From Cannabis sativa (Eukaryota > Streptophyta > Magnoliopsida > Rosales > Cannabaceae): 64,000 nt of DNA. Below are positions 1 to 64,000 of this stretch, piece by piece. The stretch is taken from positions 46,138,406-46,202,405 of the forward strand of contig NC_083603.1 in assembly GCF_029168945.1 (NCBI RefSeq), given 5' to 3'. A program made the translations under genes and the position numbers. Numbering within the stretch: position 1 is the stretch's first letter; each line of letters begins with the position of its first letter. Below the pieces are notes generated by a model. That model had not been told where the DNA came from. It worked only from the letters and a program-made list of their open reading frames with translations, and searched no databases.

Positions 1-350
1 AGGTGTAAAATTTCAAAAAATGGGGGAAAACCAAAAAGAAACCGAAAACAAACCTCGGTTCGAACATCAGCACCAACATTAGTTTTTTTCCCAGAAACGT
101 CTTCAGCCATGATCAACTTCAACCTTCCTTTTCCTATTCTCAGAAGTTGGGGAAATTTTCTAAGAAATATAAACTTTAAATTTTTTTCTTCGCAGGTCCA
201 CGACCCCTGTTTCAATACAGGCAGAGCAAAGTCGGAGTCATCATCTTCTACAACTGGGTATTTTCCTTTGGACTTATTTACTACAGATTTAACACTCATT
301 TTCAAATTTTTTTGGGCAATGGAGAAGGGGACGATGAAGAACAAGTAATA
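1..350 (-). repeat. Dispersed transposon-gene fragment (exon-like), copy 1
   Basis: Read on the minus strand, this segment looks like a first coding exon. An ATG near 300 opens a short Lys/Asp/Ser-rich reading frame with a run of aspartates, and it ends near 56 at a possible GT donor after residues DVRTE. Positions 1-103 match 15082-15184 in inverted orientation with only a few differences, including the exon end and the start of the intron. Two such copies in one window point to a transposon-borne gene rather than a host gene. I do not recognise the product. The window edge cuts it off. Confidence 0.4.
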
Positions 351-1104
351 GCCATGAATATATATAAGTTCAGACCAAAGAAAACAGATGACAAATAGTT
401 ATGGAAAATCGGTTAATGAAAGTTAGAAAAGAAAATGATATAAAATTGGGTAGTGAAAAAGTGGGTTTTGATTGTGGTTAGGAAAGTATATCAGTTATGG
501 AGATTTTTTTTTTAAAAAAAAAAAAAAAAAAAAACTCGAAAAGATAATGAAAAAAAAAGAAGGAAAAAAAGATAGGGAAAGCATGGATTGATAGGTGTCA
601 ATCAGCTGACGTGTGTAGTGACCTCACTTGCATTTAAAGAGTGACATTATGTGTATAGTGTGTGTAAGTAGTAAAATTGTAAATAAAAAAACTTAAAGTG
701 TACAAAAGTAACAGCTGCCGTGTAGGAGTATATATGTAATAAAAAAGCCATTTTGTATTTTTGATGTAAAAATTTCTAAATTTTTATTTTATTAATTTTA
801 AATATATAATAGTAATATTACACATATTCTCATATATAGAAAAAAAAAATTAAAATTCCAAATAATTAATAAAATATATTTAAATCAATGAATAAGTTTT
901 ATATATAAATGGAGAACACGAATTGTAAATTTTAAGAAAACTTAAAAATAAAAAATTGAAAATGAAAAAAAGAGTTTAGAGCCTAGGATATTTTTAGTTT
1001 AGTTTTTAAAATATTTTAAAGAATCTTTATATTAAAATATTTGATATGAGTGCTCAAATTGATCTTTGGTTTAGTTTACTTATTCAAATTGCTGACTGAT
1101 AATT

Positions 1105-1766
1105 AAGGGTGTTCATCTAATTTAATCCGCATTATTTTGTTTATAGTGTATTTGATTCACACTAAGTGGGGATTTCATATTTTGAATCCAATCCAAGCTC
1201 AAATCTTATTTTGAATCGATTATTTTTTAATATTTATAAAAAAATATTTTTTTTACATAACTAGCTACAAAATAAATTAAATTATTGTTATTTTTTGTCT
1301 CTAACAATAAATTAAAATAAATAAAATAACAAATAATAAATTTAAAGGAAGAAAAAAAAATTATGTATAAAGAAATGTTTAATTTTTTTATGTAGAAAAA
1401 TAATTGTACATAAGATGTAATATATGTTTGATCTATTAAGTTTTGAAATATATTTGTATTATATGTATTAGATTTTAAAATTATTTTTTTTATACTAAAA
1501 TATTAATTGTATATATAATTTTTAAAATTATTTTTTATAAATATATATGGATTGGATTGGATCAGTTACTTTTATATGTCAATCAGTATCTAATTCCCAC
1601 AAGTACGAATTTTGAGTTTTCTAATCTAAGTCAATTCGCACAAGTATGATTTTGATTTTTCTAATCTAATTCAAACTCTACAAATATAAATATTTATACT
1701 TTATGAATTAAATTGGATTAGATAGTTCGAATTGAATTTAATTGAATATTTTATCAACACGGCTGT
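1105..1766. mobile_element. Old hAT-type MITE
   Basis: A 662-bp non-coding unit flanked by identical 8-bp direct repeats TGATAATT (1097-1104 and 1767-1774), the duplication length made by hAT transposases. Its left end (AAGGGTGTTCATC) and the reverse complement of its right end (GCCGTGTTGAT) resemble degenerate hAT termini, and the interior holds GGATTGGAT-type motifs at 1551-1560 and 1710-1717. Two better-preserved relatives lie at 46764-47514 and 57016-57691 and share length and subterminal motif type. The TIR mismatches suggest this is the oldest of the three. Confidence 0.6.
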
Positions 1767-1964
1767 TGATAATTGGCCCACAGCCACATAGGGTCTTCTT
1801 ATAAGCAAAGCAATCCTTTTATTTATTTATGCTGCTGGCAGTGAGCCCAACTCAAGCGAGTGGCACACTAAAAACAAAGCATTTCATTACATTACAAAAG
1901 ATAGGGAAAAAAAAAAAACTCAATTAAAAAAATACAATCAAAATACGTTATTGTTATTATTATT

Positions 1965-2165
1965 ATTAGAGAAATTATCCTATATACTATTTTTATAATT
2001 TTTTATTTAAATTTATGGTTTGAGTTTCTAAAGTGGTTGCAGCGCTAGTTGCAATAGGAGTTTCTATACGATTTTTTATTGCAATTTAAGTTGCAGCACT
2101 AGTTGCAATATGGATTTTTATGTAAAATTACATAAAAATATATAAAAAAAACTGTTTTGAAATGT
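1965..2165 (+). repeat. Short dispersed repeat with GTTGCA motifs (copy 1)
   Basis: This stretch (TATACTATTTTTATAATT, then TTATGGTTTGAGTTTCTAAAG, then repeated AGTTGCAAT units) matches the reverse complement of about 55285-55470 over roughly 150 bp. No coding potential was seen. It is probably a MITE or SINE relic; clear ends were not found. Confidence 0.4.
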
Positions 2166-2170
2166 AAAAA

Positions 2171-2928
2171 TGAAAAAAGCTTTTAATATTATTATTATAG
2201 CATATAATAATTTTCATGTATATTTTTTCCTTTTCTATATATGATATAGGAAATTCAATTCTAGAAATACCCCTACATCAACTAAAGCCAACAAATAAAA
2301 AACCAAAGTCAATTAAGACGTTTGAAAACTTCCTTTTCGAACCAAGTTCACACCCCCAAAACAACACCGTAAGCCTTTGATATAAAATCAAAGCTAGGAA
2401 GAATCGAGAACACTTCGATTCAACTTTAAAACCCTAACAGACAAGGCTTCATTTTCTTCTTTTCAAGCTCGATCTTCAGCTTCAAAACCACTCCTTGAAC
2501 CTACAAAATCCAAACACAAAATAGAACGAAACAACTATAATGATCTAGATTTATCTTTGTTGGTTAGAGATAAACAGAATAACACACAAGATCACAAGGA
2601 GAATTTGATCTCAGAGTTCACCCTAAATTAGAGTTATATCTCCGTTAAGCCCGCCTCAGAGATGCTTAATTATGCACTATCAACATAAAAAGATTACAAG
2701 AACAAGGGTGGAGATTCCAAGCTACAGATCGACAATGTAATCACTCGCTCTCTCTCTCTATCTCTCTCTCTCTCTATATATATATATATAGATTTCTTTA
2801 TGTTTTCTTTACAAAGGTTTCTCGCAACACTTTCCCTCCCTAACTCTTTATTTAATTTTCCTTTATGGGTTTCTCTCCTCGAGCTGCTTCTCTCTCTAAC
2901 TGGAGAAAATGAACTGGTCAGGTAGTGT
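2171..2928. other. Non-coding stretch with a (TC)n(TA)n microsatellite
   Basis: No convincing gene. Positions 2744-2790 hold a CT-repeat running into a TA-repeat, a common plant microsatellite form. The rest is unremarkable AT-rich sequence. Confidence 0.6.
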
Positions 2929-4170
2929 TGTACCTAAAAGTGAGTGTTTTAATATTTATACTCGCAAGTGTATGAATTGTTTCGGAATATAATATTCATG
3001 TAAGTACGAGATCGAACCCATGGGAGTTGACTAACATTAAAAGAAACTATTTTAAACAAAACATGAATATTCTAACCTAGTTCTAAATATTTGTTGAGAC
3101 ATAATAAATTTTTTTTAAATGAAATGAATATGAAAATGGTTTTCAAATAAAATGTGTAAAGGAAGATTATTAAGATATTAGAATCCACAAAATGCAAATT
3201 TAATAGTATTTATAATTAATTCTCAAGTTCATATAAAGTACACTATATTTTACAAAATATATTTTCTATTTAAGCACAAGTTTCTTTCAAAAATGTAAGA
3301 TTTTTATTCACTTATAAAATGTATAATTTCTAAGCATTAAATGTGTTTCACTTTAATGAAACTACACAAAATCAAAGAAACTACGTGTAGAAAAAATATA
3401 ACACTTATATTCTAAGAATTAGATATAATTTAATGAAAAATATTTAATTAAAGAGTATTATATTTTGCATAATGAAGAACTACGTGAAATATGCTTTAAC
3501 AATCCAAAATTCATAATATTGAAGATGAAAAAGATATATTTTTGATAGAAAAATCCATGGACAATGTAGCACAAATAGGAAATCAACATATATACAAAAA
3601 TTAATCCTATCTAGTTACATTTTGCATCATCATTATCTTAATAATCTTGAAAAAAGGTTAGAAGTTCATAACTAGATTGAAATAAAAATTACAACAGATA
3701 AATATGTTAGATAAATTAATAATAAACTCAAGATCAATTTGTATATAATATTGATTACAATAATGATATATAATAATTAGGTATGCGTACCCGATTGATC
3801 CATAGCAATTACCTCAATTTGATAGTGTAATACTATCAACTAAGTCTTCTTACCTAGGTCTCTAAATGAGAAGTAGTTTTTATTTTATCTGATTATCAAA
3901 AGTATATAATTATGATGAGACAATATGTATTTATAGAGTTAGAAAGGGGACTTAGCTACACAACCCTAGTTGGACTGGGCCTGCTTATCAAAGGCTTCAG
4001 TTATTAGAAAAGCTCACACTTCTGCTTCACCTAGACTTTACACATACGAATGCTAAGCTCATTAACTATTGATCACCAACAATATATGCTAACACAGCAA
4101 AAACTATTCAATCAACCCAAGTATTAATAAAAGAAATAAAAGTTAATGTAAGCCCAAATAAAAGTCTAAC
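2929..4170 (-). repeat. Probable LTR remnant, minus orientation
   Basis: On the minus strand the block would begin TGTTAGACTTTTATTTGGGC just after a purine-rich TGAGAGAA tract (4171-4180), as an LTR follows a polypurine tract. It would end ...GGTACAACA at 2929. Near 2960-3040 it contains the 'cgcaagtgt ... gagatcgaaccca' type segment, which resembles the reverse complement of the LTR ends at 42250-42354. No target duplication was found, so the boundaries are tentative and a solo or truncated LTR is likely. Confidence 0.35.
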
Positions 4171-4496
4171 ATTCTCTCACATGAGCTACATTAATTTTAA
4201 TACATATATATTATATATCAAAATAATTTTGCTTGAAAACGACTCATGGATTGAATATACAACAAGAAAATATTTGTGGCCACTTTAAAAAATGATAGTT
4301 CTTTGATAGCATCTCAACATATCAGTCTAATTTAACCTTTGATATTAAACTATGTCAATAATATTATTTTTGAATCAACAAAAGACATTCACAATCACAA
4401 ATACCAAAGTATTAAGTCGACATGATCAATAAGTCTAGTAGTGTGGTAAGGAATTGTGTTCAACATCTGATCAATTTAAAATAACATAATATACTT
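4171..4496. other. Retroelement-internal-like AT-rich sequence
   Basis: No open coding region. It lies between the putative LTR start and the gag relic. It may be the 3' internal part of the element that owns the LTR at 2929-4170. Confidence 0.3.
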
Positions 4497-5097
4497 ATCA
4501 CTTCTCAATTTCACTGATACTGTAATACTTGGCATTGAATAGATCTTGGAACAACTCCTAGGTCATAACAGTGATGTCCCGAGTGAGGGACACCAATTCC
4601 CATCACACTAGGGCGTCTTCCTAAAACTGAAAAGTAGTGCAGGTCACCCGATCATTTCCAACTACCCCCATGAAATTCAGAATTCTTTCTATCACTATGA
4701 GCCACTGCTCAACCTTTATCACATCTGGACCTTCCAAGAACACTAGAGGTGCTTGCTTGTGGAACCTTTCGTATAGTGGCTCCATACGGTTGCCAGTAAC
4801 AGGTTGTTCTGCTGGCACCGCATGAACTAAAACGGCCTGAGCTTGCTGTGGAGGCACTGCAGGAGGACCCTGCTGCCTTAGTCTCAGAATTTCTTCATCT
4901 TGCGGGCAAATATGATCTTGCATTTCCGCGAATCTTTGCTCCCAATCCAGAAGAGCTTGTCGTGGATTCACATGTTGACCACCCTGAACTCTGCCACGGC
5001 CTCGACCGCGACCATAGGGATTTAGGGGAATTTGATTTCCTTGACCGCCTTTGGTCTCAACCCTATTACCTTGACTTCTTGTATTTTGCTAGGCGTC
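4497..5097 (-). pseudogene. Ty3/gypsy gag relic
   Basis: The minus-strand reading gives gag-like protein in more than one frame. An ATG at 5097 opens a Gly/Arg-rich start (RGRGRGR) broken by a TAG at codon 4. A second-frame segment (4971-4621) has EPLYERFHKQ, the EQWL...IERI core and GNDRVTCTTFQ, all typical of plant retrotransposon gag (PF03732). Downstream, 4620-4497 still encodes an RDITVMT...LFNAKYY-like stretch in another frame. It is clearly inactivated by stops and frameshifts. No protease or RT of this element is present. It would use the LTR region starting at about 5367. Confidence 0.7.
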
Positions 5098-5344
5098 CAT
5101 TAATAAGACTTAGCCTGCGAACCCATAAGCTAAGCAGGTCAGACAGCGATCATAAAAACTTAACACCGCTCTTATGGATTTTAAGGCAACACATTTAAAA
5201 TAAACAATTATAACTAATATGCAACCTAACATGCTTTAATAATCACATATAATACTAAACAAGTACATGCTTACTGAACCGTGAACCGAGCTTTCTCTGA
5301 TGAAGATTGTACATGTCTTGACGAGCTTCGATAGACAAACCTAG

Positions 5345-5738
5345 CGGCTCAGATACTAAAATTGTAACGGTCCTAATGCTAAGGCACACTACAGTGATTT
5401 TTCAATTACCTTGCTATCTTTGATAATCAAAGAACTCTCTCGAAAATCGTGTCAAATTAAAACTTTTATATTAAATAAGAAACTTTATAAACTTTACATA
5501 ATTATTTATAAAAGTCGATATCCCGTTTCTAAACTTTTTTTATAAGTTATACAAAATACATGATTCAGGTTGCACAATGATTACAAAATGAAAACTTCAG
5601 ATGTCCTGAGACCAAACACTCCAGGTCGCGCTGCCATGACATGTACAATCCCATTCCAGCTCAGGTTCACTCCTGTTCAGCTTTCGCCTTTCCTTTACCT
5701 ACACATGAAAGTAAAACTGTGAGTCGACAGACTCAGTA
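5345..5738 (-). repeat. Degenerate primer-binding site and LTR of the gag relic
   Basis: On the minus strand, TAGTATCTGAGCC (about 5348-5360) is a one-to-two-mismatch version of the tRNA-iMet-complementary site TGGTATCAGAGCC. It follows ...GACCGTTACA, a typical LTR 3' end, at about 5367. This fits the gag relic just to its left. The LTR body runs rightwards into the tandem duplication; I could not locate its other end. Confidence 0.4.
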
Positions 5739-6161
5739 AGAAAAGCATATAGCATATCATATAATATCAATTTGTATCTAGGCCCCCATTCACCTATTTG
5801 CAAGGCTTAACAGATGAGTAAGAACGTTCCATATTAGGGTACAGCCACTGTACCACATACACTACGTACCTCATTGTACGAGTGTTGGTAGGGTTTGTTT
5901 CCTACCCTGAGTACCACTGAGTGATCTACTACACACCCCGTACTTTCCCGTACTTGTGCTGGTAACACCGTGATGTACTCCTTAACAATATACTGTAACG
6001 TCCCCGCTTCAAGCCTCCATTGGGTCCTTACACCCACGGAATGAATGGCTCTTATACACGAGTACGTCACTCTGGCTGCTTCATGGACTGACGACTGACC
6101 CTACAGACCAACACGAGTGTTTCCAGCATGCTTTGTCCTCACTCGCACGCTTCTTGGGAAA

Positions 6162-6240
6162 ACTTCCCAGGAGGTCACCCATCCTTAAATTACCCCAAGT
6201 CAAGCACGCTTAACTGTGGAGTTCTTTCGAGATGGGCTAC
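6162..6240 (-). other. 5S rRNA-derived segment in Cassandra 3' LTR
   Basis: On the minus strand this matches plant 5S rRNA over GAACTCCACAGTTAAGCGTG (one change from the usual CCGCAG) and over the 3' part GGATGGGTGACCTCCTGGGA. The region between them is diverged. The 5' third and extreme 3' end of 5S are absent, so this is not a functional rRNA gene. The retained part spans the internal pol III promoter (A box to C box), as expected for Cassandra. Confidence 0.85.
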
Positions 6241-6666
6241 AGAAAAACAAGATGCACCTTGTTGACATAGGTAGTACCAATCAATCCATTTAAGCCCTCT
6301 TCAACTGTGTAGTCCCATACCTACACAGTCTCAAAATCATCCCACTTGACCTTCCCCATGCGGTGTGGGATTGTACAGCTTACCCGGTGTTTCCCCTTAC
6401 GGATCACGGGACTACTGACTGTCACAATCACCCCCCCTTACGCGGTTCGACGTCCTCGTCGACCACACTTCTGGTTGGGTCAAGGCTCTGATACCATTTG
6501 TAACGTCCCCGCTTCAAGCCTCCATTGGGTCCTTAAACCCACGGAATGAATGGCTCTTATACACGAGTACGTCACTCTGGCTGCTTCATGGACTGACGAC
6601 TGACCCTACAGACCAACACGAGTGTTTCCAGCATGCTTTGTCCTCACTCGCACGCTTCTTGGGAAA

Positions 6667-6745
6667 ACTTCCCAGGAGGTCACCCATCCTTAAATTACCC
6701 CAAGCCAAGCACGCTTAACTGTGGAGTTCTTTCGAGATGGGCTAC
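6667..6745 (-). other. 5S rRNA-derived segment in Cassandra 5' LTR
   Basis: This is the second LTR copy of the 5S-like segment. It differs from the first by one substitution in the diverged centre (AAGCC versus AAGTC on the plus strand). In transcription order this is the 5' LTR copy, placed where an internal pol III promoter could act. Confidence 0.85.
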
Positions 6746-7384
6746 AGAAAAACAAGATGCACCTTGTTGACATAGGTAGTACCAATCAATCCATTTAAGC
6801 CCTCTTCAACTGTGTAGTCCCATACCTACACAGTCTCAAAATCATCCCACTTGACCTTCCCCATGCGGTGTGGGATTGTACAGCTTACCCGGTGTTTCCC
6901 CTTACGGATCACGGGACTACTGACTGTCACATATACACTATACCAATGCACTATGTACCATATCTGTACAAGTGGTTGTAGTGTATCAAACATATAAGCA
7001 TGCATATACACTGAACATATACATACATTCGCATATTCATATTACATGTTATACAGAGTTCTTACCTCTTTTCCAGATTCAAGTGAGTTGGCTGACCTGA
7101 ACGGAAAGTCTTGTGCTGGATGGATGCCCTAATCACATAACGCAACCGGGTAAATCACACGCCAAAATCCCTAATCCAAGAAACTCGAACCTACAACTTA
7201 AGGTTCTGTTATTCCTAATAGGAACTACAATATCCTAGAAAACAGGGAAACACCCAACTAAGGCACTAAAATGGGCAAGAATTGAGAAAATGAGTTGTTC
7301 GGGGAATCTGTCAAAACCAGTTAATCGGTTTTATAGGACCTGGCAAACCGGTTAACCGGTTTGCACCAAGTTTCCCCAACAACT

Positions 7385-7569
7385 CCAAAACTCACTCAAA
7401 ACTTATCCAAATGCCACCAAGGTGAAGATGTTCACTTGGAAAATTTCTTTTAACTAGATCCATACCAAATGTAACCTTACAAAGCATGGCCTATTGACTG
7501 ATGATGTATGTCCGATTTGTGATTCTCAACTAAAAACTACCCACCATGCTTTATGGGGCACCCATTCTT
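7385..7569 (+). pseudogene. LINE zf-RVT fragment in duplication copy 1
   Basis: The plus strand encodes VKMFTWKISFN, a stop, then IHTKCNLTKHG and CPICDS...TTHHALWG. This is the zinc-binding region (zf-RVT) that follows reverse transcriptase in plant LINEs. It is cut off at the duplication boundary. The same domain is repeated at 8273-8457. Confidence 0.6.
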
Positions 7570-8457
7570 AGAAAAGCATATAACATATCATATAATATCA
7601 ATTTGTATTTAGGTGCCCATTCACCTATTTGCAAGGCTTAACAGATGAGTAAGAACGTTCCATACTAGGGTACAACCACTGTACCATATACACTACGTAC
7701 CTCATTGTACGAGTGTTGGTAGGGTTTGTTTCCTACCCTGAGTACCACTGAGTGATCTACTACACACCCCGTACTTTCCCGTACTTGTGCTGGGAACACC
7801 GTGATGTACTCCTTAACAATATACACTATACCAATGCACTATGTACCATATCTGTACAAGTGGTTGTAGTGTATCAAACATATAAGCATGCATATACACT
7901 TAACATATACATACATTCGCATATTCATATTACATGTTATACAAAGTTCTTACATCTTTTCCAGATTCAAGTGAGTTGGCCGACCTGAACGGAAAGTCTT
8001 GTGCTGGATGGATGCCCTAATCACATAACGCAACCGGGTAAATCACACGCCAAAATCCCTAATCCAAGAAACCCGAACCTACAACTTAAGGTTCTGTTAT
8101 TCCTAATAGGAACTACAATATCCTTAAAAATAGGGAAACACCCAACTAAGGCACTAAAATGGGCAAGAATTGAGAAAATGAGTTGTTCGGGGAATCTGTC
8201 AAGACCGGTTAACCGGTTTTATAGGACTTGGCAAACCAGTTAACTGGTTTGCACCAAGTTTCCCCAACAACTCCAAAACTCACTCAAAACTTATCCAAAT
8301 GCCACCAAGGTGAAGATATTCACTTGGAAAATTTCTTTTAACTAGATCCATACCAAATGTGACCTTACAAAGCATGGCCTATTGACTGATGATGTATGTC
8401 CTATTTGTGATTCTCAACTAGAAACTACCCACCATGCTTTATGGGGCACCCATCTTT
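7570..8457. repeat. Tandem duplication, copy 2 (empty target site)
   Basis: This is the 888-bp partner of 5739-7569. At about 7815-7830 it reads straight through the sequence where copy 1 holds Cassandra, with a single TATAC. It therefore records the pre-insertion site and shows that the duplication came before the insertion. Confidence 0.85.
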
Positions 8458-8966
8458 AGCTGAGTGTTGTAAACCATGTGATATCTTTTTGGGGGATTTT
8501 CTTGCTATTTGTCATGATTTTTATGAGTTCATTCAGAAGTTTTAGATCCCTTGCATGTGGCTTCTTTAGAATCGATTTTGATTATCATGTGGCGAATCTG
8601 GTTTAGGAGGAATAAAAAGGTTCATAATGATAAGGTAATTGCTCCTAATATTGTTGTTTCTTGGGGTCGTGAATTCCTTGTTGATTACCAGCGTATAATA
8701 GACAAGGGTCTTATTGTGTCTCACTCACTTAGGAACTTGCCTTCCTCTCCAAATGGTTCTCCCAATTTTGCTTAGGTGTCGCCTGGTAGGGGAACAGTGA
8801 AGATCAATGTTGATGCTACTCTTGAAGCTTCTAATGATAGATGTGGTTAGGGTATGGTGGTTCGTCACTCCACTGGTGAGGTTATGGTTTGTACTGTTTG
8901 GCACATTTTAGGTACTTTCTCTCTTGAAATAGCAGAAGCTTTAGCTTTAAAAAATGTTGCCATCTA
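8273..8966 (+). pseudogene. LINE 3' relic: zf-RVT plus RNase H-like domain
   Basis: The zf-RVT motif (CPICDS...HHALWG) is followed after frameshifts by IWFRRNKKVHN (8551-8775 frame), then VKINVDATLE and GMVVRHSTGEVMVC up to EIAEALALKN. That is the order of the C-terminal RNase H-like (RVT_3) region of plant non-LTR retrotransposons. In-frame TAG codons at about 8773 and 8848 and several frame changes make it inactive. The second TAG sits where Trp is usual, consistent with C-to-T decay on the opposite strand. Confidence 0.65.
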
Positions 8967-10322
8967 ATATTGTCTATTGGGTTTTTAGAATGCGTTTTTT
9001 GAATATGTTGTTTGAATGTAGTTTTGAGGCTTAATAACTAGGTTTCTTTAGTTACTTTGTTGTGTTTAATATTAACAAATTTTAGACATAGGTTTTTTGA
9101 ATTTCACTTTGCTAGTCTTTTTTTTTTAATTCTAAATCTATTAAGGTTGTGCTCATTCTTTGGTTAAATACATATTGTCGAAAGTTATTAGCTAGATTTG
9201 GTGACCTGATTTTCCTTTTTGTATTTATATCTGATCTTACATGAAATGAGATGAATTAATATAACCAATCTCTTCTCCACTTTTTCTTTAAGCTTATTGC
9301 TTGAAATGTGGTTATTGGAGTTTTCTTCTCAAAAGAAATAATAAAATTATTATTAAAATAAAATAAGTGTAACTCAATAAACACTAATAACAATATCACA
9401 TTTTATAAAGTTCACAAAGTAAGTGCTTTCTAACATTTCTCAATAAAGAAAGATAGCAAATTGATAATAGTAATAATAATTATTTAAGTTCAATTACTAA
9501 TTAGATTAAAATGTATTAGGAAAAAATATATTAGATTGGATCGTTTAATCATATTGTCAACATTAAATTAATTATATTAATTACAGTTGATTAATTATAA
9601 ATGGTTATGTATATATCCTGTACATTTTTCTTTATTATTCTCGAGCTTTTCCAAATAATAATAACATATAAATAAAAGTAGTCACTAATATTATAAATTA
9701 TATAAAAATAACAAGTGGACTGTATATTAATACGAATATAAATATGAAAAGTTGACCCACACCTTACAACAGTCACACCCCCAACCTCAAAATTATTTTC
9801 ATGAACAAATGACGTGGCAAAACATTAGGCTCTACTTCATCACCATATATTTTAATCTTAAACTCTACGACTGTGTTTTAAAATGCCATAAACAATTTTT
9901 TTTTTTAAATTTGAAAAAACAATAATTACACAGCAATAATAATTGAGTAAATAAGTAATAATTACGTTAAGTACATCTGAAATGATTGTTATGTCTTGTG
10001 TTTGTAGCAAATTAAATTAATTATATCATTAATAAATATTCACTGTGTATTAATTTTGATTAATTAATAAATTCTTTGTATTTATAATTGTTGACTAAAT
10101 TTTCGTTTTTGGTCGAAAATGTTGACTTCGAAATACCAAAAAAAAAAAAAAGTTGTATGTGAGTGGGCATAGGTAGCTTCCTCAGACTGAGTCGACAACT
10201 CTGATCAAAAGTACTAGATTTTGATACCTCTGCCAAAATTACTGTTTTTTTTTTTCTTTCTTTCTTTCTTCTTCTTTTTACAGATTAGAGAGGAGAGTAG
10301 TAGAGCTCTTCCAGCTCCAACA
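8967..10322. promoter_or_regulatory. Intergenic region and putative ARO promoter/5' leader
   Basis: No gene was seen. The region is AT-rich. The last 110 bp include a TTTC-rich pyrimidine tract ending TTTTTACAG at about 10282, which could be a leader intron acceptor or simply a Y-patch-like leader. The TATA-like TATTTATAA at about 10079-10087 is a candidate core element; it is untested. Confidence 0.35.
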
Positions 10323-12143
10323 ATGGCGGCTGTTGAAGAGGAAAAGACCCTTCAAGACGAGCTCTCACTTCCAATCCTCTTAGCTGACCGAGTCATCAAA
10401 TTGGCTCAAGAAGCCGAGTCATCTAAGCAAGACTGTTCCGAACTCGCTAAGCAGGTCGACCGGCTTTCCCAGTTGCTCCGCTCCGCCGTGCGACTCGCTT
10501 CGACGACTCAGTCCGTTTACGATCGACCCGTTAGGCGAATCGTTGCGGAGGTGAATAAGAATCTTGACCGAGCCCTAAACTTGGTCCGTAAGTGCAAGCA
10601 CAGTGGAATCCTCCGTCAAGTCTTTGCTATAACCACCACTGCTGATTTCCGTAAAGTTTTGAACCTTCTTGAGTCTTCGATCGGAGATATGAAATGGGTT
10701 ATCTCCATTTTCGACGCTGATGGTGCTAACCTTTCTCTTCCTCCGATTGCTAGTAACGACCCAATTCTTTCGTGGGTTTGGTCCTCAATCGCAACCGTTC
10801 AAATGGGTCAGCTCAAGGCCCGAGTCGACGCAGCTAACGAGCTCGCGTCCCTCGCACGCGACAACGATCGGAACAAGAAGATCATTGTTGACGAAGGGGG
10901 AGTTACGCCATTGTTAAAGCTTCTCAAAGAGAGTTCTTCACCGGACGCTCAAATTGCCGCCGCCAATGCGCTTATTAACCTTGCTACAGACTCGGAAAGG
11001 GTTAGATTTATTGCCGATGCTCTTGGAATTCCATTTATCGTTCAGGTTCTTGGGGACTCGCCGATGAAAGTTCAGGTCTTGCTGGTGAAATTAGTGGCCC
11101 AGATGGCCGAGCTCGATGCTGATGCTCAAGAGGAGTTTGCCAGAGAGAACGTAACTCGGCCGCTTGTGTCTTTACTCGCCATGGATACGGTTCTTGAGGA
11201 GCCGAAGATTAATTCCGGTAAAACTAGTATTCTTTCCATTGTTCAAATAAATAAAGAATTGACTGGAAAGCCTGGAAGTTTTCAGACCCATTCGAGTCTG
11301 ACTTCGAATCCCTCTTTTTCTTCTCACCATTCTGATGGTAGTATCCGTGGTGGGTATTACAAGAAGGAGAAAGATGTCGAGTCCCCTGAGCTAAAGCATA
11401 AGCTCAAGGTTGGCTGTGCTGAGGCTCTTTGGAAACTTTGTAGAGAAAGTTTGATTAATAGTCGTAAAGTTACTGAGACCAAAGGGATGATTTGCTTAGC
11501 TAAGATTATAGAGAAGGAAGAGAATGATTTGCAGATTAATTGTTTATTGACAGTTAAGGAGATTGTATCTGTAGCTGAGTCTTGTCCTGACCTTAGAAGA
11601 GCTGCTTTTAAGACCAATTCTCCAGCTGCCAAAGCTGTTGTTGATCAGCTTCTAAATGTTATTCAAGAGGGTACTCCGGCATTGCAAATTCCTGCCATTA
11701 ACTCAATTGGGTGTTTGGCTAGAACTTTTTCGGCTAGGGAAACCCGAATTGTTGGCCCTTTGGTTGCATGCCTTGGTGCTGCAAATGTTGATGTAGCTAC
11801 AGAGGCTGCTACTGCTTTGGCTAAGTTTGTCTCTCCGGATAATTTCAATTGTGTGGAGCATTCTAAGGCCATCATTGAATTTGAGGGTGTCCCTCCTTTA
11901 ATGAGACTGCTAAAGTTTGATGGCAAGCCTCAACTTCAGGGTACAAAGTTACTATGTTACCTTTCGGTACATGTTGGTAACAGCAAGGCTCTTGAACAAG
12001 CCCGCGCATTGAATGCCCTCGAGGGAGCTCGTTCTGCTGCTGCTCAACATCCTGATTTGAGGGAGGTGTATCCTAAAGCAATTCACCATCTTGCTCTTTA
12101 TCAGGCTGGAGCTCATCCCCACCGGCAAGCATACACTCCATGA
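10323..12143 (+). CDS. ARMADILLO-REPEAT-ONLY (ARO) family protein, probably ARO4-like
   Basis: A 606-residue single-exon gene. The frame stays open upstream, but the first ATG is at 10323, in a strong plant context (caacaATGGCG), and the upstream residues are only a poly-Phe pyrimidine tract. Residues 10-130 form the helical N-terminal domain typical of ARO proteins (LADRVIKLAQEAESSKQDC; YDRPVRRIV; CKHSGILRQVF). ARM repeats follow at about 160-290 (LASLARDNDR; EGGVTPLLKLL) and 360-600, separated by a Ser-rich linker at about 295-355. ARO proteins are plant-specific cytosolic or membrane-associated scaffolds; Arabidopsis ARO1 supports polarised tip growth in pollen tubes, and ARO2-4 act in other cells. 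Length fits ARO4 (about 615 aa). No stops or frameshifts were seen, so it should be functional. Assignment to ARO4 rather than ARO2/3 is by recollection of the N-terminus. Confidence 0.92.
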   Translation: MAAVEEEKTLQDELSLPILLADRVIKLAQEAESSKQDCSELAKQVDRLSQLLRSAVRLASTTQSVYDRPVRRIVAEVNKNLDRALNLVRKCKHSGILRQVFAITTTADFRKVLNLLESSIGDMKWVISIFDADGANLSLPPIASNDPILSWVWSSIATVQMGQLKARVDAANELASLARDNDRNKKIIVDEGGVTPLLKLLKESSSPDAQIAAANALINLATDSERVRFIADALGIPFIVQVLGDSPMKVQVLLVKLVAQMAELDADAQEEFARENVTRPLVSLLAMDTVLEEPKINSGKTSILSIVQINKELTGKPGSFQTHSSLTSNPSFSSHHSDGSIRGGYYKKEKDVESPELKHKLKVGCAEALWKLCRESLINSRKVTETKGMICLAKIIEKEENDLQINCLLTVKEIVSVAESCPDLRRAAFKTNSPAAKAVVDQLLNVIQEGTPALQIPAINSIGCLARTFSARETRIVGPLVACLGAANVDVATEAATALAKFVSPDNFNCVEHSKAIIEFEGVPPLMRLLKFDGKPQLQGTKLLCYLSVHVGNSKALEQARALNALEGARSAAAQHPDLREVYPKAIHHLALYQAGAHPHRQAYTP

Positions 12144-14530
12144 GTGTGAAGAATTTTGGTCATGTGAGTGAATTGCAGAATGTGTAATACATATTTATGA
12201 ATTGACAAATATTTGAACAAAAAGAAAAAAAAATATATATATATTTTGATGATTACAGTAGATGTTTGATGATAGGACGCAATAATAATCCAAGATGGTT
12301 ACCTGGGGTATTGATTGATCAACCAATTTATTTGTATCAACCAGTTTTTCTGAAAACTGGATAAGATGTTTGGATATCTGTATACAGAAAATTGTAAATA
12401 AGTAGTGGAAACCAAGTCCTTTCTACTTTCTCTTCTCAGCTCTAATACCGTGTTTCTTCTCTTGTATCAATAGCATGTTTTGCCCTTAGTGTCCGTACTA
12501 AATTTACTTACTGTCAGTTGTAGGCTCTCTCCATTAACTATGATCTTGTAAAGTAGCTGATAATTTTCGAAAATTGAACTTTACATAGGCTCCTTGTGAT
12601 TGTGACAGTGTTTTGAGTATATTGGTATTGTTAAAATGGTCGACAAGTAGCTTAACTTCTTCTATTCAAGTCTTGACACTCGTTTATGTTGCTGAAACTT
12701 ACATTGTATGCACAAAAATGACTTAAGCATGTAAGGCATGTTCCTGTTACACTCATCAACATTGTCCTTTATCTACATTCCTGCAGCTTGTTCAAAAACA
12801 ATGATATTACTTTTGCTTAATTCAGTTTTGTATATGGTGAAGGCCCTTTTCGGTAGCTTATATAAGTGTTTTTTTAGACCAGGGCCAATAATGTTTGATG
12901 GATATTTGAGTAAAGCTTAATCTCTATAAGCTTTTTCGTACTGGTTTAGCATCTTAATCAAATCAATAACAGTTTCAATCTGCTTGGATATAACCTTTTA
13001 CTGATTTTGGTTTGTTTTATAAACACAAAGCAAACTCTTATCTTATGTTCAGATGTCATGTTTTTCTTTCTTATTCTAAACTAAGATTGTTTTAAACAGA
13101 ACTACCATGGGAGAACGCTTCAAGGCGCCTTGACTTGTTTTGCTGAGCTAAAATCAATGCTGATCGATCCAGGGCTATAGTATCAACGTTGTGTTAAACA
13201 GGTAGTTTAACACAACGAGTTGAGTTGATTGCGGAAACAAGAACAAGAGTCTGAAACTTAAGAGCTTGCAGTATGGCATTTGTATTGTATGTGCCGTTTT
13301 GTACAGGATCATTAAAGAAAAAAATGCAAGTGCAACAATGTTGTCTCTGCCAACAAAACTCATGGCTAATGGATTATAGGTATACATATTTACTATATTT
13401 GTGTAATTAATTATTATGCTATGTATGTATAAAACTCTTGGTAGCTCTATCATAAGAAAAAGATTAAACAACAGACATAAACACAAACACACCCACACAC
13501 ATTCATTAACTACTCAGTAGAAAAATGGATTTTAACAAGTTAATAATTTTGTCTACTCTCAAATTCTATTGCACTGTTTTTTTTTTTGTCTTTTGTCTGT
13601 ATACACTCCCTGTTTGCTTATTTTTCTTTTTTTAGACTATTTTACTGTTTTACTATTAGATATCTATAAGAAACAGAAAGACAGCTCTTTTTTATTTCTT
13701 TTTGCAACAAGTTTTGTTTTGCCCCACTTTTTATTTCCTGTATTGTATCATTCTTTTAATTATTATTTGTGTATTTTAAAATGGTTGAGTTGATGGAGGA
13801 AAGTGTGTGAAGGGATGCAATAAAATTAAGGTGTTGGCTGTGTGGACCCTGCCTGACCCAAAAGTCCCAAACCCTGGTCCACTTTGTGTTTTTTAATAGA
13901 AGTCTTAGTACAGTGGGTTGTATAAATGGTTCTGGGTCCTGAACCTGTTATGTCTCATGTGATCTGTGGGTCTAATCTTAATTCTAAAACTCTATGCCAT
14001 ACCAAAGTGTACCGTGTGCAGCCCGTGTTAAACTACCCCACTCTATTTTATGTTTACAACTCTATACATGAAAAATTCCATAAAAGACTTTCTAGTAGTA
14101 TTTGTTAAATTTCGAAAACCAATGAAGTAACAATTTTATACAGTAATACTCTTCTTTAACTTTAATCACCTTGGGACTATTTATTCAAAAATAATAACAA
14201 ATCAAATTGGAATATTGAGTATATGTATCATAATAATACATATATGAGTGCACTAGTATTATTCATGAATAGATAAATTTTAGTTTTAAGTTTAATTTTT
14301 CTATATAATTAGTAAAATCTCTTACTTTTATATTATATGAATTGGGGTTTCTATCAACTAGAAATTTTTACATGAAAAATCCATTTTACACAATTTATTA
14401 CAAAATTACTCACACACGCCTATGACTACATTTTTACTTACAAAGTTGCTTTTATTACACAAATACCACTTAGTCATCATTCCATCCATCATCAATCAAA
14501 TCTTACTCTCTTCCCTCTCTTTTTTCATTT
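12144..14530. other. ARO 3' flank and non-coding region
   Basis: This contains the likely 3' UTR of ARO (A-rich tract at about 12220-12245). Beyond that I see no convincing gene, only short chance frames in T-rich sequence. Pyrimidine-rich tracts increase from 14480. Confidence 0.5.
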
Positions 14531-14961
14531 TCTATCAATCAATCCATCATTTCACTCTCTTTTTTTTTCTTTTCTTTTTTTTTTAATTTTATTTCAGTTT
14601 TTAATTTTTAGTTTTTAATTTTATTTCAGTTTTAATTTTTTATTTTTAATTTTATTTTCAGTTTTTAATTTTTAATTTTTTTTCCATAACAATTCTTCTT
14701 TTCTTTTTATTTTTAATTTTTAATTGTAAAGCTAGTTCCTTATATATTGTTGCTTAGGTCTAGGATTGACTTCTATCAATCAATCCATCATTTCACTCTC
14801 TTTTTTTCTTCTTTTCTTTTTATTTTTAATTTTATTTCAGTTTTTAATTTTTAATTTTTAATTTTATTTAAGTTTTTAATTTTAAATTTTTTTACATAAC
14901 AATTCTTCTTTTCTTTTTATTTTTAATTTTTAATTGTAAAGCTAGTTTCTTATATATTCTT
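14531..14961. repeat. Direct tandem duplication, about 241-bp period
   Basis: Two copies (14531-14771 and 14772-14961) begin TCTATCAATCAATCCATC and both run through T-rich repeats to GTAAAGCTAGTT...TTATATATT. The second copy is slightly shortened. Each is largely made of TTTTTAATTTT units. No coding content. Confidence 0.75.
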
Positions 14962-15081
14962 ACGAAGAAACGGACCTTGATAACATATGGAGCGACTGTG
15001 TAGAGAATAAAGCCTGAAAGAGTATAGAAATCATTGTGCTTCTTATGTATGTTTGCTCAACAAATAATGCAGAGATTTCAT

Positions 15082-15184
15082 TGTCAACGTTTCTGGGAAA
15101 AAAGCTAATGTTGGTGCTGATGTTCGAACCGAGGTTTGTTTTCTGTTTCTTTTTGGTTTTATCCTATATTTGAAATTTTACACC
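15082..15184 (+). repeat. Dispersed transposon-gene fragment (exon-like), copy 2
   Basis: This is an inverted match to window positions 1-103. It encodes VSGKKANVGADVRTE on the plus strand and ends at a possible GTTTGT donor. It probably marks the 5' exon of a larger transposon gene whose intron holds the 197-bp tandem repeats just downstream. Confidence 0.5.
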
Positions 15185-15310
15185 TTCTATATGTATTTTT
15201 TTAATATGTTTTTTATCTAGTTGTTTCCTGTCCATTTTTATATCATCAATGGGTAACAATGAGATTTATCATGGATGTTGATGTTCAAAGAGTTTTTCCT
15301 GTATTTTAGT

Positions 15311-15900
15311 TTGTATACAGTTGTTTTGTAGTTTTATTATAGTTTTGCTACTTGCATATGTTATTTCACTATAAAATTAATATGCAACTATTTGCACAAA
15401 ACTTACTATGTATAACTACTATTTTTTAGTCCCCATCAAATTAAATTCTTGCATAATATATAAACTATCATAAAACGATATTGCAACTATAAGGCAACTA
15501 TTTGCACTTGCATACAGTTGTTTTGTAGTTTTATTATAGTTTTGCTACTGGCATATGTTATTTCACTATAAAATTAATATGCAACTATTTGCACAAAACT
15601 TACTATGTATAACTACTATTTCTTAGTCCCCATCAAATTAAATTCTTGCATAATATATAAACTATCATAAAACGATAATGCAACTATAAGGCAACTATTT
15701 GCACTTGCATACAGTTGTTTTGTAGTTTTGTTATAGTTTTGCTACTTGCATATGTTATTTCACTATAAAATTAATATGCAACTATTTGCACAAAACTTAC
15801 TATGTATAACTACTATTTCTTAGTCCCCATCAAATTAAATTCTTGCATAATATATAAACTATCATAAAACGATAATGCAACTATAATGCAACCAAAACAA
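15311..15900. repeat. 197-bp tandem repeat, about three copies
   Basis: The landmark ACAGTTGTTTTGTAG recurs at 15317, 15514 and 15711, exactly 197 bp apart, with a few substitutions between copies. Each unit contains several TGCAACTAT / GCAACTATTTGCA motifs. It lies downstream of the exon-like fragment at 15082-15184, so it may be an expanded intron of a decayed transposon gene. Confidence 0.85.
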
Positions 15901-16575
15901 AAAATAAATCAAAAATGCAACTGTATATAACGTAGATGTATTATTCATGAGGTTTTTTTTAAAATTTTTCACATCATACATTGTTTTGGATTTAGTGGGA
16001 GCTCCAGATCTGTTTGTTACAGATCTACATTTCATGAATATAGATTTCGATATTAGGGGGAGTTATTTTGATCGAATAAAATAGAAAATAAATGTGTAAT
16101 TTCAGTTTCTTCACAGTTTTTCTGATTTTTTTTCGTCATTTTCAGTTTAGATCATTGCAGGTATTCTTTTCCAATTGATTTTGCCAGAATTAATAGTTGT
16201 ATTTTTCTCGTTTTGGTTTCATTTTGGTTGTTTTGCGGTTTTGAAACGAGCGCGTATTTTCATCTTCATGGTTCGCTCTGTACAGCTGAAGGCTTAGAGC
16301 ATGTGGTGTTTTTGTAAATATTTGTATGTGGACTGTATAAATGTTTAATGGGCCGGCCCAAAGTATTTTTGTAATTTTTTTTCCTTTTTTGTATTTTTTT
16401 GTTTTTTTCCCAAAAAAAAATTAAGAAAAAAAGTTTTTCGGTAAAAAAATAAAAAAAGTTGAGTTTGACTTAAATATTTTATATCTACATATTTTTGATG
16501 TAGTGTAAAAGGAGATATTTTTTGCCATTTTTTTAATTAAGTAGCTAAACTAAGTATAGATATTAAAATTTCTCT
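15901..16575. other. Non-coding AT-rich stretch
   Basis: No gene recognised. The sequence between 15960 and 16330 is less AT-rich and could be further decayed exon or intron of the element marked by the repeats to its left. Confidence 0.3.
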
Positions 16576-16584
16576 TTTATTATT

Positions 16585-16954
16585 AGCTAATTCAGATTTT
16601 TGCCCCTTGAACTTCTAAGGTCGTTAAAAATGTCCCATGAACTATTGAGATTGTTGGATTTAAGGGCTTTTCTCTAATTTCATTCAATTTTACTATTTTA
16701 GTGATTGTTTATGTACTAAATCACGCTCTATAGACTTTGATATCTACCAAATCATGTCTCTCGAATTTTGACATGTATTAAATTATGCCCCTTGAACTTT
16801 CTCTCATGTTAGACTTTTTTATTAAAATTAGGAAAAAAAATATTTTTAAATCCAACAATCTCAATAGTTCAATGGACATTTTAACGACCTTAAAAGTTCA
16901 GGGGGCATGATTTGGTACATGTTAAAGTTCAGGGGGCAAAAATTCTAATTAGCC
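16585..16954. mobile_element. Mutator-type MITE with long TIRs
   Basis: A 370-bp non-coding element with perfect 9-bp target duplications TTTATTATT (16576-16584, 16955-16963). The ends are inverted over about 100 bp with gaps: AGCTAATTCAGATTTTTGCC at the left, GGCTAATTAGAATTTTTGCC as the reverse complement of the right end, then the shared GGTCGTTAAAA and TTGAGATTGTTGGATTTA. Nine-bp duplications indicate a Mutator-like transposase. Confidence 0.85.
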
Positions 16955-17360
16955 TTTATTATTTGTCATTAGATCAAAATCTAATAATTTAATATTTTTA
17001 AAATTAATATTTATAGTTAAATTTGTTTAGTTAATAATTTAATATTTTTAAAATTAATATTTATAGTTAAATTTGTTTAGTAATGATAATACCATTGAGA
17101 AGTATTACATATATATATTTAATTTTATAAATGCACACAAATTGCTATCTATCAAATTAAATGAATGAATATATACATGTAAAATGTATTCATTCATCCT
17201 TGTAATAAGTTATATCCAGTGTAAACATTACTAATTAAATCTATAAACATTAAAAAGTCGGGCAGCTCTTGAGATTAGGTGGACCTTGGAGAAAAAGAAA
17301 AATAGTTGAGCACTTTATTCAAAAACTATATGATATTTTTGAAAATTAGTAAAAAATATA

Positions 17361-17735
17361 GGGTAAATATCATTTTGGATCTTGTGTTTTGCAAAATTTA
17401 TTAATTGGACTCTCTGTTTTGTTAAATGAAAAAATGGACCTTGTATTTTATAAAATAGTAAAAATAGGACTCTGAGCTCAATTTTTGACAATTTTATTTT
17501 TTTAATAAAACTAACTTGAAGATAATTTATAACACAAACAGATACAGAAAATGTAATCAATTTTACCAAAATATCTCTAGGTCGGATTATAATTAAATTT
17601 TTTTTTGACAAAAAATCAGTTCGAGGTCTTATTTGTACAATTTTGGAAAATACAGGGTCCATTTTGTCATTTAACAAAATAAAGGGTCCAATTAATAACT
17701 TTTGCAAAACACATGGTTCAAAATGGTATTTACCC
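17361..17735. mobile_element. Mutator-type MITE, GGGTAAATA termini
   Basis: A 375-bp element with perfect 9-bp duplications AAAAATATA (17352-17360, 17736-17744) and TIRs of about 120 bp (GGGTAAATATCATTTTGGA versus GGGTAAATACCATTTTGAA). A 144-codon minus-strand frame across it is simply the inverted repeats read through, not a gene. It shares the terminal GGGTAAATA with the fold-back element at 49941-50151. Confidence 0.88.
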
Positions 17736-17889
17736 AAAAATATATGCATATTTTAGAAGGAAGATATTTTTTGAGCCTCTAGGCTAGAAGGGCTCTAGGC
17801 ACATGCTTGCATACCTTAGTCCAAATCCAACAGGGCTGGCCTTGAGATTGAGTAGGCCTTGAGAAAAAAATATTGGATCCTTCATTGAA

Positions 17890-18225
17890 AATTACTAAAA
17901 AATAGGGATTATTTCAAAAATACACAAAAATAATAAAAAAAATAAAAAAAATTACGGTTGTACAGAATTTTAAATATTTTTACGTATTTTATAATTTTAT
18001 TTATAGAAAATACGGTCTTTAGATGTACTTTTATATTGTACTCTTGTTAATTTGTTATTGATTTTTTATTGTTTAGATGTTATTATCATGATACTTTTAT
18101 GAAGTTTTCTTATTGTTTTTCGTGCTGTTTTTATAGAATACAGTAAAAATATAAAAACAATCTTTGAACGTTAGAAATGAAATTTTTTTACAAAAAATTT
18201 TACTTTTTCTAGTTATTCCAAAAAA
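17890..18225 (+). repeat. Dispersed repeat family 'TTGTT-ATTTT', copy 1
   Basis: One of five related AT-rich segments of about 300 bp in the window (others near 51960-52265, 53585-53910, 59195-59460 reversed and 62640-62880). Shared landmarks in order: a tract of TACAAAAATAA units, AATATTTTTA, TTTATTTACAGAAAATACGG-like, runs of TGTTATTTT, ACAGTAAAAATAT, and a final TTATGTAATTATTCC-like end. Non-coding and probably a transposon-derived family. The ends are not sharply defined. Confidence 0.5.
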
Positions 18226-18556
18226 ATATGTATATTTTAATAAGAGAATATATATATATCTTTATATATTAAAAGTGTCTATCTAACGCCAATTCTTGGT
18301 TTAACGATTCTTGGTTTAACGATTCTTTTTTTATTTAGCCTTACACGATTAACTTAACAGACGGTTAACGTTAAACGTTAACAAATAAATAAACCCAATA
18401 ATTAAACCAAAAAATTAAACAATCTTTTTTTAAATAAATATATTTAATAAACAAAATTACCCATCAAATCCCATCTTCCTTTGAAACCCCTAAAATCTCT
18501 CCTAGAAAAACTCTAACAACCAGTCCATCTAAAAAATATCTTCATGAAACGAATAG

Positions 18557-18823
<267 letters not shown>

Positions 18824-18977
18824 TGATCAACATATACCCATACCAAATTAAATATTTGCTCTCTTCTTGTAAGTTTATCTCATATTCATTCATATGATTC
18901 AAATCGAGACATTGATTTATTAATTTATGTTTTGGATTTGGGAGGTTCTAATTTGATCCAAATGTTAGTTTTGATGA

Positions 18978-19091
<114 letters not shown>

Positions 19092-19464
19092 TAAGGCTTA
19101 ATCTTTCTTTATAATTAAGTGTGACTTATATATAGTATGTGTTAAAAATGAATATTAGATTTCATAATTCTTTCATGGAACTAATTTGCTTTTGGTGTTG
19201 TCTGAAATAATGACCTGCAAAATTGCTGTAATTACTTTTAACATTTGGTCTAGAGCCATAAAATGAAGCAAGAACTTTGCAATATGAGTACTAGCTAACT
19301 TGTTGTGTAATGTCACTCTCTTATCAAATGAAAAAATATTGTTGAATCTGAGATGATTATGAGCTACTATGTATTTTTATTTGAGGCTTTGGTTCTTTTA
19401 TGCTATATGTAACTGTAGCAACATGAATTGATAATCCTCTATATTAATTATGGCTTCAATTTGA

Positions 19465-21000
<1,536 letters not shown>

Positions 21001-21153
21001 GTTAGTGTATTTATAATACTTATTATGTTTTCAGATATATGAGAGTGTATATAAATTTATATAAATATATATATGTATATAATGTTCAAATGTATGTATG
21101 TATGTAACATAATTAAGTGTGACTTATATATAGTCTTTATTTTGGTGCCTCAG

Positions 21154-21544
21154 TATGTTTTCAGAACTCTCCTCCACATCCAAGGTTGGGAACCCTCTAC
21201 CAACCATTGACCGCTTCTTTTCAATATACGACGACGTAGTGAGATCAACAAAAATAGCAGAGTCAATTGCCAGTAGCCGCATTAATTCCGAAATATCCCA
21301 TGAAAAAGGTACCCCTACCGAGCAATTAAACTCTGTTTCTCTATGGGTAGAAGCCGCCTTGGCCACTGATCTTGAGATTGTCTCCCTTTTAACTACTCAA
21401 GAAGACAATGAAACTTCATCTAAACTGCATAAAATGTGGTTTTTACGTTTCGTTGAGGAGGCCCTTGATGCTGGTTTTCGGGTCTTCGGAGAGGGTAGTA
21501 CTGATGGAAGAAGATTGTCCCTCGACTGTGGCTCCATTATTTGA
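21154..21544 (+). pseudogene. Captured DUF936-type gene, downstream exon
   Basis: This begins after a GGTGCCTCAG acceptor and encodes [58 protein letters not shown] and [11 protein letters not shown], ending at a TGA. The order and residues resemble the C-terminus of plant DUF936 proteins. It is open for 129 codons. Family assignment is from recalled motifs; function is unknown. It is preceded in the donor gene by the exon at 18999-19090. Confidence 0.6.
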
Positions 21545-21565
21545 CCCAGAAGGGTATACACTTGA

Positions 21566-22530
<965 letters not shown>

Positions 22531-22793
22531 TAAAATATGACTTTCGCAAGTTGTCATTGGCATAATTTTATTAGTCTTTTGTACATGTAGAGCATTTTGT
22601 TCAGCTTTGTTAGAAGTGAAAGTGTTGGTCTAGGATTGACGAAAGGAAGAATTGTACAACATGTGTGATCACATATTTTACTAACCAAATATGATAGCTC
22701 ACATATTACTTTAATAAAACAAATCATTCGTATGATCATAAATTACAATATAAATCAAACAATAAAGAACTAAACTCTAAATAAAATTAATAT

Positions 22794-22824
22794 TTACGTG
22801 CCTCGGCACGTAACTTTTAACTAG
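22794..22824 (+). terminator. Helitron 3' hairpin and CTAG terminus
   Basis: The stem TTACGTGCC (22794-22802) pairs perfectly with GGCACGTAA (22805-22813) across a TC loop. It is followed by CTTTTAA and the terminal CTAG at 22821-22824. This is the standard rolling-circle termination signal. Confidence 0.92.
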
Positions 22825-23160
22825 TATATATAAATATATATATATGGGATTTTTTTATATATATACGAATAAAATGAAAGTTTTACAATTATACCTTATA
22901 ATAGTTAAATGGCTATTTATGACGTTACACGTCAGCCAAATAATGTCGGATGAGGAAATTATACACCCAATTCAATTAATACATAGCATTAGACGTCACT
23001 ATCCCCAAAATGAAAAGGCAAACATTTAGTTGCTTACAATATTTGAAAGAAAAAAACTTAGAAATTGTTTTAGAGACATAAAAATAAAATATACCAAAGT
23101 ATAAGTTGCATAGATTATTAAAAAATTACTATTAAGTATAATACATAGTAACTTCAATGG
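22825..23160. other. AT-rich spacer between Helitron and MULE
   Basis: No gene or repeat recognised apart from a short TA-rich run just after the Helitron end. Confidence 0.5.
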
Positions 23161-23169
23161 AATTTTTTA
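23161..23169. repeat. MULE target-site duplication, left
   Basis: AATTTTTTA, identical to 32001-32009. Nine bp is the length made by Mutator-like transposases. Confidence 0.93.
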
Positions 23170-23300
23170 GGGAAATTTCATTAATTGACCCTAATAATAC
23201 AACTTATATCAAAAATTGGACCCTTTTATTTTTTGTACAAATTGATACCACTAATTCAAAAAGATTCCTAAAATACCCCTAAAATTAAATTTCACTCATT
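23170..23300 (+). repeat. MULE left terminal inverted repeat
   Basis: The first 20 bp are GGGAAATTTCATTAATTGAC. The reverse complement of the right end is GGGAAATTTCAATTTTTGAC. Both are followed by CCTAATAATACAA and, after a gap, TTTGTACAAATT. Similarity then fades into CT-rich sequence. Confidence 0.9.
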
Positions 23301-23354
23301 CTCTCTGACTTTCCCTCTCTCTCACTTTCCCTCTCTCGCTCTCTCTCTCTGACT

Positions 23355-23657
23355 TTCCCTCTTCACAAACCAGAAACGTCGACCTCGACCCATCTCCACC
23401 ACGAACCAGGAACCCGTAAACCCCAAACCCCCAAACCAGCAAACCCATCTCCGTCGACCATCTCCACCACGAACCCAACAAACGAGGCGAACCCAACCCA
23501 CGAGCAGGACCCGTCTCTCTTTCTCTGCCTATTGCTCTCGACATTGGAACCCAACCCACCCACACCCACGGCCGACATTGGAACCCAACCAATTTTCAGA
23601 GGTCGTAGCCACGAAAACCAGAACAGAGGTCGTCCCCAAAACCACGAACAGTCAAAG
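23355..23657 (+). other. Non-coding first exon of the MULE Ulp1 gene
   Basis: A CT-rich then CCAACC-rich leader with no ATG anywhere between about 23285 and 23657. It ends at a strong splice donor (CAAAG/GTAAGT, intron from 23658). The matching acceptor TTTTTTCAG lies immediately before the ATG at 24409. The leader contains two short internal duplications (CGACATTGGAACCCAACC and CATCTCCACCACGAACC). The start of transcription is not visible. Confidence 0.6.
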
Positions 23658-23809
23658 GTAAGTTTTTTTCTTATTAAAAAATAGAATTTTCATAGAATTG
23701 GATGGGAATTTGTGTATGTTATTCTGATTAGATTGTTTTAGGATGTGTATACGAACTTGTGCTTGTTTTTCTGCATGTTAATCAGTAGTGTTTTATTGTT
23801 CAAACAAGT

Positions 23810-24356
23810 TGTCGATGACTTGTCGATAGGTTATCGATATAATGTCGACAAGATTGAAAGTGTTTGAGTCTGTGTTGTTAGTGTATGTCGATAGGATATC
23901 ATTGGTATGTCGATAGGATGTCGACCTTATTTGGAATAAAAGTGGAGGTCTATAATATCGATAGGATATCTACCTTATGTCGATATCTTGTCGACTATTG
24001 TTATGTAGTTGATATATGTTAGTGTGTGTCGATAGGATATCATTGGTATGTCGATAGGATGTCGACCTTATTTGGAATAAAAGTGGAGGTCTATAATATC
24101 GATAGGATATCTACCTTATGTCGATATCTTGTCGACTATTGTTATGTAGTTGATATATGTTTGATAATGTCGACAACATGTCGACAGGATGTCGACAGAT
24201 TGTCGATATGTTGTCCACAATGTTATTTTTTACTGTTTCTGTGATAATGTCGACAACATGTCGACAGTATGTCGACTGTTTGTCGACCTAATTTTTTGTT
24301 TACTTACTGTTTGATAATGTCTACAGAATATCGACATGATGTCGATGTTATGTCGA
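23810..24356 (+). repeat. Left array: eight quartets of phased TRTCGA sites
   Basis: TGTCGA/TATCGA sites start at 23810, 23821, 23832, 23843; then in groups of four beginning at 23886, 23956, 24027, 24097, 24168, 24248 and 24318. Spacing inside every group is exactly 11 bp, and groups start 70-80 bp apart. A few sites are degenerate (for example TATCAT at 23897, TGTCTA at 24318), and the sixth group has a fifth partial site at 24212. Groups 2-3 and 4-5 are a direct 141-bp duplication (copies from about 23878 and 24019). The whole array sits in the 5' intron of the Ulp1 gene. Confidence 0.93.
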
Positions 24357-24408
24357 CTATTTTTTAATTTTTGTGGCAGTTATATTGATTTGTTTTTTGT
24401 TTTTTCAG

Positions 24409-27323
24409 ATGGCTCCCAGACTCATTATTCCAGCACCCGAGCATTTCACTGGCCGCGTCACATATAGGGGCACTGGAATTTTTGCAAAAATTAAAGCTCG
24501 GTTTGAGGAGTTCAACCTTAACAACACGGCGAAGGAAAGCCGTTTCGGGAGCTTCTGGAATGCCGTACCACTGACATTCTCCTCGGTGTTATTTCACCAG
24601 CTGATGCTCCACAAAATGAAAGTGGATGCTCAGGAGGAGTTGAGGATGAGGTTTTATGTTGGTCGGAAGGAGGTCCGATTCGGGGTGCTGGAGTTTGCAC
24701 TCATTACGGGTTTGGACTTCTCCTCGGGGCCAACAGAAGAGGAGAAGGCTGCGCAGGTCGCGCGCTCGGGGTCAGACCGATTGATCAACAAATATTTCAA
24801 CCGGTCTGATAGTGTGAAGACAGAAGCACTCCAACTTCAGTTCACAAACTGCCAGAACCCGGAAGACTTGTACAAGCTCGGCTTGTGCTTGTTTGTGGAG
24901 TCAGTGCTTCTGGGCCGCGAGGCCAACGCGCTGATCACGCCTCACATACTTAGATATGTGGAAGACCTCGAGTTCTTCTTCCGGATTCCTTGGGGGAAGC
25001 ACTCATTCGCCGGTACTCATGCACTCGCTTCGGAAAGACATGTTGAAACGAGAAGGCCAACTACGAGAAGAAGCCGAGTTCGGATGTTCGGCACGAGTGC
25101 AAATACACGGCATATGGCTTCGCACTGCGGTCCAATATTGGGCGTACGAGGCCATTTTGGAGGTTGGCAAGAGGTATGGCACGAACCACGGGATTCGTTT
25201 CCCCGGTGATGCTTAGTGGACGAGCAAAGGCGATATTGGGAAGAAAGACGTCGGCGCATTATTTTCTAGACGGGTATGATTTTCACTTATGTTCTGAATA
25301 ATTATTTAACATAAATGCTTGTAATAAATGCTAAATGGTTTTATTTTGATATTTTTTAAACCATAAACAGAATCTGGAAGTGGTGAAGGGGCTACTTCCA
25401 CGGACAGAGGAGGAGGCATTTGTGAGGACAATTTCTTACGATAGTGTGGAGAACCTGGTTGATGATGTTGTCGATGACACAGAGGCTGAGGCAGGTAGTC
25501 AGGTACCAGAGACTCAGGTCCCAGACACTCAGGAAAGAGACACTCAGGTACCAATTTTTGGAACTTTTTTTTATGTCTTCATTTTTTATTATTTTTGTTT
25601 TGTGATATTTGTTACATTGTGGAATTATCGTATGCTTACCGTATTTTTTTGATATATATTTTTTCAGGCCACTAGTTCAGAACCTCAGCCCAGTGCACTA
25701 TCTTCATCAGGCGTTCGGGGTGCCGAGTACACTGATTTAGTGGCTCGGTTGGATAGGATCGAGGCTGACACTCAGGGTCTGTATGCTGCTCATGTCGAGC
25801 TGAAGAAGGCATACGAGACCAGCCATGTAGAGCTGAAGGGTTGTCGAACGTAATTATGGAGCGGCTCGGACACATATTGGCCATGTTGAATCGTCCGCCA
25901 ACGACGGCTTCGGCACGGAGGCCCCGGCGAGATCCATCTACCCCACCACCACCGCTTCACCCCCAGTAGAAGAGGATGAGGTCTTCCCCGACGATTACGA
26001 TCCTTATGAGGGAGCTCCAGCGACTCCGATCGAGGCACAACCTCTTATCCATGTACATGACACCGAGTCGCAGGGTGAGATTCTGTCCATAGAGGCACAA
26101 CCTGCAGTGGTTAAGAGTCGGAAGAGGAAGAGAAAGCCTCCTGTATGGTTCGGTGACTATACGGAGATGAAGAGGAGACATAGGCCATCTTCGAATTTTG
26201 ATCCCCTGGAGCCACCGGATGAGAAATTGTTAACCACTTTCCGAAAGTGGTGTGTTGGACTCATTCCGAACCACCGACTTCGGGATTTGAGAAGTGGTGA
26301 TTACGGTCCAGGATTCTTTTGGATAATGCTCACACCAAAGGAATGGCTTACAGATGACGTAAGTAAAGTATTTTATAATATTACTTCACTTTTCAACTTT
26401 ATGTACAATGCAATTAATATATTTTTTTGTGTAACTGACATTTCCGTTTATATGCAGCATATAGATGCAGCAATGCATATGCTGAGGAGGCGACGCACCG
26501 ACTATCCACTGACATTTCCTCAGAAGGGTATCATTCTCTCCACATTCGTGACCGCCATGATCAGCAGTGCATGGACGAGCCACAAGGGTCCGAGGAAAAA
26601 CTTTAAATGGGAGGATTATATCCTGGACTACTGCACAGGGGCTCATAAGGTATTGTTTTAGTAAGATTTTAAATGTCAATTGTTTGGGAAGATTATTATG
26701 GTTTGTTAATTGTTTCGTTGTTCTCTGTAATTACAGTCCCAAGTCTTTGAGAGATGGAGGGGTAACGAGTTTATTTACTTCGTTCTGAACCTTCCCACGG
26801 CAAGGCACTGGGTCACAGTTGAAGTCGACATAGAGCTGTGGAAAATTAATGTCTACGACTGTGATTCCAGCGTCTGTCATTGGACCGCCATGGAACCCAT
26901 CATGAAGGTTTGGGCGAACCGCCGCCCTCGCTAATCCTTGCAACCGGGAATTTCCACATAACAACCGCATCATGGCGTTAGCTAACGGTGACATCACGGT
27001 GCTTCCAAAAATGCACGCGACTCGAGCCACTCACGACTTAGTTCCGAAGTCAGCAACCAGGTACATAGCGATATAAAAGTACTATAGTATTAAAATATGT
27101 TTTACGTTAGACTGACTTTACATTTTATTTTGCATTTAGTGGTGATTGTGGCGTGTATTGCATTGAGTATGTGGAGCATCTCATGATGCAAATATGGATT
27201 GACCGATGTGACGCCGTACGGATAGCCATGTTTCGTCAACGGTGGTGTGTCGATTTATTTTACCAAAATGCTCGAGTGATTATATGTGTAATTATTGGGA
27301 CATTGTATATTTTGTGTAATTAA
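24409..27323 (+). pseudogene. DUF1985 - Ulp1-like cysteine protease (C48) gene of the MULE
   Basis: The start ATG lies directly after the leader-intron acceptor (TTTTTTCAG/ATGGCT). Exon 24409 to about 25274 encodes a DUF1985 domain (RFGSFW; VLFHQLMLHK; EVRFGVLEFALITGLDF; YKLGLCLFVESVLLGRE). Further exons: 25372-25545 (acidic, Q/T/P repeats), 25669-26359 (coiled-coil-like then basic KSRKRKRK), 26458-26649, 26737 to about 27060, and 27140-27323. The Ulp1 triad is recognisable: RHWV (His), VYDCDS (Asp) and SGDCGVY (Cys). Frameshifts interrupt the frame near 25018, 25204, 25848, 26928 and 26952, mostly in short homopolymers. Near the Cys there is Lys (PKSATSGDCG) where related proteins often have the oxyanion-hole Gln. 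A SUMO/ubiquitin-like protease role is inferred from the family. Confidence 0.85.
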
Positions 27324-30195
27324 CATTACAGTTATGTATATATAGATTTTCTTTTCGTTCAAATTTTGATAATTATACGTGGTTTCAAATATAAAATATC
27401 AACATTATTCAACAAAAATAACTATTAAACCTAAAAATAATTAAAATATTTGAAAAATATTCAACCTCAACAAAAATAAGTATGACAAAATATGCATCAT
27501 TACAATATATCAAATTTCCCAACGAATACGTACAAGACGCCTCAGATGCGGGCTTTGCATGTTGCTCTGTTGTGGCTCGAATCGCCACGGCGGCTGCGGT
27601 TCGTGGTACGAGAACCTTTTTTATCACCGGACGGGAAACGGTTCTCCCGTCTTCTTCCGCCGTTGCTTTTTCTTGGACGACCTACGGGCTTCTTTTCCAC
27701 AGTACCCCAACTTTCATATTCTTGATGTGTTCTGGGAGAACCCAATCATCCTCGTCACCAGCGAGATTGATGGTATCATCGTAAATCTTCCTCCACGTTT
27801 CTTTTGAATAATAAGGTGAGCAAAGCGTGTACACACTTGTGTTCGTTTTCAATGTCGCGACACATGCATGAAGGCAAGGGAGTTTCAATAACGTGAACAC
27901 GCCGCAGGTGCATGTTCTTTCAACTAGATTCACATCACCACCTCTTTCACCGTTAGGTCCCCTACCAACGTTATACAAATTGGCTCCATTTCGTTGGACG
28001 CGCCTGTACCTTGCATTTTCATGAATTTTTGCCAAGTTTTTTTCGAAGAGCGTGGCCAAAGGGGTGGCACATTTGTCAGCATTTTCGAGGCGATCAGCGA
28101 ACCACGATTGGAGTGTGAACCCTCATAAATTCAACCAAAGTAGTTATTGGATATTTCCCGAACTCTTCAGTGACACTATTGAAGCTTTCAGCAGCGTTGC
28201 TCGTCATGATGTTGTATCTATCGCCCAAACAATAAGGGTGAGCCCACTTCTCAAACCCTATACTCTCCACATATGCAGCAATGGCCGGATTCATCTTTCT
28301 AAGCTTCTCGAACTCTCTATCGCATTCAGTCTTCGACCATGCGTAAGCAACATTATATATTTGGTTGTGAAAAGCATCAGTCTTGAATTTGGCATTCACG
28401 TTCATAACAATGTGGTGATAGCATGCACAGTGGACTGCTTCGGGAAAAACGAGTTCAACAGCATGATCAATGCTTTGATGCCTATCTGACACAAACACTA
28501 AGTTCTCAACCACGCCAATTGCTACCCTCAACTTCGTAAGAAATACGTCCAGAGTCGTTATTCTCACTGTCAACGATACCATAAGCAACCGGCAACAATT
28601 GGTTGTTCGCATCGTATGCCACAGCAACTAACATTATACCACCGTACTTCGTCTTCAAGAAGGTGCCATCGATACTCAAAACAGGACGACAAAAAGAAAA
28701 GCCCCTTCTACATGCACCGAGTGATATAAAACAGTACTTGAACCGCTCATCCTCTCAGTACAAGTCAGTAATGGTCCCTGGATTCTTCTGTTCCGACATG
28801 TACAAGTACCCAGGAAGCTTCATGTATGAAAACTCAGGCGTACCCCTAGCATACGTAAGTCCCATCTCCCTGCACCTCCACGCCTTCACATAACTCATAC
28901 TGATACCGTAGTTGTCAAACATGTCCCTCTGTATGTCTTTAGCCTTGTACTTAGTTCCGTCTTGGGTGTACTTCCCCTTAATAAGGTGGCCAACTACCCA
29001 TGGTGCTGCTTGACGGTGATCTGAACGTCTCGCATTCAAGTTACATGTGTGTTCATTGTGAAATACAGTGACCTCAAAGTTGTCAGAATGCATCTTCTTC
29101 CTCCCCCTCAATCTCCATTTACAATCTGGAGCCTTGCATGTAACGTACAACACATCAGGGGATGACTTCTTCACCATCCACTCGAAATTGTTATTAAGGG
29201 CAAACCTACCCACAACTTGTCTCAGTTCTTCCTTGTTTTCATAAAAATTACCAAGCTCTATCACCCCTGCTTCCTTACTTTGTAAACAAGTAGTTAGCTC
29301 ATGATTTTCCATTATATCTTCCTTTGTCCACATGGGAGCTTTGAACTTGGTACAAACTTCGAAAGAGGAGAACGTTGAGAACGTTGCATGACGAGCATGT
29401 TCTTCAGTTCTGCCTGGTCGACTACTGCTAGTTCCAGGTGTAGTGCGATTTTCACTACGAGGTTGTCGTTCTCGCTGTGTACCTTGGTTACTCGGTACAC
29501 ACTCTAACCTCAACAATGGTCCCGCTACGGGTTCATCGACTGCTAAATCATGCTCATCGTCCATATTCAAATCTACAATAGGATCATTATTGTAGAAGGG
29601 TGTATCGAACTCTTCAAACTGATGAAATCCTGTCGCTTCTTGTTCTTGCCCTACATTGGTCGGAACATCAAAATTGGTCGAAACCTCTAAATTGGCCGGA
29701 ACCTCCTCATTCACACCAATCCCAACATTTGTTTCGGGAACGCAAGACCCTACCACACTCCGAGGGAGAGGATTCGTAGGCGGCGTAGGCTCCGAATTCC
29801 CAACTTTTCTCACCTTGGTCACGAATAATGGCATAAACTCTGTATTTGACATTGTTGCCCTCATCTCTAAAAACGTTCTCAGTTGGCGTTCTCTCTTAAT
29901 AACCTCTGGCGCAACCATTTTTCCCTTCATGTACAAGGAACAAATCTCCAACTTTAAATCATACGCTACCGGATCAACTTCCAACTCTTCATATAAAATT
30001 TGTCGCAGTTCTTGTAGGGTTGTCTCGGTTGTAACTGTCAACGTCAAGCTGCTATTTGCTTTGTAGATCCAATTATAATTCTCACATAACCAAACACCAT
30101 CGTACGATACAACAAGGAACACTTTGTCTCCTGCAATTGCAAACCAAAAAAACAAGGTGAGTAAAGGAAAAAACACCAAAAAAAAAAAATAAAAA

Positions 30196-30571
30196 TCGAC
30201 ATCCCATCGATATCAATAGACATAATGTCGAGAAGCACAACATCAGAAATTAGGGCACTGAATGTCGACATTGTGTCGACATATTATCGACATACAATCG
30301 ACAACAACAACAACCATGCTCGTCATCGACATAATATCGACATACCATCGACATTCAATCGACAATTAAAAACGGTTGCACATTTAATGTTAATAAATTT
30401 TACCTACGTTCCCAACAACCCTTCCCAACTGAAACGTTGCATGTCAGACACGTGTCCTATCGACAACATATCGACATGAAGTCGACATGTCGTCGACAAA
30501 TGTGTTAGCAGTGACACTTAATTGGCATGTTGTCGACATGATGTCGACACAGTATCGACATTCAGTCGACA
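30196..30571 (-). repeat. Right inner array: five quartets of phased TCGAYA sites
   Basis: On the plus strand TCGACA/TCGATA starts at 30196, 30207, 30217 (degenerate), 30228; then 30265, 30276, 30287, 30298; 30326, 30337, 30348, 30359; 30460, 30471, 30482, 30493; and 30533, 30544, 30555, 30566. This is the reverse complement of the left-array motif TRTCGA. Groups start about 61-73 bp apart, with one double gap between the third and fourth. It lies in the transposase intron. Confidence 0.92.
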
Positions 30572-30657
30572 AATACGCCATTTCATGCGTTTTCCCTGTA
30601 CAGTTACGCATTTAATGACCATTAAATTTTCATACATTCCCAACATTTTTACTGCTC

Positions 30658-30664
30658 TATAAAA
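30658..30664 (+). promoter_or_regulatory. TATA box of the nested small gene
   Basis: TATAAAA, preceded by GC-poor sequence, lies 94 bp upstream of the ATG at 30752. It is a good plant TATA match at a plausible distance (transcription start would be near 30690). Confidence 0.6.
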
Positions 30665-30751
30665 GCAAAGGGAAATCTTATTCATAAGTGCTCTTGTATT
30701 CTACCTATCTCTTACTCTTAAAAATTTCTCTTATTCTCTTAAGTTTGAAAT

Positions 30752-31077
30752 ATGGCCCCAAGAAAGAACGGCAAATTCCCCATCCTAACTCCGAAGAGTC
30801 AAGGGAGCCTGATGTTGGCATAGTTACTCCTGCAATGCAGAAAGTTTTGGACGCCGCTCGAGCTTTCGAAAGAGAACGAAATGGTAACGAGTTCAGGTTC
30901 ATGCAACTTGAAAGAGAATTTTGCAAAACTGGTGTATGGCCGGCTCCACCACCTGGGTTCCCCGAAGGATGCCGTCGTTGCAAACTGGGCATCTTCAACG
31001 GTAAACCGGTGAAGCCTGGAACATTATGCAAGTATTGCAAGGCTCACCCACAAGCCAAAGAATTTAAAAAAAAATAA
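30752..31077 (+). CDS. Small CX2C...CX2C (zinc-ribbon-like) protein gene nested in the MULE
   Basis: The ATG at 30752 starts MAPRK. After about five codons the reading must shift by one base to enter the long open frame ending at 31077 (about 108 residues in all). The body is charged and helical (VLDAARAFERERNGNEFRFM), then has PAPPPGFPEGC and a CX2C-X15-CX2C motif (CRRC ... CKYC) before a Lys-rich end. This would bind zinc; the family is not recognised. It has its own TATA box, lies between two TRTCGA arrays, and is transcribed opposite to the transposase, inside whose intron it sits. By position it could be the accessory gene of the element (MURB/VANC-like role is pure inference). The early shift may be a real lesion, an assembly error, or a wrong start. 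Confidence 0.55.
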
Positions 31078-31244
31078 TTTCTTATGTTATGGTTTGTGGT
31101 GAGTTTTATTTAATGTTTGTTTTTTTTTTATGAATTTTATTTTCTGTTTTTTTTTTATGTTTTTTTATGTTATTTTTAATGAACTTTATTTTCTGTTAAT
31201 GTTATGTTATGTTTATGTTTTATCCACGGTATTTTTCCATTGCA

Positions 31245-31491
31245 TCGATATTTTGTCGACATCATGTCGACAAAATATCGACAACTTCTTAAAAAAACAA
31301 AAATGCTTGTTGTCGATATTCTGTCGACAAACATGTCGACAAAATGTCGACAAATAGTTAATACCATGTTGGTTGCGTGATGTCGACAACATGTCGACAT
31401 AATGTCGACATAACGTCGATAATGGTCGTCACTGACCTTTCCTTTGTAATCATCGACAAACCATCGACATATCATCGACATATCATCGATA
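31245..31491 (-). repeat. Right outer array: four quartets of phased TCGAYA sites
   Basis: Site starts: 31245, 31256, 31267, 31278; 31313, 31324, 31336, 31347; 31383, 31394, 31405, 31416; 31453, 31464, 31475, 31486. Spacing is 11 bp throughout except one 12-bp step. The groups start 68, 70 and 70 bp apart. It ends 509 bp from the right terminus (the left array begins 640 bp from the left terminus). Confidence 0.93.
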
Positions 31492-31869
31492 ACACTGGAA
31501 AACCCAGAAATCGACTGAAAACCAGATCTGCCAGATCTCAACAATTTCAGACCAAAAAACAGCAGTTCCAACAATAAACACATGTATAACAATTTTAAAT
31601 TACATAAAGTCAAACAAAATGCTTAAAATACAACTTACCCATTATAATGGTGTAAGATTCTTGAGTGATGTTGTATTGTGCTTCGGTTTTCCACCAACAC
31701 CCACCGAGAAAACAACCATTCAACAGCAAATAAAGAGAGTGGGACGGATAGAGGGAAATTTTTTCATAAATTTTTCAATTTTTTCCTAGAGAGAGAGAGT
31801 GGTGCACGAGAGAGAGGGAAGAGGGAAGAGAGAGAGAGAGAAATACCACTTTCAGATTTTAGCTTTTTT

Positions 31870-32000
31870 TTTTTTTTTTTTAAAAAAAAAAGGGTAAAAT
31901 GGGAAGTTCATGTAATTAATGGACTAAATTTGTACAAATTAAGGAAGGGTATAAATTTTGAAATGGCTTGTATTATTAGGGTCAAAAATTGAAATTTCCC
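31870..32000 (-). repeat. MULE right terminal inverted repeat
   Basis: The reverse complement starts GGGAAATTTCA and keeps GACCCTAATAATACAA and TTTGTACAAATT in the same order as the left end. A T-tract/A-tract junction at about 31867-31893 and GA-rich sequence (31789-31842) lie just inside. Confidence 0.9.
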
Positions 32001-32009
32001 AATTTTTTA
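32001..32009. repeat. MULE target-site duplication, right
   Basis: AATTTTTTA, identical to 23161-23169. Confidence 0.93.
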
Positions 32010-32464
32010 ACTACATATGTTATATGTTTATTTTTATTAAGAGAGTCACTTTTATAATTTGCGTGTGAGTAGTACGTAGTTATTTTTTATTAATCAAATA
32101 TAAAGTAAATATAAAAGTATTAGAATGTAAAAATATATACCTATTTTTCCATCGTCACTCTAATGAAAAGGAACTATTTAGTTGCTTCTGATATCTAAAA
32201 TGAAACAATTATGATGTTACTTTTTTACACACAGTTAAAAAATGATTCATTCATTTATTAATTGCCTTACTTTATTGAAGAAAAAAACTTTTTAGTTGCT
32301 TAAGATGCAAATAAAAAATATTCTAATGTTGGAATTTTTTCTATGGTGACCGATGATATTTTAATTGGTAAATTAACGTAATACTAATAGGTTACTTGTT
32401 TATAAATTTTTTTATTTTTATAATTATTTGTATACATTGTTAAAATGTAACTAATGAGTATATA

Positions 32465-33820
32465 GTTAGTCTATTTTTTTTTCGGTCGACAAATCAAATC
32501 TAGTTGTATACAAAGTACATGAGTGTAACATATCTTACATAGTAAACCTGGATAACAATATATGCCCTTGTCAAAAATTGAAATATGATGAAATGTCTTG
32601 CTCATAAGTTTATTTGGTATATATACCTATACTCATATATGATGATATTTTATTTGGCATATTTAAATAAATTTTTATTTTCTTAGTTTACATAGTAGCC
32701 TTTTCGTATAGTCTATCATCGTATATGCTAATAAATCTATTAGTTTATTTTGGCATATTAAAATAAAATTTCATTTTTTTTTCGTATATATATTGGAACA
32801 ACAATTCATTTCATTTTATATAGCCTACCATTATATATTTCAATAAACCTACTAGTTTCTATTGTCGTTGGAACAACATTTTATTTTTTTCAATACAGAG
32901 TAAACTATGTAATCAAACATAGCGATATACGCCAATAAACCTATTAGTCTATTTTTCGTATATTGGAACAATAATTCATTTTTAGTTCAAACACAATGGG
33001 TGCCTATAAAATAACAAACTAATTAATCTATTTTTTTAAGTCGATACATCAAATCTGGTTGTATACAAAGTACATGACTGTAACATATCTTACTAGTAAA
33101 CTTAGATAACAATATATGATTTCTCAAATATGATTAAATATCTTGCTCATAAGTTTATTTGGCATATATGCCTATGCGTACTCATATATGCCAAATAAAT
33201 TTATTAGTTTATTTTGGCATATTGAAATAAATTTTATTCTTTTGTTTGTATAGTAGCCTTTTCGTATAGCCTATCGTCGTATATGCTAATAAATTTATTA
33301 GTTTATTTTGGCATATTGAAATAAATTTTTATTTTTCTTTTCGTATATTGGAACAAACAATTCATTTCATTTCATATAACCTACCATTATATATGTCAAT
33401 AAACCTACTAATTTCTGTTTGTTGGAACAACCTTTTATTTTTTTTTTCAATACAGAATAAACTATATAATCAAACATAACGATATATGCCAATAAACATA
33501 TTAGTCTATTTTTCGTATATTTGAAGAACAATTTATTTTTTATTTGAAACACAACCTATCATAATGTATGCCTATAAAATAACAAACTAATTAGTATATT
33601 TTTTTTTTCAAGTCAAGACATCAAACCTGGTTATATACAAAGTTCATGACTGTAACATGTCTTACATAGTAAACCTGGATAATAATAAATACACTTGTCA
33701 GAGATTTGGATATGATGAAATGTCTTGCTCATAAGTTTATTTGGCATATATATTTATACTCATGTATGATGTATGGCAAATAAACTTATTAGTTTATTTT
33801 GGCATATTAAAATAAAAATA
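32465..33820. repeat. Large tandem repeat, about 545-582-bp units
   Basis: The landmark CTTGCTCATAAGTTTATTTGG recurs at 32597, 33142 and 33724. Intervening landmarks (AAATCTGGTTGTATACAAAGT, TTTTCGTATAG, GGAACAAC, CAATACAGAG, CAATAAACC) repeat in the same order, giving about 2.3 copies with moderate divergence and internal sub-repeats of TATTAGTTTATTTTGGCATATT. No coding frames. Possibly a decayed satellite or a duplicated transposon terminus. Confidence 0.75.
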
Positions 33821-34699
33821 AAACCTGGTGGTTTCTATCAAATTAAGAGTAAAAAAAATAAATGAGTTCGTCTTAAATAAAAAAAGAAGTTATCTATTTT
33901 TATAAAATTCATATTTATTATTTTTGTAAACTTAAAAGTAAATGATATATAACATTCATATTATATAGAATTTTTTTTTTATATTTATGAAGTTACCTGA
34001 ATCTGATTCTCAGATTCAAAATATCTCTATCACTCTTGCAAAAAAAAAAAAGAATATATACAATATTTAAAAATTATAAACCATTACGTATATACAATTA
34101 ACAAAATTACAAATACTACACCTAATCTAAGTATAAATTATAAATTAGTATAAACAATATACTTTAACTTATACAATAGACAAACAAAATACGAATCTTA
34201 ACTATCAAACATAAAATCTTAACAACTTTAAAATATAAATTAAAAAGAAAACCCAAAAAATGAGCAGCAACACAAACCAAAACTCAAAAAAATACAAAAC
34301 ACAAACTAAAAACATATACAACATGAAAGAGTGTAAAAATCAAAAACCAAAACAATAAAATTTAAAGATCATGAACCAAAAAATACTTCCAATACATTGT
34401 ATAAGAAAAATATCACAAAAAATTATAATAAAAAATATAAATTTACACAATAAACTACCAATATATAAATATATGTAAAAAAATACCAAAATTACTTTAA
34501 ATCACATAAAAAAACCAAAATAATCACAAAATAATACACTAATAAACTGAATCACTCTCAATGTAAAAAATAATATTCTAACTAAAATGTAAATTACAAA
34601 ATAAAAAAAATCAAACTAAAACCTTAACTATCTAACCATCCGAACAACAAAACAATCAAAATAAACCAAAAAAAAAAAGACAAAAGACAAAAATAAAAT
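33821..34699. other. A-rich non-coding stretch
   Basis: Strongly A-rich on the plus strand, with no gene recognised. It may be intron sequence of the exon-like segment that follows, read on the minus strand. Confidence 0.35.
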
Positions 34700-34709
34700 A
34701 TAAATACCT

Positions 34710-34893
34710 TTAATACTATCAGAGACTTCAACTTCCAGATCATCACTCACATACTTAACTTCATCTTCCTTTGTCACTTGCTTTTTTTTTTTTCAATGGT
34801 CGATCCACACCATCATCCTTTTTAGATCCATTATCCTTTTTATATCTCTTGGTCAAAACGTTAGAGTCTCCAGAATCACTACCCTCACACATT
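34710..34893 (-). pseudogene. Exon-like segment of an unrecognised gene
   Basis: The minus strand has ATG at about 34893, then MCEGSDSGDSNVLTKRYKKD and, after an A12 homopolymer that breaks the frame, VTKEDEVKYVSDDLEVEV with a GTATTT donor-like end. The Asp/Ser and Lys-rich composition resembles the exon-like fragment at window positions 1-350, so it may be a first exon of a similar transposon gene. No family is recognised. Confidence 0.3.
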
Positions 34894-34985
34894 GTTTCTT
34901 TTATTTTTATTTTTTTTTGGATTAATTGTCTTAAAAGATGCAGATGGAAAAAATAAAGGAACAAGTTTTCACCATAAATAATCAA

Positions 34986-37075
34986 TTCACATAGTGAAGA
35001 AAATAAGAAAAAATGAGTACTGTTCTAATTGGTTTTTATATAAAAAATAAGAAGTTTACAAATAAACTCTGCCTATTCTATTTGGGATCCGAACCAAAAA
35101 GAGAAAATTTATTATTCAAAATTAAAAGTGCACGCATCCCATAACTTGTTAGGCATGATGTAAAAACTGACCATGATACCAGAGTAGAATTAAATGTGTT
35201 TAACAAGCTACTAATATATTAAATATAAAAAACGGTAATATAATACCGTAATATCACCAATTTTAAAACTCACGTTAATATTGGTATCAATTTAAGAAAA
35301 ACGTATTAAGATGTAAATTTTCCTATATATATTTAGGCTTCTAGGCTAGGTGGATTATAGGCCCAAGCATAGCCTCGTTTGCTTAGTCCAAATGCGACCC
35401 TACAAGCCCATTTAAATAAGGGCTCAATTTCTTGCCTTCTTTTCATGTTTGTTTTTTTTTTTAAAAAAAAAAAAATAGAAACAATTATTACTTTCCACTT
35501 TTCAAGTAAAAATGTTGTTGCCAATCCCACATGGTAATCCATAACTATTTTGTTAAATTTTTCCAATTCTATTTATTTTTATTAAATGCATATTCTATTC
35601 ATTCTATGGGTGTTTTTTTTTTTTTTTTTTTTTTTATATATATATATATAATTCTTTGCAATTAACTTTTAAAATTACATAAAAAAATAACAGTGGGTGA
35701 ATGACTTTTTTCTTTTCTGTTGGCTCTCTTCTCCGAGCTCTCAAAGTCTCAAAGAAAAGATGATAATTAATAAACAAATGATGATCCTTTTTAAGTGTAA
35801 GGTTAATGTTAGTTTAAAATTGTAATGAGATAAACAACAATTTTAATAAAATAATTTAATTTTTTAGTGCTTAATTTTGTAAATTATATAATCGTACTAC
35901 AATAATATTTGAATAAATTATTAGTTTTTTATTGTATTTTTTTAGGGGCCCAAATTTTAAAATTAAAATATGGACTCAAAAATACTTAAGACAGCTCCCA
36001 AATACAAAAAACACAATGTCTTCCCATTTTAAAGGCGTTAAAAAAAGTTTTAAAAATTAACAAGAACAAATAAAAAGTTAAAAATGAGACTCAACCGAGA
36101 CATAAATTTAAGAGGAAACAAGTAATATTAGGAGAGAAGTTGAAGAATTTAATTTAAATATATTTTTTTTATGAGTATTGTACTCAAATTATTCTCACAC
36201 ACTTGCATAACTAATATATAATTTCAAACATAATAAATGTGTATTCTTTGTAGATGAATGTGTAGGTTTGTAGGAAATTCAGAGCAAAATTTTGATAAGA
36301 AAATAATAAAAATTATCGTGAAATGATAAGGATAAAATTGGTAGAATGAATGTAAAAAGAGATAAACATAATAAATTTGTTAAAAACAGATAAAAATTAA
36401 AAACATCAAGTTAAAAGAGGTATGTAGTGTAATACTCTCTAATATTAGTCTATTTGTGTCATACTTTACAAAGAATCCTAATTGAATTATTCTTTTGATA
36501 AATATTTGAGATTATTACCTTTTATATTAGCGGGGGAACAAAAATCCTATATAAATATAGTTTCAACATTCAACATTAGTGTGATTAAAATTTATCAAAA
36601 AAACATCCAACATTAGTTAATTTTTTTTTTTTTTTAAAAAAAAAAAAACATTCAACATTAGTTCAATTATTAATTATTTCTATCTTTGATATATGTTTCA
36701 ACGAGATTAATAAATACTAAAAAAATGTAATTCAATATTTTTTTTAAATCATTTGTAATGCACAAGAATTGGGTTTAAAAGAAAAAAACTTGAAGTGTAG
36801 TAATTTAACCTTTTCCCATATTTTGTAAGAGAGAAAATTCCTGAATATACTCTGGGACAAGTTGAAATGATGTGTTTAAATAACATAGCAAAAGCCTCAG
36901 CCTGTCTTGTGTGATCATCCACCCTAAAATTTTGGAACAAATAAGCTCTGATTTATCTATTAACCATGTAATAAAAGTCAGTATTATTATACAGTACATA
37001 AAGTAAACCTGGTAAATGAAGATCTTAGGCAGACATTTTACTCTTATGGTGGTTGTGTTGAACCCTGAAATATAC
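34986..37075. other. AT-rich spacer downstream of the PPR gene
   Basis: No gene recognised. Positions 35335-35400 (CTTCTAGGCTAGG...TTAGTCCAAATGCGACCCTACA) match 17765-17830 in part, another dispersed repeat. T-tract/A-tract junctions occur at about 35452-35476 and 36621-36651, and T(n) plus (TA)n at about 35611-35650. The last 300 bp are presumably PPR 3' UTR and flank. Confidence 0.4.
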
Positions 37076-39160
37076 TTAGCAATTAGTAGGAAGGTATGCA
37101 AACGTTTTTTCATTCGGCTCGCAGCCATCAACTATCATTTTCTCATAAATTGCATAAGCATGGTCAGCATTTCCTGCCAAGGTGTAGGCTTCAATGAGAG
37201 CATTGTAGGTGAAAACATCAGGTTCAAGACCTTTACGTTGTACTTCTTTGTATAAACTCGCTGCTTGTTCCACCAATCCCTCCATCCCAAGACAGTGTAT
37301 TAGAATGTTGTATGTGCTAATATCAGGAACAATTCCTCTACTCTGCATTTCTGTGTACAAAGATAGAGCTTCTTTTAGCCTCTGTGATCTTCCAAGCGCG
37401 TTAATCAAATGGTTATAACAGAATGAATCAGGACTAAGGTCTGTTTGCTTTAGTTCCTCAAAGTAATATAGAGCATCATCAGTTTTTCCCGAACAACATA
37501 AAAATTCCAGTAGGGCTGTGTAAGACTTCAAGTCTGGTTTTATTCCTTCTTTAACCATTCTTTCAAACAACTGACATACAATTTCCACATCTCCTGTTTT
37601 CCCAAACCCATTCATAAGAATATTAAAAATCACAGAGTTAGGTTTGCATCCATATTCTGCCATCTCCTCGAAGAAAAACATTGCTTCGTCGTGTCTACCT
37701 AACCTAAAAAGTCCATCCATGAGTGGGCCGTATGTGCGTGGACATGGGAAAAAATCACGACCTACATGATCGTAGTATAAATCTATAGCCTTATCCAATC
37801 CATTTGATTTCACTAAACCAGAAATGACTATATTATATGTCATTGTGTTAGGCATGAGACCTTGGGACTCCATATTACAGAAAACTTTTAAAGCCTCATC
37901 CAATCTACTTGCTCTTAATAGTCCCCCAATCAAGGTGTTGTAAGTATGATGATCAGGCGAGATCCCTTTCTCCTTCATGACAACTAGAGTATCAAATGCT
38001 TCATCAACATTGCCAGCTTTGCATAAAGCGCCAATAAGAATGTTGAACATAACTACATCAAGAGCATAACCATCAGCTTTCATTTCATCCCAAATTTCTT
38101 TCAAAGTTTCCAAGTCTCCACAATCACTTAATTTGTCCAAAAAGGTAATGTAAGTTACACGGTTAGGTTTGTGACTATTGCTAGCTTTCATCTTTAGAAG
38201 CAACAACTTTGCATCATCAAGTTTACCTGCATTACAGAGAGCATCAATGAGAACGGTACAAGTGATAACATCTGGCTCGCATCCTTCTTTGTCCATTCTC
38301 TTCAATATATCATAAGCTTCATCAATTTTCCCAGCCCTTCCAAGAACTGTTATGCATATGGTAAATATATAATTATCAGGCCTCAATCCCAAATGTCCAA
38401 TCTCTTCGAACAAACACATTACAGTCTGAGTATCCCGTTGCTTTCCAAATGCTGTCATAAGTGCTGCATAAGTCCTCAAGGCGGGCTTCATCCCTTTCAT
38501 GACCATTTTGTTGTAAACATCCAAAGCCTCCCTACAAAACTGTGACTGAACAAGAAAATAGATCAACTTATTATATGAATACTCATTCAGAATGAATCCA
38601 GCCTTTCTCATCTTCTCAAGTGCAGTTGGTGCTTGCCGAATTCCACCCCTTATATAAAGACCTTTAAAAATAGCTAGATAAGTGTTCAAACTTCGGTTAA
38701 CCTTTTTCTTTTGCATGAAATCAAAAACAGTAGCCATATCCTCCACCCTCTTATGAGTCACCAAGACTTGAAGCATGTAATTACAAGTTTCAGTGGTGTG
38801 AACAACATATGGTAAACCAGCAACAGCCATAAAATATGAAAAAGCAGAATCAGGGTCCATTGTAGACTTAAGAACCCTTATAACCTCTTCTGAAGAATTC
38901 ACAACTATATTCTTCTCCTTGGCCAGTTCCTCCCCTTCTTTGGAGATTTTCATAACAAATCCACATAAAACCATTTGTTTCCTCTTCAATGTCAATCTGT
39001 TTTCCAAGTCCCCATATGTGCAAACCTTTAAATTTGCAAAGTTTCTTCCTTTAAATGACTCTCTATGACTCGAAGCAGTCGCTACAGTCTCAATTAAAGC
39101 ACAAGTATGACTGAAACTACTACAATACATGCTCGAAGAGAAACCTGATAACAGACCCAT
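37076..39160 (-). CDS. PGR3-type pentatricopeptide repeat protein with large in-frame internal deletion
   Basis: A single exon of 694 residues starting at ATG 39160; the frame extends five codons upstream without an ATG. PPR motifs of 35 residues run from about residue 120 to the end, about 16 in all. The N-terminal half (HTTETCNYML; RGGIRQAP; FTICITVLGRAGKIDEAY; VLIDALCNAGKLD; TYNTLIGGLLRASRLDEAL) and C-terminal half (NIVISGLVK; TYGPLMDGL; NILMNGFGKTGD; VFTYNALIEAY; final YLPTNC) are collinear with PGR3, a chloroplast RNA-binding PPR protein needed for petL operon and ndh RNA expression. PGR3 is about 1,110 residues with 27 PPRs; here roughly 12 motifs are missing at residues 436-440 (near 37850), exactly in register. 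The N-terminus could be a transit peptide. A leader intron is possible (donor AAG/GTACTCC at 39501, acceptor near 39179). Confidence 0.85.
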   Translation of the reverse strand: MGLLSGFSSSMYCSSFSHTCALIETVATASSHRESFKGRNFANLKVCTYGDLENRLTLKRKQMVLCGFVMKISKEGEELAKEKNIVVNSSEEVIRVLKSTMDPDSAFSYFMAVAGLPYVVHTTETCNYMLQVLVTHKRVEDMATVFDFMQKKKVNRSLNTYLAIFKGLYIRGGIRQAPTALEKMRKAGFILNEYSYNKLIYFLVQSQFCREALDVYNKMVMKGMKPALRTYAALMTAFGKQRDTQTVMCLFEEIGHLGLRPDNYIFTICITVLGRAGKIDEAYDILKRMDKEGCEPDVITCTVLIDALCNAGKLDDAKLLLLKMKASNSHKPNRVTYITFLDKLSDCGDLETLKEIWDEMKADGYALDVVMFNILIGALCKAGNVDEAFDTLVVMKEKGISPDHHTYNTLIGGLLRASRLDEALKVFCNMESQGLMPNTMTYNIVISGLVKSNGLDKAIDLYYDHVGRDFFPCPRTYGPLMDGLFRLGRHDEAMFFFEEMAEYGCKPNSVIFNILMNGFGKTGDVEIVCQLFERMVKEGIKPDLKSYTALLEFLCCSGKTDDALYYFEELKQTDLSPDSFCYNHLINALGRSQRLKEALSLYTEMQSRGIVPDISTYNILIHCLGMEGLVEQAASLYKEVQRKGLEPDVFTYNALIEAYTLAGNADHAYAIYEKMIVDGCEPNEKTFAYLPTNC

Positions 39161-39533
39161 CGAAAGAATTAGCAATCGCTAATAATGGTGTCAACATTTA
39201 AAAGGACAGAGCATTATATAGCATGAACACTTGAATTTCTGACCCAAATGAATACAGAAACAATTAGCCTGACATTTTCATTCTCTACCTACCATTGCAA
39301 AAATTGGGAATTTTCTCTACCATTAATTAAACAAGCTGAAAAGCTGTAACGAAAGATTAAGTTTTGCCAAACTCAAAGTCTCACTCTCATAGCACATTCA
39401 TTCATAGATAATGGCTTAAAACTTCAAACTCGGATATTTTTTTTTAAAAAAAAAATTGGAAGGTTTAATGAGTAAGTGAGTAATTAGTGGTAGTGGAGTA
39501 CCTTATAGCAGCTGGCTGATGGCAGTGAATTCA

Positions 39534-39556
39534 AGAGAGAGAGAGAGAGAGAGAGA
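39534..39556. promoter_or_regulatory. GA/CT repeat in the PPR gene leader or promoter
   Basis: A 23-bp GA run (CT-rich on the gene's strand) about 375 bp upstream of the PPR start codon, with more GA-rich sequence to 39720. CT-rich leaders are common in plant genes. It also fits within a putative first leader exon ending at 39502. Confidence 0.4.
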
Positions 39557-39998
39557 TGGGATGCCGTGGACGGAGAATGGAGTCGAGTGATGAGATTTAG
39601 AGAAGAGGAAGAGGCGAACCACAAAGGTTGGTGGTCTGAATAGGTGGAGGCAGGAACATTTGGTTATGGCGACTGCAACTGCAACTGCAAGCGAGAGAGA
39701 GTGAGAAGAAGCAGTAGGGTGTCACTCTTCACTCCGATAAGTGTTTACCTTTTCTTTTTTTTCTTTTTTTTTTTTTAAAAAAAAATAAGCGTTCTAGATG
39801 GAAATGAAGATTATGATTCGCAGTAATTACAAATAATATTTTTGGGGATGTATAACTCCAACATAACATATACATTGTGAGCAAGGGTCTACTTAGTCGT
39901 ATTAATGGACAATAAAATTATAAAATCTAATAATATGAGGGAAATTACAATTCCAAAATAAGGGAGATATTCTTTTACAAATGTAGGAAAATTAAGAC

Positions 39999-40932
39999 TG
40001 ATGATGCAGAATCAAAACAATTAAAGAATTAACAATGACAAGATTTATAAACATTAAACATAGATCGAGGAAAAATTGGGAAAAACAGAGTAAACAAAAC
40101 TAGAAAACAGTAACTTGTAGAAAATAAAGAAATCAACACCAAAATATATACTAGTTCAAGTTCGATATATCGATGTGATCTATGACACTATTCCAGTTCT
40201 GGAACACCACTGCAATCCTTCTTTATTGATTGAGCAAGAATAGATACAATATAATCAAGATGAGATTCTCTATTGAGTTCTCACAAAGTATTTCAACTCT
40301 CACACTTACACCCAAGAATCTTCTTCATCTACAGAAGATTCTTCCTACAAAACCCAAACTCAGTCTCTCTCTTTTCTTTGCACCTCTCTCTACCTCTCAA
40401 TCTTTTCTCTCTCAAAACTCTCAATCTCTTCTGAACTGAGCTCTCAAACTCGTGTCTCTTAAAATAACTAGTCAGGGTGCCATTTATCGACTTAGGATCA
40501 AGATCCTAAAGTCGGTAGCTGGAAGAAGCGAGGTTGTTAAGTTAGTTAGAAAATACTAACTTAACCAACTCCTTATTGAGCAAAGTCTCCATGCCAGCTT
40601 AAGTATCAGAGCCTTCGAGAACATATATGAGATTCTAGACTCACAGACCAAGGACACTCGTTGATGATGCTTCCGGACAGGATTGAGTCTGCTAAAGTCA
40701 ATTATCTGGATCTACCATTCCATGAGGGACAACTAGCTAACTGGAGTTCCTTTCTAGAAGAAGGCTAGCTATCTTGAAGATTGAACCTGAAGTCGACATG
40801 ATAGTCATCCGGGAATACCCTTCCAGACTCGACTATCATTCCACAACTCTTTTCGGGACTGGCTTCTGTGAGTGAATAGTTTTCTAAAAATGACATTTGC
40901 GGAGACCTTTTCATTTAGAGGAATATACCACA
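39999..40932 (-). repeat. Ty1/copia 3' LTR, minus orientation
   Basis: On the minus strand it begins TGTGGTATATTCC immediately after the purine tract CTAGGTGGAATT (40933-40944), typical of a copia polypurine tract. It contains TCAATAAAG-like polyadenylation sequence near 40230 and ends near a ...CATCA at about 40000. The related internal sequence resumes at 46240, beyond the inserted gag-only element. The left boundary is uncertain by a few bases. Confidence 0.55.
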
Positions 40933-40979
40933 AATTCCACCTAGTTACTTCAAATTAAAAGAATGACGATGATGAAGAA

Positions 40980-40984
40980 AGAAT
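40980..40984. repeat. Target-site duplication of the gag-only LTR element, left
   Basis: AGAAT, identical to 46235-46239. Confidence 0.9.
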
Positions 40985-42354
40985 TGTTAGGCTATTTTTA
41001 GCCTAAGTTTCGGGTCACATTTTATAATTGTTTTCCTTCTTTATTATTATTTTTAGAATAGAATTACGCTTGTTTTCTTTGATTTCAGGTTTCTACACTT
41101 GGAATGTATAAATTGGACAAATTTCGGAAAACAGTGATCTATAAAATAGAGAAAATTTTGAAAGAGAATAAAGCTAAAAGTTCAAGCCTAAATTCGACTA
41201 TGTTCTGATCATATTTTTGAAAAAGTCAAAACATAAAAGTTTTAGATCTCTTTCTTATCTTTCCAACGCATCTTCAATCAGCTCATTTGGAGTTTGGATG
41301 AGAAAGTTATGCTCATTTTACTAAAACAGATCGAAACTGAAAATTCCATCTCGCCGCGGCGAGAATTCCATGGCCGCGGCTAGAAAGTCTGGGCAGAAAC
41401 GTAGTTTTTTTGATGCACTTTTGGCCGCGGCGAGACCACTTTTGGCCGCGGCGAGCGTCCGTACGGTCAGGGGTATTTTTGTCCGACGAACCCTAAAAAT
41501 TAGATATAAATAGAAAACTGCGATTGGAAGTCAAGGAAAGCGATTTGGAACCCTAAAACACAGCAGAAAGAGGCAGGAAGAGCACAGAGATTCAAGTGAC
41601 GATCCAAAATTCATCCACCAACAGTTTCTTTCTCTATTCCTCTTTAATTTATTTATGTTGAATATTGTCATAGGAATGGTTATGGATTTATTTCTGAACT
41701 AAATTTCCCATTTAGGGAGGATGATGATTGTTGTTTAATGTTTTGCCTAGTTAATGTTTAATTGCCATTCCTCCATTCTTGTTTGTGAAATTATCTTAAT
41801 TTGTGTTTAATTTCATGTTTAAGATTGATCACCTTGTGCATGCTCTATGATCTCAATTCGAAATCTGAAAAGTGAGAATTGAGAATGCTAAAATTGAGAT
41901 AATCGATGTTCTATGTGAAACGAGAGTATTCACATGACTTATGTGACGAGTAGATTATTACTTAATGCTGATTTCATGTTAGTTTAATTAAGGAATTAAT
42001 TAGATAACATGTGATTTAGAATCTAGAAGATCTGAAAGGAGCTAGGTTATTTCATAATCTGTCATTCACTTCAAGAATAGGATGGTAATTAAGCATTAAC
42101 GATTTGGGTAAACAACAACAGGATTCTCCTCCTTATTATCTCATCTTGCTCAACTTTCAATTGTGTTATTAAGTTTTCTGAATTACTTTCATATTTTACT
42201 GTTTTTAAATCATAATTGCTTTCGATTTGCCGAATAGAATCATAAGTGTAATTTAGTGGTATTTAATCCAATTCCCTGTGGGATCGACCTCACCTGTGTG
42301 AGATTTACTACTTGATTGCGTATACTTGCGTAGTATTAATAAAATATAGCAACA
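40985..42354 (+). repeat. 5' LTR of the gag-only element
   Basis: 1,370 bp. Contains the inverted TGTTAGGCTA/TTTTTAGCCTAA-type start, a GC-rich CCGCGGCGAG cluster (41353-41457) in an otherwise AT-rich LTR, and two copies of a 21-bp unit (CTTTTGGCCGCGGCGAG core) where the 3' LTR has one. The TATA-like TAGATATAAATAG is at about 41502. Confidence 0.92.
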
Positions 42355-42360
42355 AGTTTT

Positions 42361-42378
42361 TGGCGCCGTTGCCGGGGA
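42361..42378 (+). promoter_or_regulatory. Primer-binding site (tRNA-Asp)
   Basis: TGGCGCCGTTGCCGGGG, 6 bp after the LTR, is exactly complementary to the 3' end of plant tRNA-Asp including CCA. Confidence 0.92.
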
Positions 42379-42643
42379 ATTGTATAAAGATTGATATTAC
42401 ATAAAATTATACTAACTTCTACTTTGGTTAATTTTTTTTGCTTATTTCTAATCTGTTTCTTTTAGATTAAATTTTGTAATATTATTAAAAATTAAATTTT
42501 GTTCTAATTTAGTTTTTCTTTTTGATTTTAGTATTAATTTTGTTGTTTTAAATGTTTATTCTTTTTAGTACTAATTTAGTTTTATTTTTCTTTTAATTTT
42601 ACTAATGTGTTACTTATGAGTTTGACCTGCAAGATAAATCCAG

Positions 42644-43577
42644 ATGCTATATCTTGAGGATTTTGCCCAACAACACAATGAACCATTCTATTCTGCTTGG
42701 AGGAGATTTAAAGAGCTTGGAGAGAGATGTTATCCCACTTTCTCAAGTGGATGTTTTACGTGGCTCTTTTATAACGGACTTAATGATGAAACAAGAAACT
42801 GGGTTGATTATGGAGCAGAGGTCACTGGAGCGCCTCTATTAATGAGAGGTTATGACGTAATAAATCTGTTGAATGATATGGCAGATTTTGATTACGACAT
42901 CACTTCAGGGTTGGAGTCACCAATATCCACCTTATTGCCCGAATTCATCCCAACAAACTGAAAAAGAGGAGCAACTTCTATCACTTCTACAATCACTTCC
43001 AGGAGAGATTAACCGCTTAACTGACATGGTGAGATCCTTATGTGATAATTCAATGACTCATGATTCAGAATGTAATAACTCCAATGATGAAAGTTATGAG
43101 AGTTGTTGGTACAATGAAGAAGGGTCATTATTTGAATACAAGGAGGATAATGAGCCTACAATTGAAGATCAAGATCCTTGTGAAGAGGAAATCATTGAAT
43201 ATGAAATCACAAGTGAGGGTATGGATAGCCAAGTGGAGAGTGAGCAACAAGAAGAAGGGTTGTTAGATGAAAGTGTAGAAACTGTGACATTGGAGGATGA
43301 AGAAGAACATGGCATCATTGTTTCGACTTCATCAATGATATTGACTGATAAACCACCAATGAATCCATATATTTCATCTACATCATATCATATCCTCTAC
43401 GAGCTACGAAAGGCTTCTCCCCAAGCTCATCATCCAAAGTCTTATGTTGTTGGTGCTGATTTTGGTTCAAACTCATCACTTGCCAAGCTTGAAGGCAAGT
43501 ACAACAACAATTTTCAAGTTGTCTTGCATGACGCTTATTACGGGCGTCAACCGCTTGTTGATGTGGCGCTCAGGTAA
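42644..43577 (+). pseudogene. gag-like region of the LTR element, frameshifted
   Basis: The ATG at 42644 opens a frame with LEDFAQQHNEPFYSAWRRFK, LFYNGLNDETRNWVDYGAE and INLLNDMADFDYD, characteristic of retrotransposon gag (PF03732 type). It ends at 42961. The downstream protein continues in the overlapping frame (from about 42925 to 43577) with a heptad-like LLSLLQSLPGEINRLTDMV and a long Glu/Asp-rich stretch ending HDAYYGRQPLVDVALR. A single frameshift near 42925 separates the two; whether this is a lesion, assembly error or programmed shift cannot be told. The acidic second part is not recognised. Confidence 0.7.
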
Positions 43578-44885
43578 GTCTCTCTCAACCACAATTTTAT
43601 AATAACACATTGGGGACAATGTGCATCTTTAGTTTGGGGGAGAGATTTAATTTTTTTCGATTTATTTCGGTTTTTTTCGTTTAGTTAGTTTTTTGTTAGT
43701 GTCATGGATTGATATCTGAGCTGGAATATTGATTGAACTACTGTTATTCACTTGTGCAATGGATTAAAATCTTAATTGTGTGCTTGACTCATAACTTTTT
43801 GAATTAAATTGGATGTGTATTAGAAGGTTGCTCATGTAGATGTAAAATATTTATTTTTGACGCATATCACTTTTGTTCTACTTGGATTGTGGAATGATTG
43901 GTTTAACATGGAATAGAATTTGTTTGACATACTCTCTTGAAGCGAAATTCTTGTTGATTTTTGTTTGGAAAGTGATTTAGGCAAATTTTCTTTGGATCGA
44001 TTGAGCCTTTCAAGCCTACCTGAAAAGTTTTATCCTTAGTTTACCCAAAGTTGAGCCTTAGCCTATTTCAAAAAAAAAATATATATATATATATGTATAT
44101 ATATTCACCACTTAACTAAGCTTAATTCGTTATCTTTAACTACTTTCATTCTCAACGTACCTTATTATGCCATAAGCTTTTAATCAAGTTTGGGGGGAAT
44201 GAAGTGTGTAAGTGGGGAATAATTTTTGCAGTAAGAGATTAAAAAAAAAAAAATTAAATAGTTGTCATGTGTTGTGCCTCTATTGAAAAAAAGAGAAAGA
44301 AGAAAAAAAAGAGAAAAATGACATGTGATAATTTCTTCTTGAGAATCAATTGTGAACAATGGGGTAGGCACATAGGAAAAAATATGCAATCTCTTACTAT
44401 CTTCTTTGGGATATATGAAAAAGAAAAAATGGATAAGTGTGGGTGCTTGTTTGGTATAATTGTGCTTATGGTATAATGTAACCTAAATGACTTCTCATCT
44501 ACCCGTTTTGCCTAAGCCATGCTATTATAACCGAAAAAGACCTTTTGATTCTGAGCAAAAATTGTCAACATTAGTGGAGAGAGGTATGTCATCCAAACTT
44601 ATTGAACATGGGTTAGCGGAATGTCGGAAAGTGTAGAATGGTTGTGATATGAATGTCAAAAGCGATATTTTGTGCCTGTATGAATTGCTTACTTCTAAAT
44701 TGTACATCCAAGTTAGTTCTCAGAGTTATCGAGTTGAAATTCTGGTTATTGATTGCTTGAAGTTGTGCAGGTGGTAGTGGTAGTTCAATCATTGGAAGGT
44801 TTAGTTATCTATTACATTGTTTTTTTTAGTTTAGTTGAGTTTTAGCTTTACTCGGGGGCGAGTAAAGATTCAGTTTGGGGGAATT
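43578..44885 (+). other. 3' internal non-coding part with polypurine tract
   Basis: No gene. Three copies of AGTTTGGGGG occur (about 43631, 44187 and 44872). The last, directly before the 3' LTR, is the functional polypurine tract. Earlier copies may be relics of internal duplications. Confidence 0.6.
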
Positions 44886-46234
44886 TGTTAGGCTATTTTT
44901 AGCCTAAGTTTCGGGTCACATTTTATAATTATTTTCCTTCTTTATTATTATTTTTAGAATAGAATTACGCTTGTTTTCTTTGATTTCAGGTTTCTACACT
45001 TGGAATGTATAAATTGGACAAATTTCGGAAAACAGTGATCTATAAAATAGAGAAAATTTTGAAAGAGAATAAAGCTAAAACTTCAAGCCTAAATTCGACT
45101 ATGTTCTGATCATATTTTGGAAAAAGTCAAAACATAAAAGTTTTAGATCTCTTTCTTATCTTTCCAACGCATCTTTAATCAGCTCATTTGAAGTTTGGAT
45201 GAGAAAGTTATGCTCATTTTACTAAAACAGATCGAAACTGAAAATTCCATCTCGCCGCGGCGAGAATTCCATGGCCGCGGCTAGAAAGTCTGGGCAGAAA
45301 CGTAGTTTTTTTGATGCACTTTTGGCCGCGGCGAGCGTCCGTACGGTCAGGGGTATTTTTGTCCGACGAACCCTAAAAATTAGATATAAATAGAAAACTG
45401 CGATTGGAAGTCAAGGAAAGCGATTTGGAACCCTAAAACACAGCAGAAAGAGGCAGGAAGAGCACAGAGATTCAAGTGACGATCCAAAATTCATCCACCA
45501 ACAGTTTCTTTCTCTATTCCTCTTTAATTTATTTATGTTGAATATTGTCATAGGAATGGTTATGGATTTATTTCTGAACTAAATTTCCCATTTAGGGAGG
45601 ATGATGATTGTTGTTTAATGTTTTGCCTAGTTAATGTTTAATTGCCATTCCTCCATTCTTGTTTGTGAAATTATCTTAATTTGTGTTTAATTTCATGTTT
45701 AAGATTGATCACCTTGTGCATGCTCTATGATCTCAATTCGAAATCTGAAAAGTGAGAATTGAGAATGCTAAAATTGAGATAATCGATGTTCTATGTGAAA
45801 CGAGAGTATTCACATGACTTATGTGACGAGTAGATTATTACTTAATGCTGATTTCATGTTAGTTTAATTAAGGAATTAATTAGATAACATGTGATTTAGA
45901 ATCTAGAAGATCTGAAAGGAACTAGGTTATTTCATAATCTGTCATTCACTTCAAGAATAGGATGGCAATTAAGCATTAACGATTTGGGTAAACAACAACA
46001 GGATTCTCCTCCTTATTATCTCATCTTGCTCAACTTTCAATTGTGTTATTAAGTTTTCTGAATTACTTTCATATTTTACTGTTTTTAAATTATAATTGCT
46101 TTCGATTTGCCGAATAGAATCATAAGTGTAATTTAGTGGTATTTAATCCAATTCCCTGTGGGATCGACCTCACCTGTGTGAGATTTACTACTTGATTGCG
46201 TATACTTGCGTAGTATTAATAAAATATAGCAACA
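44886..46234 (+). repeat. 3' LTR of the gag-only element
   Basis: 1,349 bp; identical to the 5' LTR apart from about eight substitutions and one fewer 21-bp GC-rich unit. Followed by the target duplication AGAAT. Confidence 0.92.
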
Positions 46235-46239
46235 AGAAT

Positions 46240-46763
46240 GCAGCCATCATTAGTTGGTGTTCCAAGAATCTCAGAATACTAACTTCTGAGATTGATCAAG
46301 TTCAAGCAATGCTTGAACTTGTTTAAGGTTAAGATCTTAGTCCCAACATCAACATGATTATCTTTTGTTCTGACCTTATTTAAATCAACCAGTCCTTCTT
46401 CTATCTTCTCCCTAATCCAATAGAGTCTTATATCTATATGTTTACTCTTTTTATAATAAACTGGATTCTTACAAAGGTAGATGGACAACTGACTATTCGA
46501 GAACACAGTCACTCCCCCTTTTATTTATTTTAACTCATAAAGAATTCCCTGAAGCTATAATGCTTCCGTAGTCGTCATAAATTCTGCTTTCGTGGTGAAA
46601 AGAGCAACCACGGACTATAACTGGGCCTTCCAACTTATACAGTTCTGGTTTTTTAAGAAAACGTAAGAAGTGGTTGATTTTCTAGTATCTCTATTCGAGG
46701 CGTAGTCTGAGTCTACGAACCCTTTTAACTCTAATTCTCCTTTTGCTTTCTTGTAGGCCAGAC
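46240..46763 (-). pseudogene. Ty1/copia RNase H C-terminal part
   Basis: The minus strand encodes LELKGFVDSDYASNRDTRKS and NCISWKAQL, then stops and frame changes, then YLCKNPVYYKKSKHIDIRLY and VGTKILTLNKFKHCL near 46279. This is the RNase H domain and C-terminus of a copia polyprotein. The hAT MITE at 46764 splits it from the RT part. Several stops show inactivity. Confidence 0.85.
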
Positions 46764-47514
46764 TAGGGGTGTGCAGAAAGTCATCCAATCCAATCCCAAC
46801 CGACCGATCCAATCCAACCCATCCAATAGAATCGGATATCCAATCATAATTGGATCGGATCGGATGCAAATTTTAAAAATCCAATTGGATCGGATCGGAT
46901 GTTGGATGAGACATCCGATCCAATGGATAACCGAACCGATCCAATCTAATATCATCCAATGTCCATCCAATCATATTTAATATTTATAATTTTATATATT
47001 TAATTATTTTGTTTTAAAAAAATATATTAATTATTAATAGGTTTTACTGTGTACCTGCACACATTGATTTAATATTTTATATAATATTTGCATTTGATGT
47101 ATTGGACTTGTTTATTAAGACTTTCACTTATTAAGTTAGATTTTTGTTATATTTTTATTATGGGATTATGAAAATTAGGTTGAATTTGGATTAAATTATT
47201 GTTTATTATTAGATTATTAGGCTTTAAATTATGTTTTTTCATATTTTTTTTTTCTTTTGAATGAAATCATGGCTAAAATGGATTGGATTCATCCATTGGA
47301 TCCATTGGATGGATCCAATCCAATCCAATAAAAAACCAGTTAAAGCATCCAATGGATGGAACCGATCCAATCCAATACATCCATTGGATCGGATCGGATC
47401 GGATGACTCAATTCAATTGGATTGGATCGGATGGCAAAATCCAATATCCAATAAATAATTGGATTGGATCGGATGGGTCCAAATCCATTGGATGTGATCC
47501 AATGAACACCCCTA
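46764..47514. mobile_element. hAT-type MITE with GGATYGGAT subterminal arrays
   Basis: 751 bp, inserted in the copia RT/RNase H region, with 8-bp flanks GGCCAGAC / GGTCAGAC (7 of 8 match). The termini TAGGGGTGTGCA and TGAACACCCCTA are inverted. Both ends hold dense ATCCAATCC / GGATTGGAT / GGATCGGAT repeats (46790-46960; 47275-47490), in opposite orientations. The centre is unrelated AT-rich sequence. Short open frames across the arrays are artefacts of the repeats. Confidence 0.88.
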
Positions 47515-48243
47515 GGTCAGACCATCATCCCAAGTGCCCTTAAAATATCTCAATAACTATTTAAGGAATTTTCAATGTTTCATACCCAAATTGGACATGA
47601 ACTGGCTTAGGATGCTTAAAGCATGAGCTATATCCAGTCTTGTGCTCACTATCACGTACATTAAGCATCTAAGAACCACTACATAAGGTACATCCTTCAT
47701 CTCTTCTTTCTTTTTTGTACTGTTAGGACATTGTTCTTTTGGCAGGACAAATTGACCCCCTATTGGAACGGATGTACTCTTAGCATCTTCCATGTTAAAC
47801 TTTTGAATAATTTTCTTAATGTACCCATACTGCTTTAAGCTAATAGTCCCTTCTTTCCAGTTCCGTGAGACTTCGATACCAAGTATATCAAGTCTAAGCT
47901 CTTTCATCTCAAATTCTCTTTTGAGCTTGGGTTTGATGCTTTTAATCATAGATTTATCTTTGCTCATGATGAGCATATCATCCACATAGAGCAATAAGAA
48001 CACGACCGTAGATTGATCCAGGTTCTTAAAATATAAGCAGTGATCGTACATGGATCGTTTGAACTCGATTTGATGCATATACGTATTGAATCTCTTATTC
48101 CATTGCCTTGGGGACTGTTTCAAACCATAGAGGGATCTGTTAAGCTTGCACACTAATTCAACTCCTTTCCCTTCCACTTGAAATCCAGGTGGTTGCTTCA
48201 TGTAGATCTCTTCATGCAAGAATATATTCAGAAAGGTAGTCTT
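47515..48243 (-). pseudogene. Ty1/copia reverse transcriptase fragment
   Basis: A frame open from about 48219 to 47572 encodes EEIYMKQPPGF, CKLNRSLYGLKQSPRQWNKR, the catalytic LLLYVDDMLIMSK, FEMKELRLDILGIEVSR and PYVVVLRCLMYVIVSTRLDI. These are copia RT motifs in order, with the YVDD box intact. Upstream (48244-48440) the frame is broken by stops. Confidence 0.9.
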
Positions 48244-48438
48244 GACATCAAACTATTCAACCTCGAACTCCATTTAAGCAGCTAAAGACAACATTAATCT
48301 TATTATTTTATACTTTACCACAGGTGGGAAGATTTCAGTATAGTCTATACCTTCCACCTAAGTAAAATCTTTAGCCACTAACTTGGCTTTGAAACCCATA
48401 TGTTCATTCTCATTGATTCCCTCTTTCACTTTAAGAAT

Positions 48439-49416
48439 CTATTTGCACTCTACAATCTTCTTGTTCTCCGGCTTTGGCACAACTACCCAAGTCTTGTTCT
48501 TCTGGAGTGAATCCATCTCCTCATCCATGGCCTGAAGCCATTTAGACTTGTTTCCACCGGAAATTGCCTCTTCATAGCTTTTGGGGTCTTCAATTTTTGT
48601 TTGTTGAACTACTACCAGTGCAAATGCTATTATGTCTGCTTCCACGAACCTTGTTGAAGGGTGAATCTCTCTCCAATTTCTATCACGAGCCAACTGATAA
48701 CCTTCTAGACTTGTCTATCCGAACCCTTCCGGCACCTCTATTTGGTCTTCTTTATCTTGTTATTCTGATTCCACAACAACTTCCGTCTGCGCATTGTCTT
48801 CCAGTTCCACACTATCTTTCTCCTGTGAACCTCCTTCCAGGAGCTTCATTCCGTACTCCATTTCCATACTTGTAGTGTCTTTGTTTTCTATTTTTCCTGC
48901 ATCACACAGAGACATACTACCTTTTTTGGAGATCAAGTGAGGATATTTCAACTCATTAAAAATAACATTTCTAGCAATCACAACCTCTAGTTTACCCTTC
49001 CTAGAAATATACATTCTATACCCCTTGGTTCCTAAGGCATAGCCTAAGAAAGTTTTTTTCACGGATCTAGGTTCCAGCTTGTCAATGGATTGGTGTACAT
49101 ATGTTGTACACCCAAAAGCTCTTAACTGCGTTAGGTTGGGGGTTCTGTTGTGCCACATTTCATAAGGTATTTTCAAGTCTATCACTCTGTTTGGGCTTCT
49201 ATTTACAAGGTATGTTGCAGTTGCTAGAGCTTTCCCCCATAATGGTTTTTCTAATCTAGAACCAAACAGTTTACATCTAACTTTTTTTAACAAGGTTCGG
49301 TTTATCCTTTCAGCAATGCCATTTTATTTTAGGGTCTTCACTGCAGTTTCGCGTCTAGTGATTTCAAATTCTTAATACATCTTGTCAAATTCGAAGTTAA
49401 TAGACTCCAACCCATG
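48439..49416 (-). pseudogene. Ty1/copia integrase C-terminal fragment, 5'-truncated
   Basis: The frame 49293-48760 encodes GKALATATYLVNRSPNRVI, AFGCTTYVHQ and KKTFLGYALGTKGYRM, the integrase core end and C-terminal region. The 48693-48439 frame gives the linker to RT (EAISGGNKSKWLQAMDEEMD). Towards 49416 the integrase core (ESINFEFDK..., NGIAERINRT-like) is frameshifted. Similarity then stops abruptly, so gag, protease, the first half of integrase and the 5' LTR are missing. Confidence 0.85.
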
Positions 49417-49940
49417 TCAGTATTTAAACATAATAATAGGACGAAAAATTAAAAGAAGGACTAAAACTCTGTAAATGTAAATGTTCAGGGGAAATCTTAA
49501 CAAGTCGTATATTTTAGGGAGCAAAATCAGTATTGTCAAAAGTTCAGGAAAAAAATTGCTAATTTTTCAAATAATAATTGCGTTTGATCCTTAATTTAAA
49601 AATTCACAACATTATCGTTGTATAGTGAGCTAATCTACTTTTCTATATCTATTTATTTTGTAGATAGTTTTAGTCCAATTGGTTGTTTATATCTGATAGC
49701 TCTTAAAGGTGGTCTCAAGTTATTTTGTCTAAATTTTTGAGATAACTTGGTCTTATATAAGTCGAGTTGTTTGTAGTGACTAATATTGTGACTTTGTATA
49801 TCTTTGACTAGACAATTAGCTTGTTAATTAGGAGTTCCTCTACGTCTACAATTTTTATAATGTAATTCAAGTCACTCTCTCTCAAAAAAAAAAAAAAAAA
49901 ATAATAATAAATACACAAGTTAGTCTTCAAGTTTTTTTAT
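49417..49940. other. Non-coding spacer
   Basis: No gene recognised. Contains an A-rich tract at about 49886-49903. Confidence 0.5.
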
Positions 49941-50151
49941 GGGTAAATAGCGGCATAAGTACCCAAAGTTTTATATTTGTAAGCGGTATAAATTTAATGT
50001 TTATTTTTAGCGGCATAAGTACCCAATGTTTGTAAAACTATAATTTTTCTCTAATTTTACAAACATTGGGTACTTATGCCGCTAAAAATAAACATTGGGT
50101 TTATGCCGCTTACAAACATAAAACTTTGAGTACTTATGACGCTATTTACCC
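49941..50151. mobile_element. Fold-back MITE, nearly perfect palindrome
   Basis: 211 bp made almost wholly of two inverted arms of about 95 bp (GGGTAAATAGCGGCATAAGT ... ending GCTATTTACCC) around a short AT centre (about 50040-50056). Flanks TTTTTTTAT and TTTTATTAT agree at 8 of 9 positions, consistent with a Mutator-type 9-bp duplication. Its terminal GGGTAAATA equals that of the MITE at 17361. Each arm holds two internal GCGGCATAAGTACCCAA-type repeats. Confidence 0.85.
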
Positions 50152-50219
50152 TTTTATTATTATTATTATTATTATTATTAAAACTTTATTTTTTTAGTAA
50201 AATTGTCCTCAAACTCTTT

Positions 50220-50800
50220 TCTTAGCAACTTTTGTTTTCTTAATAAAACTCCATTCAAAGGAACCAACTAAACTACAAAATTAGTAGCTACATGAGGAGC
50301 TACCAGGGTAGGATACACCAACCCTCATAGCCCTATTAGCCAACAAATCAGCCATACAATTGTCTTTCTTTTCTTAAGGACAAACTTAAAGTCTATGAAA
50401 TCAAAGTTACAAAGTAGAGTTAAAATATTACTAAAGATAGGGAAAACACTCCAGCAGAGGACTAGATGTTTGCTCTGATGGGCCCTGATAACCTAAATAC
50501 ATTAAGAATGGATGATTATCCTCTCCCAAGACTTTTTTATTGCAGTGTTCACAGCCAAATATATGACTCTATGTTCTGCTTCAAAGACGTACACTTGTGC
50601 AAAAAATAAAATCTGCACTCACAAAAGACCTCAAAACCTCATCATCCTTGACTCATAGCAATTCCAATGTTACTCTCTATCACATATGCATCAGAGAATG
50701 TTTCAATCATATCAAAAATTATCATAGAATTATCTATCCAATAAGTTGGCATGTTTTCCGACTCAATACTCCTAACAACCCAAAAAAAAGCTTGAAGATT
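50220..50800 (-). pseudogene. LINE RNase H-like domain relic
   Basis: Broken minus-strand frames give AEHRVIYLAVNTAIKKSWER (about 50590-50530), then FDFIDFKFVLKKR and CMADLLANRAMRVG near 50330-50410. This resembles the RVT_3 RNase H-like C-terminus of plant LINEs (AEx..AL..A...GW..V; NFVxRxxN..AHxLA). Multiple stops. The assignment rests on weak similarity. Confidence 0.45.
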
Positions 50801-51374
50801 TATGAAACTTTCGCCTAACATCAATAATCATTTGGGCAATGTTGTAAGTTACCCTTTGTTTTACTATAACAAACAATAGATGCATATAAGATTACATCAT
50901 TATTCTTAAAATTGAATAGCCACTCAAAAAAGTTCATTGTACACTTCCATTGGCATTCTTCTATTCAAATTCCCAAGTGACTATTAGACATTAAGGAAAC
51001 ACCTCTTATTTTCACAAACAACTACTTTTTATTCTCAGTTATGAAAACACACAACATTAAAAACAAAAACCAATCTTCAACAAACCCCAAATTTTCACAA
51101 TTAACCAACTATGCCAACCAAATGGTTACTAATTAACTTGCACAAGTAGCTATTAGGACCTTGTTAAAGTTGACAAATTCATAAAATTATTAGCAATTGA
51201 CTACCATGAGTTACTATTGGTTCCAAAATGGTATCAAGCTATAATAAATAATAGTCACTACTATTACTTATGCACCAATAATTCCCAGAGTTATTACTTT
51301 AGTGAACATTTTTTAGTATTTATGATATACCAATTTTTCTAACGAGAGTAACAAGATTACTAAGCAATAATTTA

Positions 51375-51686
51375 GAGCATGTTTGGTATTATTTTTTGGT
51401 TTTTGTTTTTAAAAAATTATTTTTAAAAATGAGAACAAAAAATAGTTTTTGAAGTTTTTAAAACACAAGTTATGTTTGGTTAGTGTTCTTTAAAAACAAT
51501 ATTGACCAAAAGTGAATTGGTTTTTAAAACAAAAAACAACATTGTGTTGTTTTCAAAATTCTTATTTTTTGTAACTTTATTTTCTGAAAACTGTTTTAGA
51601 AAAACAAGCCAAATTGTTTTTTGAAAACAATTTTCTGTTTTTAAAAATAAAAAACAGTTTTTTTAATTATGATGTCAAACATGCAC
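51375..51686. mobile_element. Tourist/PIF-Harbinger-like MITE
   Basis: 312 bp with imperfect inverted termini (GAGCATGTTTGGTA versus GTGCATGTTTGACA) and flanking TTA trinucleotides (51372-51374, 51687-51689), the usual Harbinger target duplication. The interior is rich in GTTTTTAAAA-type inverted motifs. No coding. Confidence 0.6.
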
Positions 51687-51959
51687 TTAGGAGTTAGTAA
51701 CTTTAATTTGACAAAATTCATTAACTAAAGGCCTTTTCATAATTGCCGATACCGAGAGGGTGTTTTTGGAACCAGCTAAAAATTGTTATTTTTTTTTTAA
51801 CACACCTAAAAATTGTTATTTGAGCACAAATAAAGGTGTAAGAGCATCCCACATGTTTTTTAAAAAATTATTATTTTTTTTTAAAAAAAAGGTGCAAAAA
51901 AAAAAAAAAAGGCTAGTTTCTTAGTTAAATGTAGCTACAAGTTTAAAGGAGCTTCAAAA

Positions 51960-52265
51960 ATATTTTAGGGATAATTTTAAAAAAACACAAAAAGAACAAA
52001 AAATTAGAAACACGGTTTGTACAGAGTTTCAATATTTTTACTGGTTTTTAAATTTTATTTACATAAAATACGGTATAGTATGTTTTTATGTTATATTCTT
52101 GTTATTTTATTGTAGATTTTTTACTATTTGTATATTATTTTTTTTGTTGTTTTGATGTTATTTTCTTGTATTTTTATAAAATACAGTAAAAATATTAAAA
52201 AAAAACTTTGAATGTAAAAATATAAAAATTTTACAAAAATTAATATTCTATGTAATTATTCCAAT
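51960..52265 (+). repeat. Dispersed repeat family 'TTGTT-ATTTT', copy 2
   Basis: Same order of landmarks as 17890-18225: ACGGTTTGTACAGA, AATATTTTTACTGG, TTTATTTACATAAAATACGG, TTTTGATGTTATTTTCTTG, ACAGTAAAAATAT, TGTAATTATTCC. Confidence 0.55.
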
Positions 52266-52269
52266 ATTT

Positions 52270-53584
52270 AATATATTTTTATTACTTTTTCCTTCTATAT
52301 CTTCACATAGTTAATGTTTTATTATTTTAATTAAAAAAGTTTTTTAAAAATATAATATTAAAATGACGTAGAAAAAATATAAAGAAACTGATGTATGATG
52401 TAACGTAAAAGTTTAAAATAAATAGAAAAAGTGTAGTTTTGATGAAGTATTTTAAAAGATAGAGCAAAGAAATTAATGTAAATGCTCGCACTCATAACAA
52501 TTTCTCTAAAATAGAAAAACTTTACATTTTTTAAAAACCCATACCAAAAATATACTACAAGAGATGCTCTAACAATATTAAAGATGCAAATACGTTATTC
52601 AAATATATAAAATATAGCTCACTTTGTTAAAAGTTTACTCCAATAGTGTGCTAAATTATAATACAAAAATCTCACATAATCAAAAGTGATCTAAATTTGC
52701 ATCACAATATAACATGATGCAAAATTTATATCAAAATAAATACTATACTTTTATATTTATCATTATGCTATTTTTAATATTTTATTATTAAATTTTAGCT
52801 AACATACTCCTTTGCATTAAAAATGACTTGCATTATTATTATTTTATTATTAAATTTTATATTTAACTTTGTATTATTATTATTTTATATTTTTTAATAA
52901 ATTATTAAATGAGCATTAAATAACACATTAAATTTTTCATCAAGATTTATCATTATGCATTGGAGCACAATAGTAAAAGTTGATGTAAAAATATCACAAA
53001 ACTACTTTTTGTACAAAATTTAACTTCTAGGTCTCCCATTGGAGATGGTCTAAGCAACACTTTCTTCATTTTATTTGTTTAAAAAAATTTATTATTTATG
53101 CTCTACATTTATACAATATTATTCATTACTTTAAATATATTTTATTAATTATTTTGAGTTTTAGTAATTATTTTTGTATTAGAATATGTGTATATACTAA
53201 TATTATATATTTGAAATGAATAAGTTATATTAAAATTTTAAAAAGTGAGATTTTGATGGTGTATTTTAAAGAAATTGATACATGGTGTGATATAAAAGTA
53301 TGATGTAAAATAAATAAAATAGAATTTTAATGATGTATTTGAGAAAATATAGCTCATAAGTTGTTGGGAGTGCTAGGCATTATTATTTTTTTTAAAAAAA
53401 AACATTTGTTAAAACAAAATTCTTAAGAGTACTAGCATGTAAAATACCATAAAATTGGCAAAGTTTGAAAATACCATTTTCTTTTTAAATTTTTGGCTGC
53501 TGCAAATCTCAAAATTTGGCCCAATACTGTAAAGTAAAAGAAAAGACAATATCAAAATGATTTCTGATCCTATTAAAAAGAAAT
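52270..53584. other. AT-rich non-coding stretch
   Basis: No gene. Two segments (about 52440-52480 and 53280-53350) share TTGATGAAGTATTTTAAAA / AATGATGTATTTGAGAAAA-type sequence, hinting at further decayed repeats. T/A tract junction at about 53391-53402. Confidence 0.45.
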
Positions 53585-53910
53585 GGATTATTTTACAAAT
53601 ATACAAAAATAATAAGAAAATTACAAAAATACAGTTTTATGGAATTTTAAATATTTTTATAATTTTTTTGATTTTATTTACAGAAAATACAGTTTTTTTA
53701 TGTTGTACTTTTGTTAATTTATTGTTATTTGTATGTTATTTTTTGTTGTTGTTTTGATGTTATTTAAATGTTATTTTCATGTAGTATTTTTGTTGTTTTC
53801 GTGTTATTTTAATGGATTACCGTAATAAAATATATAAAAAAATTTAAACGTAAAAATATTATTTTTTTACAAAAAATAGTGCCTTATGTAATTATACTAT
53901 TATTTTTGAC
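53585..53910 (+). repeat. Dispersed repeat family 'TTGTT-ATTTT', copy 3
   Basis: Contains TACAAAAATAATAAGAAAAT, AAATATTTTTATAATTTTT, TTTATTTACAGAAAATACAG, TTTTGATGTTATTT, TGTTGTTTTCGTGTTATTTT and TTATGTAATTATAC in family order. Confidence 0.55.
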
Positions 53911-55284
53911 TACTTGTTTTTCAAAAAGAAAACAAAGAAAAGAAAAGAAAAATCTAATCATATTTTGTCTTAATTATAAGCAAGGTCCTGAAAAAGTAGT
54001 GGTGATGTTGAATTTTATTTTTCGTTTTCAACAACCTTTGTTTAATCAATAATAATTGTAAACCACAAGAAGACAATATTCATGCATGGAGTGAAAGTTA
54101 GGGAAACTATTTCTTCCAATAGTCTAAAGATTAAGATCAAACAATTATCATTCCAAAACAGCAATAAAAAAAAAAACATTACTACATTTAACAACAAAAA
54201 ACATTAAATTAAACACTTTTCATATATTGTATAGTCAAAGGTAGGTTTATCTTTGATGAGAAGCCATCCTAAAGCTTTAAACTAAAGATAACACTATAAG
54301 TTTAAATGTTATATATTGCCATTATTATTTTGTTTTTCTTTCAAAATTTTCATGTTTAAATCCCTCATTAATTATTATAGCTATGTATCCTAATGTTGCA
54401 AGATTCAAAAGATAGGTATTAGCTATATATATAAATATATATCTATATATATATGTGTGATATTGAAAGAGATATTTTTGGGTTGATTCTTGGGATGGGA
54501 AGTACTTGTCATTTATTAGTCAAACATTAATTTTCATGCTTGTAATTGAGAATTTTCAATTTGCCAAAGCATATGCATTTTTTACCCATTACAGTACTAA
54601 TGGCTTTTTCAGGTCTCCCAATTAATATAGTTTTGAACCACTCAAAACTTTTTCTCTTTTTTCTAAAGACAAACTTAACTCTCAAATTTTTCTACAAACG
54701 CCTAGTGAAGGTAATAACTTTATATATTCACATTTATTTTGAATGTTTTTCACGTGAAAACAAAGTTTTTAACAAAGAAAATGTGCAGAAATTAGCTCAT
54801 TTAATAATATTAACCGATTATTTTGTTCGTTTAATATAATATACGGATATTAATTGAAAATGTTATTTGAAAATTGGTTTATACACACCCAAAAAAAAAA
54901 AAAACACAGAATATATTTTTTTTCTCATTTTCAGAAGATAATAAAATATAAAATTTCCGTGACATAAACTGAGTGTGTATTCTGTCAAAATAAATAAATA
55001 AGTGGGACATGCATGCATTTAAATATGATTCATCACTGATACTGTTTAAAAAAAAAATTATATTATTCATCATCAATGTATATATGTCAGATATATATTT
55101 ATATTATAATTATGTTTCTACAATGAGCCTCTTAAAAGAAGGAGTGCATTATTTATCTGTTTTGATATATAGAATAATTTTTGAGTCAATTTTTTTTATA
55201 TTTAATTACGTTATAGTTATTTAAGATATATTTTATAAAATTTAGATAAATTCTGAACAATTTACAATATAAAAAGTTATTCAA
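53911..55284. other. AT-rich non-coding stretch
   Basis: No gene or clear transposon boundary seen. Confidence 0.45.
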
Positions 55285-55470
55285 AATAATATTTTTTTTT
55301 TTTTGTATTTTTACGGAATTCTATATAGATCCCTTATGACAATTAACGGAGCAACTTAAATCGCAATCAAAATCTATATAGCAACCCACATAGAAACTAC
55401 CGAAGAAACCACTCTAAAAACCCAAACCGTAAATTTAAAAAAATAGTATATGAAATAATTTTCTTTTTAA
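55285..55470 (-). repeat. Short dispersed repeat, copy 2
   Basis: The reverse complement matches 1965-2165 (CATATACTATTTTTTTAAATT, TACGGTTTGGGTTTTTAGAG, TTGCGATTTAAGTTGC). A further partial copy may lie at about 55818-55905. Confidence 0.4.
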
Positions 55471-57007
55471 TTAATATGAATTCAAGTTCTCAAGAAAAAA
55501 AAAAAAAAGAATTTAGCTAAATATTTTCATGTAAACAGTCTACTAGTAGTTTTCAAACAATATTCACACCTGCTTAAAATATTTTAATTAATCAAAATAA
55601 TCAAATTATTTTGAACTCTTTATAAAAAGAATATGGATGGATAATGTGTTACTCATATTTTTCCTAATATTAATGTACGATAATTATTAAAAAATATAAA
55701 ATAATAATGACCCATAATAAACACAATATATGACTGTTAAAAAGTATGAGATGAATTTATCTAAAAAAAAATATAAGATGAATTAAAACTTAAATTGTAA
55801 CCAAAATTTATATATGTATCATAGAAACTATAGAAATTCCCCAAAGCATAAATTTTAAAAAAAAAATTAAAAAATAATATATAAAGTAATAATTCTCTTA
55901 AATTTTAATTTCACTGGTGCTTCTCGTGCAGAATTTACTATTAATTAATTCTCCAGCTCGATCATCATTTGCTTAATTTATGGTGATTAATTAACGGTAA
56001 ATGACTAAATAATAATTCCTATTTGAAAGATAATCATATGATCAGTGATAAAAGAGCTTATAATAGCATATATTTTTTCTTGTTTGTTTGAGGTATTTAT
56101 ATTTCGAAAATTAAAACAATATTAATTTCGAAAGTTAATATTTCAAAATTAAGATTTAATTATAGTTATTTTTTAAAAGTGTAATACCATATATATATAT
56201 ATAAACACTTTTGGTGTCGGTATTACAAACTAACCTAATAATATATATATACAAATGCACACATGTTTTTTAAAATATTTGTTGCAGTAGTAGCGTTCAT
56301 GATCAACAATTAAAGTAGCACGAGGTCAATATTAAAACGTTTACAAAGTGAAAAATAAGAACTCATCATTAATTATTAGTATTAGATCTTCATATCTCCT
56401 TTTCTTATTATATATATATATATGTTGGGGTAATTATATAGATATGTACATTATTTAATCGTTAAACTTTTTTCTGATCCAAAATTAAGGCCATGGTTAA
56501 TTTATTAGTAGAAAGAATTTTGGAATATAAATTCGAGACCAGCCGTCGTGTCGGTGAATTTCATACCAGCATCTGGAATATATGTCTAAAAAATGAGAGC
56601 TATATATAATATTACCTTTCAAAGCATGCCAAAGCAACTTGTCGGACACCATTGTTTTGACCAAAGAAAGTATTTATATATATATATAGTCATACATCAT
56701 ACTTAGTACAATTTCAAAAAATTCAGTCTTTCTTTTACCTTTATCAAAGAAGGAAGAGAAAAATTAAAAGAGGAGTGTTTTTTTTCGATTGTGAGATTCA
56801 TGAATGTCGGCATATATATATATATATATATGCTTATTAGTGTAACATAATTTATTTAAACTAAAGTTTAGTATACCCATATGATGATATGATCTTAATT
56901 CATTTTTACCCGCAAAGACTTTGGTTACATTCTTTTCAAAGTCAATGTTCATTTTGTCAACTTTGATTGATTTTTTTTATTATTTATTTATGAGAAGAAG
57001 CTGCATG
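55471..57007. other. AT-rich non-coding stretch
   Basis: No gene. Several TA-rich runs (56190-56202, 56411-56423, 56812-56830). Confidence 0.45.
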
Positions 57008-57015
57008 GGTTCCGG

Positions 57016-57691
57016 TAGGGGTGGGCATCATCCAATCCAATCCAATTGAACCGAACCGATCCAATCCAATCCAATTACAAAAAGTTGGATATCCAATTAC
57101 AATTGGATTGGATTGGATGTTAAAAGTTGGATTCTAATTGGATTGGATCGGTTATTGGATGTCAATCTCAAAATCCAATTAAAAACCGATCCAATCCAAT
57201 TACATTTATATATATTAAAAATTATTTATATAATAAAAAATATTGAAAAATATAATAAATATATATTATATTTTTATTAGATTTTTTTGTATGTTGAATT
57301 TGTAACACTTGATTGTTTAGTATATTTATTTTCATGATGTTTTGTTCTATTTTATTACTTAGAAATGTTATTGTTTTAATTATTTAAAACTTTTAGCTAC
57401 AATATACTTATAAAAATAGTATATTTATGAAGTATTAAACTTAAATAAAAAGTGATACTTTGTTTTTTTACGTATTTTTCTATATATTTTTAAGCTAGTA
57501 TTGAAATTTAGGTTTGTAATTGGATATCCAATTAAAAAACCGATCCAATCCAATTAGTAATTGGATTGGATTGGATTGGATTTTGAGGTCTAATTGGATT
57601 GGATCGGATGATGATTTTCCAAATCCAATTACTAATTGGATTGGATCGGATGAGAAAAAAAAGGTTGGATTGGATCGGATGCCCACCCCTA
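57016..57691. mobile_element. hAT-type MITE with perfect 8-bp target duplication
   Basis: 676 bp, flanked by GGTTCCGG (57008-57015, 57692-57699). The termini TAGGGGTGGGCATC and GATGCCCACCCCTA are perfectly inverted. Subterminal CCAATCCAAT arrays (57030-57200) face GGATTGGATTGGAT arrays (57560-57675). The AT-rich centre differs from that of the 46764 copy, so only ends and arrays define the family. Confidence 0.93.
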
Positions 57692-57699
57692 GGTTCCGG

Positions 57700-59194
57700 A
57701 ACCAAACACCTCAATCAAGGTGAATCTGGGGTTATCATTGTATTAATAATTTAATCTGTAGGGGTTTTCTTGTAAATTTTGTAAAAGTAAAATGGAAAAA
57801 AAGAAAAGAAAAGAAAAGCTAGCATCAATTTAGTACTTGTCACAATTCTTCAGGGGGAATTGCTTTGAATTTTATTAGCTAATGTTACATTTATATGGTA
57901 ATGTTGGAAATAGGGGTAGGTGGATCAATCATTTTCATCCAATTTTGATGGCACATTTTAAGGATATATACTACACAGTACATGAATGATACAAGTCTCA
58001 AGTGGGTTTTCTTTCTCTTCTCCTTGGGGTACTTTGGTCTCAAAATTTTTAAGTGGTCATATATAATTATGAAAATTTTTGTAGTACTATTTTTAGTTTA
58101 TTTTTTTTTTTTATAATTATATACGTTGTAACTATTTAAAATTACTTGTAAATTTTCAAATAAGTTGTGAATAATTTATAATGTCAAAAATAAAATTTTA
58201 AAAGTTATTTACCACGCGTATAAGAAAAACAGTCGCACGTACAACAAAATATGCAATCTTGGCTTTGACATTGTAAAGTACTTAAAATTTTAAAAATTTA
58301 TAGGTAGTACTAACCTAAATAACTTTATAAAAAGTGAGACTAAAAGTATTTTAGTATACTAAAATAGATAAAGAATCTACTAAAATACTATTTTAAAAGT
58401 GCACTGTGAACTTAATGATTATATATATTAATAAATAAAGTAATAAAGAGAAGATGAAAACGACACCCGCATAATCTTAATTTGATGGAAAGTAAATGTC
58501 GTTTAGTATAAGAAAGTAGAATAATATGTTTAATCCAAATGCATGGAAACAAAAAAATGATACAAAGAGTTGCAAAATTTTGTTGGTCATGCACACACAC
58601 ACCCAAAGGTTAATTCCAAATTATGTAGAGAGATCAAGACAGAAGAGTCGAAAAACTTTGTCGTGTGGTTTTGGATACAAAATTATGGATCAAACTTTTT
58701 GTGATTTTGATTGACCCACCACTCACTATAGATACATATTACTCTCTATTTAATTATAGTATAATTAACTAACTTTTTATGTATTGGTAATAAATAGTTT
58801 TTTTATCCCTATACATGCTACCTTACTAATTAGATTCTCACCTTGTCCTAATTATTCTCTTTTACTATATATGTTTGTCTTTAATCACTACTTAGATATA
58901 TCAGTACAAAAAGATAAAAATCTTATTTTTATAGTCACAAAATCATAAGATAGTAACTAAATTTGAAAATCTTTTGACAAAAATATCATCACAAATAGAT
59001 TATCACTCAAAATTAAAGTTTGTGGTGAAAATAATTAGTAATGTGACAGATTAAATAGTTTTAACAAACTTTACTATATAATATTAAATTTTACAACTAA
59101 TATTAATTTAAAATACTTGTTATATAAGTGTGTATCAAATACGTACACATATCATACCCAATTTAAATTAATCAGAATAAATGTTAAAAATATT
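57700..59194. other. AT-rich non-coding stretch
   Basis: No gene recognised. Confidence 0.45.
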
Positions 59195-59460
59195 AGGAGA
59201 ACTTACAAAAATACTAAAAAAATAAGAAAAAGTTTACAAAAAATATTAAGATACGAAGATTTTTACATTTTTACGGTATCAAGTTTACAAAAATACTGTT
59301 TTAATGTTTCAAAATTACAAAAATACTGTGTTCTAGTAAAATAAAAAAACAACTCAAAAATAATCCTAAAAAAACATAACGAATAACATGAAAACAACTA
59401 TAAAACAACAAAAAAATAACTACAAATCAATAAAAAAAAAAACAACAAAATATTGACCTA
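59195..59460 (-). repeat. Dispersed repeat family 'TTGTT-ATTTT', copy 4 (reversed)
   Basis: The reverse complement carries TTGTTGTTTTTTTTTTTATTG, TGTTTTCATGTTATTCGTTATG and TTTTGTAAACTTGATACCG in an order like the other copies. Confidence 0.45.
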
Positions 59461-60104
59461 ATTCTAGCAAGCAAAACAATATCAACTCCTCAATATGTTT
59501 TGTACTACGATTTTTTTTACATAGTAAGTATATATGTAAAAAATTACCGGTAAGATAGTAAGTATATATTAATCGTTGATTAATAATAAATTAATATATA
59601 TAAATCATATACTAATTGTTTGAATAAATGCATTAGGTTCAACTAGAGGAGCAAGTTAGTTAGGGACAAGTTCAAGTCCATGACCAAAATGACATCCTGA
59701 CGTAGGCGCTCAGGACACCAGAGCATCTTCGAGAGGGCTGCTGGGTATGCTAGTACTTGAAAAATATTGTTTCATTAGTTATACAAAATAAATTATAGCT
59801 AACTTTATTAATTGATTCGCAGGTTTCTTGTCAAGGCATCTAAACTATTTGGCAGGAAGAAAAAGAAAGTTTCTGATGTTGTGGCTTAAAAACAGAAGGA
59901 GATTGAGAAATTAAAAGCTTAAATAATAAATCCCTTAAATAGAAGAAAAATATTACCAAATAAGAGCAGAATGAGGATGACGATGACGATGAGGAAGAAG
60001 GACAAGTAGCTCGTTAAGCCTATGTTCCACAACAATATCCTCAGGAGGATGATGATCCACAAAATTATGCTCATGTATTTGTTTCCTTAAATGAGCCACA
60101 TGTC

Positions 60105-60401
60105 ATGTCTAGTTTTGCTGAACAGAGGGCAGCTAATCAGCTAGTATTTCTCTGCTCAGACAATATCGATAACATAGTGGCCCAAGCTTATCTGTACGAA
60201 TATGAGGGTCCAATCACAGCTCACACTAAGCCCTACAATGATTCACATGCATGGGTTCTCATTTCAAAAATGCTGGAAGAGGATGTTGAAATCCCAATCT
60301 CAATTGAGGGGTGCAAATACGTTAAGGAAGTAGCAAACATGTTCCTTCCTTGGCCTAAATACCTAATTGTAACATTCGAGGTAGCTTTTGTTACAAATTA
60401 A
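60105..60401 (+). pseudogene. DUF8039-like exon of the CACTA relic
   Basis: A 98-codon frame from an ATG that may not be the real start, since coding similarity extends upstream. Residues NQLVFLCSDNIDNIVAQAY and VLISKMLEEDVEIPISIEGC and NMFLPWPKYLI fit the conserved core of the DUF8039 domain found in CACTA-encoded proteins with Ulp1 domains. Flanking exons are full of stops. Confidence 0.55.
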
Positions 60402-61017
60402 TTATCAATGATTAGTGGAGTTTGAATATCTTAAATATTTAACCATAGTGAAGTAGGTTCTGCGAATACATTAATTGCGGTCGGATGGATGGATAATCAA
60501 TTATTTTATCTATTTTATTTGTTATTAGGCATGTTTGAAATTTTGGGGACGTTCAGTTATAGCCATTATGCTGCGAAAATTTAGTAGAATTAGGATCAAA
60601 TTTGATATATTATATGGTATTTTGTATAGGATCTACTAGCTCAACTATCATCAAGACGTGATGTGTCGAAGGGAAAATGGCCCATGCCTTGTTGAAAAAG
60701 CAGTGGTGATCAAGCAGATCTATTATTCACACCAGAGATCATGACACTAATCCCGAAGTCACTTAAATAGATGGTTGAAGAATTTCTGTGAGTCTAGGAT
60801 AAACATGAGATAATCACAATTCGAGCAGTCCGTGGATTCATAGCACCTCGTACCCAGATCACGATATTTGGAGAAAATTTGTAGCAGGTAGCGTTGGGTG
60901 ACTTCATTAGCAACCAAGAAATACTTTTTGGAATGATGTATACATTTCTTTAATCTAATTAACCTTATCAAAGATCTACTGAAATTATTATAATACACTA
61001 ATATTTAACAATTTAAT

Positions 61018-61640
61018 GCAGGCACATCTAAGAGAATTTAAATGATTTGAGACAAATGTTCAAGTTTTACAATCCAGAGCTTCTCACAGTGAACGGTATC
61101 AACGATTTAGAGAAGGATCGGAAGAGTCTTTTGAGAATGCATCACAAGGATTGGCTCCTTAGTTACTTTCGATGAATAACCAACACCAAATGTTCTTTAT
61201 TCCTTAAAATATCGGGTAAACACTACTTAAGAGATAATTTAATTTTTTTTTCTATATTATAACTTGAAATTATTTTTGTACTCTATCATACATACATCCC
61301 AATATAATTTTTTAGTGCGCATTGGATGCTAGAGATCGTTATGCCAAGGAAAATTATCCATTTCCTATACGTGGCCACAAAGTTTTCCTACAAATTAATG
61401 CAAATGTTGAAAAGATAATAATTTAATTACTCTTTATGTAATAAATATTTTAATTAATTAAGTTATATATTTATGTTAATGAATCAAAATGTTAATATAA
61501 TTTTAACAGAGCATACAAGATTATAGGAGAATCAAATGCGTTTCTTGGGGTCCAAAACAACCTAAAAACCAATATAGTTTTTATGTTTTGAAATACATGA
61601 CTGACATCATTACACGTGCAAACCCTAACTGTTATATACA
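61018..61640 (+). pseudogene. Ulp1-like (C48) relic of the CACTA element
   Basis: Pieces in successive frames: SERYQRFREGSEESFE, MFFIP, then after an intron-like gap AHWMLEIVMP (His-Trp as in Ulp1), then after another gap CVSWGPKQPKNQYSFYVLKY. In the last, the CG of the usual (E)CGYYV catalytic motif is replaced by YS (QYSFYV), so the catalytic Cys is lost. The alignment is by eye and the region is decayed. Confidence 0.45.
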
Positions 61641-62639
61641 CGATCAAAAAGCTGTAAATTTTAATTATTAATTATCGTATTTATTATATTAACAAATAAT
61701 AATATATATAAACTAATATAAATATTTACTTCTTTTTTACAGTTTAAGAAAAAGAAGATATATGACCCAAAAATTAAATTGTTATCATTTACAGCGACAG
61801 TGGATAGAACGATTATTGACAGTGATTCACGAAGGCTTGGGCGATTGATACTGAAATATATAAGAATTTTTCTTCCCTAGTTTATTTTTTTAGGTTAACT
61901 TGTAATTAGATTTATTAACTTGTTAGTACTCGGACTTATTTTAAAATATTTTTGTAATATAATTGTAATTTTTTTAATTACTTCTGTGAAATTAATTTAA
62001 GTATATTGGATAATCATAAAATTAATTTAAATAATATTTAATTTAACTTTAAAACAAATAAATATTTAATTTAAATTAAATTATATTTATTATAAATTAA
62101 TAAATATATAATTTAAATAAATTAAATATTTGAATTTATAATAGGTTATAAACTGGAAAAATAAAATAAATTATTAAGGATTTAGCGTCAATTATTAATC
62201 CTTTGACGTCAGTTATTAGTGCATATAGCGTCAGTTATTAGTATATAATCGACGCCATAATGTACCCTATAACATTGGTTATTATCAAATAACCAGCTCC
62301 ATAGGGTACACTTTGGTGTCAATTGTGTTCGACCCTATAGCGTCAGCTGGATCAGGATCGGTAGCAAATTTCTCCAAAATCGACACTGAAAGGCCTTATT
62401 AAAACCTGCTTTTGAAGCCCAAATTTGTAGTACTATAGAAAATAAATTGTCTATTCAACTGTCACTAACTCCAAAAGAAAGAGAAAAAGAAAAAGTTAAA
62501 ATTATGAAGTTATAACAACAAATTTCATAAAAAAAAAAATAATGTAGTAGTACAAAAAGATAAATTAAGTTGTCAAAACTAATTAGTAAAACAAATTCGT
62601 AATATAAAAATAAGCTGATGAGTTAATATTGTTTGCATA

Positions 62640-62880
62640 TTTTAACGAGGTCAGTGTCTTGTTATTTTTTTGTTGTTTAATTTGTAGTTATCTTTTTGTT
62701 ATTTTATAGTTGTTTTCATATTGTTATGTTCAATAATTAATTTTTTTTTTTATAATTTTAAAATTTTAACACAATATTTTTAAAAACTTAATAATACAGT
62801 ACAAATGTGAAAAAAATATGAGAGTAAAATTATAAAAATAACAAAAAATAATTTTTTTTTTTTTTTTTTTTGTAAGAACT
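62640..62880 (+). repeat. Dispersed repeat family 'TTGTT-ATTTT', copy 5
   Basis: TTGTTATTTTTTTGTTGTTT, TTTTATAGTTGTTTTCATATTG, then ACACAATATTTTTAAAA and ACAAAAAATAATTTT. Similar order to the other copies, but more diverged. Confidence 0.4.
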
Positions 62881-63646
62881 CCTTTTTGAAATGATTTAAG
62901 ATTTTATATTCTTCTAGTGGTAACTAAATGTTAGAAACCTTACACTAGATAACTTATGGAGGTACTAAGTATATCAATTTTTACACATCTTACTATATAT
63001 TTAGAAAAATTATAACATTTGACACACCATTCCTTTGCTAAAATTTGACATTGCTTTAACATTAGGTCGATCCTTTATTTTCTTATTCTATACATAAATA
63101 GTTATAAATACATTAATTTGTCTATTATGAATTAAAATAGTATATATCTTAATTTGGTTTTTGTTGCAGTTTTTAAATAACGTAGTCTAATTTTAGGCCC
63201 AATAATTTTATTTTATTTATTTTTCTTGCTTTTGCAAAAGGTTAGTAGTGTTCATTGTCTCTATCAATTACACTTTGGAATTTGCCGGTGACTGACTTGG
63301 ATGCCCTGTTTGTGAAAGCGTCCCAATACATTTGATTAAATAAATACAATCAAAGTTATTTGAAAAACACAATCAAAACTTTGATTAAACAAATTTGGAC
63401 CAATTTTTTGTTTTTCTTCAAAACAAATATGTAGATAGATAGAAAGAGATAATATTGTAGGGTCTCTCTCTAATAATTCATAGAAGGGAAGGCAAGTACT
63501 ACTATTACTATACTATGGGCCTTTTGGAAGGACTCAATGCATGGCAAGAGTATAATGGAGCCCCCAAGCTGAATCATATTCATAGTATAAATATATATAT
63601 ATATATATATATAAATGCCAGAAAATCAGCATCTAAGACTTTAGTC

Positions 63647-63679
<33 letters not shown>

Positions 63680-64000
63680 GCTTTATTTCATATTAAAAAC
63701 TCTGCCAGAGTAGCAAAAAATATCACAATCTTAACTCAACCCCACCTCTCTATCGTATTATGATATGTGACACATCAAGTTTAATGACCTATTTTTCACA
63801 TTAAAAGAAAATAAATGATGAACCTCCCAACTGGGTATGGGCTACTTAAGTCAAATATTATTTACAAAGAAATTTAAAACCGAAATTTTGCAATGGCAGT
63901 ACGAACTAAATATTATTACATTACTACTGTTTTAAGGGTTTCCCATAAAAATTCAAAAGAAGAATAAGAAAACGAAAAAAAGGCTATGTATAATGGGTAA
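62881..64000. other. Non-coding end of window with microsatellites
   Basis: No gene. A (TA)n run at about 63589-63613 and a (TAA)n run at 63648-63679 are the only clear features. Confidence 0.5.

Follow-up and report, generated by a model that had tools for sequence, protein, structure and literature searches.

A MULE at positions 23170-32000 of the window, the 64,000-nucleotide stretch of Cannabis sativa contig NC_083603.1 analysed here, carries arrays of short sites in phased clusters of four, which probably serve as targets for an anti-silencing protein of the VANC/KIU type (DUF1985 plus Ulp1) that the element itself encodes. In the proposed mechanism, the VANC-like protein, or an oligomer of it, would dock on quartets of WTRTCGAY sites, spaced at roughly a helical turn, within the predicted first introns of the VANC-like gene and the transposase gene, and would there remove or block silencing marks, so that both genes would be kept expressed in the protein's own copy and, in trans, in related copies. 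Between families the motif would drift with the VANC protein, with the four-site frame of ~33 bp being retained. If this is correct, VANC-type anti-silencing target arrays extend to Cannabis in an unusually rigid layout, two sister systems with differing motifs and VANC proteins share a common architecture in one genome, and the manner in which VANC proteins change specificity becomes directly testable.

The element holds 17 clusters of four phased site positions, eight in the left arm and nine in the right (68 positions), of which 61 are exact TRTCGA and 62 retain the TCGA core. Eleven clusters are perfect, while the remaining six have one or two altered positions each (seven in total). The left array (23810..24356, forward strand) comprises clusters starting at 23810, 23886, 23956, 24027, 24097, 24168, 24248 and 24318, while the right array (30196-31491, reverse strand) is divided into an inner block of five clusters (30196..30571) and an outer block of four (31245..31491). 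Site-to-site steps measure 11 bp in 49 of 51 cases, the exceptions being one 10-bp (30207 to 30217) and one 12-bp step (31324 to 31336). This recount agrees with the cluster numbers and steps given in the first-pass annotation, and the TRTCGA motif named there is real but incomplete, as a W precedes it at 66 of 68 positions and a Y follows it at all 68, giving a full consensus of WTRTCGAY plus three free bases. The direction of the sites is real despite the palindromic TCGA core, since a T occupies position 0 in 68/68 sites and the mirror A occupies position 7 in just 39/68. The reported inversion of orientation between the arms is thereby upheld; both arms read inward from the element ends, and since the two genes converge, this inward strand is the sense strand of each gene as well. 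The claim that all four sites lie on one face of the DNA holds only approximately, as by arithmetic each 11-bp step drifts by ~17 degrees at 10.5 bp per turn.

A 141-bp tandem duplication (23876..24161, forward strand; 99%) copied left clusters 2-3 into clusters 4-5, so that there are 15 rather than 17 independent clusters, and a decayed fifth site (TTGTCCAC) follows cluster 6. In total, 107 TRTCGA sites and 56 same-strand pairs 11 bp apart occur in the element, while 500 first-order Markov sequences average 9.5 sites and no pairs at 11 bp (maximum 20 and 0, respectively). Three-site runs across the Cannabis genome number 8,300 at 11-bp steps, three at 10 bp and one for the reversed pattern. 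A chance origin of the arrays is ruled out by the simulation and the genome-wide step counts. In a prokaryotic control (genome_contigs), 19 stretches show the strict four-site pattern, 15 of which have one or two distinct spacers and are thus plain tandem repeats, with the other four having three; the strict pattern was not found in viral_contigs.

The element is flanked by identical 9-bp target-site duplications (AATTTTTTA; 23161..23169 and 32001..32009) and ends in 109-nt terminal inverted repeats (23170..23278, forward strand; 31892..32000, reverse strand), which are 73% complementary and share an identical 18-mer, TTGACCCTAATAATACAA, at 23185 and 31968. The VANC-like gene has a predicted first intron (23658..24408, forward strand; GTAAGT donor, TTTTTTCAG acceptor) that encloses the entire left array and is supported by P0028, a gene model from another Cannabis copy, which reads QSK-MAPRL as do the spliced exons of the window. 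The DUF1985 exon follows (24409..25209, forward strand; Pfam PF09331 at 1.1e-19; tblastn of P0028 and P0029), with a change of frame near 25011 in the window copy. Further downstream, a putative Ulp1/C48 protease remnant of this gene lies in pieces (26740..27260, forward strand); two of them match PF02902 in profile order, but neither match (0.0018 and 0.0021) reaches the curated cut-off on its own. The MURA-type transposase (27545..30130, reverse strand) comprises DBD_Tnp_Mut, MULE and SWIM domains in an interrupted frame. Its predicted first intron (30131..31638, reverse strand) encloses the entire right array; the ATGG/GTAAGT donor and CAG acceptor yield MGDKVFLVV..., and the relatives P0004, P0005 and P0008 begin MDS[NS]VFV at the matching point. 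This intron also encloses a small gene (30752..31077, forward strand) located between the inner and outer blocks, coding for about 107 amino acids with two CXXC pairs and showing a frame change near its start in the window copy. Six relatives of its product were found, five labelled Cannabis and one an ENA record; the protein has no Pfam match and its structure prediction gave no usable model (pLDDT 57). Because the genes of the window copy are frame-interrupted, this copy can act only as a target in trans.

P0029, a close relative of the DUF1985 protein of the window, matches VANC21. For the relatives of this protein, VANC21 is the sole PDB hit by sequence (3.8e-15) and the sole strong hit by fold (5.6e-5); its structures (9lnj, 9lnk) were solved together with its target DNA. 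When tested against the features of VANDAL/VANC systems, the element has a DUF1985 homologue of VANC21, a MURA transposase, a 9-bp target-site duplication and, outside the coding sequence, clusters of a short motif, found among other places in the predicted VANC-like intron and upstream of the transposase. Arabidopsis VANDAL21/VANC21 (motif YAGTATTAY) is likewise a MULE that has a MURA-type transposase and a DUF1985 homologue; its short motifs form clusters within the VANC intron and ahead of the transposase gene, and they turn over by tandem repeat. The Cannabis element differs in its CpG-core WTRTCGAY motif, its clusters of four, its 109-nt terminal inverted repeats at 73% and the putative Ulp1 remnant in its gene. 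The protein-binding platform proposed in the first-pass annotation is well supported as one of the VANDAL/VANC kind by the VANC21-like neighbour, the intronic arrays, the conservation of the sites and the failure of both contrary outcomes named there to appear, while binding and multimerisation are inferred. Sasaki 2022 (EMBO J) is said to describe the 'sequence, density, and helical periodicity' of Arabidopsis VANC targets. The clustering of VANC motifs is also already known, making the novelty of the arrays smaller than had been claimed. The literature consulted comprised PMC5735166, PMC10398659, PMC13317346, PMC6446971, PMC5821449, PMC12312487 and PMC8756742, and TGTCGA did not occur in the literature among the matches listed. 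Degenerate or absent terminal inverted repeats are a VANDAL feature, with some members of the clade carrying such repeats, as the Cannabis element does (109 nt at 73%). VANDAL6/VANC6 (motifs AGTTGTCC and AGTTGTAC) is a related family with its own motif and specificity, as are the two Cannabis families; its motif, however, lacks a CpG and four-site units go unmentioned in the text consulted. According to the review PMC13317346, which cites Sasaki 2022, the VANDALs carrying KIU (Kaonashi) have a VANC-type gene with Ulp1 as one of the three genes of the element and show motif-directed hypomethylation; neither the WTRTCGAY motif nor a Cannabis host is named in the text consulted.

Arrays are present in 20/20 sampled copies, with four sites in 116 of 148 clusters and more than four in two, and array units turn over between copies. 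Alignment of the arrays shows that copies diverge by 1-2% in the cores, 14-18% in the spacers and 8-9% in the linkers, divergence in the spacers being roughly 10 to 20 times that of the core. Neither of the outcomes named beforehand as contrary, absence of the pattern from other copies or a single recent expansion of an 11-bp unit lacking conservation, was encountered, and the observation that spacers vary while sites persist is borne out. A sister family in the same genome encodes a VANC ~49% identical and has a different motif, TTNRCGAYAT, in the corresponding intron, a contrast of one family with one, as copies within a family are not independent. Its clusters are quartets in 57 of 77 cases and these span 32-34 bp, from uneven steps of 10-12 bp. 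Near the other DUF1985 genes at L088-L091, L095-L100 and L037-L066 no TRTCGA triplets were found; this absence covers such triplets only, because the scan of 6-mer lags, which looked for other motifs and took in eight of L037-L066, is insensitive and missed the arrays at L092 and L094. Tentatively, and with some doubt, the quartet may be what a VANC assembly of four subunits recognises as one unit, each of its sites being centred on a CpG, and binding itself could then sense the very methylation against which the system would act; the site vocabulary would then have switched from TRTCGAY to TTNRCGAYAT with the VANC between the sister families, the 32-34 bp four-site frame staying fixed.

It is unlikely that the arrays are instead subterminal MURA binding sites on which a transposition complex is assembled. 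They lie toward both ends, inverted and reading inward, and MURA has a DBD_Tnp_Mut domain and is co-inherited with them, but the inward reading is also the sense strand of the convergent genes and the terminal 18-mer, identical at both ends, is a better candidate. Subterminal transposase-binding repeats such as those of Ac and En/Spm are short repeats toward both ends, within a few hundred bp. The Cannabis arrays lie farther away (640-1186 bp on the left, 509-1804 bp on the right), inside predicted introns and alongside a VANC gene, and the transposase precedent suggested in the first-pass annotation is therefore a poor fit. In addition, the MURA region differs by only 1.6% between copies and the VANC-like gene region by 4.5% (introns included) while array units turn over. 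MURA and VANC are themselves co-inherited, and the change of motif with VANC does not on its own discriminate between the two as binder.

Binding of a host transcription factor, with the sites acting as intronic enhancers or promoters of both genes, is very unlikely. The sites adjoin the starts of both genes in sense orientation, but the motif differs between sister families of one genome while the layout is constant, for which one factor is insufficient, and a VANC homologue is encoded alongside the arrays. A role of the arrays as RNA or single-stranded DNA hairpins, in intron structure or as a small-RNA source, is highly improbable. RNA folding predicts for each of the 17 quartets a structure that pairs outer with outer and inner with inner sites (z -1.1 to -7.0), with a mean fold energy below all 300 spacer permutations, and spacers 1 and 3 are complementary at 21/45 positions against 14.3 expected on permutation (p 0.012). 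Near-palindromic sites, however, pair by construction, and the spacer signal, taken from six contrasts with no correction for their number, is restricted to the right arm (p 0.013; left 0.38) and reduced to p 0.08 once G-U pairs are allowed; the uniform direction of the sites is also something that a hairpin would not require. Dyad symmetry of the quartets was set aside on this weak signal. That the arrays are a functionless, slippage-expanded tandem repeat is scarcely credible despite the 141-bp duplication, the known tandem turnover of VANC targets and the faster divergence of spacers than linkers predicted by unit exchange, given the core-to-spacer contrast between copies, which rules out an expansion artefact, the mismatch among the 15 independent quartets of the window (almost saturated at positions 7-9, with 0.61-0.74, against 0-0.12 in the core), the rarity of clusters above four and the uneven steps of the sister quartets, unlike copying of an 11-bp unit.

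With regard to methylation, CpG observed/expected values are 1.7-2.3 in the arrays, 0.9 in the two gene regions and 0.53-0.58 in the flanks, and all 27 CpGs of the left array fall inside sites. TTGA occurs at 0/68 window positions, while the core C is changed four times in three other copies, by a transition every time; this pattern fits deamination of methylated CpG and suggests possible methylation of the sites in at least some copies. CpG persistence was rejected as proof of hypomethylation, as youth or selection explain it equally well and the core C has undergone these transitions. The known VANC21 and VANC6 motifs lack a CpG, unlike WTRTCGAY, which counts against the VANC reading. The CpG in every intact core renders methylation-sensitive binding testable. 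Helical phasing between quartets was also rejected, the 10.5-bp signal being non-significant (p 0.12) after 92 distinct linkers were collapsed to 18 sequence families; the lengths of the linkers that join full quartets are concentrated at 19, 27-30 and 38-41 bp.

The 17 clusters of four phased sites noted in the first-pass annotation were borne out, with eight in the left array (23810-24356) and nine in the right (30196-31491). Of the 68 phased positions 61 are exact TRTCGA, and 11 clusters are perfect. The consensus over these positions is WTRTCGAY (W at -1 in 66, T 68, R 67, T 68, C 68, G 62, A 66 and Y 68), followed by three free bases completing the 11-bp unit. There is no in-phase continuation beyond four positions; scores (of 8) one step before and after were 3-5, as in most of the background, where sixes make up 5%, save for two sixes and one seven, the seven being a degraded fifth site that follows left cluster 6. 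In the left array, two clusters are duplicated copies of others, and every one of the 27 CpGs falls within a site. Spacers 1 and 3 of the window quartets (23810-24356, 30196-31491) show a tendency to complementarity (21 of 45 versus 14.3 expected; p 0.012 for this contrast, of six made), from which long hairpins are predicted.

The window was aligned with three copies (L028-L030) from nine stretches fetched from the Cannabis genome. The comparison excluded L032 (right arm 76-81% over at most 414 bases) as well as L031 and L034, whose alignments fall outside the arrays; L033, L035 and L036 yielded no alignment over 150 bases to the window. Sites persist between these copies while spacers vary, as had been proposed, with the core T/T/A differing by 0.9% versus 18.5% for spacers. 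Core C differs by 2.6% (four changes, all transitions), core G by 4.5% (seven changes, no transitions), R by 13% (18 of 20 changes transitions), Y by 9% and W by 7.8%; linkers differ by 8.8%, the transposase region by 1.6% and the VANC-like gene region by 4.5%. Units turn over in the left arrays: in some copies clusters 4, 5 and 7 show 10-12 differing positions. The right arrays, compared without cluster R3 (12-bp step, gaps), differ at 4/479 core, 20/141 spacer and 56/715 linker positions (core versus spacer p 2e-10; core versus linker 3e-9; spacer versus linker 0.02), with 16 of 18 R and Y changes and three of eight W changes remaining in class.

Across the genome, three-site TRTCGA runs at 11-bp steps number 4192 forward and 4108 reverse, counts with some overlap, since a near-palindromic site registers on either strand; the reversed-pattern control gave one and none, and 10-bp steps none and three. 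A search with P0029, a relative of the VANC-like DUF1985 protein of the window, gave 1817 first-look candidates and, among these, 132 scored matches at 81-100% identity; ~620 upstream bases were taken for 20 of the 132. Other family copies do carry arrays: all 20 stretches contain 5-9 clusters each. The 148 clusters comprise 116 of four sites, 16 of three, 14 of two and two of five. Decayed TTGA sites are missing from this tally, as a weak site had to retain TC to be detected, and some clusters may be truncated where the stretch ends. The 402 steps are 11 bp (396), 10 bp (four) or 12 bp (two). Linkers between full quartets in these stretches (L067-L086) peak at 19, 27-30 and 38-41 bp, approximately one helical turn apart, a phasing without significance once collapsed to 18 families.

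The element (23170-32000) is flanked by a 9-bp duplication, AATTTTTTA, and has terminal repeats of 109 nt each, 73% alike. On the plus strand lies a gene for DUF1985 (Pfam, 1.1e-19) with, by profile search, putative Ulp1 protease pieces, and on the minus strand one for a MURA transposase with DBD_Tnp_Mut, MULE and SWIM domains (Pfam). The closest named relatives derive from Cannabis and Humulus, remoter transposase relatives from Cynara and Amborella. The window copy is defective, with frame changes in both large genes and the small gene. The product of the small gene (30752-31077) is conserved, contains two CXXC pairs and has no Pfam match; the six relatives found for it are five from Cannabis and one ENA record, and it is a possible counterpart of VANB. 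The 18-mer TTGACCCTAATAATACAA, identical in both terminal repeats (23185 and 31968), includes the W-box-like TTGACC and is a candidate site for the WRKY/GCM1-like domain of the transposase.

The left array lies in a predicted plus-strand intron (23658-24408), whose QSK-MAPRL junction recurs in the gene model of P0028, from another Cannabis copy. The right array lies in a predicted minus-strand intron of the transposase gene (31638-30131), splicing of which yields MGDKVFLVV; the relatives P0004, P0005 and P0008 start at the same place. Since both arrays are in predicted introns, motif orientation is that of the sense strand of both genes; the motif does invert between the arms as first described, but this accounts for the inversion equally well as symmetry of the element. 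In Arabidopsis, the YAGTATTAY motif in non-coding portions of VANDAL21 is bound by VANC21, which brings about loss of methylation. Target motifs there occupy introns of VANC and VANB as well as the region upstream of VANA, and they evolve by turnover of tandem repeats; KIU, a VANC with Ulp1, works in like manner to VANC21 (review PMC13317346). The Cannabis element matches this in its components and their placement, and we therefore read the window arrays as probable VANC/KIU target sites, each quartet of which would be bound by four subunits or two dimers. It is already known that VANC motifs cluster, that they change between families and that they undergo tandem turnover, and the abstract of Sasaki 2022 reportedly includes helical periodicity. 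Four-site units, the TRTCGA motif and Cannabis VANC systems were not found in the literature searched, which covered few subscription papers; the first-pass annotation likewise knew of no described 4 x 11-bp array of this motif. The core CpG and the grouping in fours, found in both Cannabis families, differ from the Arabidopsis VANC21 system and are worth testing.

Fourteen further DUF1985 loci were picked from different score groups. Three of these, L092-L094 (48-49% identical to P0029), contain no TRTCGA triplets and instead carry, in the intron corresponding to that of the left array, TTN[G/A]CGAYAT sites grouped in fours at 10-12 bp steps. Such sites also occur in 13 of 14 added upstream stretches (L113 being without them), chosen at DUF1985 matches of 94-104 bits, by score rather than protein identity. 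The 17 loci hold 57 clusters of four sites, 13 of three and seven of two; the 57 runs of at least four sites (versus 0.005 in Markov sequences) largely represent five homologous clusters that recur from copy to copy and do not count as 57 independent cases. Relative to L093, CGA differs by 1.7%, spacers by 36.8% and linkers by 18.8% (16 sequences, median pairwise identity 91%). TRTCGA quartets, two of them perfect, are kept in L031, whose protein shares 96% identity with P0032 and 55% with P0029. In a distant family (27-29% identity to P0029), 30 DUF1985 loci have no TRTCGA triplets within 3.4 kb; being ~96% alike, they are effectively one case. As far as sampled, therefore, the motif tracks the VANC lineage, and both motifs share the four-site frame. 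Expansion of a single 11-bp tandem unit, raised initially as an alternative origin, is disfavoured by the sister quartets, whose steps are uneven and whose first-to-last distance is nearly constant (32 bp in 27, 33 in six and 34 in 24), which points to a physical frame and away from unit copying.

In-quartet spacers diverge approximately twice as fast as between-quartet linkers in both families (window 30196-31491 with L028-L030; L092-L112 and L114), which either exchange of units or selection favouring sequence change could produce. DUF1985 is highly abundant in the Cannabis genome, with 1690 first-look candidates and all 150 of those scored above the Pfam cut-off. L087:1-700, which lies upstream of a remote DUF1985 gene (27% identity with P0029, 31% with P0033), contains a tandem repeat, ~75 bp long by eye, in which AACGACC pairs 10 bp apart are found along with their inverse; this may be a third type of target.
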